64,000 bases of DNA from Roseomonas populi (GTDB lineage: Bacteria > Pseudomonadota > Alphaproteobacteria > Acetobacterales > Acetobacteraceae): positions 248,001 through 312,000 of the forward strand of contig NZ_JANJOU010000003.1 in the NCBI RefSeq assembly GCF_024594815.1, read 5' to 3'. This document shows, one piece after another, positions 1 through 64,000 of the stretch (position 1 is the stretch's first letter; the number at the start of each line of letters is the position of its first letter). Made by a program: the position numbers and the translations under genes. Under the pieces are notes generated by a model. The model saw only the letters and a program-made list of their open reading frames with translations, had not been told where the DNA came from and ran no database searches.

Positions 1-795
1 GATCCGCGCATCCACGAGCTGCGCGGGCAGCCCGGGCAGATCCGGGCAGCGGCTGCGCTGCGCGGGCTGATGGCGGGCAGCGCCATCCGGGAAAGCCACC
101 GAGAGAACGACCCGCGCGTGCAGGACCCCTACTCCATCCGCTGCCAGCCGCAGGTGATGGGGGCGTGCCTGGACGCGCTGGACCACGCCGCCTCCGTGCT
201 GGAGCGGGAGGCGAACGCCGTGACGGACAACCCGCTGGTGACGGCGGAGGGCGAGGTGCTGTCCGGCGGGAACTTCCACGCGGAGCCGGTGGCCTTCGCG
301 GCGGACCATATCGCGCTGGCGCTGGCGGAGATCGGGGCCTTGTCGGAGCGGCGCATGGCGCTGCTGACCGACCCGGCCCTGTCGGGGCTACCGGCCTTCC
401 TGGTGCGGGAGGGCGGGTTGAATTCCGGCTTCATGATCGCGCAGGTGACGGCGGCGGCGCTGGCGAGCGAGCAGAAGGCGCTGGCGCATCCCCGCAGCGT
501 GGACAGCCTGCCGACCTCCGCGAACCAGGAGGACCATGTGAGCATGGCCACCGGTGCGGCGCTGCGGCTGGTGCCGATGGCCGACAACCTGCGGGACATT
601 CTGGCGATCGAGTTGCTGGCGGCCGCGCAGGCGGTGGAGTTCCACCGCCCCCTGCGGTCCTCGGAGCCGCTGGAGGATGCGCACGCGGCGGTGCGCGGCG
701 TCGCGGCGGCCTGGGACAAGGACCGCTTCATGGCGCCCGACATCGCGGCGGTGGCGGGCTTGATCGATGCCGGGCGGTTCACGGGCCGTGGGTGA
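1..795 (+). CDS. hutH: Histidine ammonia-lyase, C-terminal part (cut by window edge)
   Basis: HutH deaminates L-histidine to urocanate, the first step of histidine degradation in the cytoplasm. The reading frame is open from base 1 and ends at TGA 793-795, giving the last 264 residues of a family usually about 510 long. The MIO-forming Ala-Ser-Gly lies upstream, outside the window. Conserved HAL features visible here are [25 protein letters not shown] and [10 protein letters not shown]. It overlaps hutI by eight bases, so the two are one operon. The identification is firm. Confidence 0.96.
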
Positions 796-1999
796 CTTCG
801 ACCGCATCTGGGTGAATGCCAATCTCTGCACCATGGCAGATGGGACCATGGCAGATGGGCTGGGCGTGGTGCGGGATGGGGCGGTGGCCTCGAAGGGCGG
901 GCGCATCTCCTGGGTGGGGCCCCGCGAGGCGCTGCCCGACACCGAGGCGGCGGTGACGGATTGCGAGGGGGCCTGGATCCTTCCGGGCCTGGTGGATTGC
1001 CACACCCATCTCGTCTTTGGCGGGAACCGCGCGGGGGAGTTCCAGCGGCGGCTGGCGGGCGCGACCTACGAGGAGATCGCCCGCGAGGGCGGCGGCATCC
1101 TCTCCACCGTGCGCGCCACGCGGGCGGCGGAGGAGGAGGCGCTGGTGGCGGCCGCCCTGCCCCGGCTAGACGGGCTGCTGGCCGAGGGCGTGACCACGGT
1201 GGAGGTGAAGTCCGGCTACGGGCTGGAGTTCGAGGCGGAGCGGCGGATGCTGCGCGCGGCCCGGGCGCTGGGGCGGGCGCGGAAGGTGTCGGTCGCCACC
1301 TCCTTCCTCGGCGCGCACGCAGTGCCGCCGGAATACAAGGGCCGCCAGGGCGACTACGCGGCGCTGGTGGCCGGCATGATCGCGCCCCTGGCCGCCGAAG
1401 GGCTGGTGGATGCGGTGGATGCCTTCTGCGAGCGCATCGCCTTCACGCCGGAGGAGACGGAGGCCGTTTTCGCGGCCGCGCGGGCGCAAGGGCTGCCGGT
1501 GAAGCTGCATGCGGACCAGTTGAGCGACCTGGGCGGGGCGGCGCTGGCAGCGCGGTTCGGGGCGCTCTCCGCGGATCATCTGGAGCATGCGTCGGCGGAG
1601 GGGCTGGCGGCCATGGCGGCGGCGGGGACGGTGGCGGTGCTGCTGCCCGGCGCCACCTACTTCATCCGGGAGGAGCGGCACCCGGATATCGCGGCCATGC
1701 GGTCGGCGGGCACGCGCATGGCGATCGCGACGGATATGAACCCCGGCTCCTCCCCAGCCCGGTCCCTGCTGCTGATGCTGAACATGGCCTGCACCCTCTA
1801 CCGGATGACGGTGGAGGAGGCGCTGCTGGGCGTGACGCGCCACGCGGCGGCGGCGCTGGGCATGGCGGATCGCGGCGCGCTGGCGCCGGGGCTGCGCTGC
1901 GATCTGGCGCTGTACCGGATCGGGGCGCCGGAGGAGCTGTGCTACTGGATCGGCGGCAATCCCTGCGCCGGGCGCGTGGTGGCAGGGGAGGATGCCTGA
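788..1999 (+). CDS. hutI: Imidazolonepropionase
   Basis: This amidohydrolase-fold enzyme hydrolyses 4-imidazolone-5-propionate to N-formimino-L-glutamate, the third step of histidine catabolism. It has 403 residues, normal for the family. The metal-binding HTH is at residues 72-74 (CHTHLVFGG). Also present are KSGYGLEFE near 142, the metal His of KLHAD at 241, and [10 protein letters not shown] near 315 with the metal Asp at 316. I chose the GTG at 788, which overlaps the end of hutH; an in-frame start at 767 would add only seven unconserved residues. hutU and hutG are not seen downstream. Confidence 0.95.
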
Positions 2000-2045
2000 C
2001 GGCGGCCGCCCGGCGCCCCATATGGCGGGCGGAGAGGAGAACCGG

Positions 2046-2879
2046 ATGCCCCTGCCCCCGACCAGTCGGCCGCCCGTCAGCAGATCGGTTGAGAGCCTGA
2101 TTGTCGGCACGGACGGCGCCGCCCGGCCCGGGGCGCGCGCAGTGCCGGAGGAGGTGCCGGTCAGCCTCGTCTACTCCTCCGTGCCCTTCGCGGTGATGAT
2201 GCTGACCCCCTCGGACCTCGAGGACTTCGCCTACGGCTTCAGCCTGACCGAGGGGATCGTGACCGGGGCGGAGGGCATCCGCGAGGTGGAGGTCGGGGAG
2301 GAGGCGCGCGGGCTTCGGCTGGACATCCGGCTGGCACCCACCGCGTTGACGCAGCACCTGGCGCGGCGGCGCTCCATTGCCGGGCGGACGGGATGCGGCC
2401 TCTGCGGGATCGAGGAGCTGGACCAGATGCCCCAGGCCGTGCGGCCGGAGGGGGTGGCGCCGGCCATCGACATGCCGGCCATTCGGCGGGCCCTGGCCGA
2501 GTTGGAGCGGAACCAGCCGCTGAACGACGAGACGCGGGCGGTCCATGCCGCCGCCTTCGCGGGGGCGGATGGGGTGCTGCGCGCGGTGCGCGAGGATGTC
2601 GGCCGGCACAACGCGCTGGACAAGCTGGCGGGGGCCCTGATGCGGGGCGGGGTGCGGGCGGCGGAGGGCTTCGTGATCGTCACCAGCCGCTGCTCCTTCG
2701 AGCTGGTGGAGAAGGCGGCCTCCATCGGGGCGCGGACCCTGGTGGCCATCTCCGCCCCCACGGCCCTGGCGCTGGACCGGGCGCGGGCACTGGACATGAA
2801 CCTGGTGGCGGTGGCGCGGCGGGACACAGTGGCCGTGTTCCACGGGATGGAGCGGGTGCGGGACGGGGTCGCCGGCTGA
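2046..2879 (+). CDS. fdhD: Formate dehydrogenase accessory sulfurtransferase FdhD
   Basis: FdhD passes sulfur from the IscS desulfurase to the molybdenum cofactor of formate dehydrogenases, which need it for activity. The 277-residue product has the diagnostic GRTGCGLCG motif, whose two active cysteines are residues 117 and 120, and a C-terminal DVGRHNALDKL segment typical of the family. The ATG at 2046 follows a GGAGAGGAG ribosome-binding site; an in-frame start at 1992 overlapping hutI is possible but adds unconserved sequence. No formate dehydrogenase genes lie nearby, so its place after hutI looks accidental. It may be read through from the hut promoter. Confidence 0.93.
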   Translation: MPLPPTSRPPVSRSVESLIVGTDGAARPGARAVPEEVPVSLVYSSVPFAVMMLTPSDLEDFAYGFSLTEGIVTGAEGIREVEVGEEARGLRLDIRLAPTALTQHLARRRSIAGRTGCGLCGIEELDQMPQAVRPEGVAPAIDMPAIRRALAELERNQPLNDETRAVHAAAFAGADGVLRAVREDVGRHNALDKLAGALMRGGVRAAEGFVIVTSRCSFELVEKAASIGARTLVAISAPTALALDRARALDMNLVAVARRDTVAVFHGMERVRDGVAG

Positions 2880-2965
2880 GGCGTCGCGGGGTTTTCACCA
2901 GGGGTGCGCTGGCCGCCCTTCCCTCCCCTCGCTACACCTGCGGCGCTTCTCGCGAGGAGGACCGC

Positions 2966-3676
2966 ATGAAAATCACTTGGTTCGGCCATTCGGCCTATCG
3001 GTTCGAGATCGGCGGCGCGGTGCTGCTGGTCGATCCCTTCCTGACCGGCAATTCCACCTTCAAGGGCACGGTGGAGGAGGCTTCCAAGGGCTGCACCCAC
3101 ATCGCCCTCACCCACGGCCACGGCGACCACATCGGCGACACGGCGGCGATTGCCAAGGCGACCGGGGCCAAGGTGATCGCGAACGCCGAGATCTGCGGCT
3201 ACCTGAAGGGCAAGGGGGTCGAGAAGCTGGAGATGATGAACACCGGCGGCACGACCGACCAGGATGGGTTCAGCGTCTCCCTCACCATCGCCTTCCACTC
3301 CTCCTCCATGCCTGGGGAGAATGGGACGATCATCGACCTGGGCCTGCCGAACGGGGTGGTGATCACGCCCAAGGACCCGTCCGAGCCCGTGGTCTACCAC
3401 ATGGGCGACACGGACGTGTTCTCCGACATGGCGCTGATCGCGGAACTGTACCAGCCGAAGGTGGCGATCGTGCCGGTGGGCGACCGCTTCACCATGGGCG
3501 CGCGCGGCGCGGCGCTGGCGATGCGCCGCTTCCTGCCGGACGTGCCGGTGGTGCTGCCCTGCCACTTCGGCACCTTCCCGATCATCGACAAGTCGGCGGA
3601 CGCCTTCATCGCCGCCATGGGCGAGGAAGGCGGGCGCGTGCGGGTGCCGGCGATCGGGGAAGCCTTCGAGGTCTGA
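2966..3676 (+). CDS. UPF0173-type metal-dependent hydrolase (metallo-beta-lactamase fold)
   Basis: A 236-residue protein of the UPF0173 (YtkL-like) group of metallo-beta-lactamase-fold hydrolases. The substrate of this group is not established. The metal-binding THGHGDHIGD stands at residues 49-58, and further ligands are likely in MGDTD and PCHFGTFP. The N-terminal MKITWFGHSA is typical, and the ATG follows a GAGGAGG ribosome-binding site. It is a single gene convergent with the transporter ATPase, with six bases between the stop codons and a shared hairpin. Family assignment is firm, function unknown. Confidence 0.88.
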   Translation: MKITWFGHSAYRFEIGGAVLLVDPFLTGNSTFKGTVEEASKGCTHIALTHGHGDHIGDTAAIAKATGAKVIANAEICGYLKGKGVEKLEMMNTGGTTDQDGFSVSLTIAFHSSSMPGENGTIIDLGLPNGVVITPKDPSEPVVYHMGDTDVFSDMALIAELYQPKVAIVPVGDRFTMGARGAALAMRRFLPDVPVVLPCHFGTFPIIDKSADAFIAAMGEEGGRVRVPAIGEAFEV

Positions 3677-3682
3677 ACCGGA

Positions 3683-4750
3683 TCAGGCGGCCGGGATGAG
3701 GTGCCCGGCCGCCGGGTTCCAGGAGAGGGCGACCTCGCTGCCCTCCGAGATGCCCTGCGCGGCCAGGCCGGGCAGGCGGGCGCGGAGCGGAGTGCCGCCG
3801 GCATCGCCGAGGATCAGGGCGCTGTCGCCGAAATGGACGATGGTCTCCACGGCCATGCGGCAGGTGTTGGGGGCACCATCGGCGGCCAGCCCCAGCACCT
3901 CCGGGCGCAGCAGCAGGGTGGCAGCCTCCCCCGCGCGGCGGCCGGGCTGGGCGGGGATGCGGACCGGGCCGATGCCGGCGATTTCGCCCGTGCCCTGGTT
4001 AGGATCGGTCAGCCGGATGGGCAGCAGGTTGCTGTCCCCGACGAAGCGGGCGACGAAGTCGTTCACCGGGCGGTCGTAGATCTCAAGCGGAGTGCCGGCC
4101 TGCTGGATGCGCCCGCCCTCGAAGACCACGATGCGGTCGGACATGGCCATCGCCTCGGACTGGTCGTGCGTCACGAAGATGGTGGTGACGCCGAGGCTGC
4201 GCTGGATGCGCTTGATCTCGATCTGCAGGCTCTCGCGCAGGTTCTTGTCCAGCGCGCCCAGGGGCTCGTCCAGCAGGAGCAGGGCCGGGTCGAAGACGAG
4301 GGCGCGGGCCAGGGCCACGCGCTGCTGCTGGCCGCCGGACATCTCGCGCGGGTGGCGGTCCGCGAAGCGCTCCAACCCGACGAGCGCGAGCATGTGGCGC
4401 GCCTTCTTCGTGGCCTGGGCCTTCGGCACCTTCCGCATCTCCAGCGGGAACATCACGTTCTGCAAGGCCGTGCGGTGGGGGAAGAGCGCGTAGTTCTGGA
4501 AGACGATGCCGATGCCGCGCTTGTGGGGCGGCACGCGGGTGATGGAGGTGCCGTCCACGAGGATCTCGCCCTCGGTCGCGCCCTCGAACCCCGCGATGAG
4601 CATGAGGGTAGTCGTCTTGCCGGAACCGCTGGGGCCGAGGAAGGTGATGAACTCCCCCTTCCCCGCCGTCAGGTTCACGCCGTCCAGCGCGCGGCTGCGG
4701 CCGTCATAGCTCTTCGAGAGGTTGCGCAGTTCCAGATAGGGCTTGCTCAC
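3683..4750 (-). CDS. Polyamine-type ABC transporter, ATP-binding protein (PotA-like)
   Basis: The 355-residue ATPase energises the importer encoded just upstream. Walker A GPSGSGKTT is at 39-47, the Q-loop FQNYALFPH near 84-92, the signature SGGQQQRVALARA at 138-150 and Walker B with LLLLDEP at 157-163. A C-terminal TOBE-type region follows, as in PotA and FbpC. The GTG start overlaps the permease stop by four bases (GTGA), so translation is probably coupled. A longer upstream frame overlaps the permease and is not coding. Substrate is inferred from the permeases and binding protein as polyamine-like. Confidence 0.92.
   Translation of the reverse strand: MSKPYLELRNLSKSYDGRSRALDGVNLTAGKGEFITFLGPSGSGKTTTLMLIAGFEGATEGEILVDGTSITRVPPHKRGIGIVFQNYALFPHRTALQNVMFPLEMRKVPKAQATKKARHMLALVGLERFADRHPREMSGGQQQRVALARALVFDPALLLLDEPLGALDKNLRESLQIEIKRIQRSLGVTTIFVTHDQSEAMAMSDRIVVFEGGRIQQAGTPLEIYDRPVNDFVARFVGDSNLLPIRLTDPNQGTGEIAGIGPVRIPAQPGRRAGEAATLLLRPEVLGLAADGAPNTCRMAVETIVHFGDSALILGDAGGTPLRARLPGLAAQGISEGSEVALSWNPAAGHLIPAA
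3686..3713. terminator. Hairpin between convergent genes, possible bidirectional terminator
   Basis: A perfect 10-bp inverted repeat (GGCGGCCGGG / CCCGGCCGCC) with an 8-base loop sits just past the hydrolase stop and within the last codons of the ABC ATPase gene. There is no clear T-run, so termination would depend on the stem. The placement between convergent stops is the main support. Confidence 0.45.
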
Positions 4751-5535
4751 GGGCGGGCTTCCGATCGGCGGCGCGACAGGGCGCGCCAGAGGACGGGCAC
4801 GATCACCAGCGCGGCGACGGCCAGGAACAGCAGGGTGGAGACGACGGCGATGACGGGATCCGCCTGGGTGCGGATGCTGTCGAACATGCGGCGCGGCAGG
4901 GTTTCCGTGTCGCGGCCGGAGATGAAGAGGGCCACCACCGTCTCGTCGAAGCTCTGCACGAAGGCGAACAGGGCGGCGGCGGCGAAGCCGGGCCAGAGCA
5001 CGGGCAGGGTGACGTGGCGGAAGGTGGCGGCCGGGCTGGCGCCGAGGGAGAGGGCGGCCCGCTCCAGCGTGCGGTCGAAGCCCTTCAGGTTGGCCGAGAG
5101 GACGAGGAAGGCCATGGGCACGGAGAGCGCGGTGTGGGCGAGGATAATGCCGGGGAAGGTCTGCAACAGGCGGACATCGGCGAGGAAGGCGTAGTAGCCG
5201 ATGGCCATGACGATGTGCGGCACGGCCAGCGGCAGCATCAGCAGCAGGTTCACCACGCCCTTGCCGGCGAAGCGGTGGCGGACGAGCGCGAAGGTGGCGG
5301 GGGTGACGAGCAGGACGGTGAGGACGGAGACGGCGAGCGCGATGCCGAGGCTGTTCAGCGTGGGCGTGGTCCAGCGCGCATCGTTGAAATAGGCGCTGTA
5401 GTAGCCCGTCCACCAGCCCGGCGGCGGGAACTCCAGCGAGACGGCCGTGCTGAAGGACATGGGCACGACGATGAAGAGCGGCGCCGCTACGAAGGCAAGC
5501 ACGAGGGCGCCGAGGAGGAGGAGGGCAAGGCGCAT
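4747..5535 (-). CDS. ABC transporter permease (PotC-like)
   Basis: One of two inner-membrane permeases of the polyamine/opine-type importer. The 262-residue sequence has about six hydrophobic segments and the EAA-type coupling loop (ERAALSLGASPAATFRHVTLP) that contacts the ATPase. It lies four bases after its partner permease and overlaps the ATPase start. The family is clear; the transported compound is not read from sequence. Confidence 0.9.
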   Translation of the reverse strand: MRLALLLLGALVLAFVAAPLFIVVPMSFSTAVSLEFPPPGWWTGYYSAYFNDARWTTPTLNSLGIALAVSVLTVLLVTPATFALVRHRFAGKGVVNLLLMLPLAVPHIVMAIGYYAFLADVRLLQTFPGIILAHTALSVPMAFLVLSANLKGFDRTLERAALSLGASPAATFRHVTLPVLWPGFAAAALFAFVQSFDETVVALFISGRDTETLPRRMFDSIRTQADPVIAVVSTLLFLAVAALVIVPVLWRALSRRRSEARP

Positions 5536-5539
5536 CGGT

Positions 5540-6382
5540 TCAGCCCCAGAGCCGGTCGAGGCCGAAGCGGCGGTGATAGATGCCGAGGATGATCAGCGTG
5601 GAGGCGAGCAGCACCACGGCCATGGCGGAGGCTTCCCCGAAGGCCAGGAACTCCTCCACCTGCTGGCCGATCACGCTGGCCACCATCTGCTCCCGCGGCG
5701 ATCCCAGCAGGATGGGCGTGACGTAGAAGCCGAGGCAGAGGACGAAGACGAGGGTGAGGCCATTGGCGATGCCCGGCGCGGCCAAGGGCAGGACCACGTG
5801 GCGGATGACGCCGGCCGGGGTGGCGCCGAGGCTGGCGGCGGAGCGCGGGAGGGAGGGCTCGATCCGCTTGAGCACGCCGTAGAGGCTGAGGACCATGTAG
5901 GGCAGCAGGATGTGGGTCATCGCGACCGTGGAGCTGAAGCGGGTGAAGAGCAGCTCCGGCGAGGCGAAGCCAATCCACTCGACGAAGCGGGCGATCGGGC
6001 CGCGGTTCCCCAGCAGCACCATCCAGGCATAGGTGCGGACGAGGAAGCTGGTCCAGAAGCTCATCGTCACCACCACCATCATGGCGGCGGCCAGGCCCGG
6101 CGGAGCGGCGGCCATGGCATAGGCCAGCGGGAAGCCGAGGACGAGGCAGCAGAGCGAGACGGTGAGCGCGGTGAGGAAGGTGTCCAGCAGCACGCGCAGG
6201 TGGAAGCCGTCCGTCGCGATGGCGACGTAGTGGTCCAGCCCCCATTCGGGGTCGGACACGCTCATCACGGCCACCTGTGCCAGCGGCACGATGAAGAAGG
6301 CGGCGAGGAAGACCAGCAGCGGGGCGAGGAGCAGCCAGGGGCGCAGGCCGCCCCCGCCCGCCGCGGAGGTGGTCGCGCTCAA
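5540..6382 (-). CDS. ABC transporter permease (PotB-like)
   Basis: First permease of the importer, 280 residues with about six membrane segments. It carries a coupling loop (RSAASLGATPAGVIRHVVLP) like that of PotB and related iron or polyamine systems. The start ATG overlaps the binding-protein stop by four bases (6379-6382). Together with the second permease, ATPase and binding protein it makes a complete type I importer. Confidence 0.9.
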   Translation of the reverse strand: MSATTSAAGGGGLRPWLLLAPLLVFLAAFFIVPLAQVAVMSVSDPEWGLDHYVAIATDGFHLRVLLDTFLTALTVSLCCLVLGFPLAYAMAAAPPGLAAAMMVVVTMSFWTSFLVRTYAWMVLLGNRGPIARFVEWIGFASPELLFTRFSSTVAMTHILLPYMVLSLYGVLKRIEPSLPRSAASLGATPAGVIRHVVLPLAAPGIANGLTLVFVLCLGFYVTPILLGSPREQMVASVIGQQVEEFLAFGEASAMAVVLLASTLIILGIYHRRFGLDRLWG

Positions 6383-7431
6383 GTGCCGATCCAGCGCTCG
6401 AAGCGCTGGGTGGCGGCGTTCACGTCGCCGCCGAAGTTCAGGATGTCCTGCTCGAACACCTTGTCCTTGTAGGCGGGGGCGGTGGGCATGCGGGCCGCCT
6501 CGGCCTCGGACACGAAGTTGAAGGCGGCGGGGTTCAGCGGGCCGTTCAGGGAGTCCTTGCAGAACCCGGCCACGCGCTCCGGCTTCAGGGCGGATTCGAT
6601 GAAGCGCATAGCATTGTCGCGGTTCGGGGTGCCGCGGGCGACGACCCAGTAGGCGCGCTCGATCTCCGCCCCGTTCCAGACGATCTCGACGGGCTGGTTC
6701 GCGTCGATGAGCTCCAGCGTGCGGGCGTGCCAGAGGGCGATGCAGTCGATCTCACCGTCCCGCAGAAGCTGCTGGGACTGCTGGCCCTGGGTCCACCACA
6801 CGCGGACGGCGGGCTTGATCTTGTCCAGGCTGCGGAAGGCGCGGTTGAGGTCCAGCGGGTAGAGCTTGTCAGTCGGCACGCCATCGGCGGCGAGTGCGAT
6901 GGGCAGGATGCGGGAGGCGTAGCGCTGCATGCAGCGGCTGCCCGGGAACTTCTGCAGGTTCCAGAAATCCGCCCAGCTCTGCGGGCCGCCATTGGGGTAC
7001 TTGGCCTTCTGGTAGGCGATGACGGTGGCGAAGGCGTGGCTGCTGGCGCCGTTCTGGAAGGCCGCGCCCGGGAAGGGCGGGTTCTTCACCAGCTCGGAGT
7101 TGTCCAGCTTCTCCAGCAGGTTCGCCTGGTTGGCGCGGATGATCTCGCCGGCGCCGAGCGTCGTCACATCGAACTCATAGGCGCCGCTGCGGACCTGCTG
7201 GGCCAGCTTGGCGAAGGAGACCGGGGAGACGGGGCGGATCTCCACGCCCGTATCCCTGGTGAAGGGCTCGAAGAGGTTCTTGATGGCGGCGCGTTCCCAG
7301 ATGCCGCCCCAGGTATTCACGTGCAGCACCTCCGCCGCGCGGACGCGGCGGAAGTAGGGTGCGGCGAGGCCTGCCACAACACCGCCGCCCACGGAGAGGG
7401 CCGCGCGGCGGGTGAAACCCTGGGATGCCAT
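6379..7431 (-). CDS. Extracellular solute-binding protein (PotD-like)
   Basis: The periplasmic receptor of the importer, 350 residues. It begins with a Tat-like leader (TRRAALSVGGGVVAGLAAP), so export may be in folded form. The mature part starts near EVLHVNTWGGIW, typical of PotD-like family 1 binding proteins, and ends with FGGDVNAATQRFERWIG. It is encoded 12 bases after the M19-family gene, so the hydrolase and the transporter probably serve the same compound. Ligand unknown; polyamines, their conjugates or peptide-like compounds are possible. Confidence 0.9.
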   Translation of the reverse strand: MASQGFTRRAALSVGGGVVAGLAAPYFRRVRAAEVLHVNTWGGIWERAAIKNLFEPFTRDTGVEIRPVSPVSFAKLAQQVRSGAYEFDVTTLGAGEIIRANQANLLEKLDNSELVKNPPFPGAAFQNGASSHAFATVIAYQKAKYPNGGPQSWADFWNLQKFPGSRCMQRYASRILPIALAADGVPTDKLYPLDLNRAFRSLDKIKPAVRVWWTQGQQSQQLLRDGEIDCIALWHARTLELIDANQPVEIVWNGAEIERAYWVVARGTPNRDNAMRFIESALKPERVAGFCKDSLNGPLNPAAFNFVSEAEAARMPTAPAYKDKVFEQDILNFGGDVNAATQRFERWIGT

Positions 7432-7443
7432 CCTCGTCTCTCC

Positions 7444-8418
7444 TCAGTTCGGGCGGAAGGTCGCGGCGTAGAGCCGCATCCAGTTGCCGCGGATGATCTT
7501 CTCGATCTCGGGCGGCTGGAAGCCCACTTCGCGCAGGCCGTCCGGGATCTGGCCGAGGCCCGAAACGCCTTCCGCCAGCCACTCGGCCTTCGGCGTCTTC
7601 ACCGGCTTCCCGGCGGAGGAGGCGCCGTGGTCGATGCCGCGGGTCCAGCGGCCCATGCGCATCCAGGCGTAGTCGGCGGGGGTATTGTCGTGGCCGTAAT
7701 CGGTGCCGATCGCGACCGTGTCGATCCCCGCGATGTCCACCGTGCGCGCCACCATCTCGCACCAGTTGCGGACGGAGGCGCAGTAGTAGTCCCCGGTGAT
7801 GTTGCGATAGACGGCGCAGCCCATCACGCCGCCCGTGTCGCGCAGGGCGTGCAGGATGGCGTCCTGCTTGTTCCGGCTGTGGGGAACGAGGCTGGTAGCG
7901 TTGGCGTGGGTGACGGCGATGGGCTTCTCGCTATGGGCGATGGCCTCCAGCGTCGTGCGCTCCCCGACGTGGGAGCAGTCGATCAGCATTCCCGCGCGGT
8001 TCATCTCCCGCACGACTTCCCGCCCGAAGCGGGCCAGGCCGCCATCGTTCGGCTCGTAGCAGCTGCCGCCCACGGCGTTCTGGTTGTTGTAGGTCAGCTG
8101 CACCACGCGCACGCCGAGTTCCGCGAACATTTCCACCAGCCGGATGCGGCCACCGAAGAGGTCCGTGTTCTGGAAGCCCAGGATGATCGCGGTGCGGTCG
8201 GAGGCGTTGACCGCGTCGATCTCAGCGGGCGTGCGGGCGACGGCGCAGGTCTCCGCGTTCTCCGCGATCAGGTCGCGCCAGCGGCCCAGGGCGTCGAAGG
8301 ACTCCATCGGGTCCTCCCAGAAGCCGCAGGTCACGGTCACGGCGGCGATGTTGCCGCGCCGCAGCGCCGTGAAGACCTCCGGCGTGAAGTGGCCGCACTG
8401 AAGACCGTCAATGAGCAT
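7444..8418 (-). CDS. Divergent peptidase M19 (membrane dipeptidase) family protein
   Basis: A 324-residue TIM-barrel amidohydrolase of the renal-dipeptidase family. IDCSHVGERT and AVTHANATSLVPHSRNKQD match the family's two downstream metal histidines. However, the N-terminal HxD motif (normally DGHND) reads DGLQC at residues 4-8, and the segment that normally supplies the bridging Glu reads GFQNTDLFGG. The usual two-zinc centre is therefore probably absent or altered. The ATG at 8418 overlaps the upstream gene by 11 bases. It sits between two unknown genes and the importer. Annotating it simply as a dipeptidase would overstate what is known. Confidence 0.85.
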   Translation of the reverse strand: MLIDGLQCGHFTPEVFTALRRGNIAAVTVTCGFWEDPMESFDALGRWRDLIAENAETCAVARTPAEIDAVNASDRTAIILGFQNTDLFGGRIRLVEMFAELGVRVVQLTYNNQNAVGGSCYEPNDGGLARFGREVVREMNRAGMLIDCSHVGERTTLEAIAHSEKPIAVTHANATSLVPHSRNKQDAILHALRDTGGVMGCAVYRNITGDYYCASVRNWCEMVARTVDIAGIDTVAIGTDYGHDNTPADYAWMRMGRWTRGIDHGASSAGKPVKTPKAEWLAEGVSGLGQIPDGLREVGFQPPEIEKIIRGNWMRLYAATFRPN

Positions 8419-9127
8419 TCGCGGATTCCGGCTTGGCACTGGTGAGGAGGGAGAGGTCGGTGTCGTCGTCGTGGTCCGTGCGGCCGGTGATGCGGCCATC
8501 GGCCTCCACGATCACCGGGCCGGCGTGGCGCCGGGATTCCGGCGTGTCGGTGGAGAGGGCGGTGTTGGAGAGGTGGTGCAGGTCCCACCACAGGGCGGGT
8601 TCCACCACCACGCCCTCACGCAGCGCGCGGTCCAGCACGGCGTCGCCCGCGGTGGAGGGCGCGGCGCGCAGGATGAAGGTGCCCGCGGCATCACCGGCGC
8701 CGCCGGTAACCTGGACGGACAGGCCCTCGCGCGGGGCGTAGGCGCTGGCGGTGCGGAGTTCCTCCGGGTCGCGCAGGTTCGTCACCTCGGCGGTCGCGGC
8801 GCCCTCCAGCGCGGTGGCCGCGCCCAGCGCGTCCAGAATCATCGGCAGCACCACCCAGGCGTGCCCGCCGCGGGCATCCACCACCAGATGGCCCGGCGCG
8901 GGTTCCGTGATGCTGGGCGCGACGGTCTCGGCCATACGCAGATCGCCGAAGCGTCGGCGCAGCAGCGGCAACCCGCCCAGCCCGGCGGCGGCGGAGTAGA
9001 GCACCACGTCCCGCACGGCGGGGATCAGGCCATGCGGGACCGTGGTGAGGAGGAGGATGCGCTCCACCACCAGCCGCACCTCGCGCGGCAGCAGGGTGAC
9101 AGGCGTGTCCGAGCAGGCGGCGCTCAT
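8408..9127 (-). CDS. Conserved hypothetical protein, 239 aa (possibly DUF3726-like)
   Basis: A 239-residue soluble protein with no signal peptide or membrane segment and no catalytic motif that I recognise. It has alternating strands and helices, a central GHLVVDARGGHAWVVLP segment and a charged tail (RTDHDDDTDLSLL). It is coupled by ATGA to the 566-aa gene upstream and overlaps the M19 gene downstream. Size and neighbourhood suggest a DUF3726-type protein, but that is a weak guess from memory. Gene reality is well supported by the tight packing and lack of a competing frame. Confidence 0.8.
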   Translation of the reverse strand: MSAACSDTPVTLLPREVRLVVERILLLTTVPHGLIPAVRDVVLYSAAAGLGGLPLLRRRFGDLRMAETVAPSITEPAPGHLVVDARGGHAWVVLPMILDALGAATALEGAATAEVTNLRDPEELRTASAYAPREGLSVQVTGGAGDAAGTFILRAAPSTAGDAVLDRALREGVVVEPALWWDLHHLSNTALSTDTPESRRHAGPVIVEADGRITGRTDHDDDTDLSLLTSAKPESANAH

Positions 9128-10824
9128 GCGTGCGGCTCCGGCGGGTAGAACCAGTCGGGATCGGCGGCCGCGGCAAGGTCGGCGGCCACGGGGGCGCCGT
9201 GGAACAGCACGCCGCGCAGGTTGCGGGCGAGGTAGTCGCGCGTCTTGTCCACGCCGTGCAGCGCGACGTTCATCAGCCGCACCATGTGCGCGGGCACGAA
9301 GTCGTCCGCCATGATGTTCACGCGCGGCTGGTGGTAGGGCAGGCCGGCAAGGCTCTGCACGCGGGCCACGATCTGCCGCAGGTCCGGGCGGGCGAGGAGG
9401 AGGCGCGCCACGGGTTCGTCGGCGTCGCGCCCGGCCAGGGCGGCGTTCAGCGCCTGGACCAGGCCGGGGACGTCGAGGCCGAGGTTGAAGGTGCCGGGCG
9501 GGGCTTCCGACTTCGGGCCGCGGCGCGGCTCCTCGGCGGTGGCGGACTTGTACCAGACGTGCTCGTAAGCGCCGGGGGCGGTCAGGTCCATCGCCAGCGC
9601 CCAGTCGTACTCGTGCGCGAGGATGGCGCGCAGGGCGCCGACATGCATGGCGGGCTGCACCGCCATCTCCTCGCTGACGATCATGGAGCGGGCGAGATGG
9701 TCGGCCTCTTCCGGCACCAGCTCGATCATGAGGGATAGGAGGGTTTCCTCCGTCTCCGGGTGGAAGCGGGCGGTGACCTGTGCGGCGAGTTCGTCCAGCG
9801 GATAGGCGGCCTTGCTGCCCGTCGCGTGCAGGGCGGCGACAAGGCCGGCCACCGTCTCCAGCTCCTCCGCGATCAGGGCGCTGGGGGCGAAGGCATCGTA
9901 TACCATGCGGTCCTCGCGCCGGAAGCGCGCGGCGCGGCGGACCAGGGCTTCCAGATGCGCCAGGCGCTCGTCGCCGGCCTGCACCGCCAGGGCGCGGGCG
10001 GCGGCGATGGCCTTCTCCCGCGCGGCGATCCAGGCGTTGATCAGGCGCGGGTGGTTGTTGATGAAGAGGATGAGGCCGAGGGCGGAGCCGTTGCCGATTC
10101 CAAGGAATCGCCGCACCTCCGGCGAGAGTGCGACGGCATCCGGCGACTGCAAGGCTGCGAGATGGTTCGCGAGGTCGGCGGCGAATTCCCGCATCATGTA
10201 GGCGGCGAGCATCTGCGCGGCCAGCGGGTGGCGCAGGGCATGGCCTTCCTCCAGCGCGAGGAAGGAGCGCGTGCCGAAGGTGCCGTTCCCGTCCAGCCCC
10301 GTGTTCCGCATGAGGTAGCAGGACTGGGCGACCAGCGCGGCATCGGGCTGCTTGCCGGAGGCCAGCGCAGCCACGGTGGCATCAAACACGCGCATGGAGC
10401 GGTTGGAGCGACACCAGATCAGCGTGCCCGGCGTTGCGCGGCCGGCGTAGAGCTTCGGCAGCTCCCGCCGCGTCGTCTCCACCACCTCGTCCGTCGCCAC
10501 GCCCTCCACCAGGGAACCGGTCATGTCCCAGGTGCGGCCGATGATGCGGCCGGTGCGGCCCGCGCGCTGCGGCGTGTTGGAGTAGGCGAGGAAGGAGAAG
10601 GTGCCGCCGGGGGTGGCTATCTCGTAGATCGCCGTGCCCGCGGAATCCGCGCCGATGTCGAAGCGGCGCGTGGTGATCCTCCACCGCTCCGCGATGGCCT
10701 GGGCCATCAGCGCGCGGGAGGCGGAGACGCGGCTGGGCTGGAAGGCGGCCAGGCGCTCCGGCTGCATGAGGAAAGCGGGGTCGCGCGGCGCGGGCGGCGC
10801 GGCGGATTCGAGCGCGGCGCTCAC
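9124..10824 (-). CDS. Conserved hypothetical protein, 566 aa
   Basis: A 566-residue cytoplasmic-looking protein of unknown function. Near residues 190-210 is a striking stretch, YLMRNTGLDGNGTFGTRSF, with other conserved-looking segments CRSNRSMRVFD and FINNHPRLINAW. I see no nucleotide-binding or nuclease motif, and no membrane segment. It is coupled to the IclR gene upstream (ATGA at 10821-10824) and to the 239-aa gene downstream (ATGA at 9124-9127). In this operon it could be an enzyme acting on the imported compound, but that is inference from context only. Confidence 0.85.
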   Translation of the reverse strand: MSAALESAAPPAPRDPAFLMQPERLAAFQPSRVSASRALMAQAIAERWRITTRRFDIGADSAGTAIYEIATPGGTFSFLAYSNTPQRAGRTGRIIGRTWDMTGSLVEGVATDEVVETTRRELPKLYAGRATPGTLIWCRSNRSMRVFDATVAALASGKQPDAALVAQSCYLMRNTGLDGNGTFGTRSFLALEEGHALRHPLAAQMLAAYMMREFAADLANHLAALQSPDAVALSPEVRRFLGIGNGSALGLILFINNHPRLINAWIAAREKAIAAARALAVQAGDERLAHLEALVRRAARFRREDRMVYDAFAPSALIAEELETVAGLVAALHATGSKAAYPLDELAAQVTARFHPETEETLLSLMIELVPEEADHLARSMIVSEEMAVQPAMHVGALRAILAHEYDWALAMDLTAPGAYEHVWYKSATAEEPRRGPKSEAPPGTFNLGLDVPGLVQALNAALAGRDADEPVARLLLARPDLRQIVARVQSLAGLPYHQPRVNIMADDFVPAHMVRLMNVALHGVDKTRDYLARNLRGVLFHGAPVAADLAAAADPDWFYPPEPHA

Positions 10825-11561
10825 GCGGGGCGGCCCTCCAGGATGGCGCGCAGGCGCTGGGCCGCGGCGCGCAGGGGTTCGATCCAGCCGTCCGGCGCGA
10901 AGCGTTGCGCCGGGGCGACGAGGGAGAGGGCTGCGGCGCAGGCGCCGTCATGGCCGAAGACCGGCACGGCGGCGGCGCGGATGCCCTCCATGGTGCGGCC
11001 GGAGGAGATGGAGTGGCCGTTCATCCGCACATCCTCGAGGATCGCGGGATCGAGGCCGGGGGCGAGGCGCCGCGCCTTCGCCGGGTCGAGATAAGCGAGA
11101 AGGACGCGGCCGGAGGCGCTGCCCTCCAGGTCCATGGCGGCGCCCACGCGCATCTCCACGCGCAGCACGCCGTTCGGCTCCACGCGCTGAACGATGCGGG
11201 GCACGCCATCCTCCAGCACGGCGAGGGAGGCGGCCTCGCCCGTGGCGGCGCAGAGCCCTTCCAGCACGGAGAGCGTGCGATCCCCGAGGCCGGCCTGCTC
11301 CGTCGCGGCCTGCGAGAGGCGCGCGGCGCGGAGGGTGAGGCGGAACGCGCCCTCGGCGGTCTGCTCCACCCAGCCCGCCGCCATGAGGGTGACGAGGCGC
11401 TGGTAGATCGTGGCGCGCCCGGCACCGAGCTCGCGCGACAGGACGGAGAGCCGCACGGGGCGACGGCTGTGGCTGAGATGGTCCAGCAGGGCGAGGGTTT
11501 TCAGCGCCGAGGCGAGCGGGCGGACGCCGCCTTCGGGCGCACCGCCAATCTCGTCCGGCAT
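10821..11561 (-). CDS. IclR-family transcriptional regulator
   Basis: A 246-residue regulator: an N-terminal winged helix-turn-helix (residues about 15-75, SVLSRELGAGRATIYQRLVTLMAAGWV) and a C-terminal IclR effector-binding domain (about 85-240). IclR proteins usually sense a small catabolite and control adjacent catabolic genes. Here it is the first gene of the transporter operon, so it probably controls itself and the seven genes after it. The ATG at 11561 was chosen because the upstream in-frame extension is low-complexity and crosses the promoter. A perfect palindrome lies 34 bases upstream. Confidence 0.92.
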   Translation of the reverse strand: MPDEIGGAPEGGVRPLASALKTLALLDHLSHSRRPVRLSVLSRELGAGRATIYQRLVTLMAAGWVEQTAEGAFRLTLRAARLSQAATEQAGLGDRTLSVLEGLCAATGEAASLAVLEDGVPRIVQRVEPNGVLRVEMRVGAAMDLEGSASGRVLLAYLDPAKARRLAPGLDPAILEDVRMNGHSISSGRTMEGIRAAAVPVFGHDGACAAALSLVAPAQRFAPDGWIEPLRAAAQRLRAILEGRPA

Positions 11562-12036
11562 GTCAGTTCCGTCAGGCACTTTGTATCCTAGATGAATACT
11601 TCGTATTCGAACTGAAGCGATCTTTGGCCCGACATTGATCCCCGTCAAAGGATTTCTGACAGCACGATGAAGATTCCTGCGTTGCGGGCGCCGGGGCGCG
11701 CGTGCGGCAGGGTTCAGTGATCCGTCGCCGGACACGGTGGACGGGCCACGCCGCTGTCGTGCGCTCACGTTGCTCGCGCGGGCGCTTCTCGAAGGCGCCC
11801 GCGCAGGATGCGCGGCCTCGCCGTGCTATCGGCTTGCCCTGGCCGTGAAGTGTCAGTCGGTTGGTCCGAATCTGCCCGGCATTCCAGCCGGCAGCCGATC
11901 GTGCCTTGGCCAGAAACGAACAGCGGGCGGCACGGAAGGATCATCGCCGCTCTGCTCGGCGCGCGGAAAGCCGGGGAATGGCAACTCGGGTCGTAGCGCC
12001 GCGCGCGTCCGCGGCGGCAGCACTCGGAAAGGAAAG
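11562..12036. other. Intergenic region between IclR operon and VOC gene
   Basis: About 475 bases without a supportable gene. The right end (11580-11650) is the AT-rich promoter and operator area of the IclR operon. The rest has open frames on both strands, but they lack ribosome-binding sites and encode low-complexity Arg/Pro/Ala-rich sequence, so I reject them. I see no tRNA, repeat or mobile element remnant here. Confidence 0.6.
11595..11609. promoter_or_regulatory. Candidate IclR operator
   Basis: GAATAC-TTC-GTATTC, a perfect 15-bp dyad, stands 34 bases upstream of the IclR start codon in a locally AT-rich patch of otherwise GC-rich DNA. Length and symmetry fit an IclR-family operator. 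An overlapping smaller dyad, TTCG-TATT-CGAA, covers 11601-11612. Confidence 0.55.
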
Positions 12037-12071
12037 CCGCCAGCCCCGCCCGGTGCGGGCGCGGCTGGCGG
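12037..12071 (-). terminator. Terminator of the VOC gene
   Basis: A long GC-rich hairpin, CCGCCAGCC ... GGCTGGCGG with further pairing inside (CCCGCCC / GGGCG), begins 11 bases after the VOC stop on the minus strand. It is followed by a pyrimidine-rich CTTTCCTTTCC tail. Confidence 0.65.
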
Positions 12072-12081
12072 AAGCGACGGG

Positions 12082-12534
12082 TCAGGCGACCGGCTCGGCC
12101 GTCTCCGTGCCAAGGTCGGCGCAGGCCGGCAGGACGCAATTCACCATCCAGGGCGTGCCGTAGCGGTCCACCAGCATGCCGAAGCGCTGCGCCCAGAAGG
12201 TTGGGGCGATGGGCATCTTCACCTCGCCACCCTCGGAGAGCGCGGCGAAGACCCGCTCGGCCTCCTCCGGTGTGTCCACGGAGACATTCACGGAGAAGCC
12301 GCCCGGGGTGCCAGCAGGGCAGTTCGGCGGCGCGTCGGAACCCATGAGCATCGTCCCGCCGAGATCGAGGCAGGCGTGCAGGATCTTCTCCGCCCAGCCC
12401 GGTGGCAGATGCGCCTCGGCCGGCGTGCCGGTGCCACGCAGCATGGCGAGCATCTGCCCGCCCAGCACGGCCTGATAGCGATTGAAGGCTTCCTCGCAGT
12501 TGCCGCTGAAGAACAGGTAGGCGTTGGCCTGCAT
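12082..12534 (-). CDS. VOC-family (PhnB/glyoxalase-like) protein
   Basis: A 150-residue vicinal-oxygen-chelate fold protein of the PhnB/3-demethylubiquinone methyltransferase-like group. It begins MQANAYLFFSGNCEEAFNRYQAVLGG and has the typical EEAERVFAALSEGGEVKMP and FGMLVDRYGTPWMVNC. Such proteins are often annotated as glyoxalases, but most have no proven substrate. It is divergent from a MarR regulator 78 bases away, which probably controls it. The ATG at 12534 gives the family N-terminus; an upstream in-frame extension would run through the operator. Confidence 0.87.
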   Translation of the reverse strand: MQANAYLFFSGNCEEAFNRYQAVLGGQMLAMLRGTGTPAEAHLPPGWAEKILHACLDLGGTMLMGSDAPPNCPAGTPGGFSVNVSVDTPEEAERVFAALSEGGEVKMPIAPTFWAQRFGMLVDRYGTPWMVNCVLPACADLGTETAEPVA

Positions 12535-12588
12535 GGCATGATCCCCCCGGGTTGCCGGACAGGCCCCCACCCGTCCTTGACGATAAGG

Positions 12589-12600
12589 GTTGATATCAAC
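12589..12600. promoter_or_regulatory. Candidate MarR operator
   Basis: GTTGATATCAAC, a perfect 12-bp palindrome in the 77-base space between the divergent VOC and MarR genes. MarR proteins bind short AT-rich palindromes of this kind, so it likely controls both genes. Confidence 0.6.
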
Positions 12601-12611
12601 ATATTCCATAC

Positions 12612-13052
12612 GTGTCAAAACCTGTTGCAGTCCCGTTCGAATCCACGCTTGCCGTCCGCGACACCTGCCTCTGCCTGCACGCCCAGCGCCTGGCCCGGGC
12701 CCTGGCGCGCCACTTCGACGAGGTGCTGCGCCCCGCGGCGCTGACGAACGGGCAGTTCTCCCTGCTCATGTCGTTGAACCGCCCCTCCCCTCCCCCCATG
12801 GGCCCGGTGGCGGCGCTGCTGGGCATGGACCGGACGAGCCTGACCGCGATGCTGAAGCCGCTGGAACGGCGCGGGCTGGTGCGGGTGGAGCCGGACCCGG
12901 CGGACCGGCGCGGGCGGCTGCTCCACCTGACGGCGGAGGGCCACGCGGCCCTGGCGGCGGCGCTTCCGCTCTGGCAGGCGGCGCACGCGGCGGTGGAGGC
13001 GCGGATCGAGGATCCGGCGGGGTTCCGGGGCGCCGCGCGCGCCCTGGCCTGA
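12612..13052 (+). CDS. MarR-family transcriptional regulator
   Basis: A 146-residue winged-helix regulator. Recognition-helix region AALLGMDRTSLTAMLKPLERRGLV and wing VEPDPADRRGRLLHLTAEG, residues about 67-112, are typical of MarR proteins. The GTG at 12612 is the first start after the palindrome. It is divergent from the VOC gene and probably represses that gene and itself. Inducer not readable from sequence. Confidence 0.9.
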   Translation: MSKPVAVPFESTLAVRDTCLCLHAQRLARALARHFDEVLRPAALTNGQFSLLMSLNRPSPPPMGPVAALLGMDRTSLTAMLKPLERRGLVRVEPDPADRRGRLLHLTAEGHAALAAALPLWQAAHAAVEARIEDPAGFRGAARALA

Positions 13053-13059
13053 CCGGCGC

Positions 13060-13398
13060 CTACCTTCTCCGGGCTCTGCCGGGCGGGCGCCGGCGCGGCA
13101 GGGCGCCGCGCCAGGCGGTTTCCAGGGCCGCGGCCAGTTCCTCCTCCGTCACGGCGAGCAGCACGGTGGTGTGGCCCATCCGGCCCCATCCGCCCGGCAC
13201 GGGGCTGAAGGCCTCCGGGTGGGTCATGCATTTCAGGGCTTGGTCCTCGGGCGAGAACTTCAGGTTCGCGCTGAGCCCGTCCGCGGCGAGGGTCGCGTAG
13301 ATGCGGGCCACGCGGAAGGCGGCGCGGTCCATGTGCGGCGCCTCCTCCGTCCCCGCCATCGCCAGCGCCAGGCGCCGCAGGTCCGCCCCGCTCGCCAT
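13060..13398 (-). CDS. MmcQ/YjbR family protein
   Basis: A 112-residue protein of the MmcQ/YjbR fold, a small alpha/beta domain often called DNA-binding although its role is unproven. Family features are the N-terminal LRRLALAMAGTEEAPH, KFSPEDQALKC and the central GGWGRMGHTTVLL. It ends seven bases from the convergent MarR gene and starts two bases after the YnfA stop, so it may be cotranscribed with ynfA. The C-terminus is Arg/Pro-rich. Confidence 0.85.
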   Translation of the reverse strand: MASGADLRRLALAMAGTEEAPHMDRAAFRVARIYATLAADGLSANLKFSPEDQALKCMTHPEAFSPVPGGWGRMGHTTVLLAVTEEELAAALETAWRGALPRRRPPGRARRR

Positions 13399-13400
13399 CC

Positions 13401-13730
13401 CTATCGCTCCGCCCCGCCGCCCCAGAGCACCACCCCGGCCCCGAGGAGGCAGATGGCGCCGCCGGCCAGGTCCCAGCGGTCGGGCAGCCGGCCTTCCACC
13501 GCCCAGAGCCAGGCGAGGGAAGCCGCGACGTAGACGCCGCCATAGGCCGCGAAGGCGCGACCGGCCGCCGAGGCCTCAGAAAGGGTGAGGAGCCACGCGA
13601 AGAGGGCCAGAGAGGCCATGCCCGGCAGCAGCGCCCAGGCGCCCCAGCCCAGGCGGCGCCACCCCCAGAAGGCGAAGCATCCGGCGATCTCGGCCAGCGC
13701 GGCGCCGGCATAGACCAGTGCGGTTCCCAT
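13401..13730 (-). CDS. YnfA-family small membrane protein
   Basis: A 109-residue inner-membrane protein with four hydrophobic segments, the normal size for the YnfA/UPF0060 family. The family is distantly related to small multidrug resistance exporters, but transport has not been established for most members. The ending [18 protein letters not shown] and [18 protein letters not shown] is characteristic. It is divergent from the ATP12 gene. Confidence 0.9.
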
Positions 13731-13777
13731 GCCCGGCAACTTGCCATGCCCCCCCCGGAAACCCCAATTGCCTGTCC

Positions 13778-14479
13778 ATGAAGCGTTTCTGGGACCGGGC
13801 GGAGATCCAGCCCGTGGAGTCGGGCTGGGGGATTGCCCTCGATGGGAAGCCCCTACGCCTGCCGGGCGGCACCGTGCTGCACCTGGGCCACCGCCCGCTG
13901 GCCGAGGCCGTCGCGGCCGAATGGCACGCGGCCGGCGGCGAGAAGGGCGGCGAGATGTCGATGGAGGAGGTGCCGCTGACGCGCCTCGTCGGGACCGCCG
14001 TGGACCGGATCGCGCACGACCCGGCCCCGAGCGCGGCCGCCATCGCGGAGTACGGCGAGAGCGACCTGCTCTGCTACCGGGCGGAGGATTATCGCCTCGC
14101 CGCGCTGGAGGCGGAGAACTGGCAGCCGCTGCTGGACTGGGCCGCGCTGCACCACGACGCACCGCTGCACGTGGCGAAGGGCATCGCCCATGTGGCGCAG
14201 CCCCCTTCCTCGCTGAAGGCGCTGCACGCGGCGGTGGCGGCGCACTCGCCCTTCGGGCTTTCGGCACTGGGGATCGCGGTGCCGGCGCTGGGCAGCCTCG
14301 TGCTCGGCCTGGCGCTCTCCGCCGGGCGGATCGACGCGGCAGAGGCGCACCGGCTGGCGACGCTGGACGAGACCTACCAGGAATCCTTCTGGGGCACGGA
14401 CCCGGAGGCCGAGGCGCGCCGGGCCGGGATCGCGGCGGATATCGCGCTGGCCGCGCGGCTGCTGGAGCTCTCCCGGTGA
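13778..14479 (+). CDS. ATP12-family F1-ATPase assembly chaperone
   Basis: A 233-residue ATP12 protein. In mitochondria and alphaproteobacteria this family binds the alpha subunit of F1-ATPase during assembly. It starts [27 protein letters not shown], then has the typical [27 protein letters not shown] and the [15 protein letters not shown] end. The gene overlaps acylphosphatase by four bases (GTGA). Its presence supports an alphaproteobacterial host. Confidence 0.92.
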
Positions 14480-14751
14480 AGGCGCGGCTGCTGCGGATCC
14501 GCGGGCGCGTGCAGGGCGTGGGCTACCGGGACTGGATGGTGCGGGAGGCTTCGGCCGCGCGGCTCTCCGGGTGGGTGCGGAATCGCGCGGACGGCACGGT
14601 GGAGGCCCTGCTGGCGGGGGAGGAGGACGCGGTAGGCAGCGTGCTGCTCGCCGCCCGCCGCGGGCCGCCCGGCGCCTTCGTGGAAGCGATCGAGGAGAGC
14701 TTCGCCGATCCGCCGGAAGGGCCGGGATTTGGGCGGCGGCCGACGCTGTAG
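14476..14751 (+). CDS. acyP: Acylphosphatase
   Basis: A 91-residue acylphosphatase, which hydrolyses carboxyl-phosphate mixed anhydrides. Both catalytic residues are visible: Arg18 in [11 protein letters not shown] and Asn36 in GWVRNRADG. The GTG start at 14476 overlaps the ATP12 stop as GTGA, which decides the start. Size is normal for the family. Confidence 0.93.
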
Positions 14752-14779
14752 GGCCGGCTGCGGACGCCATTCCAGCCCG

Positions 14780-15625
14780 TTGAAAGCCCTGCTGCGCCCC
14801 GTGCTTCTGGTTTTCGTTATCCTGCTCCTGGTGGTCGTGGCCCCGATCGTGACGGTCTGGGCCATGCAGGAGCGGTTCCTCTTTCCGGCCCGGCACAACG
14901 CGGTCCCGGTCGCCGCCTCCGGGATCTGGCAGGTGGGGCATGTGGAGGTGCCGGGGTCAGGCCGCCTCGCCTTCCTCTTCGCTGATCCGGGCCATGATCT
15001 AGGCCATGATCCGGGGGCACCGGTCCTTCTCCATCTCCACGGCAACGGGTCCCGCGCGGGCTGGTCGGCGATGGATACGGAAGACCTTGCCCGGGCCGGC
15101 GTTCCCGTCGTTGCCGCGGAATACCCGGGCTACTCCGGCAATCCCGGCGCACCTTCGGAGGCCTCGCTGAAGGCCACGGCGGAGGCGACAGCGGCCTGGG
15201 CGCGCGCTCGATGGCCGGGGCGCCACCTGGCCGTGCTGGGGGAGAGCATCGGCTCCGCCCCCGCCATCCATCTGGCGGCGACCGGCCGCGCCGACCTGCT
15301 GGTGATCGACAGCGGCTTCACCTCCATGACGGAGACGATCCGCATCCACCTGCCCTGGCTGCCGGCCGTGACGTGGCTCAACCGGCATCCGATGGACGGG
15401 ATCGCGGCCATCCGGGCGGCGGCGAAGGCGCTGCCGCCGACGCTGGTGATGGTCTCCGCCGCGGACCCTGTCGTGCCGGTCGCCATGGGCGAGGCGCTGG
15501 CGGCCGCCATTCCCGGCAGCACGCTCCACCGCTCCGGCTGGTCCGGCCATCCCGTCATCCACGGCGATCCGCGCGCGCGGGCGGTGCTGCTGGAATGGCT
15601 GAGAGGCCATCGCGGCCCGGGCTGA
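14780..15625 (+). CDS. Membrane-anchored alpha/beta hydrolase
   Basis: A serine hydrolase of about 281 residues with one N-terminal membrane helix (residues 7-28) and a periplasm-facing alpha/beta-hydrolase domain similar to the BEM46/ABHD13 group. Oxyanion segment LHLHGNG is at 84-90 and the nucleophile is Ser156 in GESIG. Acid and His are likely in SAADPVVP and SGHPVIHG. No ATG precedes the helix; TTG at 14780 or TTG at 14729 (overlapping acyP) are the options. A 12-bp tandem duplication at 14990-15013 gives GHDLGHDP. Confidence 0.8.
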   Translation: MKALLRPVLLVFVILLLVVVAPIVTVWAMQERFLFPARHNAVPVAASGIWQVGHVEVPGSGRLAFLFADPGHDLGHDPGAPVLLHLHGNGSRAGWSAMDTEDLARAGVPVVAAEYPGYSGNPGAPSEASLKATAEATAAWARARWPGRHLAVLGESIGSAPAIHLAATGRADLLVIDSGFTSMTETIRIHLPWLPAVTWLNRHPMDGIAAIRAAAKALPPTLVMVSAADPVVPVAMGEALAAAIPGSTLHRSGWSGHPVIHGDPRARAVLLEWLRGHRGPG

Positions 15626-15628
15626 TCC

Positions 15629-16744
15629 TCAGCGCTGTCCGTAGGCGGAGCCGGCGAAGAGGTCCTTGAACTCCCGCGGCTGGGACCGCCAGTACTGCTT
15701 CGGCGCCGCCACCCGCGCGCCGAGCTTCGCCGCCGCGTGCCAGGGCCAGCGCGGGTCGTAGAGGATGGCGCGCGCCAGGGCGACGGCGTCGGCCTCGCCG
15801 TTCGCGATCACCGCCTCGGCCTGCTCCGGCTCCGTGATCAGGCCGACTCCGATCACCGGCAGGTCCACCGCCTCCTTCACCTGCCGCGCGAAGGGCAGCT
15901 GGTAGCCCGGACCGAGCGGGATCTGCTGGTGAGGGGAGACGCCGCCCGTGGTGACGTGGATGGCGGCGCAGCCGCGCGCCTTCAGGGCGTGCGACATGGC
16001 GATCGTGCCCTCCACGTCCCAGCCGCCCGGCACCCAATCGGTGGCGGAGAGGCGCATCCAGACCGGGCGCTCCGCCGGGAAGGCCTCGCGCACGGCGTCG
16101 AACACCTCCAGTGGGAAGCGCATCCGGTTCTCCAGGCTGCCGCCGTACTCGTCGTTGCGGACGTTGGACAACGGGGAGAGGAACTGGTGCAGCAGGTAGC
16201 CGTGGGCGCCGTGGATCTCGATGCCCTCCAGCCCGAGCCGGGCTGCGCGGCGGGCGGTCGCGGCGAAGGCCGCGCGCACGCGGGCCAGGCCATCGGAGTT
16301 CAGCGCCGTCGGGGTGTCCTCGCCCTTGGCATGGGCCAGGGCAGAGGGGGCCTCGGTCTTCCACCCGCCGGGCTCGCCGGGGTGGATCTGGGACCCGCCT
16401 TCCCACGGGGCGCGGCTGGAGGCCTTGCGGCCGGCGTGGCTGATCTGGACCGCGATCGGCATGGAGGAGTGATGCCGCGTCGCCGTCAGGACACGCTCGA
16501 GGGCGGCCTCGTTGTCGTCGGAGTAGAGGCCGAGGTCGGCGGGGGAGATGCGCCCCTCCGCCGAGACGGCCGTCGCCTCCAGGATCAGCAGCCCGGCGCC
16601 GGAGAGGGCGAGGTGGCCGAGATGTATGGTGTGCCAGTCCGTCGCCCGCCCCTCCTCGGCCGAGTACTGGCACATGGGGGCGATGACGACGCGGTTGGGC
16701 AGTTCCAGCCCGCCCAGGCGAAGAGGTTGGAACAGCTGGCTCAT
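15629..16744 (-). CDS. Old yellow enzyme, YqjM-type NADH:flavin oxidoreductase
   Basis: A 371-residue FMN-dependent ene-reductase of the thermophilic-like YqjM/xenobiotic reductase group. Cys25 and Tyr27 in APMCQYSAEEG are the group's active-site residues. The HGAHGYLLHQFLSP substrate-site segment and the GSLENRMRFPLEVFDAVR region follow, then the FMN-phosphate-binding part ITEPEQAEA. ATG 16744 was chosen because GGAG lies six bases before it; 16750 is in frame too. Natural substrate unknown, probably electrophilic enones. Confidence 0.92.
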   Translation of the reverse strand: MSQLFQPLRLGGLELPNRVVIAPMCQYSAEEGRATDWHTIHLGHLALSGAGLLILEATAVSAEGRISPADLGLYSDDNEAALERVLTATRHHSSMPIAVQISHAGRKASSRAPWEGGSQIHPGEPGGWKTEAPSALAHAKGEDTPTALNSDGLARVRAAFAATARRAARLGLEGIEIHGAHGYLLHQFLSPLSNVRNDEYGGSLENRMRFPLEVFDAVREAFPAERPVWMRLSATDWVPGGWDVEGTIAMSHALKARGCAAIHVTTGGVSPHQQIPLGPGYQLPFARQVKEAVDLPVIGVGLITEPEQAEAVIANGEADAVALARAILYDPRWPWHAAAKLGARVAAPKQYWRSQPREFKDLFAGSAYGQR

Positions 16745-16815
16745 CGGCATCTCCGGCAGTCGCGCGCCCGGCATTCCGCCGGGCGCCGCAGACTTCCCTA
16801 TCGTGGCGCCGCCGC

Positions 16816-17394
16816 CTACCCCACCCCTTCCTCGCGCCCGGGCACAGAGACGTCGTAGGCGTTGAGGAGGACGGAGACGAGGCAGTAGGCGCCGACGAGG
16901 TAGGTGAGCTCCGCCACGCCCTCCTCGCCGAAGGCCTTCAGCGCGGCCTGGTAGGTCGCCTCCGGCAATTGCCCGCCGCCGACGAGGACGAAGGCCGTGT
17001 CGTAGGCGGCCGCCTCCTCCGCCGTCAGGTCGGAGGGGCGGTTGCCGGAGACGATGGTGGCGATCTTGGCTTCCGAGAGGCCCTTCGCCGCCGCCACCTT
17101 CTCATGCGCGTAGATTTCGTAGCGGGAGCGGAAGCGGGCGCCGGTGACGAGGATGGCCACCTCATGCGCCGGCTTCGGCAGGGTGGAGTTCTCCGACAAG
17201 GCGGTGATGTAGTCCCAGACCGGGCCGCCGAACTGCGGGAAGTGCAGCATGGGCGCGAAGGGGCCGACCAGCGCGCCGTCCGCCCGCTCGGAGACGAAGC
17301 CCTGCAGCCAGCGGCCGATATCCTTGCGGAGCCGGGTGTCGAGCGGGCGCTGCGCGTCCGTCAGCTTCGCGGGCGGGATGGGGGGAAGGCGCAT
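16816..17394 (-). CDS. Carboxymuconolactone decarboxylase-like (CMD) protein
   Basis: A 192-residue alpha-helical protein of the CMD/AhpD superfamily. The core segment EVAILVTGARFRSRYEIYAHE matches the family, but the CxxC of AhpD-type peroxidases is missing, so a redox role is unlikely. Its position does not tie it to a protocatechuate pathway. GGAG stands eight bases before the chosen ATG. Function is not assignable beyond family. Confidence 0.82.
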   Translation of the reverse strand: MRLPPIPPAKLTDAQRPLDTRLRKDIGRWLQGFVSERADGALVGPFAPMLHFPQFGGPVWDYITALSENSTLPKPAHEVAILVTGARFRSRYEIYAHEKVAAAKGLSEAKIATIVSGNRPSDLTAEEAAAYDTAFVLVGGGQLPEATYQAALKAFGEEGVAELTYLVGAYCLVSVLLNAYDVSVPGREEGVG

Positions 17395-17553
17395 GAGGGG
17401 GTCTCCGTCCCCGCCGTGCCGGCGCCGGGGGTGGCGAATCCGGGTCGTCGGCGGCGCGGGGATCATCGCGGGGCCGCCTCTTGCCTCCAATGGACGAAGC
17501 GGTGACGGTTTGGCCGCGCGTACCGCAATCGGAGGGACGGCCGGCCAAGGACC

Positions 17554-18267
17554 CTAGCGCAAGCAGTCCAGCAGCGGGCCGAGCTGCCCCACGCGCCGCT
17601 CAATCACCGCCGCGCGGCGCCGCACCCGCTCGGAGGGTTGGGCGACGGACCAGTTCAGCGGGCTCGGCAGCACCGCCGCCAAGCGCGCCGCCTCGCCCCG
17701 GGTCAGCCGGGAGGCGGGCTTGTCGAAGAAGGCGCGGGCGGCGGCCTCGGCGCCGTAGATGCCCGGGCCGAACTCCACGCTGTTGAGATAGACCTCGATC
17801 ACCCGCTGCTTCGGCCAGAGAAGGGCGATCTGCGGGGTCAGCCAGGCCTCGATCACCTTCCGCACGGGGTCGCGGCCGGGCCAGAGGAAGAGGTTCTTCG
17901 CCGTCTGCATGGTGATGGTACTGGCGCCGCGGGGTGTCTCCCCATCCCCCCAGGCCTCCAGCTCCTCCCGGATCGCGCCGAAGTCGAAGCCCAGGGATTC
18001 GCGGCAGAAGTTGTTGTCCTCCGCCGCCACCACGGATTGCGCCAGGGCGGGGGCGATGGACTCGAGGGGAACCCAGTCGTGCCGCATCCCCTCCCCCACG
18101 CCCTGGACCGAGCGGATGACCATCAGCGGCGTGGCCGGCACGGGGACGAAGCGGAACAGCGCGATCAGCGCGAGGGGCGTCAGCAGCAGGAACAGGGCGA
18201 GGTGAAGGAGCCGGCGGCGCCAGCTCACCCGGAACGCGGGATGGTGCAGCAGTTCCTGTCGGCCCAT
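17554..18267 (-). CDS. mtgA: Monofunctional biosynthetic peptidoglycan transglycosylase
   Basis: A GT51 glycan-strand polymerase of 237 residues, close to E. coli MtgA (242). One N-terminal membrane helix at about 17-40 anchors it. The catalytic Glu is in SVVAAEDNNF, followed by GASTITMQTAKNLFLWPGR and NSVEFGPGIYGAEAAAR. The normal His after the first motif is replaced (CRESLGFD), a small divergence. The long upstream frame is antisense to the helicase and not coding. Confidence 0.92.
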   Translation of the reverse strand: MGRQELLHHPAFRVSWRRRLLHLALFLLLTPLALIALFRFVPVPATPLMVIRSVQGVGEGMRHDWVPLESIAPALAQSVVAAEDNNFCRESLGFDFGAIREELEAWGDGETPRGASTITMQTAKNLFLWPGRDPVRKVIEAWLTPQIALLWPKQRVIEVYLNSVEFGPGIYGAEAAARAFFDKPASRLTRGEAARLAAVLPSPLNWSVAQPSERVRRRAAVIERRVGQLGPLLDCLR

Positions 18268-18528
18268 GGCCCCGTGCTGGCCGCCGCCCGGCCCCGCGTC
18301 AAGCGCGCGCCCTTCGATCTTGCACCGCAGCAGGGTTTGCCCCATGTTCCGCCCGTGCCCGGCGCCAGCCGCGGCCACGCCCCGGCCGCGTGAGACGGCC
18401 GCCACGCGCATGATGCGCGCGGCCCTGACCGGGGCGTCGATATCTCCGATACCCTGGATGCGACCGGACACGCGGGGCGCCTCCACCCGCCTCGGCAGCC
18501 CGGGATTGGGCTGCCCCGATTGGAATCC

Positions 18529-19932
18529 ATGACGCAGTTCAACGAGCTCGGCCTCGCGGCGCCCCTTCTGCGCGCGCTGGAGGAGGAGGGCTACACCTCC
18601 CCCACCCCCATCCAGGCCCAGGCCATTCCCGCCGCCATCGCGGGCCGCGACGTGCTGGGCATCGCCCAGACCGGTACCGGCAAGACGGCCGCCTTCTCCC
18701 TGCCCCTGCTGCACCGGCTGGCGAACGACCCCAAGCGCGCGGCGCCCTATACCTGCCGCGTCCTTATCCTCTCGCCCACGCGCGAGCTGGCTTCCCAGAT
18801 CCATGAGAGCATCCGGGCCTATGGGCGCCACATCCGGCCCAGCACCGCGCTGATCTTCGGCGGCGTGCCGGAGAACCCGCAGAAGCGCGCCATGGCCAAG
18901 GGCGTGGACGTGCTGATCGCCACCCCGGGCCGGCTGATGGACCTGCTGAACCAGCGCGCCCTGAAGCTGGACGGGATCGAGGTCTTCGTCCTCGACGAGG
19001 CCGACCAGATGCTGGACCGCGGCTTCTGGCCCTCCATCCGCCGCATCGCCGGCATGCTGCCGCGCACGAAGCACACGATGTTCTTCTCCGCGACCATGCC
19101 GGAGGACATCGCCAAGCTGGCCAAGGAGCTGCTGCCCGACCCCGTGCGGGTTGAGGTGACGCCGGTGGCCACCACCGCCGAGCGGGTGAACCAGCGCGTG
19201 ATCCACACCCCGGCCGACGGCAAGCGCCGCCTGCTGGCCGAGATCCTGCGCGGCGAGACAGTGGGCCGGGCCCTGGTGTTCAGCCGCACCAAGCACGGCG
19301 CGGACCGCATTGTGAAGCAGCTGGAGCAGGACGGCCTGTCCGCCGGCGCCATCCACGGCAACAAGAGCCAGGGCCAGCGCGAGCGGGCGCTCGAGGCCTT
19401 CAAGAAGGGCAGCGCCCCGATCCTGGTGGCCACCGACATCGCGGCGCGCGGAATCGACGTGGATGGCGTGACCCACGTGATCCAGTACGACCTGCCGGAG
19501 GTCCCGGAGACCTATGTCCACCGCATCGGCCGCACGGCCCGTGCGGGCGCCTCGGGCGAGGCGGTGGCGCTGGTGGCGCCGGACGAGATCTCCCTCCTCC
19601 GCGCCGTGGAGAAGCTGACGCGCCAGCAGGTGCCGGCCGAGGGCGAGATCCCGACCGGCCCCGTGCCGCGCCGGCCGAACCGCCAGCAGCAGGGGCGCCC
19701 GCAGCGCCGTGACGGAAACGGCCAGGGGAGCGGCCATGGGCGCGACGGGCAGCGCCACGCCCAGGGGCGCCCGGGCGGGAATGCCGGCGGCGGGAACCGC
19801 TCCGGCGGCCAGCCGCCGCGCCGCGACGACCGCGGCCAGCGCCGGGCGGAGCCCGCGCGGGGCGACGCGCCGCGCGGGGAGCGGAAGGACCGTTCCTGGC
19901 GGGACAGCGATTTCCGCGACAGCGGGCGTTGA
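18529..19932 (+). CDS. DEAD-box RNA helicase, RhlE-type
   Basis: A 467-residue ATP-dependent RNA helicase for ribosome assembly or RNA decay. Q motif near 6-30, Walker A AQTGTGKT near 46-53, DEAD near 152-155, SAT near 184-186, and the C-terminal motif VI HRIGRTARAG near 333-342. A basic low-complexity Arg/Gly/Gln-rich tail from about 380 to the end is typical of RhlE proteins. ATG 18529 is preferred over the TTG three codons upstream. A good intrinsic terminator follows the stop. Confidence 0.93.
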   Translation: MTQFNELGLAAPLLRALEEEGYTSPTPIQAQAIPAAIAGRDVLGIAQTGTGKTAAFSLPLLHRLANDPKRAAPYTCRVLILSPTRELASQIHESIRAYGRHIRPSTALIFGGVPENPQKRAMAKGVDVLIATPGRLMDLLNQRALKLDGIEVFVLDEADQMLDRGFWPSIRRIAGMLPRTKHTMFFSATMPEDIAKLAKELLPDPVRVEVTPVATTAERVNQRVIHTPADGKRRLLAEILRGETVGRALVFSRTKHGADRIVKQLEQDGLSAGAIHGNKSQGQRERALEAFKKGSAPILVATDIAARGIDVDGVTHVIQYDLPEVPETYVHRIGRTARAGASGEAVALVAPDEISLLRAVEKLTRQQVPAEGEIPTGPVPRRPNRQQQGRPQRRDGNGQGSGHGRDGQRHAQGRPGGNAGGGNRSGGQPPRRDDRGQRRAEPARGDAPRGERKDRSWRDSDFRDSGR

Positions 19933-19935
19933 TTG

Positions 19936-19967
19936 AAGGGGGCGTCCCGTGAGGGGCGCCCCTTTTT
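19936..19967 (+). terminator. Intrinsic terminator of the helicase gene
   Basis: AAGGGGGCG ... CGCCCCTTTTT forms a GC-rich stem followed directly by five T, four bases after the helicase stop. This is the best classical terminator in the left half of the window. Confidence 0.85.
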
Positions 19968-20029
19968 CGTGCCGGCCCTGGAAAGCGCGGGCCGGCCCTG
20001 CTCTAAGCTCCGCCGCAAACGGGGGAACG

Positions 20030-20992
20030 ATGGTCGGGATGGACGAGGTGGTGTCGGGTCCGCTCGCGGGTACGGAGGAGTCCGGGGCCTACCGCGTCTT
20101 CGACCGCGCGGAATGGGCCGCGCTGCGATCCAGCACCCCGCTGCCTCTGACGGATGCCGACGTGAAGGCGCTGCGCGGCGTGGCCGACCAGGTTTCGCTG
20201 GCCGAGGTGGCCGATGTCCACCTGCCCCTCTCCCGACTGCTGAACCTGCATGTAACCGCGGCGCGCAGCCTGGCGGCGGTGCAGGACACCTTCCTCGGCC
20301 GCCCTGCCCGCGTGCCGCCCTACGTCATCGCCGTGGCGGGCAGCGTCGCAGTGGGCAAGAGCACCTTCGCGCGCCTGCTGCGGGCGGTCCTGGCCCGCTG
20401 GCCGGACCATCCGCGCGTGCAGCTCGTCACCACCGACGGCTTCCTTCTTCCCACGAAGATGCTGGAGGCGCGCGGGCTGATGCGGCGCAAGGGCTTCCCG
20501 GAGAGCTACGACCTGCGCCGAATGATCGCCTTCCTCCGCGCCGTGAAGGCGGGCGAGGCGGAGGCGCGCGCGCCCGTCTATTCCCACCTGAGCTACGACA
20601 TCGTGCCCGGCGAGTCCGAGGTGGTGAGCCAGCCGGACATCCTAATCTTCGAGGGGCTGAACGTGCTGCAGACCGCCGGCACCTCCGTGCTGGCCTCCGA
20701 CTTCTTCGATTTCTCCGTCTACGTGGACGCGGCCGAGGAGGACATCGAGTCCTGGTACGTGCAGCGCTTCCTCGTCCTCCAGCGCACCGCCTTCCAGGAC
20801 CCGCGATCCTACTTCCACCACTACAAGGACCTGTCGGAGGAGGAGGCGAAGGTGGTGGCGCGGGGGATCTGGCGGGACATCAACCTGCCCAACCTCGTGG
20901 AGAACATCCAGCCCACCCGCCCGCGCGCGCACCTGGTGCTGACCAAGGGGCCGGACCACGCGGTGCGGGAGGTGGCGCTGCGGCAGATGTAG
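20030..20992 (+). CDS. coaA: Type I pantothenate kinase
   Basis: CoaA phosphorylates pantothenate, the committed step of coenzyme A synthesis. The 320-residue product has the P-loop GSVAVGKST near 104-112, [10 protein letters not shown], the RKGFPESYD region and the late FHHYKDL segment typical of type I enzymes, which are usually inhibited by CoA. The ATG at 20030 has GGGGG six bases upstream; an in-frame ATG lies three codons later. It is convergent with lipB with 23 bases between stops. Confidence 0.95.
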
Positions 20993-21015
20993 GCCGCCTC
21001 GGCGCCACCCGCCCT

Positions 21016-21687
21016 CTACGCCCCGAAGACCTCCGCCCAGGCCGCCATCAGGGCGGAATCCGCCTCCTCCATGGTGGCGGGTATGCCTAGCGCGTGCAGG
21101 CTGGTCACGCCGTGCTCGCTGATGCCGCAGGGCACGATGCCGCCGAAATGGGCGAGGTCCGGCTCCACGTTCAGGGCGATGCCGTGCCAGGAGACCCAGC
21201 GGGAGACGCGGACGCCGATGGCGCCGATCTTCGACTCCGTGCCCGTCGTCCGGTCCGCCACCCAGATGCCGACCCGGCCCTCCCGCCGTTCGCCCCGGAT
21301 GTTGAAGCGGTCCAGCGCGCGGATCATCCACTCCTCAAGCCCGTGGACATAGGCGCGCACGTCCCGCGCCGGCACGGTGCCGTGGGGCCGGGTGAGGTCC
21401 AGCATGACATAGGCGGTGCGCTGGCCGGGGCCGTGATAGGTCCATTGGCCGCCGCGCCCGGCCTCGAAGGTGGGGAAGCGGGTGTCCAGCAGGCCCTCGG
21501 CCTTCGCCGAGGTGCCGGCGGTGTAGCTCGGCGGGTGCTCCACCAGCCAGACCGCCTCCTCCGCCGTGCCGGCGCGGATTCCCGCCACGCGGGCCTCCAT
21601 CGCGGCCAGGGCGTCGGGCACGGAGACCCGGCCTTCGGAAATCAGCCATTCGGGGGTCGGAACCCCAGTTGATGCCGCCGCGCTCAT
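21016..21687 (-). CDS. lipB: Octanoyl-[acyl-carrier-protein]:protein N-octanoyltransferase
   Basis: LipB moves octanoate from ACP to lipoyl domains of 2-oxoacid dehydrogenases and the glycine cleavage H protein. The 223-residue protein has the signature [12 protein letters not shown] at 78-89, the catalytic Lys153 in SKIGAIGVR and Cys187 in [16 protein letters not shown]. Normal length. The start is 47 bases upstream of, and divergent from, the tRNA-Leu gene. Confidence 0.95.
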
Positions 21688-21734
21688 CGGTTATACGCCC
21701 CGCCGCGGAGCAGCCTCAGGGTTGTGTCCTGCTT

Positions 21735-21820
21735 GCGGTCATGGCGGAATGGTAGACGCGCCAGCTTGAGGTGCTGGTGGGGGAAACCCCGTGGAAGTTC
21801 GAATCTTCTTGACCGCACCA
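21735..21820 (+). tRNA. tRNA-Leu (anticodon GAG)
   Basis: A complete class II tRNA with encoded CCA. Acceptor stem GCGGTCA (21735-21741) pairs with TGACCGC (21810-21816), followed by A and CCA. Anticodon stem CCAGC/GCTGG encloses the loop TTGAGGT with anticodon GAG at 21768-21770, which reads CTC and CTT. The long variable arm (GGTGGGGGAAACCCCGTG) and the T-arm GTTCGAATC are clear. Confidence 0.97.
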
Positions 21821-21993
21821 TTCTCTTCATCAGTCTGAACTGCCCCAGGGCGGCCAGTCCAACGGCCGCGCGCTGCATGTAGCGCAGGGCCCCGCCCGAA
21901 CCTAGGGCCAGCCCCTTCCGCACCTCGCGGTCGCGGGCAGACGGCCCCTCAATCCCATGCTAAGCGCCCGGCCTCGCAACGAGGGGATGGGCG

Positions 21994-22740
21994 ATGCGCT
22001 TCGGCTGGAGTTTGGGGGTGGCTCTGTTGGTGCTGTCCGGCTGCGTGGCGGCGCCCTCCTCCAAGCCGGAAGCCGCCGCCCCGGTCCAGGCCGCCGGGGC
22101 TTCCGACCCGGCGCGTGTTGCCGCCCGGAACGAGGTCTCGGCCGCGATGGGCCGCAAGGACCACCGGCAAGCGATCCGCCTCATCGATGACTGGATGCGC
22201 GGCCACCCCGACGACATCAGCTTCCGCTACCTCGAGCCCCTGCTCTACCGCCTCGCCGGGGATGGGGCGGGCTGGGAGCGGTCCCGCGCGGAAATCCAGC
22301 AGAGCTGGCAGCGGCTCCGCGACACCGTGCCGCCGCCCACCCCGCCCGCCTTCGTGATCGACGCTTTCCCGCACGGACAGGATCTGGTGAGCGTCCACCA
22401 GTGCTACGAAACGGCGGGCCGCTTCGGCGTGATGTACGAGTTCCTCATCGTCGCCCGGGACAACCGGCTCACCTCCTACTTCACGGTCGAGCACTCCTCG
22501 ATCGGGAACCAGATCATGAGGGAGCTCGGCCAGCAGGAGCCGGTCTACTCCGTCGACTACTTCCGGCCGGGCATGCATGCCACGGTGGCGATGCTGAACC
22601 GGGAGCCGACCTACGAGGAGGCCCGGCAGCGCGTGCTGGCCTTCCTGGCCGATCCGAAGCCGCTCAGCGCCTCCACCATCGGCCGGCCGGGATTGGCCTC
22701 GGTCCATTGCGAAGTCGCGCGGAGGGCTTCGAGGGGCTGA
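21994..22740 (+). CDS. Putative lipoprotein of unknown function
   Basis: A 248-residue protein with a lipoprotein signal peptide; the lipobox LSGC puts the acylated cysteine at residue 17. A short Ala/Pro-rich linker precedes a globular domain with TPR-like helices (RQAIRLIDDWMRGHPDD) and a C-terminal half containing VHQCYETAGRFGVMYEFL. I do not recognise the family. Single gene downstream of tRNA-Leu. Confidence 0.8.
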   Translation: MRFGWSLGVALLVLSGCVAAPSSKPEAAAPVQAAGASDPARVAARNEVSAAMGRKDHRQAIRLIDDWMRGHPDDISFRYLEPLLYRLAGDGAGWERSRAEIQQSWQRLRDTVPPPTPPAFVIDAFPHGQDLVSVHQCYETAGRFGVMYEFLIVARDNRLTSYFTVEHSSIGNQIMRELGQQEPVYSVDYFRPGMHATVAMLNREPTYEEARQRVLAFLADPKPLSASTIGRPGLASVHCEVARRASRG

Positions 22741-22779
22741 CCGGCGGCGCCGGAGGGCCGGGCGGGCAGCCCCGGCCGA

Positions 22780-23010
22780 TCAGCCGCGCCCGGAGCCGAA
22801 TTCCGGCCCCTCGCCCACCGCGATGCCCGGCTTATCCGAGACGCGACGGTTCACCATCCCCGTGCCGTTGCAGGACAGGCAGGGCTTGCCCATCAGCTCG
22901 CCGGCGCCCTGGCATTCCTCGCACACCATCTCCTCGGTGCCCGGCGCGCCCAGGGGCGCGGCGTCGCCCGGCCGCGGCTCGCCGCCCGGATCGTCCGTTG
23001 GTCCCGGCAT
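22780..23010 (-). CDS. Small protein with DnaJ-type zinc-finger motifs
   Basis: A 76-residue protein whose centre has two DnaJ cysteine-rich motifs, CEECQGAG and CLSCNGTG, twelve residues apart, enough for one zinc site as in half of the DnaJ zinc domain. No J domain is present. Flanks are Gly/Pro-rich. ATG 23010 follows GGAGGCGGG. Members of this kind are usually annotated as hypothetical or molecular chaperone DnaJ-like; role unknown. Confidence 0.75.
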   Translation of the reverse strand: MPGPTDDPGGEPRPGDAAPLGAPGTEEMVCEECQGAGELMGKPCLSCNGTGMVNRRVSDKPGIAVGEGPEFGSGRG

Positions 23011-23105
23011 TCCCGCCTCCGTTCCCTGATGCCATGCGCCGAACGCGAGGGGGCCGCCCCGGTTCCCGTCTGGCGCCGGGCCGGGCACAGGGCCATAACG
23101 GACCC

Positions 23106-25370
23106 ATGGACGAGGATTTCCGCAAAGCCGCGCTCGACTATCACCGCTTCCCGCGGCCGGGAAAGCTGGCGATCGAGCCCACCAAGCGCATGGCGACCCA
23201 GCGCGACCTGGGCCTGGCCTACTCGCCGGGCGTGGCGGCCGCCTGCATGGAGATCGCGGCGGATCCCGCCACGGCCTACGACTACACCACCCGCGGCAAC
23301 ATGGTGGCCGTGATCACCAACGGCACGGCGGTGCTGGGGCTGGGGGCGATCGGCGCGCTGGCCTCCAAGCCGGTGATGGAGGGCAAGGCGGTCCTCTTCA
23401 AGAAGTTCGCCAACATCGACTCCATCGACATCGAGGTGGAGGAGCGCGACCCCGAGAAGTTCGTGGAGGCGGTGGCCGTCCTCGAGCCCTCCTTCGGCGC
23501 GATCAACCTCGAGGACATCAAGGCGCCGGAGTGCTTCGAGATCGAGCGCTCCCTCCGGGCGCGGATGCAGATCCCGGTCTTTCACGACGACCAGCACGGC
23601 ACGGCGATCATCGTGGCGGCGGCCGTGCGGAACGGGCTGCTGCTGCAGAACAAGCCGATCGAGGCGGCGAAGATCGTCACCTCCGGTGCCGGCGCCGCGG
23701 CCCTGGCCTGCCTGGACCTGCTGGTGGCCATGGGCGCCAAGCGGGAGAACATCACGGTCTGCGACATCGAGGGCGTGGTTTATGAGGGCCGGGAGGTCCT
23801 GATGGACCCCTACAAGGCCCGCTACGCCCGCGCGACGAATGCGCGCACCCTGGCCGATGCCCTGCCGGACGCGGACGTGTTCCTCGGGCTCTCCGCGCCC
23901 CGCGTGCTGAAGGCGGAGTGGCTGCCCTCCATGGCGGCGAGCCCGCTGATCCTGGCCCTGGCCAATCCGGAGCCGGAGATCCTGCCGGAGGCGGTGCGGG
24001 CGGCGCGGCCGGACGCGATCGTGGCCACGGGGCGCTCGGACTACCCGAACCAGGTCAACAACGTCCTCTGCTTCCCCTTCATCTTCCGCGGCGCGCTCGA
24101 TGCCGGGGCCACCACGATCAACGAGGCGATGAAGGTCGCCTGCGTGGAGGCCATCGCACGGCTGGCGCGGGCGGAGGCGAGCGAGGTGGTGGTGGCCGCC
24201 TATGGCGGCCAGGCGCCGATCTTCGGGCCGGACTACATCATCCCCAAGCCCTTCGACCCCCGGCTGATCCTGGAGATCGCGCCGGCCGTAGCCCGGGCGG
24301 CGATGGAATCCGGCGTGGCCACCCGCCCCATCGCGGATTTCGACGCCTATCGCGAAGGGCTGGAGCGCTTCGTGTTCCGCTCCGGCGACCTGATGCGCCC
24401 GGTCTTCGCCGCGGCCCGGGGCGCCGGCCGGCGGATCGTCTATGGCGAGGGCGAGGACGAGCGGACGCTGCGCGCCGTGCAGACGGTGCTGGACGAGGGC
24501 ATCGCGGACCCCGTGCTGATCGGCCGGCGCGAGGTGATCGCGGAAAAGGTCCGGTCCATGGGCCTGCGCATGGACCTGGACGACAGCGTGACCGTGATCG
24601 ACCCCGGCGCCGACGAGGAGACGCTGGCGCCCCTGCTGCCGGTGTACCAGGGTAAGGTCGGCCGGCGCGGCATCCCGCCCGATGCCGCCGCCCGCGCTCT
24701 GCGGACCCGCCCCACCGTCGCGGCCACCATGCTGCTGGAAACCGGGCAGGTGGATGCCGCCATCGTGGGCGGGCTGGGCGACTGGATGGCGCACTGGCAC
24801 CAGGCCTTCGACATCGTGGGCAAGCGCCCGGATGCCGGCCGCGTCTATGCCATGACCGGTGTGATCCTGCCCGCCGGCACGCTGTTCTTCGTGGACACGC
24901 ACCTGCTGGTGGAGCCGGACGCGGAGCAGATCGCGGAGATGACCCTGCTCGCCTCCGAGCAGGTGCGGGCCTTCGGCGTCACGCCGCGCGTGGCGCTGCT
25001 CTCCCACTCCTCCTTCGGCGCATCGGACGCTCCCTCGGCCCGCAAGATGCGGCGGGCGCTGCGGCTGATCCAGGAACGCGACCCGTCCCTCGAAGTGGAT
25101 GGCGAGATGCACGCGGACGCGGCGCTGGAGCCGGCCATCCGGTCCCGCGCCGTGGCGGATGGCCGCCTGACGGGTTCGGCCAACCTGCTGGTGTTCCCGA
25201 ACCTCGATTCGGCCAACATCGCCTACAACCTGCTGAAGGCGGCCGCGGACGGGCTTCAGGTGGGGCCCATCCTGCTGGGGATGAACAAGCCGGTTCACGT
25301 GATGGTGCCCAGCACCACCGCGCGTGGCATCGTCAACCTCTCGGCGATCGCGGCGGCCCAGACGGCCTGA
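23106..25370 (+). CDS. maeB: NADP-dependent malic enzyme with phosphotransacetylase-like domain
   Basis: A 754-residue MaeB-type enzyme that oxidatively decarboxylates malate to pyruvate. The malic enzyme part (about 1-430) includes [21 protein letters not shown] and the NAD(P) site [12 protein letters not shown]. The C-terminal part (about 435-750) is a phosphotransacetylase-like domain, which in this class is catalytically silent and often senses acetyl-CoA. Length matches the class. The long in-frame extension upstream is not coding. Convergent with the 555-aa gene. Confidence 0.94.
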
Positions 25371-25394
25371 CGGCCGCCCGGGCGCCGGCCGTCA
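25368..25394. terminator. Hairpin embracing two opposing stop codons
   Basis: TGACGGCC (25368-25375) pairs perfectly with GGCCGTCA (25387-25394) across an 11-base loop. The left arm begins with the maeB stop and the right arm ends with the stop of the opposite gene. It could terminate both transcripts, though no T-run follows. Confidence 0.45.
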
Positions 25395-27059
25395 GGGCCT
25401 GGGCGCCGGCGGAGTGGCGGTAATGCTCAGGCCGAGGTCCCGCACCAGCCGGTCCGGCGGCAGGGCGGCCGCGCCCATCAGCTCCAGCATCGGCACGGGC
25501 TTGGCCGGGCGCAGGGCGATCTCGATGCTGCCGGGATTGCGCGCGAAGCCTGCCAGGGCCTCCCGCATCCGGCGGATCTCCAGCGGCTCCTTCGGGCCGG
25601 TGCCCGGCAAGGGCGCGCGCAGGGCCATGGTGGCGTAGCGCTCCCGCAGCTGCTGCTCCGGCACCCTTTCCTGCTGAGCCTGCTGGGCCAGCACGGCGCG
25701 GAGCAGCCCGTCCTCCGTGTAGCGGATGGAGAAGCCGGCCAGGGACCAGTTCGCCACGAGGGCGAAGGGATCGTCCTTGTCCGGGCTCGGCGCGCCGGCC
25801 TTGGGCACCTCCACGCCGCGGACATCCATGGTGATGCCGAGGCGGCCCATGTTCGCGAGGTCGAAGGACAGGGGGTCGGCGGTCATCCGGCCCTCCGGCG
25901 TCAGCTTCGCCGCCATCGTCAGGCGGGCGAGGATGTCCTTGAAGCCGAGCCCGCTCAGCCACGCGCCACCGAACTCGTCGGGCAGGTTGAAGGAGATGCC
26001 TTCCGCCGCCAGGGCGCTGGCCTGGGTGGCGGGCGCGGCGGGATCCCAGCCGCTGGTGGCGCGCAGCGTGCCGATCCGCACCAGGGGCGCGCCCCCGGCG
26101 GTGACGGCCAGCCCCTCCAGATCGGCCGACTGCTCCTCGCCCTGCCGGGGCTGGGGCGGGTTCACGTCGGTGGCGTAGGCGCGGGCCATGTCGCGCAACG
26201 GCACGCCGGCCACGCGCAGCCGCCCGAGATCGGCGGCGAAGGGGCCGGTTTCCGCGCTGCTGCCCTCCACCCGCAGCCCCTCAGCGGCCAGGTTCGTGTT
26301 GCGACCCTCGCCCCAGGCCTCGGCCGTCACCCGGCCCATGCGGATGGCGACCTCCTCCTTCTCCACCTTCAGCTCCACCCCTTCCAGCAGGGCGGCGTCG
26401 GCGGCCAGGGCCCAGGGATCCACCTCCCCGCCGATGCGCGGCACGACGGCGCCGGCCAGCCGGGCGCGGCCGAGCGCCAGGCGCGTCTCGCCCTTGCTGC
26501 GATCGGTGAAGGTCAGCCCTTCCAGCACCGCTTCCCCGAGGCGGCCGGGCGCGTAGCCCGTGACGGAGGCGCGGCCGAGCGAGGCCTCGCCGCGGCCGGG
26601 GGCCTCCACGCGCAGCCCTTCCGCTTGGCCGGATTCGAGGGTGGCGGCGGACCAGTTGACCGGCCCGCCCGGCGTGGCCGGTGGCAGGACGAAGCCGGCG
26701 AGGGTGACGCGGCCGAGGGTGGCCACCATCGGGCCCGGGGCGTCGCCGCGCTTCGCCTCCTCCAGCCGCACGCCGTTGGCGACGGCCTGGGCCACCCGGT
26801 CCTCGGCCAGACCGGAAAGCGTGATCTCCTCCGCCGTCAGCCGGTTGGGGCCCTGGCGAACCGTGACGCCGGCGAGGCGGGCGGCGCCGGTGACGGGATC
26901 GACGCGCCGCTCCCGCCATTCCACGACCGCATCCGGCCCGAGGGCGGTGCGCAGCCGCGCGATGGCGGCATCCAGCTGCCGGTCCGCCTCCGCCTGGGCC
27001 AGGGCGCCCAGGCCGATCGGCAGGGCGAAGCAGCCCGCGAGGAGCAGTCGGCGATTCAT
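25392..27059 (-). CDS. Exported protein of unknown function, 555 aa
   Basis: A 555-residue protein with an N-terminal Sec signal (RRLLLAGCFALPIGLGALAQA). The remainder is built of many short strand-like units of the form LG-R-x-x-(L/V)-x-G (LGRVTLAGF, LGRASVTGY, LGRARLAGA, LGRLRVAGV), suggesting a long repetitive beta structure, perhaps AsmA- or DUF945-like. I do not recognise the family with certainty. It is 107 bases from and divergent to the VWA gene. Confidence 0.82.
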   Translation of the reverse strand: MNRRLLLAGCFALPIGLGALAQAEADRQLDAAIARLRTALGPDAVVEWRERRVDPVTGAARLAGVTVRQGPNRLTAEEITLSGLAEDRVAQAVANGVRLEEAKRGDAPGPMVATLGRVTLAGFVLPPATPGGPVNWSAATLESGQAEGLRVEAPGRGEASLGRASVTGYAPGRLGEAVLEGLTFTDRSKGETRLALGRARLAGAVVPRIGGEVDPWALAADAALLEGVELKVEKEEVAIRMGRVTAEAWGEGRNTNLAAEGLRVEGSSAETGPFAADLGRLRVAGVPLRDMARAYATDVNPPQPRQGEEQSADLEGLAVTAGGAPLVRIGTLRATSGWDPAAPATQASALAAEGISFNLPDEFGGAWLSGLGFKDILARLTMAAKLTPEGRMTADPLSFDLANMGRLGITMDVRGVEVPKAGAPSPDKDDPFALVANWSLAGFSIRYTEDGLLRAVLAQQAQQERVPEQQLRERYATMALRAPLPGTGPKEPLEIRRMREALAGFARNPGSIEIALRPAKPVPMLELMGAAALPPDRLVRDLGLSITATPPAPRP

Positions 27060-27166
27060 GCGGCGTCTCCTTTGTTCCCGGACAGGCTAGGGGCGGCGGA
27101 GGGGGCGCGCCAATCAACCCCGCGCCAGCCCTGCGCCAGCCGTTCCGCCGGGCGGTGCGGCACACC

Positions 27167-27871
27167 ATGTCCTCGGAAATGGCTCAGCTGCCGGTTCCCG
27201 CCCGCCCCTCCTCCGCCGTGGCCGCCTTCCTGGAGAAGGCCGCCTCGGTGCCCGCGCTGCGCGCCGCCGCCTCCCCCGCGCGGCTTCTCTTCGCCGTGGA
27301 CGCGACCGCGAGCCGCCAGCCGAGCTGGGACCGGGCCTGCCACCTTCAGGCGGAGATGTTCGCGGCGGCCGGGCGGCTCTGCGTCAGCCTCGCCTACTAC
27401 CGGGGGCACGGGGAGTTCCGCGCCACGGCCTTCCTGCCGGACGCGCGGGCGCTGGCGGCGGCGATGACGGGAGTGCAGTGCCGGGCGGGCCACACGCAGA
27501 TCCTGCGCCTGCTGCGGCACGCGGAAGCGGAGGCGGCGCGGGAGAGGCTGCACGCCCTGGTCTTCGTCGGCGACGCGGTGGAGGAGGAGCCCGGCGCGAT
27601 CCTGTCCGCCGCCGCCCGGCTGGGGGCGCGGGGCGTGCCCTGCTTCGTCTTCCAGGAGGGGGACGATCCCACGGCCACCCCGGTCCTGCGCGGGATCGCC
27701 CGCGCGAGTGGTGGGGCCTGGGCGCCCTTCGACCATCGCAGCCGCGACGCGCTGGCGGCCCTGCTGCGGGGTGCCGCCGCCTTCGCGGCGGGCGGGCGAG
27801 AGGCCCTGGCGCGGCTGCCGGGCACGGCCGCGCTGCTGGCCCAGCTTCCCGCACCGGGGGCCGGGCGATGA
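27167..27871 (+). CDS. VWA-like protein
   Basis: A 234-residue protein with a von Willebrand factor A-like core. The strand and MIDAS-like motif LLFAVDATAS is at about residues 44-53 and the second strand ALVFVGDAVEE follows near 136-146. This matches a family found with a J-domain gene in alphaproteobacteria. No signal peptide. The stop overlaps the next gene by ATGA. ATG 27167 is chosen; ATG 27179 and GTG 27155 are also in frame. Role unknown. Confidence 0.8.
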   Translation: MSSEMAQLPVPARPSSAVAAFLEKAASVPALRAAASPARLLFAVDATASRQPSWDRACHLQAEMFAAAGRLCVSLAYYRGHGEFRATAFLPDARALAAAMTGVQCRAGHTQILRLLRHAEAEAARERLHALVFVGDAVEEEPGAILSAAARLGARGVPCFVFQEGDDPTATPVLRGIARASGGAWAPFDHRSRDALAALLRGAAAFAAGGREALARLPGTAALLAQLPAPGAGR

Positions 27872-28530
27872 TCGCGCTGGCGGCCGGGGCGGCCCTGCTG
27901 GCGCTGGTGGTGGGCGGGCTTGCCGCCTTCGCCCAGGCCAGCGTGAAGCAGGTGAAATGGGGGGCCGCGCTGCTGGCCGCGGGCTTCGGCCTGGTCCTGG
28001 CGGCGGTGCTGCTGGTCTCGGGCCGGTTGGGGCAGGTGTTCTGGGTGGCAACGCTCTTCGTCCCCTTGCTCTGGCGCTGGTGGCGGGCGCGGCGGCCGCC
28101 CTCGGCGCTCGGTACCGCCCCGGCCGACGAGGTGGAGACGGCGATGCTGGCCATGCGGCTGGACCCGGCATCCGGCACCCTCTCCGGCCGGGTGCGGCGG
28201 GGCCAGCAGGCCGGGCGGGACCTTTCCGGCCTTTCCCGGGAGGAGTTGCGCGATCTGTTGGCCGAGGCGGCGGCGGAGGACCCGGAGAGCGTGCCGCTGA
28301 TCGAGGCCTGGGCGGACCGCGCCGATCCCGGCTGGCGCGAGCCAGGCCCCGCCACCCCCGCGCCGGACCGGGCCGAGGCGCTGGCGGTGCTGGGCCTGGC
28401 GGAGGGCGCGACGGAGGCCGAGATCCGCGCCGCCCATGCCCGGCTGATGCGGGCCGCCCACCCGGATGCGGGGGGATCGGCCTGGCTGGCCGCACGGCTG
28501 AACGCGGCGCGGGACGTTCTCCTGCCCTGA
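27868..28530 (+). CDS. Membrane-anchored J-domain protein
   Basis: A 220-residue protein with two N-terminal membrane helices (about 2-22 and 29-64), a middle helical segment and a C-terminal J domain. The diagnostic HPD tripeptide is in RAAHPDAGGS near residue 200. The layout, with the J domain at the end, resembles Tim14/DjlC-like proteins, which recruit DnaK to a membrane site. Coupled to the VWA gene by ATGA (27868-27871). Confidence 0.87.
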   Translation: MIALAAGAALLALVVGGLAAFAQASVKQVKWGAALLAAGFGLVLAAVLLVSGRLGQVFWVATLFVPLLWRWWRARRPPSALGTAPADEVETAMLAMRLDPASGTLSGRVRRGQQAGRDLSGLSREELRDLLAEAAAEDPESVPLIEAWADRADPGWREPGPATPAPDRAEALAVLGLAEGATEAEIRAAHARLMRAAHPDAGGSAWLAARLNAARDVLLP

Positions 28531-28616
28531 GACGAAACCCACAACCGACGGGCGCATTCCCAAGTCTCCCCGGCCGTGGCAAACCGGCCGTCCAACACCA
28601 GTCGGGAATCGACAAC

Positions 28617-29489
28617 GTGCCGAAGCCCCTCAAGAAGGCCGTCCTGCCCGTCGCGGGCCTGGGCACCCGCTTCCTGCCCGCCACCAAGGCGCTGGCGAAG
28701 GAAATGCTGCCGGTCGTGGACAAGCCCCTCATCCAGTACGCGGTGGAGGAGGCGCGGGACGCGGGGATCGAGCAGTTCTGCTTCATCACCGGCCGCGGCA
28801 AGACCGCGATCGTCGAGCACTTCGACGTGGCCTACGAGCTGGAGCGCACCCTGAAGGAGCGCGCCAAGGACCAGATCCTGGCCGAGCTGCGGGCGAGCGC
28901 GGTGGAGCCGGGCTCCATCACCACCGTGCGCCAGCAGGTGCCGATGGGCCTGGGCCACGCGATCTGGTGCGCCCGCACCTTCATCGGCGACGACCCCTTC
29001 GCCATCCTGCTGCCGGACGACCTGATGCAGTGCGAGGTCTCCTGCACCAAGCAGCTGGCCGACGCCTATCAGGAGACGGGCGGCAACGTGGTGGCCATCG
29101 AGGAAGTCCCGATGGATCGCGTGAACAAGTACGGCGTCCTCGACGTGCAGGAGGACAAGGGCAAGCTGGTCTCCGTGAAGGGGCTGGTGGAGAAGCCGAA
29201 GGTGGAGGAGGCGCCCTCCAACCTCACCATCATCGGCCGCTACGTCCTGATGCCGGAGGTGGTTCACTACCTCTCCGCCATGGAGAAGGGCGCCGGCGGC
29301 GAGGTGCAGCTGACGGACGGGATGGCGAAGCTGATCGGGCAGCAGCCCTTCCACGGCCTGCGCTACGAGGGCCGGCGCTTCGATTGCGGCGACAAGGCCG
29401 GCTACCTGGAGGCGCAGATCGCCTTCGCGCTGAAGCGCCCGGACCTCGCATCTGCGGTGCGCGAGTTCCTGCCGAAGTACCTGGGCTAG
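28617..29489 (+). CDS. galU: UTP-glucose-1-phosphate uridylyltransferase
   Basis: GalU makes UDP-glucose for polysaccharides and for trehalose (see otsA). The 290-residue product begins with the nucleotide-binding KKAVLPVAGLGTRFLPATK, then has the EMLPVVDKPLIQYAVEEA and LPDDLMQ motifs and YEGRRFDCGDKAGYLEA near the end. The start is a GTG at 28617. The next gene is a phosphohexomutase, which supplies glucose-1-phosphate. Confidence 0.95.
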   Translation: MPKPLKKAVLPVAGLGTRFLPATKALAKEMLPVVDKPLIQYAVEEARDAGIEQFCFITGRGKTAIVEHFDVAYELERTLKERAKDQILAELRASAVEPGSITTVRQQVPMGLGHAIWCARTFIGDDPFAILLPDDLMQCEVSCTKQLADAYQETGGNVVAIEEVPMDRVNKYGVLDVQEDKGKLVSVKGLVEKPKVEEAPSNLTIIGRYVLMPEVVHYLSAMEKGAGGEVQLTDGMAKLIGQQPFHGLRYEGRRFDCGDKAGYLEAQIAFALKRPDLASAVREFLPKYLG

Positions 29490-29737
29490 AAGTCGGGGCC
29501 GGGGCGGCTATTGGCCGCGCCCTGCCCTCGGGGTTCTCGGGGCGCGGCCGCATGGGCGGGCGCGCCCTTCCCGTTGATGACCGGGAATGAAATTTGTGCT
29601 TTCCCGCCCCGGGCGCCTCATGGCCGCCATGAAGGGCGGGATTATTCCCGACCCGCGTAACGCCTGGGACCCCGGCGCGCCCTGCGGGCGCGGGTTCCCG
29701 TACCAGTCCACCGGACGCTTCTGAGACACGAGACGCC

Positions 29738-31150
29738 ATGCCGAGCTTCAGCCACCGCTTCGACCCGACGAGCCTGCGCGAGTACGACATTCGCGGCGTG
29801 GTCGGGAAAACCCTGTCCGGGGAGGACGCCTTCGCCATCGGCCGGGTCTTCGGCTCCATCGTCTCCCGCAAGGGCGGGGCGAAGGTGGCGGTGGGTTACG
29901 ACGGCCGCCTCTCCTCCCCGATGCTGGAGGAGAAGCTCGTGGCGGGGCTGGTGGCCTCCGGCATGGAGGTGATCCGCATCGGCTGCGCGCCGACGCCGAT
30001 GCTCTACTTCGCGGCCTACCACTTCGGCACCGATGGCGCAGTGATGGTGACGGGCAGCCACAACCCGCCGGACTACAACGGCTTCAAGTCCATGATCGGC
30101 AAGAAGCCCTTCTTCGGCGCCGACATCCAGAACCTCGGCAAGATGGCGGCCGAGGGCGACGTGGTGGAGGAGGCGCAGGGCTCCTCCCGCCAGGAGGACA
30201 TCGCCGAGCAGTACGTGGCGCGGCTGATGCAGGACTATGACGGCGGCGAGCGCAAGCTGAAGGTGGTGTGGGACCCCGGCAACGGATCGGGCGCCGAGAT
30301 CACCAAGATGCTGGCCGCCCGCCTGCCGGGCGAGCACTTCGTCATCAACGGTGAGATCGACGGGCGCTTCCCGGCGCACCACCCCGACCCGACGGTGGCG
30401 AAGAACCTGGAGCAGATCATCGCCGAGGTGGCGAAGCAGGGCGCCGACCTCGGCATCGCCTTCGACGGCGACGCGGACCGCATCGGCGTGGTGGACGACA
30501 AGGGCAACATCTTCTTCGGCGACCAGCTGATGGTGGTGCTGGCGCGGGACGTGCTGAAGTCCAAGCCCGGCGGCACGATCATCGCGGACGTGAAGGCCAG
30601 CCAGGTGCTGTTCGACGAGATCGCCAAGGCGGGCGGCACGCCGATGATGTGGAAGACCGGCCACTCCCTCATCAAGTCCAAGATGGCGGAGACCGGGGCA
30701 CCGCTGGCGGGCGAGATGTCCGGCCACATCTTCTTCGCCGACAAGTGGTACGGCTTCGACGACGCGCCCTATTCCGCCGTGCGGCTGCTGGGGATCGTGG
30801 CGCGGATGAGCGAGAAGCTCTCGGCCGTGCGGGACGCCATGCCGAAGGTGATCAACACGCCGGAGCTGCGCTTCGACTGCGCCGAGGACCGCAAGTTCAA
30901 GGTGGTGGCCGAGGTGAAGGACCGCCTGGCCGCCGAGGGCGCGAAGGTGCAGGACGTGGACGGCGTGCGCGTGCTGACGGATGACGGCTGGTGGCTGCTC
31001 CGCGCCTCCAATACCCAAGCCGTGCTGGTGGCCCGCGCCGAGGCAAAGACCGAGGAAGGGCTGGAGCGGCTGAAGGCCGGGATCGCGCGCCAGCTTGAGG
31101 CGAGCGGGCTGGCGGCGCCGGACTTCTCCGGCGAGAACGCGGGGCATTGA
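29738..31150 (+). CDS. Phosphomannomutase/phosphoglucomutase
   Basis: A 470-residue alpha-D-phosphohexomutase of the PMM/PGM (AlgC-like) type, which interconverts hexose 6- and 1-phosphates. The phosphoserine is Ser107 in TGSHNPP, the metal-binding loop DGDADR is at about 245-250, the sugar-specificity loop GEMSGHIFF near 326-334, and the phosphate-binding loop RASNTQ near 426-431. It works with galU upstream for UDP-glucose and may supply GDP-mannose precursors. The 248 bases between them hold GC-rich palindromic stretches but no gene. Confidence 0.94.
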   Translation: MPSFSHRFDPTSLREYDIRGVVGKTLSGEDAFAIGRVFGSIVSRKGGAKVAVGYDGRLSSPMLEEKLVAGLVASGMEVIRIGCAPTPMLYFAAYHFGTDGAVMVTGSHNPPDYNGFKSMIGKKPFFGADIQNLGKMAAEGDVVEEAQGSSRQEDIAEQYVARLMQDYDGGERKLKVVWDPGNGSGAEITKMLAARLPGEHFVINGEIDGRFPAHHPDPTVAKNLEQIIAEVAKQGADLGIAFDGDADRIGVVDDKGNIFFGDQLMVVLARDVLKSKPGGTIIADVKASQVLFDEIAKAGGTPMMWKTGHSLIKSKMAETGAPLAGEMSGHIFFADKWYGFDDAPYSAVRLLGIVARMSEKLSAVRDAMPKVINTPELRFDCAEDRKFKVVAEVKDRLAAEGAKVQDVDGVRVLTDDGWWLLRASNTQAVLVARAEAKTEEGLERLKAGIARQLEASGLAAPDFSGENAGH

Positions 31151-31544
31151 TCGGCGGGGCGGGTTCACGCCTCCGGGCCCTTCGGCCCTGCGGCGATCCG
31201 CCCTGACACCCGTCTTCCTCTACGGTACCCTGCTGGACCGGCGCATCCTGGCGCGCCGGTCCGGCGATCCCGGCCTGCCGCGCGCGATGCGGCCGGCGGT
31301 TCTGAACGGCTTCCGGCGCGTGGTTTTCAGGGGCACGCCCTACCCGACGCTGGTCCCCTCGCCCCATGGGCAGGTTGAAGGCGCACTGATCCGGCCCGCC
31401 GCCTCGGCCGTAGCGGCGCTGCGGCGATACGAGGGTGCCTGCTACCGTCTCATTCCCATCCGCGTTCACGGCCCGCGTGGCCCGGTTTTGGCGCGCGCCT
31501 GGGTGGTGCCTCGCCGCATGGCCGGGGAACGCGACTGGCCCTGA
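31095..31544 (+). CDS. Gamma-glutamylcyclotransferase (AIG2)-like protein, start uncertain
   Basis: The last 115 residues form a GGCT/AIG2-like domain. It starts PVFLYGTLLDRRILARR and has VLNGFRRVVFRGTPYPTLVPS and the conserved acidic YEGACYRL. Some relatives cleave gamma-glutamyl amines, others are uncharacterised. The only standard in-frame start before the domain is TTG at 31095, which overlaps the mutase gene by 56 bases and adds Arg-rich sequence. A CTG at 31203, just before TPVFLYG, would fit the family better. A real but poorly started gene. Confidence 0.7.
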   Translation: MRRAGWRRRTSPARTRGIDRRGGFTPPGPSALRRSALTPVFLYGTLLDRRILARRSGDPGLPRAMRPAVLNGFRRVVFRGTPYPTLVPSPHGQVEGALIRPAASAVAALRRYEGACYRLIPIRVHGPRGPVLARAWVVPRRMAGERDWP

Positions 31545-31593
31545 CGGAGGCCCCGCCGCGCGATAGAAGGGACGCGACCACGGAGCGACCCGG

Positions 31594-32700
31594 ATGCTGC
31601 AACCACCCCCCGCCGAACCCGGTATGCGCGAGGAGGAAGTGGACACCCCTGCCCTCCTGCTCGACCTCGACGCCTTCGAGGCGAACCTGGACGCCATGGC
31701 GGCGCGGCTGGCCGGCACGGGAGCGAAGCTGCGGGCCCATGCCAAGACCCACAAGTCCCCGGTGGTGGCGCTACAGCAGATCCGGCACGGCGCGGTCGGG
31801 CAGTGCGTGCAGAAGGTGGCGGAGGCGGAGGCCCTGGCCTGGGGCGGGGTGCCGGACATCCTCGTTTCCAACCAGGTGGTGGACCCGCGCAAGCTCCGGC
31901 GGCTGGCGGCGCTCTCCGGCATCGCGAAGGTGGCGGTCTGCGCGGACGATGCGGGGGCAATCGATACCATTGCCGACGTGGCGCGGGATGCCGGGCGCCG
32001 GATGGAGGTGCTGGTGGAGATCGACGTGGGCGCCGGGCGCTGCGGCGTCTCGCCTGGGCCGGAGGCGGTGGCGCTGGCCGAGCGGATCGCCGCTTCCCCG
32101 CACCTGATCTTCGGCGGGCTGCAGGCCTATCACGGCAACGCGCAGCACAAGCGGACCATCGAGGAGCGGCGGGCCGCGATCGCGGGCGCGGCGGAGGGGG
32201 TGCGGCGCACGGTGGAGCAGCTGACCCAGCGCGGCCTGCCCTGCCCCATCATCGGCGGCGCCGGCACCGGCACCTACGAGCTGGAGCTGGAGGCGGGGCT
32301 GTGGACGGAGATCCAGGCCGGGTCCTACGCCTTCATGGACGCGGACTACGCCGCCAACGGCAACCCGCCCGCCTTCCGGCAGAGCCTGTTCGTGCTGGCG
32401 CAAGTCATGTCCGCCCCGCGGGACGGGGTGGCGGTGCTGGATGCCGGGCACAAGGCGGTGTCAGTGGATTCCGGCCTGCCGCTGGTCTGGGAGCGGCCGG
32501 GGGTGCGCTATGTCGGCGCCTCGGACGAGCACGGGGCCCTGGCGGTGGAGGGCGGCGAGCGGCCGAGGATCGGGGAGCGGCTGCGGCTGGTGCCCGGCCA
32601 CTGCGACCCGACGGTGGACCGCTACGACTGGTATGTGGGCGTGCGGCGCGGGCGGGTGGAATGCCTGTGGCCGGTTTCCGCGCGCGGCGGGATGGCCTGA
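31594..32700 (+). CDS. DSD1-family PLP enzyme (D-threonine/3-hydroxyaspartate aldolase-like)
   Basis: A 368-residue fold-type III PLP enzyme. The PLP-binding lysine is in RAHAKTHK (Lys51, possibly Lys54), and PGHCDPT with His336/Cys337 is the metal site of D-serine dehydratase- and D-threonine aldolase-type enzymes. It may cleave D-threonine or 3-hydroxyaspartate to glycine and an aldehyde or glyoxylate. None of the other beta-hydroxyaspartate cycle genes is adjacent. ATG 31594 fits; ATG 31624 is an alternative. A strong hairpin follows. Confidence 0.87.
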   Translation: MLQPPPAEPGMREEEVDTPALLLDLDAFEANLDAMAARLAGTGAKLRAHAKTHKSPVVALQQIRHGAVGQCVQKVAEAEALAWGGVPDILVSNQVVDPRKLRRLAALSGIAKVAVCADDAGAIDTIADVARDAGRRMEVLVEIDVGAGRCGVSPGPEAVALAERIAASPHLIFGGLQAYHGNAQHKRTIEERRAAIAGAAEGVRRTVEQLTQRGLPCPIIGGAGTGTYELELEAGLWTEIQAGSYAFMDADYAANGNPPAFRQSLFVLAQVMSAPRDGVAVLDAGHKAVSVDSGLPLVWERPGVRYVGASDEHGALAVEGGERPRIGERLRLVPGHCDPTVDRYDWYVGVRRGRVECLWPVSARGGMA

Positions 32701-32706
32701 ACGAAG

Positions 32707-32735
32707 AAGGGGGCCGGCACGCGGCCGGCCCCCTT
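32707..32735. terminator. Bidirectional terminator hairpin
   Basis: A perfect 12-bp stem (AAGGGGGCCGGC / GCCGGCCCCCTT) with a five-base loop lies between the convergent aldolase and PBP genes. The outer A/T pairs give short T-runs on both strands, so it can serve both genes. Confidence 0.8.
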
Positions 32736-32757
32736 CCAGAACGGTTCGCGGGGTGCC

Positions 32758-33999
32758 TCAGCGGCGGGCGTGGCGGGCTTCTTTCGCCGGGCGCGCCGGG
32801 GCGGCCACGGGGCGGGCCGGCGCGGCGGCCGGGCGGCGAAGGGTGGTGGAGACGCGGAGGACGCGGCCGCCATCGCCCTGCTCCACCACGCGGCGGGTGC
32901 TGACGGCGGTGGTGCGCGTGCCGCGCTGCACGGTGGCGGCGGCAACGCGGCGGCCGCGGGCGGCGGCCGGCTCCGCCACCGGGCGAGCGACGCGGAGCGA
33001 CACCTGGCGGATGTTGGAGCGCGCGACGGACGCGGCGGCCACCGTGGCGGCCTGGGCGCGGCCGAGCACGGAGGGGGCGCGGGCCATCACCATCTCTGGC
33101 ACCCGGGCCGAGGGCTGCACGCCGAGCCGGGCGAAGCCGTCGTCCAGCAGCATCGCCGCGTGGCGGTCGCGCTCGATCCAGGAGTTGCCGCCGAAGACGG
33201 CGACGAAGACGCGCTGGCCGCTGCGCTGGGCGGAGACGACGTTGTTGAAGCCGGAGGCGTTGATGAAGCCGGTCTTCACGCCGTCCACGCCCTCGTACTC
33301 GCCGATCATGCGGTTGTGGCTGCGGAAGGCGTAGTTGCCGACGCGGATGCTGGGGCTGCCGAAGTAGTGCCAGCGCTCCGGGAAATCGATGAAGAGGCGG
33401 CGGCCGAGGGTGGCCATGTCGCGCGCCGTCGTCGTCTGGTCCCAGTCCGGCAGGCCGGAGGCGTTGCGGAAGGTGGTGTTCGTCATGCCGAGCTGACGTG
33501 CCTTCTGCGTCATCATCTGGGCGAAGGTGGTCTCGTTGCCGCCCAGCGCCTCGCCGATGGCGACCGCCACGTCGTTCGCGGATTTCATGGTGAGGGCGTA
33601 GATCGCGACCTCCACCGGGATGGTCATGCCCGGGGGCACGCCGAGCTTGGAGGGCTGGCGGCTGTTCGCCTCCTCGCTGATGTAGATGCGGCTGTTCATG
33701 GTGATGCGGCCCTCCCGCATCGCCTCGAACAGCATGTAGAGGGTCATCATCTTCGTGAGGGAGGCGGGGTAGCGCGCCTCGTCCATGCTGGCGCCGCCGA
33801 GGGCCTGGCCGGTGCGGCCGTCCATGATGAAGGAGGAGTAGCGTTCGCTGCCGATCTGGGCGGCGGCGGGGGTGAGGGCGGCACCGGCCGCCAGCAGGGC
33901 GGGAATCAGGGCGGCCAGCCAGCGTGCCCGCTTCGGACGCGCCCCGGGCAGGCCCTTGCCATCCCGCAGGCCGTGTCCGGCCGCCAAACCCTGTGCCAT
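32758..33999 (-). CDS. D-alanyl-D-alanine carboxypeptidase, S11 family
   Basis: A periplasmic low-molecular-weight penicillin-binding protein of 413 residues that trims peptidoglycan stem peptides. A signal peptide covers about 26-47. The three active-site motifs are SLTK (80-83), SAN (140-142) and KTG (242-244). The last 120 residues are an Ala/Arg/Val-rich low-complexity tail (many AR, PA and RR pairs), not a PBP5 C-terminal domain, and may bind the wall. ATG 33999 follows GGGGGAG. Confidence 0.92.
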   Translation of the reverse strand: MAQGLAAGHGLRDGKGLPGARPKRARWLAALIPALLAAGAALTPAAAQIGSERYSSFIMDGRTGQALGGASMDEARYPASLTKMMTLYMLFEAMREGRITMNSRIYISEEANSRQPSKLGVPPGMTIPVEVAIYALTMKSANDVAVAIGEALGGNETTFAQMMTQKARQLGMTNTTFRNASGLPDWDQTTTARDMATLGRRLFIDFPERWHYFGSPSIRVGNYAFRSHNRMIGEYEGVDGVKTGFINASGFNNVVSAQRSGQRVFVAVFGGNSWIERDRHAAMLLDDGFARLGVQPSARVPEMVMARAPSVLGRAQAATVAAASVARSNIRQVSLRVARPVAEPAAARGRRVAAATVQRGTRTTAVSTRRVVEQGDGGRVLRVSTTLRRPAAAPARPVAAPARPAKEARHARR

Positions 34000-34111
34000 G
34001 CAGGCTCCCCCTGTATCTCGGCGCGGCCCCCGCCTGCGCCGTTCCGGCCCAACCCCCCAGCCGGACCTGGCCGGACGATAAGGGCGCGGGCCCGTGACTG
34101 TCCATCGGAAG

Positions 34112-34255
34112 TTGCAGGATAATCGTTTAGAATTCGGTAATTGCAAGATTTTCAACTCGCGCGAAAGTTGCAGAGGCGGGCTGGGAATTCGATTGTGCGG
34201 TGCAAAAAACTTGTGGACGAGCGGTCGTTGCGCTCGCTAAAAGGCTCGTGTTGCA
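34112..34255 (+). promoter_or_regulatory. TTGCA cluster upstream of the phasin gene, possible PhaR sites
   Basis: The 317 bases between the divergent PBP and phasin genes contain an AT-rich patch with TTGCA at 34112, 34141, 34168 and 34251, and TGCA at 34201. TGCAA at 34142 and TTGCA at 34168 form a dyad around CAACT...AGTTG. PhaR-type regulators of PHB genes bind TGCA-rich sites in alphaproteobacteria, so these are candidate operators. No phaR gene lies in the window. Confidence 0.45.
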
Positions 34256-34316
34256 GCGCAGCAAAGCCATGGCGACAATCATGGCCTGCCTCTTCGAGTT
34301 CCAAGGAGACAGTTAC

Positions 34317-34838
34317 ATGGCCAATGAAGCCCCGAAGGTCGCCCGTCTGGCGGCCGAGACCGTGAGCACCGCCCAGGCCCTGCCCGAGGCCGCTGCCACC
34401 ACCGCTGCCCCGCGCGCCGCGGCCTTCGCCAACGCGGCCAGCACCCAGACCGTCGCCGGCATGCAGACCGCCATGGAGCAGGCCAGCAAGGCCGCCCAGG
34501 AGTTCGCCGAGTTCTCCCGCGGGAACGCCGAGACCCTGGCCCAGGTGGCGCAGACCTGGATGACGGGCACGCAGGACATCAGCCGCCAGGCTTTCTCCTT
34601 CGCGCAGGCCCTGACGGAGCACGCGCTCGAGGGCGCCCGCGCCCTCTCCGGCGTGAAGAGCCTGAAGGAGGCCGCCGACATCCAGACCACCTACGCCCGC
34701 GGCGCGGTGGACAAGGTGATGTCCGAGACGGCGAAGCTGCAGGAGGCTTCCTTCCGCCTCGCCGAGCAGGTTTCCGGCCCGGTGTCCCAGCGCGTCTCCC
34801 TCGCCATGGAGCGCATGGGCAAGCCGCTCGCGGCCTGA
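34317..34838 (+). CDS. Phasin
   Basis: A 173-residue phasin (Phasin_2 type) that coats polyhydroxyalkanoate granules and limits their size. The Ala-rich N-terminus leads into a helical core containing MEQASKAAQEFAEFSRGN, TWMTGTQDISRQAFSFAQ and IQTTYARGAVDKVM, which are family hallmarks. ATG 34317 follows AAGGAG. The high-Ala, moderate-charge composition fits a strongly expressed protein. An excellent terminator follows. No PHA synthase is nearby. Confidence 0.92.
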   Translation: MANEAPKVARLAAETVSTAQALPEAAATTAAPRAAAFANAASTQTVAGMQTAMEQASKAAQEFAEFSRGNAETLAQVAQTWMTGTQDISRQAFSFAQALTEHALEGARALSGVKSLKEAADIQTTYARGAVDKVMSETAKLQEASFRLAEQVSGPVSQRVSLAMERMGKPLAA

Positions 34839-34881
34839 TCCGAGCCCGGCCGGCGGGGCCCGCCCCGCCGCCGGCACCCAA

Positions 34882-34928
34882 GGGCCCCGGCCGCCCGCCC
34901 CCAAGGGGCAGGTGGCCGGGGCCTTTTT
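34882..34928 (+). terminator. Strong intrinsic terminator of the phasin gene
   Basis: GGCCCCGGCC (34883-34892) pairs with GGCCGGGGCC (34914-34923), with further pairing of GCCCC/GGGGC around a short loop, followed by five T. It lies 44 bases after the stop. Confidence 0.88.
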
Positions 34929-35104
34929 GCATTCCTGGGGTGTCCGGCCCGGCCCTGGCGCCAGGGCCGGGGCAATCCCATATCGCGAATGCGTCGTGAG
35001 GCTTCACCTCGCGCAGCGCGATCCATATCCTCAATCCAGATTCAGGTGCGGGAGAGACGGTGGCCTCTTGGCAAGCCGGCGATCCGTGAGAGCATGGCGG
35101 GGCG

Positions 35105-35524
35105 ATGAAAGAGCAGGATACGCGCCCGAGCTGCGGCCCGGGCAACAACCCCGAGGACCCCGGGAAGGGCGGCAACGGCCCTGCCCGGCCCAATACTCCC
35201 CCGGGCGAGGGCGGGACCGGCGATGGCGGCCCGGCGACGGGGGTTGTGGTCAAGGCGCGTCCCCGGACGCGCAAGCCGACCATGTACAAGGTCCTCATGC
35301 TGAATGACGACTACACGCCCATGGAGTTCGTCGTGCACGTGCTGGAGCGCTTCTTCCAGAAGAGCCGGGAGCAGGCGACCCAGATCATGCTGCACGTCCA
35401 CCGGCGGGGCGTGGGGGTCTGTGGGGTCTTCACCTACGAGGTGGCGGAGACCAAGGTGACACAGGTGATGGACCTGGCCCGGCAAAACCAGCACCCTCTC
35501 CAGTGCACCATCGAGAAAGACTGA
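35105..35524 (+). CDS. clpS: ATP-dependent Clp protease adaptor ClpS
   Basis: ClpS delivers N-end-rule substrates to ClpAP. The conserved domain spans about residues 58-135: [24 protein letters not shown] with the substrate-binding Asn-Asp pair, [23 protein letters not shown] and the terminal [10 protein letters not shown]. The first 55 residues are a Gly/Pro-rich extension, longer than in E. coli ClpS. aat, whose product adds the primary destabilising residues, lies in the same window at 57.6 kb. Confidence 0.95.
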
Positions 35525-35709
35525 GTCGGGTTCAGAAATGGGAAACGCCGGAGCAGTGAAACACGGCGTAACCGACCCCTCCCCTCGGCGTTCGGGGAAT
35601 GGGTCACAATATGACTGGAAGACTGAGAGTTGCGGCCGCCCCAAGCTTCGCGTCCAGGGGGACGCCCTGCGGGAGATCCCGGCGGCCATGACACAGGGGA
35701 GCGTCGATT

Positions 35710-38100
35710 ATGCTGTCCCGTAACCTTGAACAGACGCTCCATCGCGCCCTCGGCCTGGCGAGCGAACGCCGCCACGAGTACGCGACCCTCGAGCACCTGC
35801 TGCTGAGCCTCGCCGAGGACACGGACGCGACGACCGTGCTCCGCGCCTGCGGCGTGGACGTGGATAAGCTGAAGCGCGATCTGGCCGAGTTCCTGGACAA
35901 GGACCTGGCCGGGCTGGTGACCGACCGCGGGGGTGACCCGAAGCCGACCGCCGGCTTCCAGCGCGTGGTCCAGCGCGCGGCTATCCATGTCCAGTCCTCC
36001 GGCCGGGACGAGGTGACGGGCGCCAACGTGCTCGTGGCCCTCTTCTCCGAGCGCGAGAGCCATGCCGTCTATTTCCTGCAGCTGCAGGACATGACGCGGC
36101 TGGACGCGGTGAACTTCATCTCCCACGGCATCGCCAAGGCCCCCGGCCGCAGCCAGTCCCGCCCCGTGCAGGGCAATGCGGGCAAGGATGGCGAGGGTGA
36201 GGGCGAGGGCCGCGGCAACGAGGAGCGGCGCGAGGGCGGCCAGAAGCGCGGCGGCGACGCGCTGTCCAACTACTGCGTCAACCTCAACAAGAAGGCTGGC
36301 CAGGGCAAGATCGACCCGCTGATCGGGCGCGCCGAGGAGATCGAGCGCACGATCCAGATCCTCTGCCGCCGGACGAAGAACAACCCGCTCTACGTGGGCG
36401 ACCCGGGCGTGGGCAAGACGGCCATCGCCGAGGGCCTGGCGAAGCGGATCATCGAGGAGGACGTGCCGGAGGTCCTGCTCAAGTCCACCATCTATGCGCT
36501 GGACATGGGCAGCCTGCTGGCCGGCACGCGCTACCGCGGTGACTTCGAGGAGCGGCTGAAGGCCGTGGTGAACGAGCTGGAGCAGCAGCCCGGCGCCATC
36601 CTGTTCATCGACGAGATCCACACGGTCATCGGTGCCGGTGCGACCTCGGGCGGTGCGATGGATGCGTCCAACCTGCTGAAGCCGGCCCTCGCCCAGGGCA
36701 CCCTGCGCTGCATCGGCTCCACCACCTACAAGGAGTACCGGCAGCACTTCGAGAAGGACCGCGCGCTGGTCCGCCGCTTCCAGAAGATTGACGTGAACGA
36801 GCCGTCGGTCGAGGACGCGGTGAAGATCCTGCAGGGGCTGAAGGTCAACTACGAGAAGCACCACAAGGTGAAGTACACGCCGGAGGCTATCCGCGCGGCG
36901 GTGGAGCTCTCCGCGAAGTACATCCATGACCGGAAGCTGCCGGACAAGGCGATCGACGTGATCGACGAGGTCGGTGCCTCCCGCATGCTGGTGCCGGAGA
37001 ACAAGCGCAAGAAGACCGTCACGCTGCAGGACGTGGAGAACATCGTCGCGAAGATCGCGCGGATCCCACCCAAGAGCGTGTCCACCGACGACAAGGAGAC
37101 GCTCAAGAGCCTGGAGCGCGACCTGAAGTCGATGGTCTTCGGCCAGGACCAGGCGATCGAGGCGCTGTCCGCCGCGATCAAGCTGGCCCGGGCCGGGCTG
37201 CGCGATCCGGAGAAGCCGATCGGCAACTACCTCTTCTCCGGCCCCACGGGCGTCGGCAAGACGGAGGTGGCCAAGCAGCTCGCAAAGACGCTCGGCATCG
37301 AGCTGATCCGCTTCGACATGTCCGAGTACATGGAGCGGCACAGCATCAGCCGGCTGATCGGCGCGCCCCCGGGCTATGTGGGCTTCGACCAGGGCGGGTT
37401 GCTGACCGACAGCATCGACCAGCACCCGCACGCCGTGCTCCTGCTCGATGAGATCGAGAAGGCGCACCAGGATCTCTACAACATCCTGTTGCAGGTGATG
37501 GACCACGGGAAGCTGACGGACCACAACGGCAAGACGGTCGATTTCCGCAACGTCATCCTCATCATGACCACCAATGCCGGCGCTGCCGACATGGCGAAGC
37601 CCGCCATCGGCTTCGGCCAGGTGGCCCGGGTGGGCGAGGACACTGAGGCGATCAACCGGATGTTCACGCCGGAGTTCCGCAACCGCCTGGACGCCATCGT
37701 TCCCTTCTCCGGCCTCTCGCAGGAGATCGTGGGCAGCGTGGTCGAGAAGTTCGTGATGCAGCTGGAGGCCCAGCTCGCGGACCGGAACGTGACGATCGAG
37801 CTGTCCTCCGCCGCCAAGGAGTGGCTGGCGGAGAAGGGCTACGACCGGCTCTACGGCGCGCGGCCGCTGGCCCGCGTGATCCAGGAGTACATCAAGAAGC
37901 CGCTGGCCGAGGAGCTGCTCTTCGGCAAGCTGGTGAAGGGTGGCGCGGTGAAGGTGGGGCTAAAGGACGGAGCGCTGAGCTTCGATATCGCCGAGGCGCC
38001 CCCGCCGGCCCTGCCGAAGCCCGAAGAGGGCCATCAGCAGGACGGCGGCGGGAACGATGGCGACGGCGAGGCGGAGCGGGAGCCCGAGGCGGCGGGTTGA
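35710..38100 (+). CDS. clpA: ATP-dependent Clp protease ATP-binding subunit ClpA
   Basis: A 796-residue AAA+ unfoldase that feeds ClpP. Clp-N repeats at about 1-145 are followed by a charged Gly/Glu linker. The first ATPase has Walker A GDPGVGKT at 231-238, and the second has GPTGVGKT at 511-518. [14 protein letters not shown] and the ClpP-binding IGF-type loop (AIGFGQ) near 635 are present. The C-terminus is acidic and low-complexity. It follows clpS by 185 bases, the usual alphaproteobacterial pair. ClpP is not in the window. Confidence 0.96.
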
Positions 38101-38129
38101 CCGCCGCCCGGGATCACTGAGGAGCAGGT

Positions 38130-38633
38130 ATGGGCGGCGGTCGTCTAGATTTCATTCTCTCGGCCGGTGGGCCCATCCTGATCGGCCTCCTGCTCCTCGG
38201 CGGTCTGGCCCAGTACGTCATGAGGCGCAACGGAGCTCAGAAGGGCGCGGCCCTCGATGAGTTCGGTGGCGGGAATCAGGGAGATGCGGAGGCGGGCGCG
38301 AGCAGCCTGCGCCGCATCCACCCCAACTTCCTGGCGCTGCTGGAAGCGGTGGTGATGCCCCGCATCGCCGCCCATCCCGAATGGGAGAGGCTGGACGGCG
38401 CCTATGGCGTGCCCGGCCAGCAGATTTCCCAGTTCGCCCATGGTGACGCCGTCTATGCCATCAACGGGGAGAGCCGGATGGCGGCACTGGCCGCCGTCTA
38501 TCATTGGCTGATCGAGCACCCGGGTGAGGATGCCCTGATGACCGGGCCTATGCGGAAGGGCGTCGGCCGGCTCGTGATCCGCCCGGAGGTGGGCTGGCCG
38601 AAAGCGGATGACATCCGGCTGGAATCGGTTTGA
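38130..38633 (+). CDS. Hypothetical membrane-anchored protein, 167 aa
   Basis: A 167-residue protein with one N-terminal membrane helix (about 8-30, FILSAGGPILIGLLLLGGLAQYV) and a soluble domain containing IHPNFLALLEAVVMPRIAAHPEW and NGESRMAALAAVYHWLIEHPGE. I do not recognise the family. An AGGAGCAGG ribosome-binding site precedes ATG 38130, 29 bases after clpA, so it may be cotranscribed with clpA. Convergent with the next gene. Confidence 0.75.
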   Translation: MGGGRLDFILSAGGPILIGLLLLGGLAQYVMRRNGAQKGAALDEFGGGNQGDAEAGASSLRRIHPNFLALLEAVVMPRIAAHPEWERLDGAYGVPGQQISQFAHGDAVYAINGESRMAALAAVYHWLIEHPGEDALMTGPMRKGVGRLVIRPEVGWPKADDIRLESV

Positions 38634-38640
38634 GCGGCGT

Positions 38641-39495
38641 TCAGGCCCGATCGGGGGAGAGCCGTGCCAGCCACCCCCGAGTGTCCTCCAGCACCGGCGC
38701 GCCTTCCAGGCCCAGGGTTCTCACCGGGCTCGCCAGGGCCGCGATGATCCCGATATGGCCGACGCCGGGGTAGAGGCAGGTTTCCACGGAAATCCTCTGT
38801 TCTCGGGCAAGCGATGACAGCCGGGTGGCCTGGGCCGGGCGCACGGTCTCGTCGGCCTCCCCCTGCAGGAGCAGGAGCGGCGGGGCGCCGCCGGAAAGCC
38901 GGGTGTCTGCCGGAGCGGCTCGGGCACGGCCGCCCGGTGCGTTGGCGAAGATGCCCCTGGGGTCGTCCTCCGGCCCGAACTCGTAGGGCCCGGCCAGTCC
39001 GATGGCACCGGCCAGCCTCTCCCGCGCGGGGCCGAGCCAGCGGGGATCAAGTGCCAGCGCCAGGGCGATGAAGGCGCCGGCGGAATGCCCCATGAGGATC
39101 ACGGGCCGCCCGCGGCCGGGGCCGGCAAGGATTACCTGCACGGCCGCCGCACCGTCCTCCACGAAGAGGGGCCATCGGGCCTCGGGGAAGAGGCGGTAAT
39201 CCGGCACGGCCACCAGCGCCCCGAGCGACGCGAGTGGGCGCGCGACGAAGCCGTAATCGGCGCGGGAGCCGGAGGTCCAGCCTCCGCCGTAGAAGAACAC
39301 GATCAGCGGGGCGGAGGGGCCCGCGCCCTCGGGCGTGTAGAGGTCGTAGCGGCCCCGCTCTCCCGGAGCATAGGGAATCCCCTGCTGGAGGGCTGCGGCC
39401 CCGGCCGGGGTCAGGCCGTTGGCAAGGTCAAGGGCGGAACAGCCGGCCGCCGGGAGGGCGGCGGCCGCGAGGAGGAGCTGGCGGCGAGGGATCAT
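38641..39495 (-). CDS. Alpha/beta-hydrolase lipoprotein (carboxylesterase, HSL-like)
   Basis: A 284-residue exported hydrolase. Twin arginines in PRRQLLLAAAALPAAGC and a lipobox Cys at residue 19 suggest a Tat-exported lipoprotein. The oxyanion motif is FFYGGGW, the nucleophile Ser is in MGHSAG, the Asp probably in GEADETVRP and the His in PGVGHIGI. This is the hormone-sensitive-lipase/kynurenine-formamidase-like group. Substrate unknown, probably small esters. Confidence 0.85.
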   Translation of the reverse strand: MIPRRQLLLAAAALPAAGCSALDLANGLTPAGAAALQQGIPYAPGERGRYDLYTPEGAGPSAPLIVFFYGGGWTSGSRADYGFVARPLASLGALVAVPDYRLFPEARWPLFVEDGAAAVQVILAGPGRGRPVILMGHSAGAFIALALALDPRWLGPARERLAGAIGLAGPYEFGPEDDPRGIFANAPGGRARAAPADTRLSGGAPPLLLLQGEADETVRPAQATRLSSLAREQRISVETCLYPGVGHIGIIAALASPVRTLGLEGAPVLEDTRGWLARLSPDRA

Positions 39496-39545
39496 CGGGA
39501 GGGCAACGCGGCCAAGCCGGGCCGTGTTGCCTCTCCCCGGCCGGA

Positions 39546-40814
39546 TCAGGGCCGGTTTTCGAGCAGCCGCCGCATGTTGGCGGCATCACCCGCCGAGACG
39601 GCAGGGGCCGCGTTGCCCCAGGCGTTGCGGATGTAGGTCGTCACCGCCGCCACCTGGTCGTCGTTGAGGCGCCAGGCGAAGGCGGGCATGGCGGGCGAGG
39701 TAGGGGCGTGCGGCGTGTAGGCCGCGCGCACGCCCTGCATCACCACGCGCAGCACGCCCTCGCTGCCCTCCTGCTGCACGATCTGGCTGCCGGCGAGGCG
39801 CGGGAACATGTGCGGCACCCCCTGCCCGGTGCCCGTGTGGCAGGCCATGCAGCGGTCCGTGTAAATCGCCTCACCGATCTTCATCCGGTCGTCATCGCCG
39901 GAGACCGGGGTGCGGGCGGCCGCTGGCGTGGCCTCTTGCGAAGGTTCCTTCAGGTACACGGCGATGGCGCGCAGGTCGGCATCCGTCATCAGGCCGGTAG
40001 AGTACTCCACCACTTCCGCCATAGGTCCGGAGGCGGCGCTGCGGGCGTTGCGGCCCGTCTTCAGGTACTCGACGATCTCGTCGACGCTCCAGCTGCCCAG
40101 ACCGAGGCGCTGATCGTTGGTGATGCTGGCGGCGAGCCAGCCTTGCAACGGGCCACCAGCGAAGTGCTGGCTGTTGCGGTCGCCGCCGAGCATGTTCTTC
40201 GGCGTGTGGCAGGCGCCGCAATGGGCAGGGCCTTCCACAATGTAGGCGCCGCGGTTCCACTCGGGCGAGCGGTTCGGATCCGGGCGGAACTCGCCGGGCT
40301 CGAAGAACAGCCCGTTCCAGGCGAGCATGGAGGCGCGGATGTTGAAGGGGAAGGGCAGCGTGTTGCGGTCCACCGGGTTGTGGATCGGCTCCAGCGTGTT
40401 GAGGTAGGCGTAGACCGCGTCCACGTCACGGCGCGTCATCTTCGTGAAGTAGGTGTAGGGGAAGGCCGGGTAGAGCCGCGCGCCGCCGGGGCGGATGCCC
40501 TCGTGCATGGCGCGGTAGAACTCGTCCTCGCTCCAGGTGCCAATGCCCGTCCCGCGGTCCGGCGTGATGTTCGGCGTGGTGATCATGCCGAACGGCGTCT
40601 CGATCGGGCGGCCGCCGACGAAGCCCTGGGCGCCCTCGTGATTTCCGTTCGGGTTCATGTGGCAGGCCACGCAGTCGCCGAGCGTGACGAGGTAGCGACC
40701 GCGCTCGACGGCGTCGTAGTTGTCCGGCGCCGCCTGGGGGGCGGGGCCGAGGGTAAGGGCGGCAAGGCCGGTCGCTGCGGCGAGCAGCGCGGCCTTGGGA
40801 GAGGGCGCGCGCAT
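39546..40814 (-). CDS. Triheme cytochrome c subunit of membrane-bound dehydrogenase
   Basis: A 422-residue periplasmic electron-transfer subunit of the gluconate/sorbitol/alcohol dehydrogenase type. A signal peptide (1-29) is followed by three CxxCH heme motifs at 48-52, 199-203 and 322-326. It passes electrons from the FAD subunit to ubiquinone. Its ATG overlaps the GMC stop by one base (TGATG). The long upstream frame through the GMC gene is not coding. Confidence 0.93.
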   Translation of the reverse strand: MRAPSPKAALLAAATGLAALTLGPAPQAAPDNYDAVERGRYLVTLGDCVACHMNPNGNHEGAQGFVGGRPIETPFGMITTPNITPDRGTGIGTWSEDEFYRAMHEGIRPGGARLYPAFPYTYFTKMTRRDVDAVYAYLNTLEPIHNPVDRNTLPFPFNIRASMLAWNGLFFEPGEFRPDPNRSPEWNRGAYIVEGPAHCGACHTPKNMLGGDRNSQHFAGGPLQGWLAASITNDQRLGLGSWSVDEIVEYLKTGRNARSAASGPMAEVVEYSTGLMTDADLRAIAVYLKEPSQEATPAAARTPVSGDDDRMKIGEAIYTDRCMACHTGTGQGVPHMFPRLAGSQIVQQEGSEGVLRVVMQGVRAAYTPHAPTSPAMPAFAWRLNDDQVAAVTTYIRNAWGNAAPAVSAGDAANMRRLLENRP

Positions 40815-42580
40815 CAGGCCTGCACCAGCGGCTGGCCGGGGTTCTTCAGGTACTGCTTCGTGATGGCGTCCGCCGCGTGATAGGTCAGCGCGCCCACCGT
40901 GCCCGTGGGGTTGTAGCCGGCGTTCTGCGGGAAGGCGGAGGCGCCCATGACGAAGACGTTCGGCATGTCCCAGACCTGCAGGTACTTGTTGACGGCCGAT
41001 GTCCTGGGATTGTCGCCCATGATCGCGCCGCCGGTGTTGTGGGTGGTCTGGTAGGGCACGACGCTCCACGGCCCCTTCTTCGGATTGGAGACGATCTGCT
41101 TCGCGCCCATGGCCCGCATGATCGGTTCCATCTTCGAGGTGACGTAGGCGGACATGCGCTCCTCGTTCGGCTTGAAGTCGAAGGTCATGCGGAGGAGCGG
41201 GCGGCCGAGGCGGTCCTTGTAGGTGGGATCCAGGTCCAGGTAGCAGTCGCGGTAGGACATGTTGCTGCCCTGGCTGCCGATGTTCTGGGTGGTCAGGTAG
41301 TTGTCGCGGGTCGCCTTCTTCCAGGCGCTGCCCCAGCGCGGCGTGCCCGGCGGTATGGGGCGCGCGGAGATAGGGCGGGCGTGGAAGGTGGTGCAGTTGA
41401 TGTTCGCGCCGCCGACGAAGTTCAGCCCGGTGTGGTCGAAATTGTCGCCATTGTACTCGTCGGCCGTGATGCCGAGGGAGCCGGCGCCGGCCCAGGAATT
41501 GAAGAGCTGGTTGTCGAAGAAGCCGTTCACCGCCGAATTGGCCTGGTAGGCGTAGTTCTTGCCGACCACCCCTTCCCCGCTGTTCGGGTCGTAGGGCCTG
41601 CCGATGCCGGAGTAGAGCATCAGCCGCACGTTCCAGAGCTGGTAGGCGGCGAGGATGACGAGGTCGGCGGGCTGCTCCCACTCCTCGCCCGTCTCGTCCA
41701 CGTACACCACGCCGGTGGCGGTCTTGCCGTCCCCGCTCTTGAGCACGCGCACCACCTCGCACTGCACGCGCGCCTCGAAGCCGGGGTGGCGCATCAGCAC
41801 GGGCAGGATCGTCGTCTGCGCGGAGGACTTGGAGTAGTTCGCGCAGCCGAAGCGCTCGCAGAAGCCGCAGTAGGTGCAAGGGCCCTGGGTGACGCCGAGC
41901 GGATTGGTGTAGGCCTGCGACAGGTTGGCCGAGGGCAGCGGGAAGGGCTTGAAGCCCAGCTCCGTCGCCGCCTTGGTGAACATGTTCTGCGCGTGCTGCA
42001 TGCGCAGCGGCGGCGTGGGATAGCCGCGCTGGCGCCAGCCCTCGAAGGGGTTGCCGCCCGGCTGGATCTGGCCGTTCACGTTGCCGGCCGTGCCGGAGAT
42101 GCCGCAGAGGTACTCGAACTTGTCGTAATAGGGCTCAAGCTCGTCGTAGCTGATGCCCCAGTCCTGGATCATGTGGTTCTCGGGGAAGATCCCCTCGCCG
42201 TAGCGCTCCAGGTAGTGGCTGCGGATGTTGAAGTCGCTCGGCAGGAAGCGCCAGGTGTGGCCGTTCCAGTGGATGCCGGCGCCGCCCACGCCGTTGCCGG
42301 GCAGGAAGCTGCCCCAGCGGCGGATCGGCAGGGCCACCTGGTCCATGGTGTTGCGCGCGGTGACGCAATCCTGGCTCGGGCGCACGAAGAGGTCGTTGCG
42401 GATGCCGTAGCGCAGCTCGTCCGGCGCGGTGCCGATGTTGAAGTCGCTGGCGGTGTCGCGCCAGGGGCCGCGTTCCAGCGCCACCACCTGCAACCCGGCC
42501 TGGCAGAGCTCGTGGCCCATGATGGCGCCGGTCCAGCCGAGGCCGACGATCACGGCATCTTTGCGGGGAAGACGGCGCAT
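40814..42580 (-). CDS. GMC-family FAD-dependent dehydrogenase, large subunit
   Basis: A 588-residue catalytic subunit. The Rossmann motif VIVGLGWTGAIMGHEL near residue 10 binds FAD, and the C-terminal NPTGTVGALTYHAADAI carries the family catalytic His region. A cysteine-rich stretch, CTYCGFCERFGC, is typical of membrane-bound gluconate and sorbitol dehydrogenases, where it may bind an iron-sulfur cluster. No own signal peptide is seen, so it probably travels with the Tat-leader small subunit. Substrate could be gluconate, 2-ketogluconate, sorbitol or similar. Confidence 0.93.
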   Translation of the reverse strand: MRRLPRKDAVIVGLGWTGAIMGHELCQAGLQVVALERGPWRDTASDFNIGTAPDELRYGIRNDLFVRPSQDCVTARNTMDQVALPIRRWGSFLPGNGVGGAGIHWNGHTWRFLPSDFNIRSHYLERYGEGIFPENHMIQDWGISYDELEPYYDKFEYLCGISGTAGNVNGQIQPGGNPFEGWRQRGYPTPPLRMQHAQNMFTKAATELGFKPFPLPSANLSQAYTNPLGVTQGPCTYCGFCERFGCANYSKSSAQTTILPVLMRHPGFEARVQCEVVRVLKSGDGKTATGVVYVDETGEEWEQPADLVILAAYQLWNVRLMLYSGIGRPYDPNSGEGVVGKNYAYQANSAVNGFFDNQLFNSWAGAGSLGITADEYNGDNFDHTGLNFVGGANINCTTFHARPISARPIPPGTPRWGSAWKKATRDNYLTTQNIGSQGSNMSYRDCYLDLDPTYKDRLGRPLLRMTFDFKPNEERMSAYVTSKMEPIMRAMGAKQIVSNPKKGPWSVVPYQTTHNTGGAIMGDNPRTSAVNKYLQVWDMPNVFVMGASAFPQNAGYNPTGTVGALTYHAADAITKQYLKNPGQPLVQA

Positions 42581-43326
42581 CAGGTGCGACCTCCGGCCTT
42601 GTTCCACTCGGGTCGGCCAAGAAGGCTCACGGGCGGGCGGTTGTAGCGGGTGTTCAGCTTGTCGAAGACTTCGCGATAGTCGTAGCGCGTGCCTGGGAAA
42701 CCGATGAGTTTCCAGCCCATCATGTCCTTGTTCCCGCCGTAGATCGGATCGGCGAAGAAGCCTTCCATCGTGTTGTTGTGGATCAGGTCGAACAGCGCGC
42801 TGCCGTTGAACTCGGGCGAGTTGGCCTCCCGCTTCTCCATAGAGGTGAGGAGGCGGTCCATCTCTTCGGCGGAGAGCTGGTGCGGCTTGCGGTTGCCGAA
42901 GTTGCGCGCGACATGCGCCGTGAGGCCGGCGAGGCCGCGGCGGTACTGCTCCGCGAAGGTGAGCTGGTTCTGGTAGCCCTGCGTGGGCAGCGGGTTCGCA
43001 GGGAACGGGCCCTGCATGTACATGCCCTCGTTGCGCCCATAGGGACCGGCGAGTTGGCGGTCGATGAAGATGGCGCAGCCCGCCTCCTTGCCGCCCGGGC
43101 CGAGATCGTCGGTGGGGATCAGGCGGTCAACGATCGCCTCGATCGCCGCGCCTTCATCCGCGGTGAAGAACAGCCAGGGTCCTGGCCTCGCCTCGGGCGG
43201 CGGGTACACCTCGTTGCCGAGATAGGGCAGGCCGGTAACGGTGCGGGCGTCCGCGGTGCCGACGAGGCCGAACAGGGCGGTTGTGGCGGCGAGGAGGGTT
43301 CGTCGGGAGAGGCGCTCGTCGGACAT
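42580..43326 (-). CDS. Gluconate 2-dehydrogenase subunit 3 family protein
   Basis: A 248-residue small subunit and first gene of the dehydrogenase operon. A Tat leader (SRRTLLAATTALFGLVGTADA) is expected to carry the bound large subunit across the membrane. The mature part shows the family elements LFFTADEGAAIEAIVDRLIPTDDLGPG, AGCAIFIDRQL and NNTMEGFFADPIYGGNKDMMGW. Overlaps the GMC start by TGATG. Confidence 0.92.
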   Translation of the reverse strand: MSDERLSRRTLLAATTALFGLVGTADARTVTGLPYLGNEVYPPPEARPGPWLFFTADEGAAIEAIVDRLIPTDDLGPGGKEAGCAIFIDRQLAGPYGRNEGMYMQGPFPANPLPTQGYQNQLTFAEQYRRGLAGLTAHVARNFGNRKPHQLSAEEMDRLLTSMEKREANSPEFNGSALFDLIHNNTMEGFFADPIYGGNKDMMGWKLIGFPGTRYDYREVFDKLNTRYNRPPVSLLGRPEWNKAGGRT

Positions 43327-43429
43327 GGCAGAACCCTTCGGCGCGGGGAGTGGCCCGCTTTCACCGCTCCGGGGAACGGAGCGGCCCGAAGGTGCGACGC
43401 CCGGCGGGGTACCTGCATTTCAATCTGTT

Positions 43430-43447
43430 AACCCCTGTAGAGGGGTT
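43430..43447. promoter_or_regulatory. Palindrome upstream of the dehydrogenase operon
   Basis: AACCCCT-GTAG-AGGGGTT, a perfect 7-bp inverted repeat with a four-base loop, lies 104 bases before the dehydrogenase small-subunit start and 62 bases past the ppk2 stop. It could be an operator or a weak ppk2 terminator; no T-run follows. Confidence 0.35.
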
Positions 43448-43508
43448 CCCGCCGGATTCCGAAGTTCCGCCTATCCAAAGGGGTTTCAGTGGATTCACGA
43501 TTGCGTGG

Positions 43509-44393
43509 TCATCTTGCGAGTGCGTCGCGTGCGCGCAGAAGTGCCGTGCGGCCGGCCGAATCGAGTTCCGGGAACTGCAGGTCCAGCGCCTCCATCGCCG
43601 ATGCCACCGCTTCCGCGATCAGGAGACGCGCGAGCCACTTCCGGTCCGCAGGGATGACGAACCAGGGGGCGTGCGGGGCGGCGGTGGCGCGGATCGCCTC
43701 CTCGTAGGCGGCCATGTAGTCGAGGTAGCGGGCGCGGTCGGCCAGGTCGCCGGCCTGGAACTTCCAATTCTTCGCGGGCTCGTCGATGCGGGCCAGCAGG
43801 CGCTGCCGCTGCTCCTCCTGCCCGAGGTGGAGGAAGAACTTCAGGATGAGGGTGCCCTGGCGCGACAGGTAGCGCTCATGCGCCGCGATGTCCTCCAGCC
43901 GCTCCTCCCAGATCTGCGGGCCGACGAGCCGCGCGGGAAGCGATGCGGCCTGGAGGATGGAGGGCTGCACGCGCGGGACCAGCACCTCCTCGTACCAGGA
44001 GCGGTTGTGCACGCCGATGCGGCCGCGGCGGGGCAGCGCCACGTCGTGCCGCCAGAGGAACCCGTGCGAGCGCTCCAGCGTGCTGGGGGCGGAGAAGGAT
44101 TCGACGTGCATGCCTTGCGGGTTCACGCCGGAGAAGACGTGCTTGATGGCGCCGTCCTTCCCGCCCGTGTCGGTGGACTGAAGGATGCAGAGCACGGACC
44201 AGCGCGCATCGGCGTAGAGGCGCTCCTGCTGCTCGGCGATCCGGGCAACGGTGGCTTCCAGCATCGCCTCCCCCTCCTTCTTGCCGAAGCCCAGGCCGCC
44301 ATCGTCGTCCGTGGCGTAGCGGGAAAGGGTGAAGCCCTCGCCCGCCGTCACGCGGCGGGCCTCGGCGAAGGCGTGGACGGGGGATTTGCTCAT
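43509..44393 (-). CDS. Polyphosphate kinase 2 family protein
   Basis: A 294-residue PPK2 protein, which transfers phosphate between polyphosphate and nucleotides. The Walker A-like QSTDTGGKDGAIKHVFSG stands at about 72-89. It is followed by the lid-region HGFLWRHDVALPRRG and Walker B-type HNRSWYEEVLVPRV. Residues near EDIAAHERYLSRQGTLILKFFLH also match. GGGAG lies six bases before ATG 44393; an in-frame ATG is at 44420. Preference for ADP, AMP or GDP cannot be read safely. Confidence 0.92.
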   Translation of the reverse strand: MSKSPVHAFAEARRVTAGEGFTLSRYATDDDGGLGFGKKEGEAMLEATVARIAEQQERLYADARWSVLCILQSTDTGGKDGAIKHVFSGVNPQGMHVESFSAPSTLERSHGFLWRHDVALPRRGRIGVHNRSWYEEVLVPRVQPSILQAASLPARLVGPQIWEERLEDIAAHERYLSRQGTLILKFFLHLGQEEQRQRLLARIDEPAKNWKFQAGDLADRARYLDYMAAYEEAIRATAAPHAPWFVIPADRKWLARLLIAEAVASAMEALDLQFPELDSAGRTALLRARDALAR

Positions 44394-44439
44394 GAGGGAC
44401 TCCCGCGATGCTCGGTCCATGCCCGAACGCGCGAGGGGC

Positions 44440-45285
44440 TCAGGGGATGTCGAGGCGGATGCTGACGGGGCAGTGGTCGGAGAGGCGGCCGCGCCATTCC
44501 GGACCGCGCTCCGCATAAACCATCACGCGCAGGCTGCCCTGGGCCATCCAGCCCCGAGCGGGGCCGCCGAGCAGGATGTGGTCGATGAAGGGGCGCCCAC
44601 CCCAGCAGGGGTTGGAGCGGCCGGCGGTGGCGCGGGTCAGCGGGGCCGCATGCTCCAGGGCGGGAAGGATCGTGGCATCGCGGTCGAAGCGGCGGTTGAA
44701 GTCGCCGGCGACGGCGAAGGCCTGCCCGGCCGCCTGGCGTTCGGCGATCCAGGCGGCCAGCACCGCCGCCTGCCGGGCGATATTCTCGCATTCCCGCCCG
44801 CGGTCGTCCGGCTCCCGGCAGCCGGATTGCAGGTGCAGGGAGAGGACGCGGAGGGAGGAGGCCCCCTCCCCCACCGTGACGTCCGTGCCGCGGCGGAGGG
44901 AGAAGCGGGCATCGGGGTTGAGGTCCAGCCCGGCAAGGTCCGGGTTCTGGCGGGCGGGGAGGCCGCGGCGCACGGCGATGCCGGCGCGCTGCACGTCCCG
45001 CTCATCGGGGAAGAAGAACTGCCAGCGAGCGGGGTCCAGCACGAGGGCGGCGGCCTCGGCTCCGTCCACTTCCTGGATCGCCAGCACGTCGGCCTCCAGC
45101 CGGGCGGCGTAGGCGCGCAGGCGGGCGAGGTCGGCTGGGTCGCGCCGCACCAGGTCGCGCGGCAGGGCGGGGTCGCCGGCCGGGCGCGCGGTGAGCCATT
45201 CCAGGTTCCAGGTGGCGAGCTTCAGCTCCGCCGCGCCGGCGGGAGCGGCGAGGAGCATCAGCAGGAGAAGGGCGCGTGCGATCAC
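44440..45285 (-). CDS. Exported endonuclease/exonuclease/phosphatase (EEP) family protein
   Basis: A 281-residue DNase I-fold hydrolase with a signal peptide (1-18, ARALLLLMLLAAPAGA). Catalytic motifs: TWNLEWL, AIQEVDG with the metal Glu, VAGDFNRRFD with Asp/Asn, and the terminal SDHCPVSI with the Asp-His pair. Being exported, it may hydrolyse extracellular nucleic acids or phosphoesters. GTG 45285 overlaps the binding-protein stop (GTGA), so the two are cotranscribed. Confidence 0.88.
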   Translation of the reverse strand: MIARALLLLMLLAAPAGAAELKLATWNLEWLTARPAGDPALPRDLVRRDPADLARLRAYAARLEADVLAIQEVDGAEAAALVLDPARWQFFFPDERDVQRAGIAVRRGLPARQNPDLAGLDLNPDARFSLRRGTDVTVGEGASSLRVLSLHLQSGCREPDDRGRECENIARQAAVLAAWIAERQAAGQAFAVAGDFNRRFDRDATILPALEHAAPLTRATAGRSNPCWGGRPFIDHILLGGPARGWMAQGSLRVMVYAERGPEWRGRLSDHCPVSIRLDIP

Positions 45286-46322
45286 CGGATGGGCGGCGCG
45301 AACTGAAGGCCGCCCTCGTTCCAGAGACGGTTCAGGCCGCGCTCCAGGCCCATGGGCTGGATGTCGCGCTCCCACGCCTCGCCGTAATTACCGACGGCGC
45401 GAATGGCGCGGGCGGCCCATTCCCGGTCCAGCCCCATGGAGGGGCCGACCTCGCCCTCCACCCCCAGCAGGCGGCGCAGGTCGGGCGAGGGGGAGCGCTT
45501 CTGCTCCTCGATGTTGCGGCTCGTTACGCCCATCTGCTCCGCTGCGACGAGGGCGTAGCCGGTCCAGCGCACCACGTCGAACCAGGCGTTGTCGCCCTTG
45601 CGGACGAAGGCACCGAGCGGCTCCATCGAGATGAACTCCGGCAGCAGGAAGAACTCGGAGGGGTTGGTCTGGCGCGCACGGAACCCGGCGAGGCCCGTGA
45701 GGTCGCGCGTGTAGGCGTCGCAGCGGCCGGAGAGGAAGGCGGCCTGGATCTGGTTGGGATCGTCGATGATGACGGGCTGGAAGGTGCCGCCGTGCTGCCG
45801 GAACCAATCCTGCAGCACCAGCTCCGTGGTGGAGCCCGGCGGCACGCAGATGGAGGCGCCGTTCAGGTCCTTCACGTGCTGCACCCCGAGCGAGGTGCGG
45901 ACGAGGAATCCCTGGCCGCTGTAGTAGTTCGCGCTGGCGAAGGAGAGGCCGAGGGCCGTCTCCCGCGTCGTGACCCAGGTGGTGCTGCCGAAGAGGACGT
46001 CCACCTCGCCGCTCTGCACGGAGGGGAAGCGGGTGAGGCCGGTGACGGGGCGGATGGTGACCTTGTCCGGATCGCCCAGCACGGCGGCGGCGAGCGCGCG
46101 GCAGGAGGTGACGTCCATACCGCGCCACACGCCCTGCCCGTCCGGTACGGAGAAGGGAGGGTTGTCGCCCTGCATGCCGCAGATCAGGCGGCCGCGCGCG
46201 CGGATGGCCTGGACGGTGGGGGACGGGTCGGCGGCCTCCGCCAGCCCGGGCGCGAAGAGCGCGGCGGCGAGGGCCAGGCCCGAGAGGAGGCGCCGCAGGC
46301 CGGGGCGGCTGGTGGTGGGCAT
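45282..46322 (-). CDS. Amino-acid ABC transporter substrate-binding protein (family 3)
   Basis: A 346-residue periplasmic binding protein of the general amino-acid (AapJ-like) type, signal peptide 1-30. Features: RARGRLICGMQGDNPPFSVPD, GSTTWVTTRETALGLSFA, ICVPPGSTTELVLQDWF and the C-terminal WNEGGLQFAPPIR. No permease or ATPase genes are adjacent, so it either serves a transporter elsewhere or is an orphan. It is coupled to the exported EEP hydrolase, an unusual partner. Confidence 0.9.
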   Translation of the reverse strand: MPTTSRPGLRRLLSGLALAAALFAPGLAEAADPSPTVQAIRARGRLICGMQGDNPPFSVPDGQGVWRGMDVTSCRALAAAVLGDPDKVTIRPVTGLTRFPSVQSGEVDVLFGSTTWVTTRETALGLSFASANYYSGQGFLVRTSLGVQHVKDLNGASICVPPGSTTELVLQDWFRQHGGTFQPVIIDDPNQIQAAFLSGRCDAYTRDLTGLAGFRARQTNPSEFFLLPEFISMEPLGAFVRKGDNAWFDVVRWTGYALVAAEQMGVTSRNIEEQKRSPSPDLRRLLGVEGEVGPSMGLDREWAARAIRAVGNYGEAWERDIQPMGLERGLNRLWNEGGLQFAPPIR

Positions 46323-46491
46323 GGCGATTCTCCGCTCGGGCAGGGCCGGTATCGGGTGACGAGGTGGCGGAGCTGTCAACGCAAGCGGCGCGCCAGACGG
46401 GACCGCGCTATGGTATTGCCCCGCATCAGACGGGTGATTCGCGTGACGCACCTCCCTCCCCTTTTCCGCTCGGCGCCTCTGGGCCGCGCTG

Positions 46492-47064
46492 ATGCTGCTC
46501 GGCGCGGCCGGCTGCGCGGAGGCGCCGGACCGCGACGCAGTGCGCGGGCTGGCGCCCGGCGCGAGCCTGGACGCGCGCAGCATGGGGCGCGGCGGGGCGG
46601 CGGACCGGCCGGCGAGCGTGCAGGCGCAGCGCGTGGCGGATCGCGGCGCGACGATCTTCACCGTCTCTCCCCGGCTGCAGACGGGATCACAGGGCAGCCT
46701 GCCCATCGTCGTCACCAGCCTTGGGGCGGAGCGGCAGGACGCGACGGGAGAGGCGCGGACGAGCCTTCTCGTCACCGTCAGCAATGCGCGGGGCTATGGC
46801 GGGTTCTCGCGCGCGGAGAGCCGGGGCGGCGGCGAGATCGCGGTGCGGGTGGTCGGGCGGAACACGGACTGCGCGGGGATATCCGGCTGCCTCTACGTGG
46901 AAACGCTGCTGCTGACGGTGCCCGAGGAGGTGATGCGCCGGGCGGTTGCCGGAAACGGGCTGCGGGTGCGGATCGACGGGAACGCCTCCTTCGTGGAGAC
47001 GGCCGTTCCGGCCGGCCATGTGCGCGCGCTGGCGGATGCGCTGGGGGCAGCGCGCGGCGGCTGA
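46492..47064 (+). CDS. Putative lipoprotein, 190 aa, with possible frameshift in its signal peptide
   Basis: The mature part of 183 residues is a probable beta-rich exported protein of unknown family (VADRGATIFTVSPRLQTGSQG, YVETLLLTVPEEVMRRAV). Translation from ATG 46492 starts MLLGAAGC, a lipobox without the usual charged start and long hydrophobic core. The missing part (LWAALMLLGAAGC) is visible upstream in the same frame, but with no start codon before a stop. A GTG at 46443 opens a neighbouring frame (MTHLPPLFRSA). One base change would join them. Ends two bases from the convergent DUF2075 gene. Confidence 0.7.
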   Translation: MLLGAAGCAEAPDRDAVRGLAPGASLDARSMGRGGAADRPASVQAQRVADRGATIFTVSPRLQTGSQGSLPIVVTSLGAERQDATGEARTSLLVTVSNARGYGGFSRAESRGGGEIAVRVVGRNTDCAGISGCLYVETLLLTVPEEVMRRAVAGNGLRVRIDGNASFVETAVPAGHVRALADALGAARGG

Positions 47065-47066
47065 TA

Positions 47067-49058
47067 TCAGAGAAGGGTGGCTCGCTCTGGCACCGGGGCG
47101 GCCGGTTCTGTCGCCAGCGGGCGGGCGCCGCAGGCCAGGAGGTGCTCGGCCACGGCGTCCAGTTCCGCCGCATCGCGGGTGGGGTCGTGCCAGGGGCCGT
47201 CGCTGGCGGGGCTTCCGCGCGGAACCCAGATCACCGTCTCGTAGCGGGCGCGGGTCAGCAGCACGCGGTAGGTGTTCAGGATGAAGGCGCGCTCCGTGGG
47301 GTTGCGGACGGTCTGCCAGCGCGCGCCGGAGAGGTTCCGCATGTGCCAGCCCTCCGGGCCGCGCAGCATGTCGCCGCCCCAGGCCAGGCCGACCTGGTCC
47401 AGCTCCAGGCCCTGGCAGTCGTACTCGGTGGCATAGGTTTCCAGGGCGTCGGAGGCGCGGATGTCCGGCCAGCGGTCCAGGAACCAGTGCGGGATGTCGG
47501 CGGCCTGGACGCCCAGGCCTTCCGCGCGCAGGCGCTTGGCGCCGGAGGATGCGACGAGGCCGGCGCGGCGCAGGCCGCGGGAGAGATGGCGCAGGGCGGC
47601 GCGCATGGCCTGGAGGTCGCGCGTGACGAAATAGGGCACGCCGCCGGCCTCCCGCGCGATGCGGGCGGCCCCTTCCCCATCGCCGGAGAGGACGGCATCG
47701 ACCCAGGGCGCGCCCTGCGGATCGCGCACGGAGCGCATGGGCACGGTGAGGTCGAGGTCGTCGTCCAGGGTGAGCCAGGGCTGCGGACCATCGGCGAGGC
47801 GCTGCGCGGCGAGCGGCGCGGAGAGCGCGCGGGAGGGGGCGACAGCGCGCCAGCCCTCCGCGGCGGCGATGACACGGCCCCATTCTGCCAGCCCTGCCTC
47901 GCCGGTGTTGATCTCCTGGCCGTTGCCGATGAGGGCGACGATCACGGACCAGTCGGCGTGGCGGCCCATGATCTCAAGCGTGTGGGCTGGCTCGCTGTCC
48001 GTCAGCTTGCTGGCGCCGCGGCGCTGCGAGGGCCTGGTGGCCTGGGCGCGGTCCCAGGCGCGCTGGGCCTCGTCGAAGACGATGACGCGCTCGGCCGGGC
48101 GCTCATCGGGGCGCTCGACGTAGTGCTCGAGGAAGCGGTGGACATTCTGGAGGGCGGTGACGGCTTGACCACGGGATTGGTTGCGGCGCCGGCCATCGGA
48201 TGTGGCCTGGCGGACGAGGCTCTCGCGCAGCACCTCCACCAGCGGTGCATTGCCGGTGAGGAAGGCTGCACCATCGCCGCGCAGCGCGCCGAAGACGATG
48301 TTGAGGCCGCACAAGGTTTTCCCCGCGCCAGGGATGCCGGTGACGAAGACGGCGAGGTGCTGGCCTCCCTCCCGCGCGGTCTCGATGGCGCGGCGCACGG
48401 CTTCCGTGGTGCGGGTGAGGTTGGCGGCGTCGGCGCGGGCGGAGACCATCTCGGCGCTGCGATGCCGGTCGAAGAGCATGGTGGCCGCTTCAAGCACGTT
48501 CGGCACGGGGCGATAGGGGGCGGCGAACCAGGCGGCGTGGTCCAACGGGTTCGCGGGCGCGCCGATGGCGGCATGGGCTGCCAGTAGCGTCTCGCCGAGC
48601 GTGCGGTTGTTCGCGCGGAAGGGCTGGGGCACGCCGTGCCAGATCAGGGGCGGGTTGAAGGGCGCCGGCGGGGCATGGGTGGCGACCAGCACGGGCACCA
48701 CGGGAAGACCGCGGCAGCCCGCATGGAAGTCGCGCAGGTCCAGCGCGTAATCCTCGGCCTGGCGGAGATCGGCGGGGCTGTAGGCCGCGGCGCCGTCCTT
48801 GATCTCCAGCACCAGCACGGCGCGGTCGGTCAGGATCACGAGGTCCGCGCGCTTCTCCAGCCGCAGCAGGTCGTATTCCAGCATCACCGTCCAACTCGCC
48901 GCCTCCGGCACGGCGAGGGCGGATTGCAGCAGGCGCGCGGTGGAAACCCAGGCGGCGCGCTGGGTGAGTTCCAGCGTGGCGTGGCGCGCGGCCTGGGCAT
49001 AGGCGAGGCGCGCGGCCACGTCCTCCGGCGCGAGGGCGAGAAGTTCGGCGGCCGGCAA
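47067..49058 (-). CDS. DUF2075 family protein: PD-(D/E)XK-like nuclease domain plus helicase-type ATPase
   Basis: A protein of about 663 residues. The N-terminal 230 residues contain a PD-(D/E)XK-like signature: Asp72 in RADLVIL, Glu85-x-Lys87 in VLEIKDG, and QAEDY with Gln100. A P-loop ATPase follows with Walker A GIPGAGKT (241-248) and Walker B VIVFDEAQ (325-332). The C-terminal half has superfamily 1-like helicase motifs TEYDCQGLELD (544-554) and NTYRVLLTRAR (595-605). TTG 49058 is the first standard start after the EamA stop; a CTG at 49076 would overlap that stop (CTGA) and keep the conserved RPWL. Function unproven; DNA processing or defence is plausible. Confidence 0.85.
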   Translation of the reverse strand: MPAAELLALAPEDVAARLAYAQAARHATLELTQRAAWVSTARLLQSALAVPEAASWTVMLEYDLLRLEKRADLVILTDRAVLVLEIKDGAAAYSPADLRQAEDYALDLRDFHAGCRGLPVVPVLVATHAPPAPFNPPLIWHGVPQPFRANNRTLGETLLAAHAAIGAPANPLDHAAWFAAPYRPVPNVLEAATMLFDRHRSAEMVSARADAANLTRTTEAVRRAIETAREGGQHLAVFVTGIPGAGKTLCGLNIVFGALRGDGAAFLTGNAPLVEVLRESLVRQATSDGRRRNQSRGQAVTALQNVHRFLEHYVERPDERPAERVIVFDEAQRAWDRAQATRPSQRRGASKLTDSEPAHTLEIMGRHADWSVIVALIGNGQEINTGEAGLAEWGRVIAAAEGWRAVAPSRALSAPLAAQRLADGPQPWLTLDDDLDLTVPMRSVRDPQGAPWVDAVLSGDGEGAARIAREAGGVPYFVTRDLQAMRAALRHLSRGLRRAGLVASSGAKRLRAEGLGVQAADIPHWFLDRWPDIRASDALETYATEYDCQGLELDQVGLAWGGDMLRGPEGWHMRNLSGARWQTVRNPTERAFILNTYRVLLTRARYETVIWVPRGSPASDGPWHDPTRDAAELDAVAEHLLACGARPLATEPAAPVPERATLL

Positions 49059-49072
49059 GGTCAGCCAGGGTC

Positions 49073-49948
49073 TCAGGCGCGTCTCCGCGAGGGCCAGGTC
49101 GCCAGGAGCATGCTCGCCAGAAGCAAAGCGAAGCCTAACGCGTGCGCGGTGGTCAGTGCCTCGCCGAGGAAGAGGATCGCGCAGGCGGCGGCGGTGGCAG
49201 GCAGGAAGGCGGTGAAGACGCCCGCGATGCCCGCGGGCGCGCGGCGCAGGCCGCCATACCAAAGGAGCAGCGCGAGCACGCTCGCCGTCAGCGCGTGGAA
49301 GAGGAGGAGCGCGAGCAGCACGGGATCGGCCAGCCGCGCGATGGTGCCAGCCTCCGGAAGCCAGGCCGGCAGCACCAGCGCGGCGGAGAAGACCTGCATC
49401 CACAGGGTGGCCGTCAGCAGCGGCAGCGTGCCAGCGGCGCGCTTGGCGAGGAGGACATAGGCGGCTTCCCCGCAGACCGCGAGGAAAACGAGGGCATTGC
49501 CGAGAAGGCTACCGCCCTCCCCCGCCCCGCTGCGGGCGAGAACGATCGCGGCCATTCCTCCGGCCGCCAGCGCCACGGCGGCCCAGCCGCGCTGGGGGAT
49601 GTGTTCCCGCAGCCAGGCCGCGCTGCCCAGCGCCACCACGGCGGGCAGGGTGGCGAGGATGATGCCGCCCTCCAGCGCGGTGGTCAGGCGCAGGCCGGCG
49701 AGGAGGGCGACGTTGTAGAGAACCGTGCCGAACACGGCCTGCAGCAGCAGGTTCGCCAGCGCGCGGCGGCCGGGCAGGACCGCGCCGTCCCGCCACAGCA
49801 CGAGAGGCAGGAGGACGGCGCAGGCGAGGAGGCAGCGCAGGCCGATGATGAGGGAGACGGGCAGAGCGTCGGCCAGCGCCTTCGCCACGGCGACGTTCGC
49901 GCCGACCAGGATCATCGACGCGGCGAGCTGCGCGTGGGCGGCGTTCAA
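49073..49948 (-). CDS. EamA-family drug/metabolite exporter
   Basis: A 291-residue inner-membrane protein with ten hydrophobic segments in two EamA repeats, typical of DMT-superfamily exporters. The second repeat holds LLWYGGLRRAPAGIAGVFTAFLP and the characteristic end GEALTTAHALGFALLLASMLLA. TTG 49948 overlaps the acetyltransferase stop as TTGA, which decides the start. Substrate unknown. Confidence 0.88.
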   Translation of the reverse strand: MNAAHAQLAASMILVGANVAVAKALADALPVSLIIGLRCLLACAVLLPLVLWRDGAVLPGRRALANLLLQAVFGTVLYNVALLAGLRLTTALEGGIILATLPAVVALGSAAWLREHIPQRGWAAVALAAGGMAAIVLARSGAGEGGSLLGNALVFLAVCGEAAYVLLAKRAAGTLPLLTATLWMQVFSAALVLPAWLPEAGTIARLADPVLLALLLFHALTASVLALLLWYGGLRRAPAGIAGVFTAFLPATAAACAILFLGEALTTAHALGFALLLASMLLATWPSRRRA

Positions 49949-51108
49949 TCGGCCTCGCCGTCGCGGCGGTAGGGCGAGAAGGCGTCGAGTTCCGCCATCT
50001 CGGCTTCGATGGCGGCGCGCTCGTGGCGTAGGGAGTCCGCGACCGCGCGGCGCAGGCCGGCGTGCTGGATGAGGTGCGCGGAATAGGTGGGCACGGGGCG
50101 GTAGCCGCGCTGGATCTTGTGCTCGCCCTGCGCGCCGGCCTCCACGCGCTTCAGGCCGTGGGCGATGGCGAAGTCCAGCGCTTGGTAGTAGCAGAGCTCG
50201 AAATGCAGGAAGGGCGCCTCCACCAGGCTGCCCCAGTTGCGGCCGTAGAGCGCGTCCCGGCCCATCAGGTTCAGCGCGCCGGCCACCGGCACGCCGTTCT
50301 TCTCCGCCACCATCAGCACCACGGCATCGCCCATGCGCTCTCCCATCAGGGGCCAGAAGCGCGCGGTGAGATAGGCGCTGCCCCACTTCCGGTCCGTGGT
50401 GCTGCGATAGAACTTGTGGAAGACGCGCCAGATCTCCGGCGTGATCTCGCGGCCGCGCAGGGCGCGGATGGTAAGTCCCGCGGACTGCGCATCGCGCCTC
50501 TCGCGCCGAATCGCCTTGCGCTTGCGGGAGGACAGGGCGGCGAGGAAGTCGTCGAAGCTGGCGTAACCCTCATTCGTCCAGTGGAACTGCATGCCCATGC
50601 GCTGCAGCCACCCGCAGTCGCCGAGCGCCTCCCACTCCTCGCGCGTGCAGAAGGTGACGTGGCAGGAGGAGAGCTTCAGCGCCTCCGTCGCCTGCGCCAG
50701 GGCCTGCCCCAGCGCGGCGTGCGGGACGCCGGTCCCTGGGCGCACCATGAGGCGCGAGCCCGGCACGGGGGAGAAGGGAACGGCGACCTGGAACTTCGGG
50801 TAGTAATCGCCACCCGCCTGCTCGAAGGCGCGGGCCCAGCCATGATCGAAGACGTATTCCCCGTAGGAGTGGCCCTTCGCATAGGCGGGCGCGACAGCGA
50901 CGAGCGCGCCGGTCTCGTCTCTCAGCGCCAGGTGCTGCGGCAGCCAGCCCGTGCGCGGGCCGGTGCAGCCGGATTCCTCCAGGGAGAGGAGGAAGGCGTG
51001 AGAGGTGAAGGGATTTCCGCTCTCGTCGCAGGCATCCCACTCGGCGGCCGGGATGTCGGCGATGCGGGGATGCAGGGAAAGGGTGAGTTCACCGGGCATG
51101 GGGCGCAT
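49945..51108 (-). CDS. DUF482 (FemAB-like GNAT) protein
   Basis: A 387-residue protein of the DUF482 family, a FemAB-related double GNAT fold often labelled peptidoglycan biosynthesis protein without proof. Family segments: EWDACDESGNPFTSHAFLLSLEESGC near 23-48, WLPQHL, AYAKGHSYGEYVFDHGWA, FLAALSSRKRKAIRRER and VEAGAQGEHKIQRGYRPVPTYSAHLI. ATG 51108 or ATG 51099 could start it. First gene of a coupled run with EamA and DUF2075. Confidence 0.88.
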   Translation of the reverse strand: MRPMPGELTLSLHPRIADIPAAEWDACDESGNPFTSHAFLLSLEESGCTGPRTGWLPQHLALRDETGALVAVAPAYAKGHSYGEYVFDHGWARAFEQAGGDYYPKFQVAVPFSPVPGSRLMVRPGTGVPHAALGQALAQATEALKLSSCHVTFCTREEWEALGDCGWLQRMGMQFHWTNEGYASFDDFLAALSSRKRKAIRRERRDAQSAGLTIRALRGREITPEIWRVFHKFYRSTTDRKWGSAYLTARFWPLMGERMGDAVVLMVAEKNGVPVAGALNLMGRDALYGRNWGSLVEAPFLHFELCYYQALDFAIAHGLKRVEAGAQGEHKIQRGYRPVPTYSAHLIQHAGLRRAVADSLRHERAAIEAEMAELDAFSPYRRDGEAD

Positions 51109-51140
51109 GTGCGGTGCAGCAGGCCCGATGCAAGGCGGCT

Positions 51141-51515
51141 TCAGCCCTGCGCCACATGGGTGAAGGCGCCGAAGTCGGCGACTGCCTCCACACCGGTGAT
51201 GCGGCCGTCCGACACGCTCCAGACATGCAGGAAGGGAACGCGGCCGGTGCGGCCGGAGGCGTCGCGCGCGTCGTAGGCGCCGCTAGCCAGCAGCCTGCCA
51301 TCGGCGAGCGGCGCGAAGGACTCCACCGCGATGCTCCAGTGCGGGAAATGGCGGCGAAGCGTGGGGAAGAAGGTGCCCTCCACCTCGGCGCGGCCGTGCC
51401 AGTCCGTGCGCGGCACGGGGTAGCCGGGGGAGACGCGCCAGGACACGTCCTCGGCGAGAAGCGCGTGGTCGCCGCTCTCCATCCAGCGGCGGATCAGGGC
51501 CTCTTCCGGTGTCAC
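51141..51515 (-). CDS. SnoaL/NTF2-like protein
   Basis: A 124-residue alpha+beta barrel of the SnoaL-like NTF2 superfamily, with TPEEALIRRWMESGDHALLAEDVSWRV at the start and VPFLHVWSVSDGRITGVEAVAD near the end. Such proteins act as small isomerases, hydrolases or binding proteins; no specific role is visible. ATGA overlap with ridA (51512-51515) shows cotranslation. Confidence 0.82.
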   Translation of the reverse strand: MTPEEALIRRWMESGDHALLAEDVSWRVSPGYPVPRTDWHGRAEVEGTFFPTLRRHFPHWSIAVESFAPLADGRLLASGAYDARDASGRTGRVPFLHVWSVSDGRITGVEAVADFGAFTHVAQG

Positions 51516-51982
51516 GCGATCTCGAACACGGCCTCCACCTCCACCGCCGCGTCGCCGGGCAGGGAGGGGACGCCGATGGTGGTGCGGGCGTGGCGGCCGA
51601 GGTCGTCAAAGACGGCCACCGCCATGTCTGAGGCGCCGTTCATCACCTGGGCGTGCTGGGTGAACTCCGGCACGGCGGCAATGAAACCGCCGAGCCGCAC
51701 CACGCGCGAGATGCGGTCCAGGCTGCCGAGCGCGGCATGGGCCTGGGCCAGGACGTTGATGAAGCAGAGCTGCGCGGCCTGCTGGCCGATCTCCACCTGC
51801 ACGGTGGCGCCGAGCTTGCCGGTATAGGCGATCTTGCCGTCCCGCATCGGCACCTGGCCGGAGACGAAGAGGAGGTCTCCGGTGATGACGGCCGGGACGT
51901 AGTTGGCGATGGGCTTGGCGGCCTCCGGCAGGGAGACGCCGAGTTCCGCCAGGCGGGCGAGGATGCGGTCCGCGGAGGCCAT
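51512..51982 (-). CDS. RidA-family protein (YjgH/TdcF-like subgroup)
   Basis: A 156-residue member of the RidA (YjgF/YER057c) superfamily, which hydrolyses reactive enamine/imine intermediates. The size and the segments VPAVITGDLLFVSGQVPMRDGK, NVLAQAHAALGSLDRI and TTIGVPSLPGDAAVEVEAVFEI mark the longer subgroup. The Arg that binds the carboxylate in canonical RidA is not evident in the RTTIGV position with certainty. Four bases after the upstream NrdJ-like gene. Confidence 0.9.
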   Translation of the reverse strand: MASADRILARLAELGVSLPEAAKPIANYVPAVITGDLLFVSGQVPMRDGKIAYTGKLGATVQVEIGQQAAQLCFINVLAQAHAALGSLDRISRVVRLGGFIAAVPEFTQHAQVMNGASDMAVAVFDDLGRHARTTIGVPSLPGDAAVEVEAVFEIA

Positions 51983-51986
51983 CGGT

Positions 51987-53516
51987 TCAGCCCACCAGCT
52001 TCAGGGCGCGGCGGCGCGCGGCGGGCGCCGGGGCGGAGGGAAGGTCCGGCAGCAAGGGGAGCTGCTGGGCGGCGGTGCCCACGCCATCCGCGCCGCACTC
52101 CTCCTCGGTGGGGTCAGGCAGGACCCGGCCGCCGAGATGGTCCAGCGCCAGGCGGCGGAAGGCCCAGTCCAGCACGGAGGAGGCGCGGTGGATGGCCGGA
52201 TCGCCCTCCACCACCCCGGCCGGGCCGAAGCGGGTATAGGCGAAGGCCGTCACGTACTCGTCCAGGCTCACGCCGGCGGCGAGGCCGACCGTCACGGAGT
52301 GGCAGAGCGCATCCACCATGGCGCGGAAGGCGGCGCCGTCCTTGGCGAGGGAGAGGGAGATCTCCTCCAGCCCCGCCGCATTCTCCATGGTGCGGAGAGT
52401 GACGCGATGGCCACCGATCGTGACCTTCCAGACGGCGCCGCGGCCGTGGTGGCCGGGGGCCGGCAGGGCGCGGGGCTTCGGCGCGGGGCGTGGGGCGGCG
52501 GGCTGGGCGGCCACGGCCGGGGCAGCGGCGTGCAGCCAGGGGCGCAGGGCGGCCTCCATCGCGGCGCGGGCATCCGGGCCGCGCGGGGCGAGGAGGCGAG
52601 CGGCTTCCGGCCCGGCGCGCAGGGCGGCGGCGGTGGGAACCTCCGCCACGCCGCCATCGGGGGTGGAGACGAGGCGGGTGGAAGCGGCGGCGGGAGCGAA
52701 CCCGCCGGTCTCCGCGCCGAGCATCGCCTCCACCGCATCGGGCGGGGTGAGGGCGAAGACGGCGGCATGGCGCAGGCCGGGGGCGCCGGCGGCGGCGTCC
52801 AGCGCGGCGCGCGCGGCCTCGGCGAGGCCGGGGACCGGGGTGGACTCGGGAGGCGCGGGCCAGATCAGGGCCACGGGCTCGCGCGCGCCGAGGTTCTCGG
52901 CCAGGTCGCCGGACGCGGCCTCGGCCACGCCGCGGGTCAGGGCAGCGATGGCGGCGGCGACCGAGCGCGCCTCCGCGGATTCGTAGTCCAGGTGCAGGCC
53001 GGCGAGCAGGCCGGCGAGGTCGGCGAAGCCGAGTCGCAGGCGTGTGGCCTTCGCGCCGCCCAGGATTTCGAGGGCCGTCACACCCAGGCGCACGGCGGCG
53101 GCGTAGCCCGCGGAATCGAAGCCCTCATCGTCCAGGAAGGCCGGCAGGTTCAGCACGAAGCGGGGCTCGGCCTTGGCGTCGGCGGTCCAGGTGCCGGCGC
53201 CGGGCGCGGCACGGCGGGCGAGGAGGAGGGCGCGCATGCCCGCGGCGAAGCGGGCCGCCGCGCCCTCGTCCACCAGAACGCCGAGCTTGCGGCCGCGGGC
53301 GGCGGCGCGGCGGATCCAGCCCTCGGCCAGGCGCGGCAGGGCAACGGGGCCGTCCCCCGGGGCGAGGGCCGCGATCGCTTCGGCGGCGGTGTCGTCCCAG
53401 CCGGCGGGCAGGGCCACAGCACGCGGCTCGGCATCGGGATCGGCGGCGGCGCGCGTGCGGCGCAGCGCGACCTCTTCCCACACCGTGTCGCGGATCGTGC
53501 CGTCGGCCTTCGTCAT
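51987..53516 (-). CDS. NrdJ-derived protein with TSCPD-type C-terminal domain, no catalytic cysteines
   Basis: A 509-residue protein. The C-terminal domain (about 380-480) matches that of B12-dependent ribonucleotide reductase NrdJ: GHRVTLRTMENAAGLEEI, AFRAMVDALC, VSLDEYVTAFAYTRFGPAG and SSVLDWAFRRLALDHLGG. A middle segment (about 165-260) also recalls NrdJ: NLPAFLDDEGFD, AAVRLGVTALEIL and LRLGFADLAGLL. I see only two cysteines, no NPCSE-type radical site and no C-terminal CxxC, so it is unlikely to reduce nucleotides. The true nrdJ is not in the window. A regulatory or DNA/nucleotide-binding role is possible. Confidence 0.8.
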   Translation of the reverse strand: MTKADGTIRDTVWEEVALRRTRAAADPDAEPRAVALPAGWDDTAAEAIAALAPGDGPVALPRLAEGWIRRAAARGRKLGVLVDEGAAARFAAGMRALLLARRAAPGAGTWTADAKAEPRFVLNLPAFLDDEGFDSAGYAAAVRLGVTALEILGGAKATRLRLGFADLAGLLAGLHLDYESAEARSVAAAIAALTRGVAEAASGDLAENLGAREPVALIWPAPPESTPVPGLAEAARAALDAAAGAPGLRHAAVFALTPPDAVEAMLGAETGGFAPAAASTRLVSTPDGGVAEVPTAAALRAGPEAARLLAPRGPDARAAMEAALRPWLHAAAPAVAAQPAAPRPAPKPRALPAPGHHGRGAVWKVTIGGHRVTLRTMENAAGLEEISLSLAKDGAAFRAMVDALCHSVTVGLAAGVSLDEYVTAFAYTRFGPAGVVEGDPAIHRASSVLDWAFRRLALDHLGGRVLPDPTEEECGADGVGTAAQQLPLLPDLPSAPAPAARRRALKLVG

Positions 53517-53683
53517 GCTGCGGACAATAGGCGCCCCCGGGGCGGGGGTGAAGGTGCATGTCGTGGGTCGTTCGCCTTCCCGCCACAAGATCAGGTGTTC
53601 CGCCCCCCGGCTTTCACGCAGCGCAAGGCCGTGCCATATGAACCGCACAGTTCAACCCGCCCGCAATGGCAGGAGTCCTTTCC

Positions 53684-54040
53684 ATGTCCGCCTTGCAGCG
53701 CTGGCTCTCCGGCCTCTCCGGCCGCAGGATCGGCACCGATTCCGCCGGCAACGTCTATTTCGAGAGCCGGGGCGATTACCTCGGCTACGGCCGCAAGCGC
53801 CGCTGGGTGGTCTATTCCGGGCCGGCCGAGGCGACGCTGGTGCCGCCGGAGTGGCACGGCTGGCTGCACCACACGATTCCCGCCCCGATCGAGAACCCGC
53901 GCCCCCTGGCCTGGCAGAAGCCGCACCAGCCGAACCTGACGGGCACCTCACAGGCCTGGAGCCCCACGCCGCGGGGCCAGAAGAGCAATCACCGGCCGGT
54001 GACGGCGGGGGACTACGAGGCCTGGACGCCGGGCTCCTGA
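53684..54040 (+). CDS. NADH:ubiquinone oxidoreductase subunit NDUFA12
   Basis: An accessory subunit of complex I shared by mitochondria and alphaproteobacteria, 118 residues. Conserved segments: RIGTDSAGNVYFES, RRWVVYSGPAEATLVPPEWHGWLHH and the WQKPHQPNLTGT region. ATG 53684 has AGGAG nine bases upstream and is preferred over ATG 53666. First gene of the operon with mlaD and DUF2155; 28 bases before mlaD. Confidence 0.94.
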   Translation: MSALQRWLSGLSGRRIGTDSAGNVYFESRGDYLGYGRKRRWVVYSGPAEATLVPPEWHGWLHHTIPAPIENPRPLAWQKPHQPNLTGTSQAWSPTPRGQKSNHRPVTAGDYEAWTPGS

Positions 54041-54068
54041 TGGCGCGCCCTGGCCAGGGAGAGTGCGC

Positions 54069-54584
54069 GTGAAGGGCCGGAGCCTTGCGGAGGTCGCCGC
54101 CGGCGCAGTGGTGCTGCTCGTCGCCATCGTCTTCCTTGTTTATGCGGTGACGAATTCGGGTCGTGCCAGCGCCGGCAGCGGGCTTGTGCTGACGGCCCGC
54201 TTCGACCGGATCGACGGGCTGGCGCCCGGCGCCGACGTGCGGATCGCCGGCGTGAAGGTGGGCAGCGTGACCGGCCAGCGGATCGATCCGCAGACCTTCC
54301 TCGCGGTGCTGACGCTGGACGTGGACTCCTCGCTGAAGGTGCCGGACGACAGCTCGGCGGAGATCACCTCCGAGGGGCTGCTGGGCGGCAAGTACGTCGC
54401 GCTCGTCCCGGGCGGCAGCGACCGGGACCTGGCGAGCGGGGGGGAGATCAAGATCACCCAGTCCTCCGTCAGCCTGGAGAGCCTGCTGGGCAAGTTCATC
54501 TTCTCCATGACCCAGGGGGGGAACCAGGGCGGCGGGAACGCCGAGGGACGCGCGGGCGGTCAGGGTGCGGAGGCGGCGCGGTGA
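54069..54584 (+). CDS. mlaD: MCE-domain protein MlaD
   Basis: A 171-residue substrate-binding subunit of the Mla phospholipid transport system. One N-terminal membrane helix (about 8-28) is followed by an MCE domain (about 38-115: LTARFDRIDGLAPGADVRIAGVKVG and ITSEGLLGGKYVAL). A Gly/Asn-rich tail ends it. GGGAGAG lies before GTG 54069; GTG 54063 is two codons upstream. mlaE and mlaF are not adjacent. The stop overlaps the next start (GTGA). Confidence 0.9.
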   Translation: MKGRSLAEVAAGAVVLLVAIVFLVYAVTNSGRASAGSGLVLTARFDRIDGLAPGADVRIAGVKVGSVTGQRIDPQTFLAVLTLDVDSSLKVPDDSSAEITSEGLLGGKYVALVPGGSDRDLASGGEIKITQSSVSLESLLGKFIFSMTQGGNQGGGNAEGRAGGQGAEAAR

Positions 54585-54829
54585 CAGCCGCGGGCACATC
54601 CCCCCTCGATGCGCCGGAGATCTGGCCCGGGGCGGATGGCCAGCCCCTCTCCTGCCGGGAGAAGCTCCGCGTGCTCGGGGAGAACCATGAGGAGGTCGTG
54701 CAGGTGCTGCGCGACGCCTTTGAGGACGCGGTGCTGATGGGCGTGGACGAGACGGCGATGCGGCGGATGCTGACGGAGATGGTGGCGGCCCTGCCGAGCC
54801 CGAAGCGCCCGGCCGGGGGCGCCGCGTGA
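54581..54829 (+). CDS. Small hypothetical protein, 82 aa
   Basis: An 82-residue acidic, mainly helical protein (EKLRVLGENHEEVVQVLRDAFEDAVLMGVDETAMRRMLTEMV). It has no signal peptide or known motif, and I do not recognise a family. Its reality rests on GTGA overlaps at both ends (54581-54584 with mlaD, 54826-54829 with the next gene), which make it a coupled member of the operon. Confidence 0.75.
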   Translation: MTAAGTSPLDAPEIWPGADGQPLSCREKLRVLGENHEEVVQVLRDAFEDAVLMGVDETAMRRMLTEMVAALPSPKRPAGGAA

Positions 54830-55248
54830 CGCGGCCCTCGCTGGCGCTCCCAGCTCTGCTCCTCGCACTGGCGGGGCCGGCGCTGGGGCAGGGCGTGCCG
54901 GGCACGAACTCGCAGGGCTCCGACCAGGGGCCGCCCGCCGAGGCGGGCTGGCTGCCCAAGCGGGTGGCGCAACTGCAGGCGCTGGACAAGGTGACGGCGC
55001 GGATCACCGTGCTGGACGCGAACGTGAACCAGGCCGTGACCTTCGGCACCCTCTCCATCACCGTGCGCGCCTGCAACGCCCGCCCGCCGGACGAGGTGCC
55101 GGACGCCGCGGCCTTCATCGAGGTGCGGGACAGCACGGCGCAGCCCAGCGCCCCACCGGCCTTCCGGGGCTGGATGCTCGCCAACGCCCCCGCGGCGCAC
55201 ATGCTGGAGCACCCGGTCTACGACCTCCGAATCCTGGATTGCCGGTGA
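54826..55248 (+). CDS. DUF2155 exported protein
   Basis: A 140-residue periplasmic protein with a Sec signal (1-21, ALPALLLALAGPALG). The DUF2155 domain covers about 50-140: ALDKVTARITVLDANVNQAVTFGTLSITVRAC, FIEVRD, FRGWMLANAPAAHMLEHPVYDLRILDC. The two cysteines may pair. Function unknown, but the gene sits beside the complex I NDUFA12 gene across alphaproteobacteria. Coupled to its neighbours on both sides by GTGA. Confidence 0.9.
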   Translation: MTRPSLALPALLLALAGPALGQGVPGTNSQGSDQGPPAEAGWLPKRVAQLQALDKVTARITVLDANVNQAVTFGTLSITVRACNARPPDEVPDAAAFIEVRDSTAQPSAPPAFRGWMLANAPAAHMLEHPVYDLRILDCR

Positions 55249-56018
55249 GCGGGATGGCGGTGAACCCGGCCCCGAATCCTGCCGCCGCCACCGCCGGTCC
55301 GGCCATGCCCGGGCCGGACACCGCCTTCTTCCTGGACCTGGACGGCACGCTGCTGGAGATCGCGGCGCGGCCCGATGCGGTGGTGGTGCCGCCGGAACTG
55401 CCGGACCTGCTCACCCGCCTGCAGGAAGCGCTGGGCGGGGCGGTGGCGGTGGTGACGGGGCGCGGCCTTGCGATCGCGCGCGGCTATGCGGGCGTGCCGA
55501 GCCTGCCGATCGGGGCGGAGCACGGGGCGGTGCTGGACCCGGCCCTGCCGGGGGCCACGCCCCTGCCCGTGCCTTCCCCGGAGTGGCGCCGGGCAGCGGA
55601 TGAATGGGCGGCCGCGCGGCCGGGCACCCTGGCCGAGCACAAGACGCACGGGCTGGTGCTGCATTTCCGGCAGCGGCCGGAGGCGGAGCCGGAAGCGCTG
55701 GCGCTGCTCTCCTCCCTGCTTAAGGATGATCCGCAGGGCTTCCGCATCGTGCCCGCGCACGCGGCGGCGGAGTTGCGGCCGGCAGGGGCGGACAAGGGCG
55801 GGGCGGTGCGGCGGCTGATGGCGATCCCGCCTTTCCAGGGCCGCCGGCCGATTTTCATCGGCGATGATGTAACCGATGAGGATGGCATGGCCGCCTGCGC
55901 GGAGTATGGGGGGTACGGCCTGCGGGTTCCGGACGACTTCGCGGGGCGGCCCGCGCTGGTGCGGGCCTGGCTGGGGCGCGTGGCCACGGCGCTGTCCGGC
56001 GAGGCGAAGGGGGGCTGA
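55245..56018 (+). CDS. otsB: Trehalose-6-phosphate phosphatase
   Basis: OtsB removes phosphate from trehalose 6-phosphate. The 257-residue HAD phosphatase has the nucleophile motif DLDGTLLEI near 28-36, the sugar-site GAEHGAVL, and the Mg-binding GDDVTDEDGM near 208-217. GTG 55245 overlaps the DUF2155 stop (GTGA); ATG 55254 is an alternative. It appears translationally tied to the complex I-associated operon although its role is osmolyte synthesis. 169 bases separate it from otsA. Confidence 0.93.
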   Translation: MSGMAVNPAPNPAAATAGPAMPGPDTAFFLDLDGTLLEIAARPDAVVVPPELPDLLTRLQEALGGAVAVVTGRGLAIARGYAGVPSLPIGAEHGAVLDPALPGATPLPVPSPEWRRAADEWAAARPGTLAEHKTHGLVLHFRQRPEAEPEALALLSSLLKDDPQGFRIVPAHAAAELRPAGADKGGAVRRLMAIPPFQGRRPIFIGDDVTDEDGMAACAEYGGYGLRVPDDFAGRPALVRAWLGRVATALSGEAKGG

Positions 56019-56187
56019 AAGCCCTTCGCGGCGCAACCGCCGGGGTGGCTCGGCGGTTCAATTGTGGCAGAAAGGTGGGGCGGGACGTTATCCCCGCCCT
56101 CCAAGGAGTGCAGATCCCCTCTCGCTCCCCCATCTAGTGCCTGCGGTTGCCGGGGGGTTGCCGCAGGGGAAGTCAGGAGGAGGGCCA

Positions 56188-57720
56188 GTGGGACGCCTCG
56201 TCATCGTCTCGAATCGCGTGGCCGTGCCGAAGCGCGGGGAGCCCCCGGCAGCGGGCGGTCTCGCCGTTGCCTTGAAGGACGCGTTCAGCAGCCGCGGCGG
56301 GCTCTGGTTCGGGTGGAGCGGGACGGCATCCGCGGAGCCGGCGGACGTGGTGCGCCATGCGCGCCGCGCCGGCGTGGACTACGCCGTGATCGACCTCTCC
56401 CAGGCCGCCTACGACGGCTTCTACGCGGGCTACGCGAATTCGGCGCTGTGGCCGATGTTCCATTTTCGCCTGGGGCTGCTGAGCTATGACCGCAGGCAGG
56501 CCGACTGCTACTGGCAGGTGAACCAGCACTACGCCGAGAAGCTTCTGCCGCTTCTGCGGCCGGACGATACGGTCTGGGTGCACGACTACCAGATGATCCC
56601 GCTGGGGGCCGCGCTGCGTGCCATGGGATCGAAGCACCGCATCGGCTACTTCCACCACATCCCCTTCCCGCCCTGGGCCGTGTTCTCGGCAATGCCCGGC
56701 GCGGAGGACCTGATCCGGGACCTGCTCTCCTACGACCTGGTGGGGGTGCAGACGAACCGCGACCTGACGGGGCTGATCGACTGCATGGCGCAGGGCACGG
56801 GCATGAAGGTGCGCCCAGGGCCGGAGGTGCGGCTGCGCGGGCGGCGGGTCCAGCTGCGCGCCTTCCCCATCTCCATCGCGACGGACGAGTTCTCGGAGCT
56901 GGCGGCGCGCAGCGTGAAGTCGGCCGAGGCGAAGCGGCTCGGGGCCAGCCTGACGGGGCGCGCCATGGTGATCGGCGCGGAGCGGCTGGACTACACCAAG
57001 GGCCTGCCGGAGCGCTTCAAGGGCTTCGCCGCCCTTCTGGAGAACTTCCCGGAGCACCGGGGCAAGGTGACCTACCTGCAGGTGGCCGCCCCCTCGCGCG
57101 AGGACGTGGAGAGCTACAAGGGCCTGAAGCGCAAGATCGAGACGCTGGCCGGGCGCATCAACGGCGAGTACTCCGACGCGGACTGGACCCCCGTGCGCTA
57201 TGTCGGCCGCGCCATGCCGCGCGACACGCTGGCGGGGTACTACCGCATGGCAAGGGTCGGGCTGGTGACGCCGCTGCGGGACGGGATGAACCTGGTCGCC
57301 AAGGAGTACGTGGCGGCGCAGGATCCGGAGGATCCGGGCGTGCTCGTGCTCTCCAAGTTCGCAGGCGCGGCGGAGGGGATGCCGGAGGCGCTGTCGGTGA
57401 ACCCGCTGGACGCGGTGGGCATGGCCGAGACCCTGCACGCGGCCCTGACCATGGGGCAGGAGGAGCGGCGGGAGCGCCACGGGGCGATGCTGCGGCGCCT
57501 GCGGGAGAACTCCGTGGGTGGCTGGGCGGCGGGCTTCCTGGACGTGCTGGAGGGACGGGTGCCGGCCGAGGCGCCGCCGACGCGCGCGGCCGCGCTGGCG
57601 GTGTTTCAGCCCCGGCTGCTCTCGCGCAGCGCCTCCACCTCGTCGGACAAGGCTTCGGGCGACAGTTCCGGCAGCCAGGTGGCCGCGCTCTCCAGCGCGA
57701 TGGCCAAGCGGGCCCGGTAG
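56188..57720 (+). CDS. otsA: Alpha,alpha-trehalose-phosphate synthase
   Basis: OtsA joins UDP-glucose and glucose 6-phosphate. The GT20 enzyme is 510 residues: VGRLVIVSNRVAVP start, the sugar-donor site HDYQMIPL, RLDYTKGLPERF and LVTPLRDGMNLVAKEYVA. A perfect AGGAGG at 56175-56180 decides GTG 56188. The family core ends near GGWAAGFLDVLEG; about 40 extra residues run 115 bases into the opposite strand of aat. Whether they are functional is unclear. galU in this window makes its substrate. Confidence 0.95.
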   Translation: MGRLVIVSNRVAVPKRGEPPAAGGLAVALKDAFSSRGGLWFGWSGTASAEPADVVRHARRAGVDYAVIDLSQAAYDGFYAGYANSALWPMFHFRLGLLSYDRRQADCYWQVNQHYAEKLLPLLRPDDTVWVHDYQMIPLGAALRAMGSKHRIGYFHHIPFPPWAVFSAMPGAEDLIRDLLSYDLVGVQTNRDLTGLIDCMAQGTGMKVRPGPEVRLRGRRVQLRAFPISIATDEFSELAARSVKSAEAKRLGASLTGRAMVIGAERLDYTKGLPERFKGFAALLENFPEHRGKVTYLQVAAPSREDVESYKGLKRKIETLAGRINGEYSDADWTPVRYVGRAMPRDTLAGYYRMARVGLVTPLRDGMNLVAKEYVAAQDPEDPGVLVLSKFAGAAEGMPEALSVNPLDAVGMAETLHAALTMGQEERRERHGAMLRRLRENSVGGWAAGFLDVLEGRVPAEAPPTRAAALAVFQPRLLSRSASTSSDKASGDSSGSQVAALSSAMAKRAR

Positions 57721-58274
57721 TCGGCCTGGGGGACCTCCTGCGCCCCGAAGCGGGCGAGGTGAGCGTTCAGGAACTGCGTGTCCAGCAGGGTGAAGCCACC
57801 ACGGCGCAGGCGCGCGACGAGGTGAACGAGGGCGACCTTCGAGGCGTCGTCGGCGCGGGAGAACATGCTCTCCCCGAAGAAGGCGCCGCCGATGCGGATG
57901 CCGTAGAGGCCGCCAACCAGCGCCCCATCCTTCCGGGACTCGATGGAGTGGGCGTGGCCCATCCGGTGCAGGGCGTTGAAAAGGTCCTCGATCTCCGGAT
58001 TGATCCAACTGTCCTCACGCCCGGGCGCTGGGGCGGCGCAGGCGGAGAGCACGGCGGAGAAGTCACGGTCTGCCGTCACCTCGAACCGGTCGGAGAGGAC
58101 GGTGCGGCGCAGGCGGCGCGGCAGGTGGAAGCCGTCCAGCGGCAGAATTCCCCGCATCTTCGGGTCCAGCCAGTAGAGGCGGCCGGAGGCGCGGCCCTCT
58201 GCCATGGGAAAGAGGCCGGCGCGGTAGGCGCGGAGGACAAGTTCGGGGGTAATGGGCAGGGCGCGGCGGCTCAT
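57606..58274 (-). CDS. aat: Leucyl/phenylalanyl-tRNA-protein transferase
   Basis: Aat adds Leu or Phe from tRNA to proteins with N-terminal Lys or Arg, creating N-degrons for ClpS-ClpAP. The 222-residue protein shows LRAYRAGLFPMAEG, LYWLDPKMRGILPLDGFHLPRRLRR, the catalytic region SWINPEIEDLFNALHRMGHAHSIE and GGLYGIRIGGAFFGESMFS. The C-terminus overlaps otsA antisense. Normally next to accC; here 132 bases apart. Confidence 0.95.
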   Translation of the reverse strand: MSRRALPITPELVLRAYRAGLFPMAEGRASGRLYWLDPKMRGILPLDGFHLPRRLRRTVLSDRFEVTADRDFSAVLSACAAPAPGREDSWINPEIEDLFNALHRMGHAHSIESRKDGALVGGLYGIRIGGAFFGESMFSRADDASKVALVHLVARLRRGGFTLLDTQFLNAHLARFGAQEVPQADYRARLAIALESAATWLPELSPEALSDEVEALRESSRG

Positions 58275-58370
58275 CGGGCCGGTCCGGAGGCTGGGTGCCG
58301 CATGGAAACAGGATAGGCATGTCCCCGGTGCGGCGCCAGCGGGCTCCGCGCCGGGGCAAGGGTTAAGCCC

Positions 58371-58414
58371 TGGAGGCTCGACCCCTGGGGGCCGACCCTT
58401 GGGGGCTCAACCCT
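58371..58414. repeat. Three degenerate 14-15 bp tandem repeats between aat and accC
   Basis: TGGAGGCTCGACCCC, TGGGGGCCGACCCT and TGGGGGCTCAACCCT follow each other directly. The third runs over the accC stop codon. They cover most of the space downstream of accC on the minus strand. Origin unclear, probably slippage. Confidence 0.6.
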
Positions 58415-59765
58415 CGGGCATGTGGCGCGAGACGAACCGCTCCAGCCAATGGATGGTGTATTCGCCCTCCTGGAACTCCGGATCGTCCATAATGATCTGG
58501 TGCAGGGGGATGGTGGTGCGGATGCCGTCCACCACCAGCTCCGTCAGGGCGCGGCGGCATCGGGCGATGGCCTCGGCGCGGGTGGCGCCGTGGACAATGA
58601 GCTTCGCGACGAGGCTGTCGTAGTGCGGCGGCACGGAATAGCCGGCGTAGAGGGCGCTATCCATCCGCACGCCCAGGCCGCCCGGGGCGTGGTAGGCGGT
58701 CACGCGGCCGGGGCTGGGGGCGAAGGTGGCGGGGTCCTCGGCCGTGATGCGGCACTCGATCGCGTGGCCGTTGAAGCGCACGTCCTCCTGCCCGTAGCCG
58801 AGCGGCTCACCGGCGGCGACGCGGATCTGCTCCCGCACCAGGTCCACGCCGCAGACCATCTCCGTCACGGGATGCTCCACCTGAAGGCGGGTGTTCATCT
58901 CGATGAAGGCGAACTGCTCGTCCTGGTAGAGGAACTCCAGCGTGCCGGCGCCGCGGTAGCCGAGCTGCTTCAGGGCGTCCGTCACGGTCTTGCCCAGGGC
59001 GTCGCGCACGGCGGCGGTGATGACGGGGCTGCCCGCCTCCTCCACCAGCTTCTGGTGGCGGCGCTGGAGGGAGCAGTCGCGCTCCCCGAAATGCACGACG
59101 TTGCCGTGGGTGTCGGCCAGGACCTGCAGCTCGATGTGGCGCGGCCGGTCCAGGTACTTCTCCATGTACACCGCGTCGTCGCCGAAGGCGGCCTTGGCCT
59201 CGGTGCGGGCGATGCGCCAGGCATCCTCCAGCTCGTCCGCCGTGTGCGCCACCTTCATGCCGCGCCCGCCGCCGCCGGCGGCAGCCTTGATCAGCACGGG
59301 GTACTTGATCTGGTCCGCGATCTCCCGCGCCTCCTCGATGGAAGCGAGCGCGCCGGGCGAGCCTGGGACGAGGGGCACGCCGAGGCGGCGCATCGCGTCC
59401 TTGGCGGCGATCTTGTCGCCCATGATGCGGATGTGCTCGGCCGTCGGGCCGATGAAGGCGAGGCCGTGCGCCTCCACCATCTCGGCGAAGCGGGCGTTCT
59501 CGGAGAGGAAGCCGTAGCCGGGATGGATGGCCTCCGCGCCCGTGATGGCGGCCGCCGAGAGGATGGCGGCGGCGTTCAGGTAGGATTCGCGGGCCGAAGG
59601 CGGGCCGATGCAGACGCTCTCATCCGCCAGGCGCACATGCATGGCCGTGGCATCGGCGGTGGAGTGAACGGCCACCGTGCGGATGCCCATCTCCTGGCAG
59701 GCGCGATGGATGCGGAGCGCGATCTCTCCGCGATTGGCGATCAGGATCTTGTTGAAAGCGGGCAC
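58407..59765 (-). CDS. accC: Acetyl-CoA carboxylase biotin carboxylase subunit
   Basis: AccC carboxylates the biotin on AccB with ATP and bicarbonate, the first step of fatty acid synthesis. The 452-residue enzyme starts [22 protein letters not shown] and has the ATP-grasp glycine loop [13 protein letters not shown] near 160-172. The metal site [26 protein letters not shown] near 275-300 is complete. Four bases downstream of accB, one operon with aroQ. Confidence 0.97.
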
Positions 59766-59769
59766 GCGA

Positions 59770-60246
59770 TCACTCGATGACCATCAGGGGCTCGCCGAAC
59801 TCGACGGGCATGCCGGACTCGATCAGCAGGCGGGTGACGGTGCCGGCCTTGGGTGCCTTGATCTGGTTGAAGGTCTTCATCGCCTCGATCAGCAGCACGG
59901 TCTGGCCCTGCGCGACCTTGCTGCCGACCTGGACGAAGGGCGCGGCGCCCGGCTCCGGCGAGAGGTAGGCGACGCCGACCATGGGGGAGGTGACGGCGCC
60001 CGGGGTGGCGGCGGTGACCTCGTCGCTCGCCGCGGAGGCGGCGGGGGACTCGGCCAGGGCGGCGGGCGCGGCGGCGGCCACCGGCGCCGGGGCGGCGACG
60101 GCCTGTACCACCTGCTGGGCCGGGGCGGTGCGGGCCACGCGGATGCGGCTCTCGTTCTCGACCAGCTCGATCTCGGTCAGGTCGGTTTCGCGAAGGATCT
60201 TGGCCAGGGCGCGGATCGCGTCCGGGTCGAAGGAAAGGCCGCTCAT
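59770..60246 (-). CDS. accB: Acetyl-CoA carboxylase biotin carboxyl carrier protein
   Basis: AccB carries biotin for acetyl-CoA carboxylase. 158 residues: a short N-terminal helical region, an Ala/Pro-rich flexible linker at about 45-85, and a biotinyl domain with the biotin-accepting Lys124 in [11 protein letters not shown] 60246 overlaps the aroQ stop (ATGA). Size and layout are normal. Confidence 0.96.
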
Positions 60247-60698
60247 TCTGTGTCGTCCTGGCCGATGATCCCGGCGATCGCGCGGAGTGCCAGGGCGTAG
60301 CCCCCGACCCCCAGGCCGCAGATCACGCCCACCGCTGCGCGGGAGACGTAGGAGAGATGCCGAAAGGCCTCCCGCCGGTGGATGTTGGTGATATGGACCT
60401 CGACCACAGGCAGGTCCACCGCCAGCAGCGCGTCCATCAGCGCGATGGAGGTGTGCGAGTAGCCGGCGGGGTTGATGATGATGCCGGCGGCGCTGCCGCG
60501 GCACTCCTGCACCCAGGAGATCAGCTCGCCTTCCAGGTTGGTCTGGCGGAAGTCGATCGCAAGCCCAAGCTCCTCCGCCGCCTCGGCGCAGAGCTGCTCC
60601 ACGTCGTCGAGCGTCGCGGTGCCGTACTTCTCCGGCTCGCGCGTGCCCAGGAGGTTGAGGTTGGGTCCGTTCAGGACGACGATCAGCGGGGGTTCCAC
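60243..60698 (-). CDS. aroQ: Type II 3-dehydroquinate dehydratase
   Basis: AroQ dehydrates 3-dehydroquinate in the shikimate pathway. 151 residues forming the dodecameric type II enzyme: [19 protein letters not shown] with the catalytic Tyr, [34 protein letters not shown] and [16 protein letters not shown] with the catalytic His. GTG 60698 starts it. First gene of aroQ-accB-accC. Confidence 0.96.
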
Positions 60699-60845
60699 GG
60701 GTCTGGTTCCGGTCCGCCCGGGGTTTGGGCCGGGTTTCTGGCCGGGCGGGCTAGCATGGAGGCGCGTGGGCACGCAAACCGGCCCTCCCGGAATCCGGTG
60801 CCGGGCGCGGGCCGCTCCGGTACCCCGAGAGGCAGGAGGACGCGC

Positions 60846-61697
60846 TTGTCCCACTACGTCTACCTCGGCGCGTCCCTTCGTCCCGGGATGCCGGACGGGA
60901 CGGCCGGGGAATGGCGGCCCTTCCTGGCGGAGAGGCGCCCGGAACTGGAAGCGAAGAACTGGCCGCCCCTGCTCTGGTGGTGCCTCTTCGGAGAGGAGGA
61001 TCTGCGGCGGGCGCGGCTGATCGACGACATCGATGCGGACGGGCCTGGAGGGGAGCGGGAGGCGTTCCGGGAGGAGATGGGGGGAACTGCGGAGGCACCG
61101 TATCCCTATTTCGTGACGGCGCAGGGCCAGGCGCTGCAACGGCTGGAGCGGCGGCGAGCGGCCGTACTGGCGGGGGCCGGGCAGCGCTACGCCGCCCTGT
61201 ACGACGCCTTCGCCGGGTTGGTCGCGCGGGAGTTTGGCCCTTTCATCCTCCTCCGGACCTCCGGCCTGCCGGATGTGACGGAAGCTGAGCCGATGATGCG
61301 CGGCATGGCGGCGGAGATGGACGCGCTGGACAGGGACCCGTCCGGCAGGCCTGGCCCGGGACTCGAGGGGCTGTTCGCGGACGTGCGGCGCTGGGGCGCC
61401 GGCGACGCGGTCTGGCTGCTGAGCGGCGCTGGGGCGCCCGGGGTGTGGCCGACGCCGGAGCTTGCAGCAGCTTATCCATCCCGCCGGACGGCAGGGCCGG
61501 TGCCCGCGGAAGCCGGATCGCCCCCGGTCACCCGGACGGGGGGGTATGGCGGCGCGGTCGCGGAATGGGTGGCTGCCGTGGCCGCGGCGGGTGCGGGCCT
61601 GGGGGCCTATGGCGGGACGGGCTCCATCCCGGCCGGTATCGCCGCCTTCCTTTTATGTGCGGCCCTTGCGGGCTGGGTGATCTCGCGCCGGGGCTGA
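60846..61697 (+). CDS. Hypothetical protein with C-terminal membrane segments, 283 aa
   Basis: A 283-residue protein. TTG 60846 follows a perfect AGGAGG at 60834-60839, which decides the start. The soluble part (1-240) is rich in Trp and charged residues ([48 protein letters not shown]). The last 45 residues hold one or two Ala/Gly-rich membrane segments ending WVISRRG. No family recognised. It is a single gene divergent from aroQ. Confidence 0.78.
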
Positions 61698-61738
61698 ACG
61701 AGCCCGGCTTCAGGTGCCGGGGGCTTCGCGGCCCCCCT

Positions 61739-62407
61739 TCAGCCCGCCTGAGCATCGGCCGAGCACACGGCCCGCATGAAAGCCCGGAGCTTCTCCGGAT
61801 CCAGCCTGCCATCCGTGCGGATGCCGGAGCACAGGTCCAGCCCGTAGGGACGGACACGACGGATGGCTTCGGCGGCGTTGTCGGGGGTCAGGCCGCCGGC
61901 CAGGAAGACCGGGAGGGGGCTGGCCCGTATGAACTCCGCGCTGATCGCCCAGTCATGCACCCGTCCCGTGCCGCCGAGTTCCCGGACGGTCGCGTTGGGG
62001 CGGCCGGAATCCAGCAGGAAGGCATGGATGTGGGGCGCATAGGCCGGGATGAGGTCCAGCGCGTCGTTCCCCCCGACATGGATGACCTGGACGCGGCGGA
62101 CCCTCGGCTCCAGCACGGCGAGCCGGGCGGCCTCGGCAGGGTCAATGTGGGAGACGATCTGGACGGCGGTGGGGCCGGAGGCGCGGATATGGGCGGATAT
62201 GGCCTCGGCCCTCGTCTCGGAGGTGAGGAGGAATGTCGCGACGGGGGGCGGCACCGTGGTGGCGATTGCAGCGATGCGCTCGTCCGGGATCGGGCCGGGG
62301 CCGGAGGGCATGGCGCCAACCAGGCCCAGGGCGTCGGCACCGGCGGCCACGGCCATCGCCGCCTCCTCGGCCGAGGCGATGCAGCAGACCTTCACGCGCG
62401 TTCTCAT
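61739..62407 (-). CDS. Phosphoribosylanthranilate isomerase-like protein
   Basis: A 222-residue TIM barrel of the TrpF family. The catalytic pair seems kept: Cys in RVKVCCIAS at the first strand and Asp in HAFLLDSGR. FLAGGLTPDNAAEAI and the phosphate-binding GLDLCSGI are also seen. But KICG has become KVCC, the early SPR arginine motif reads MPSGPGPIP, and SGVE reads SGIR. It lies beside thiS-thiG, not trp genes. It may be a paralogue with another substrate. ATG 62407 gives the family N-terminus; 62419 is in frame. Confidence 0.8.
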   Translation of the reverse strand: MRTRVKVCCIASAEEAAMAVAAGADALGLVGAMPSGPGPIPDERIAAIATTVPPPVATFLLTSETRAEAISAHIRASGPTAVQIVSHIDPAEAARLAVLEPRVRRVQVIHVGGNDALDLIPAYAPHIHAFLLDSGRPNATVRELGGTGRVHDWAISAEFIRASPLPVFLAGGLTPDNAAEAIRRVRPYGLDLCSGIRTDGRLDPEKLRAFMRAVCSADAQAG

Positions 62408-62492
62408 GGTGGCATCCATGCCGGCGGCGAATGGGGCGGGCAAGGGCCCACCCCTTCAACCCGCCCGCGCGCCGTGCCACATCCGCCCGGCC

Positions 62493-62705
62493 ATGTCCGC
62501 ATCCATCCAGATCACCGTGAACGGGGAGGCGCGGAGCCTGCCGGCTCCCCTCCCCCTCTCCGACTTCCTGGCCGGGGCCGGGCTCGACACGCGCAAGGTG
62601 GCGGTGGAGCGGAACGAGGAGATCGTGCCGCGCTCGGCCTACGGCACCACCCTGCTGGTGGCGGGCGATGCGCTGGAGATCGTGCACTTCATCGGGGGAG
62701 GCTGA
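62493..62705 (+). CDS. thiS: Sulfur carrier protein ThiS
   Basis: A 70-residue ubiquitin-fold sulfur carrier for the thiazole ring of thiamine. It ends in FIGGG, whose C-terminal glycine forms the thiocarboxylate; the usual end is GG, so there is one extra Gly. It begins [15 protein letters not shown]. Five bases before thiG's start, clearly cotranscribed. No TPP riboswitch is visible in the 85 bases upstream. Confidence 0.93.
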
Positions 62706-62709
62706 GGCG

Positions 62710-63516
62710 ATGGATACGGTGGTGACGGCCCCAACGGACAGCGACATCGACTTCTGGGAGGTGGCGGGGCGCCGCTTCCGGTCCCGCCTCGTGGTCGGGA
62801 CGGGGCGGTACAAGAGCCTGGAGGAGACGGCGGCGGCCATCGAGGCCTCCGGCGCCGAGATGGTGACGGTGGCGGTGCGGCGGGTGAACCTGTCGGACCC
62901 GAAGGCGCCGATGCTGCAGGATTTCGTGCCGCCGGACCGCTACACCTACCTGCCCAACACGGCCGGCTGCCACACGGCGAACGAGGCGGTGCGGACGCTG
63001 CGCCTGGCGCGCGAGGCCGGGGGATGGAACTTGGTGAAGCTGGAGGTGCTGGGGCCGCCCCCCTTCCTCTACCCGGACATGCCCGCGACCTTCGAGGCCG
63101 CCGAGGCCCTGATCAAGGACGGGTTCGAGGTGATGGTCTACTGCGCGGACGATCCGCTGGCCGCCAAGCGGCTGGAAGAGATGGGCTGCGTGGCGGTGAT
63201 GCCGCTGGGGGCGCCGATCGGGTCCGGTCTCGGGCTCTCCAACCCCTTCATGCTGCGCTCCATCATCGAGAACGCGAAGGTTCCGGTGCTGGTGGATGCC
63301 GGGATCGGCACGGCGAGCGAGGCGGCCCAGGCGATGGAGCTGGGCTGCGACGCGGTCCTGCTGAACTCCGCCATTGCGCACGCCAGGGACCCCGTGCGGA
63401 TGGCACGGGCCATGAAGGCGGGGGTGGAGGCGGGGCGCCACGCCTATATCGCCGGGCGGATGCCGCGGAACTACGCGGCGGTTGCTTCCAGCCCGATGAC
63501 CGGGCTGATCCGCTAG
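62710..63516 (+). CDS. thiG: Thiazole synthase
   Basis: ThiG joins deoxyxylulose 5-phosphate, dehydroglycine and ThiS sulfur into the thiazole phosphate. The 268-residue TIM barrel has [15 protein letters not shown], the Schiff-base Lys110 in [21 protein letters not shown] and [18 protein letters not shown] with the phosphate site. ATG 62710 follows thiS after four bases. Its TAG stop lies inside the left arm of a hairpin repeat. thiO, thiE and thiD are not in the window. Confidence 0.96.
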
Positions 63517-63564
63517 GGCCGATTCCGTTCCGGTGGAATCACCGGAACGGGTGAATCGGCTCTA
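63513..63564. repeat. Extragenic palindromic repeat, hairpin 1
   Basis: CTAGGGCCGATTC (63513-63525) pairs with GAATCGGCTCTAG (63553-63565) with one mismatch. The inner CGTTCCGGTG (63526-63535) pairs perfectly with CACCGGAACG (63540-63549) across a four-base loop. A three-base bulge separates the two arms on the right. This is REP-like and could also terminate thiG transcripts. Confidence 0.75.
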
Positions 63565-63575
63565 GGAACAATGGG

Positions 63576-63619
63576 CTGGAGCGGTTGCGGTGAGCGGAGG
63601 CGACCGGAAGCCGCTCCAG
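63576..63619. repeat. Extragenic palindromic repeat, hairpin 2
   Basis: CTGGAGCGG (63576-63584) pairs with CCGCTCCAG (63611-63619) around a 26-base segment. It lies 11 bases after hairpin 1, so the pair resembles a bipartite mosaic repeat. Confidence 0.6.
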
Positions 63620-63680
63620 GGCGGGTGATCCCCGGCGGCGCCACGGTGCCGCTGGGCAGGAGCTGGCGCCGGTTGCGGCC

Positions 63681-64000
63681 TCAGCTCCAGTAGCGGGGCA
63701 GGCCGCGCGGGGCCTCGCCGTCCTCCTCGGAGAGGCGGGTGGCGCAGAGGATGTCCAGCAGGGTGACGCCGAGCACGGCGGCGACGGCGATCTTCACGTT
63801 CCGGCGCTCCGCCGCGCCATAGCTGGGAGTGCCGACGAGGGTCGCGACGTCCAGCACGTCGCCGCCCACGCGCGCCCAGAGGAGCGGGGCGGAGGCGGGG
63901 TTGGCGAGGATGGCGACGCCGTTGGCCACTTCCCGCACGCCGTAGGCGCGAAGGACGCCGGTGCGGCCGGTCATGCCCAGGCGGCGGGCCAGGGTGCGTC
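63681..64000 (-). CDS. Membrane protein of the cyclase/dehydrase-associated type, partial
   Basis: The frame is open to the right edge, so the 5' end is missing. About 105 C-terminal residues are seen, beginning RTLARRLGMTGRTGVLRAYGVREVANG. GVAILANPASAPLLWARVGGDVLDVATL and a last membrane helix (VKIAVAAVLGVTLLDIL) follow. This resembles the membrane half of alphaproteobacterial SRPBCC 'cyclase dehydrase' proteins or DUF4267-like proteins. Function unknown. The Met at 63974 would be internal. Confidence 0.7.
   Translation of the reverse strand, partial: RTLARRLGMTGRTGVLRAYGVREVANGVAILANPASAPLLWARVGGDVLDVATLVGTPSYGAAERRNVKIAVAAVLGVTLLDILCATRLSEEDGEAPRGLPRYWS

Follow-up and report, generated by a model that had tools for sequence, protein, structure and literature searches.

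The large subunits of ribonucleotide reductases (RNRs) include pseudoenzymes, such as the herpesvirus R1 homologues that have lost catalysis. According to the accessible text of PMC9669993, the RNR barrel consists of two five-stranded halves that are joined by the finger loop, and long class II enzymes (NrdJ) carry IscU-like domains in their C-termini, for which it notes that a role had yet to be reported, naming oligomerisation as a possibility. Experiments in the available part of PMC5704485 show that one actinobacterial NrdJ forms nucleotide-induced higher oligomers owing to its C-terminal region. It further states that this region carries electrons via cysteines, and that a subunit whose active site is dead but whose C-terminus is intact could hand electrons to the active site of its neighbour.

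The gene described here is located in a window of 64,000 nucleotides, by which we mean the whole stretch of DNA that was analysed, and it encodes the protein P0001. The family to which the window belongs was named Acetobacteraceae from its named Roseomonas and Pararoseomonas relatives. Judged by its sequence, P0001 descends from a class II ribonucleotide reductase and has shrunk considerably; it almost certainly was derived from nrdJ in place, stands under selection and is non-catalytic.

Genetic organisation and domain composition of P0001

The open reading frame of P0001 (Table 1) is exactly the one that had been given by the original prediction. At the position of its ATG, MTK or MTR is encoded in all eight close relatives; longer frames exist, with a GTG at position 53648. 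The names given to the GNAT/FemAB-, NDUFA12-, MlaD- and DUF2155-like neighbours are presumed.

Table 1. Coordinates of P0001, its deduced parts and the neighbouring genes in the window
Feature	Position	Strand	Remarks
P0001, NrdJ-derived protein, predicted to be non-catalytic	51987..53516	-	509 aa; ATG at 53516, stop at 51987
P0001 residues 1-118, perhaps what is left of the N-terminal helical domain (NrdJ 9-159)	53163..53516	-	collinear, weak
P0001 residues 121-341, second RNR half-barrel (NrdJ 491-889, gapped)	52494..53156	-	alignment and hhalign
P0001 residues 356-481, TSCPD/IscU-like domain (NrdJ 977-1103)	52074..52451	-	PF12637, 27.3 bits; alignment blocks
P0001 residues 482-509, short tail where NrdJ has the zinc ribbon	51990..52073	-	CxxC absent
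RidA-like protein	51512..51982	-	4 bp downstream of P0001; name from the original prediction
SnoaL-like protein, between RidA and GNAT387	51141..51515	-	name from the original prediction
GNAT387, 387-aa GNAT/FemAB-like protein, conserved downstream neighbour	49945..51108	-	
NDUFA12-like protein, divergent, marks the nrdJ slot	53666..54040	+	
MlaD-like protein, same conserved block	54063..54584	+	
DUF2155-like protein, same conserved block	54826..55248	+	

Descent from NrdJ and loss of the active site

The proposed origin from NrdJ was confirmed by profile searches. The NCBIfam model PRK07562 of NrdJ matched P0001 with an E-value of 1.1e-37 (129 bits; cut-off 1737), and the TSCPD profile PF12637 matched residues 363-457 above its cut-off of 22.8 bits. 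The barrel profile PF02867 reached 22.8 bits over residues 123-212, just below its cut-off of 23.9; positions 233-336 of its 523 positions are matched, the ten-stranded barrel being incomplete. The best solved relative is the NrdJ protein of Rhodobacter sphaeroides (7b9p), over residues 122-211. A profile-profile comparison with hhalign placed residues 121-486 of P0001 on NrdJ 491-1108 with an E-value of 2e-56, which rules out a chance similarity and extends the likeness beyond the C-terminal domain; the two peptides quoted in the original prediction lie inside this region.

A multiple alignment was built from 76 family members and seven true NrdJs after the removal of fragments shorter than 400 aa and of identical copies, which reduced the family set from 87 to 76 proteins. 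Its ungapped blocks place P0001 residues 7-113 on NrdJ 9-159, residues 121-341 on 491-889 and residues 356-481 on 977-1103. The first 118 residues gave an hhalign E-value of 0.045 against the NrdJ N-domain, at a probability of 1.2%, and by collinearity they probably represent a short form of the N-terminal helical part of NrdJ that was kept. Highly conserved positions are present in the N-terminus, the half-barrel and the TSCPD domain of the family, including W13, P37, W40, W67, P105 and W110, which are conserved in at least 95% of the 76 members. The letters T-S-C-P-D themselves are not found in P0001, where the site reads ASSVLD.

The region of NrdJ from about position 160 to 490, which contains the catalytic cysteines and the finger loop, is absent from P0001 just upstream of residue 121; with the barrel halves as described in the accessible text of PMC9669993, the missing piece would correspond to the first half-barrel and the finger loop. 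In all 76 family members the columns of C199, N474, C476, E478 and C487 are gaps, and none of the members has a cysteine in the four zinc-ribbon columns. The loss of the catalytic and CxxC cysteines, as noted in the original prediction, is supported. The motif NPCxE was found in none of 94 proteins of this type, hereafter called gutted NrdJs, as against all seven true NrdJs. Loose regular expressions applied to the same 94 proteins returned a PTG motif in 11 and a TAC-type motif in three (L164, L168 and L022), of which only that of L168 was inspected: it lies in an NrdJ-like stretch, where the third catalytic cysteine belongs, which means that not every lineage has lost these motifs completely. 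Ribonucleotide reductase activity of P0001 is not expected. The first half-barrel of RNRs carries the allosteric specificity site. Nucleotide binding, one of the roles suggested earlier, is unlikely since the hhalign alignment indicates that this half-barrel, which provides much of the RNR active site, is missing.

The nrdJ slot and its neighbours

The gene order around P0001 is the same in all eight close relatives. The slot was compared between 35 gutted loci and 27 true nrdJ loci, a locus being counted as true when NPCxE and HACF were both present. The NDUFA12-like gene, always in divergent orientation, was found at 28 of the gutted and at 20 of the true loci. Six of the seven gutted loci without it retain the MlaD and DUF2155 genes, and the seventh (G514) retains RidA and GNAT387; the seven true loci without it include L191, which is truncated where its contig ends, and the second-locus NrdJ of G283. 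The gutted gene is thus best read as the native nrdJ, altered in place, and since the slot is common to true nrdJ genes, the neighbourhood says little about a new function.

This bears on the proposal that P0001 has a new role beside RidA and SnoaL. A RidA match occurs in many related loci and also at 4 of the 27 true nrdJ loci, so that the adjacency of RidA is probably ancestral. The SnoaL-like gene lies between RidA and GNAT387 in eight of eight close relatives and had no match in 42 more distant loci; it is restricted to the Roseomonas group. A related reading takes P0001 for a new enzyme, in which the half-barrel and the IscU-like domain serve another reaction, possibly one connected with RidA. 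The tight tandem of the two genes, separated by 4 bp, would agree with this, as would six conserved polar positions (R184, E269, E378, E385, D450 and R454), each found in at least 88% of the 76 members. Five of the six, however, match the NrdJ residue at the same place and may be structural, a half barrel is an unlikely frame for an active site, and P0001 contains only two cysteines. Given also the presence of RidA near true nrdJ genes, we consider a new enzyme improbable.

Retention and selection in the family

The family was sampled with 299 genomes of the order, all of which belong to the window's own family. A P0001 match was detected in 293 of them and was absent from six (G003, G019, G065, G073, G112 and G266). 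The dN/dS ratio of P0001 orthologues had a median of 0.177 and ranged from 0.091 to 0.265 in 36 pairs from nine species of the Roseomonas group. The medians of all segments were below 0.25, with 0.237 for the N-terminal part, 0.173 for the half-barrel, 0.244 for the linker, 0.129 for the TSCPD domain and 0.116 for the tail. In a closer look at 43 family genomes, a TSCPD match within an open reading frame of about 500-640 aa was the rule, and nearly all genera examined, including those with 2 Mb genomes, have an open frame whose length is about 450-640 aa. The five genomes of genera g12 and g40 gave no TSCPD match and match in the barrel part only. Among 20 divergent loci, the homologue is 28-44% identical to the window copy wherever P0001 was its best hit and RidA is 59-68% identical, P0001 being the faster to diverge.

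This fast divergence, together with the loss of different parts in different lineages, is what would be expected if P0001 were a slowly decaying relic without function. A relic is hardly credible, however, in view of the long open frames in nearly all genera, the low dN/dS of every segment and the highly conserved positions in the N-terminus, the half-barrel and the TSCPD domain. A neutral pseudogene is likewise disfavoured by the median dN/dS and by the retention in nearly all genomes of the family, and retention as a protein, as anticipated by the original prediction, is supported.

Ribonucleotide reductases of genomes with a gutted NrdJ

The genome containing the window encodes a class I NrdA protein (PRK09102, 1028 bits; cut-off 620) with NrdB beside it. 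NrdJ was not found in this genome, NrdA being the only other protein with a PF02867 match. The class II N-domain PF08471, a profile that matched 247 of 385 genomes of the class but none of 14 control genomes, had no match in the window's genome and was found in one of the 299 family genomes (G283), at a different locus. The suggestion that P0001 regulates NrdJ is therefore rejected for this genome, which relies on class I NrdAB.

NrdB was detected in 297 of the 299 family genomes, with the exception of G280 and G283. The sole PF02867 reductase of G283 is a full NrdJ that exceeds the cut-off and is encoded at a locus without the NDUFA12 block; the gutted gene still occupies its native locus elsewhere on that contig. 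In G280 the sole PF02867 reductase is a class II enzyme of 759 aa with NPCGE, and the gutted gene is again present. Because the homologue is kept in these two genomes, its retention is independent of class I; class I NrdAB is disfavoured as a required partner, and the comparison of PF02867 reductases and NrdB indicates that P0001 has no single reductase class as its required partner.

These data are also relevant to the idea that P0001 serves the RNR of its cell, whatever the class, as a regulatory or chaperone subunit that would assemble into mixed oligomers with NrdA or NrdJ and tune activity. Such a role would suit a protein that derives from a reductase subunit. It would also suit the zinc ribbon still present in Caulobacter-type, f9 and f151 copies (7 of the 94 gutted proteins) and the transfer of electrons from a dead-site subunit to its neighbour that is envisaged in the available part of PMC5704485. 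The zinc ribbon is absent, however, from the window copy and its family, and a class II remnant would need to recognise NrdA. Moreover, the protein is kept with class I, with a full NrdJ only or with a short class II enzyme only, as judged by PF02867, so that no single partner fits, and we regard a subunit function as unlikely.

Gutted NrdJ proteins in other lineages

Whereas the original prediction treated P0001 as one protein, gutting turned out to be a family-wide and apparently recurrent fate of the locus. Among the 385 genomes of the class, the TSCPD domain was detected in 260, and in 22 without PF08471. Several of these 22 genomes were not counted as gutted: two genomes with TSCPD and barrel in one short frame (G360 and G551, 756 and 788 aa, the latter with NPCGE), two whose TSCPD rows were not among the matches listed (G572 and G424), two in which NrdJ runs off the contig end (G664 and G396) and two with stand-alone open reading frames of 104-136 aa (G486 and G657). 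The survey covered 23 chosen genomes and then the loci of these.

The gutted proteins differ widely in length and in the parts that they retain. The f40 protein (1190 aa) has the TSCPD domain and no catalytic motif, the f104 protein (L168, 996 aa) has no TSCPD match and one TAC-type motif left, and the proteins of f121 and f115 (963 and 730 aa) have no TSCPD match. Those of f161, f151 and the Caulobacter type (801-938 aa) contain the TSCPD domain, that of f100 comprises 663 aa, and those of f9 and f98 (272-278 aa) consist of the TSCPD domain and short flanks. Apart from the f151 gene, the surveyed genes adjoin NDUFA12. As g12, g40, f104, f115 and f121 lack a TSCPD match and retain mainly barrel parts, the IscU-like domain cannot represent the sole conserved function of these proteins. 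The genomes of f9 and f98 encode rhodopsin in seven of seven cases, comprise 1.2-1.4 Mb and have a GC content of 27-30% (in five stretches of 14 kb), features from which they appear to be SAR11-like.

The family f63 appears to represent Caulobacteraceae, because L044, the locus of a named Caulobacter metagenome-assembled genome, falls among the f63 rows of the neighbour tree described below. In the family of G650, which holds this locus, none of 119 genomes reached the NrdJ cut-off of PRK07562, and a match to this model with an E-value of 1.7e-57 or better was counted by eye in 107 of them. Among the matches listed, the TSCPD-bearing ones start at profile position 459 or later; three of those listed (G691, G755 and G789) cross a stop codon. 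The Caulobacter type keeps slightly more of NrdJ than P0001 does, with a weak PRK07562 match at 314-372 in G650 and a BLAST alignment from NrdJ position 315 in L044. The control genome of C. vibrioides gave a TSCPD match, a PRK07562 match below the cut-off and no PF08471 match. The Caulobacter protein CCNA_01966 is called NrdJ in the accessible part of PMC6538847 and is labelled a B12-dependent RNR in that of PMC5869019. From the profile matches of the C. vibrioides genome, CCNA_01966 is probably a gutted protein of the Caulobacter type, which is longer than P0001 (938 aa in L044) and has a zinc ribbon.

Number of conversions

A tree of the neighbouring genes was calculated from concatenated AccC, Aat, NDUFA12, MlaD and DUF2155 sequences of 47 loci, of which 28 are gutted and 19 true; another 15 of the original 62 were dropped for too little flanking sequence. 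Support is poor for 16 of the 44 inner branches of this tree, and the rows of most Acetobacteraceae cover only about 35% of its columns. On it, the full or gutted state changes eight times (bootstrap range 6-8), at least three of these changes being forced by well supported branches. A single origin was obtained in none of 200 bootstrap trees of the neighbour genes. The conversion of nrdJ to the gutted form thus looks recurrent. Gains and losses are indistinguishable in these counts, although a lineage is less likely to regain a complete NrdJ in this slot than to lose it. A phylogeny of the TSCPD domain, as proposed with the original prediction, required five changes (43 rows, 136 columns), but did not reject a single clade (AU test, p 0.093, or 0.102 without f100 and P0001).

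Fold and possible function

The structure prediction that had been advised was of limited help, as the whole-protein AF2 model of P0001 was of low confidence (pLDDT 51.6); a search of the PDB with this model nevertheless returned RNRs as the 50 best hits, two of them with E-values under 0.001 and at high rmsd. The TSCPD domain was modelled for the Microvirga NrdJ, with P0001 included in the alignment (pLDDT 76.5). This model resembles SufU, IscU, SufE and a lipoyltransferase domain with middling Z scores of 5-7 (about 6 for SufU and IscU, and below 8), and Foldseek returned no hit with an E-value under 0.001.

The similarity to IscU, SufU and SufE, along with the divergent NDUFA12-like neighbour, could indicate that the domain acts in iron-sulfur or sulfur transfer and aids Fe-S enzymes, for instance complex I. 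The Fe-S scaffold IscU/SufU has three cluster-ligand cysteines. This set is not present in P0001, whose two cysteines are Cys405, the sole one inside the Pfam-matched TSCPD part, and Cys474 just past it, and L043, a true NrdJ, has no cysteine at all in its TSCPD stretch. As the neighbourhood is in addition shared with true nrdJ, an Fe-S function is very unlikely.

The explanation that we prefer, with a probability of roughly 0.6, is that nrdJ was converted in place into a selected, non-catalytic scaffold that continues an ancestral second job. Another ribonucleotide reductase would have taken over dNTP synthesis before the native alphaproteobacterial nrdJ was converted. The conversion would have stripped away the first half-barrel and finger loop, as well as the catalytic cysteines and zinc ribbon, and would have kept the second half-barrel, the IscU-like TSCPD domain and probably the short N-terminal helical part. 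The scaffold role, as the second job of the ancestral NrdJ, would have had to stay once catalysis had become redundant. Because the C-terminal cysteines of NrdJ are lost and the IscU-like part is kept, electron delivery drops out as a function and assembly remains, which would favour a scaffold or adaptor. That P0001 is specifically an oligomerising and protein-binding scaffold acting through its IscU-like domain is a tentative proposal.

The apparently recurrent gutting with retention suggests that the ancestral enzyme had a second job. Extended to alphaproteobacterial NrdJ in general, the enzyme might be a two-job protein that supplies dNTPs and has an RNR-independent role, hard for cells to dispense with, residing in the half-barrel and the IscU-like domain, and lineages with another reductase might have stripped nrdJ in place several times instead of deleting it. 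We put this extension forward as a conjecture somewhat short of even odds. If true, it would cover the SAR11-like genomes, where about 275 aa are left after the stripping, and the 'NrdJ' of Caulobacter crescentus would not be a reductase.

The gutted NrdJs separate the IscU-like domain from catalysis, so that the role of this domain becomes testable by gene deletion. They also imply that annotations as 'B12-dependent ribonucleotide reductase' may mislead in Acetobacteraceae, Caulobacteraceae and SAR11-like bacteria, and that predictions of a B12 need built on these annotations may be wrong.

Comparison with known systems

Pseudoenzymes are a known kind of protein, but a bacterial RNR that was gutted in place, is selected family-wide and was apparently converted repeatedly seems to be undescribed: no such proteins were found in the literature on TSCPD, NrdJ, class II RNR, Caulobacter, Gluconobacter and SAR11 that was covered, which excludes most subscription journals. 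The closest counterpart of the TSCPD part is the IscU-like C-terminal domain of class II RNRs in PMC9669993, with which it aligns, the predicted fold of the NrdJ homologue being IscU/SufU-like. That domain resides in RNRs, whereas P0001 carries it in a protein without expected reductase activity, a kind of remnant that the accessible text of PMC9669993 does not mention.

With the alphaproteobacterial NrdJ of PRK07562 (about 1220 aa), P0001 shares the second half-barrel, the TSCPD/IscU-like domain and the slot beside NDUFA12, and it differs by its length of 509 aa and in having no first half-barrel or finger loop and neither catalytic cysteines nor a zinc ribbon. The 'ribonucleotide reductase-like protein' of PRK06948 (NF005401) is matched weakly by residues 157-288 (E 2.2e-5); the 23.3 bits of P0001 are below the cut-off of 906, and scores of 459 and 471 were obtained for fragments from the short class II enzymes that G280 and G375 encode. 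The herpesvirus R1 homologues are likewise relatives of RNR large subunits with non-catalytic roles. They are viral and belong to class I, whereas P0001 is bacterial, belongs to class II, lacks half of the barrel and apparently arose by one of several conversions at the same locus.

Catalytic and gutted NrdJ proteins in the compared genomes

The genome G283 (L106, L107) carries both a full NrdJ, the catalytic class II ribonucleotide reductase, and the gutted protein, an NrdJ-derived non-catalytic form without catalytic cysteines. The full NrdJ is located outside the native slot beside the divergent NDUFA12 gene, where the gutted copy is still found, and no NrdB was detected in this genome, which represents a natural replacement experiment. 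In G280 (L176), belonging to the same family as the window, a 759-aa class II enzyme is the sole catalytic PF02867 reductase, and NrdB was likewise not detected.

Reduced forms were also identified in other lineages. In SAR11-like small genomes (L159-L163) the nrdJ slot holds a TSCPD protein of 272-278 aa, whose CxxC...CxxC tail is kept in family f9 and missing in family f98. The gutted protein of the Acetobacteraceae genera g40 and g12 (L108-L111) retains the half-barrel and yielded no TSCPD match. Nine class genomes with a class II N-domain likewise gave no TSCPD match (G361, G391, G412, G418, G489, G515, G521, G606 and G666); the two of them that were examined, G412 and G418, contain gutted NrdJs. 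Among the matches listed, the NrdJ-type matches of G691, G755 and G789 extend across a stop codon, which may be a natural end or real decay.

Genomic neighbourhood and other TSCPD proteins

The SnoaL-like gene lies between RidA and the GNAT-like gene in all eight close relatives and had no match across 42 more distant loci; it therefore seems to have been inserted within the Roseomonas group.

Position of the SnoaL-like gene
Feature	Window coordinates	Location
SnoaL-like gene	51141-51515	between RidA and GNAT-like gene

In family f73 (L076, L077) the TSCPD domain resides on stand-alone ORFs of 104-136 aa, which received the top TSCPD scores in the class search. In many Alphaproteobacteria (L079, L081 and similar) another TSCPD protein, roughly 790 aa long, is present as a second one, and both sequences examined are short class II reductases with the NPCGE motif of catalytic class II enzymes.
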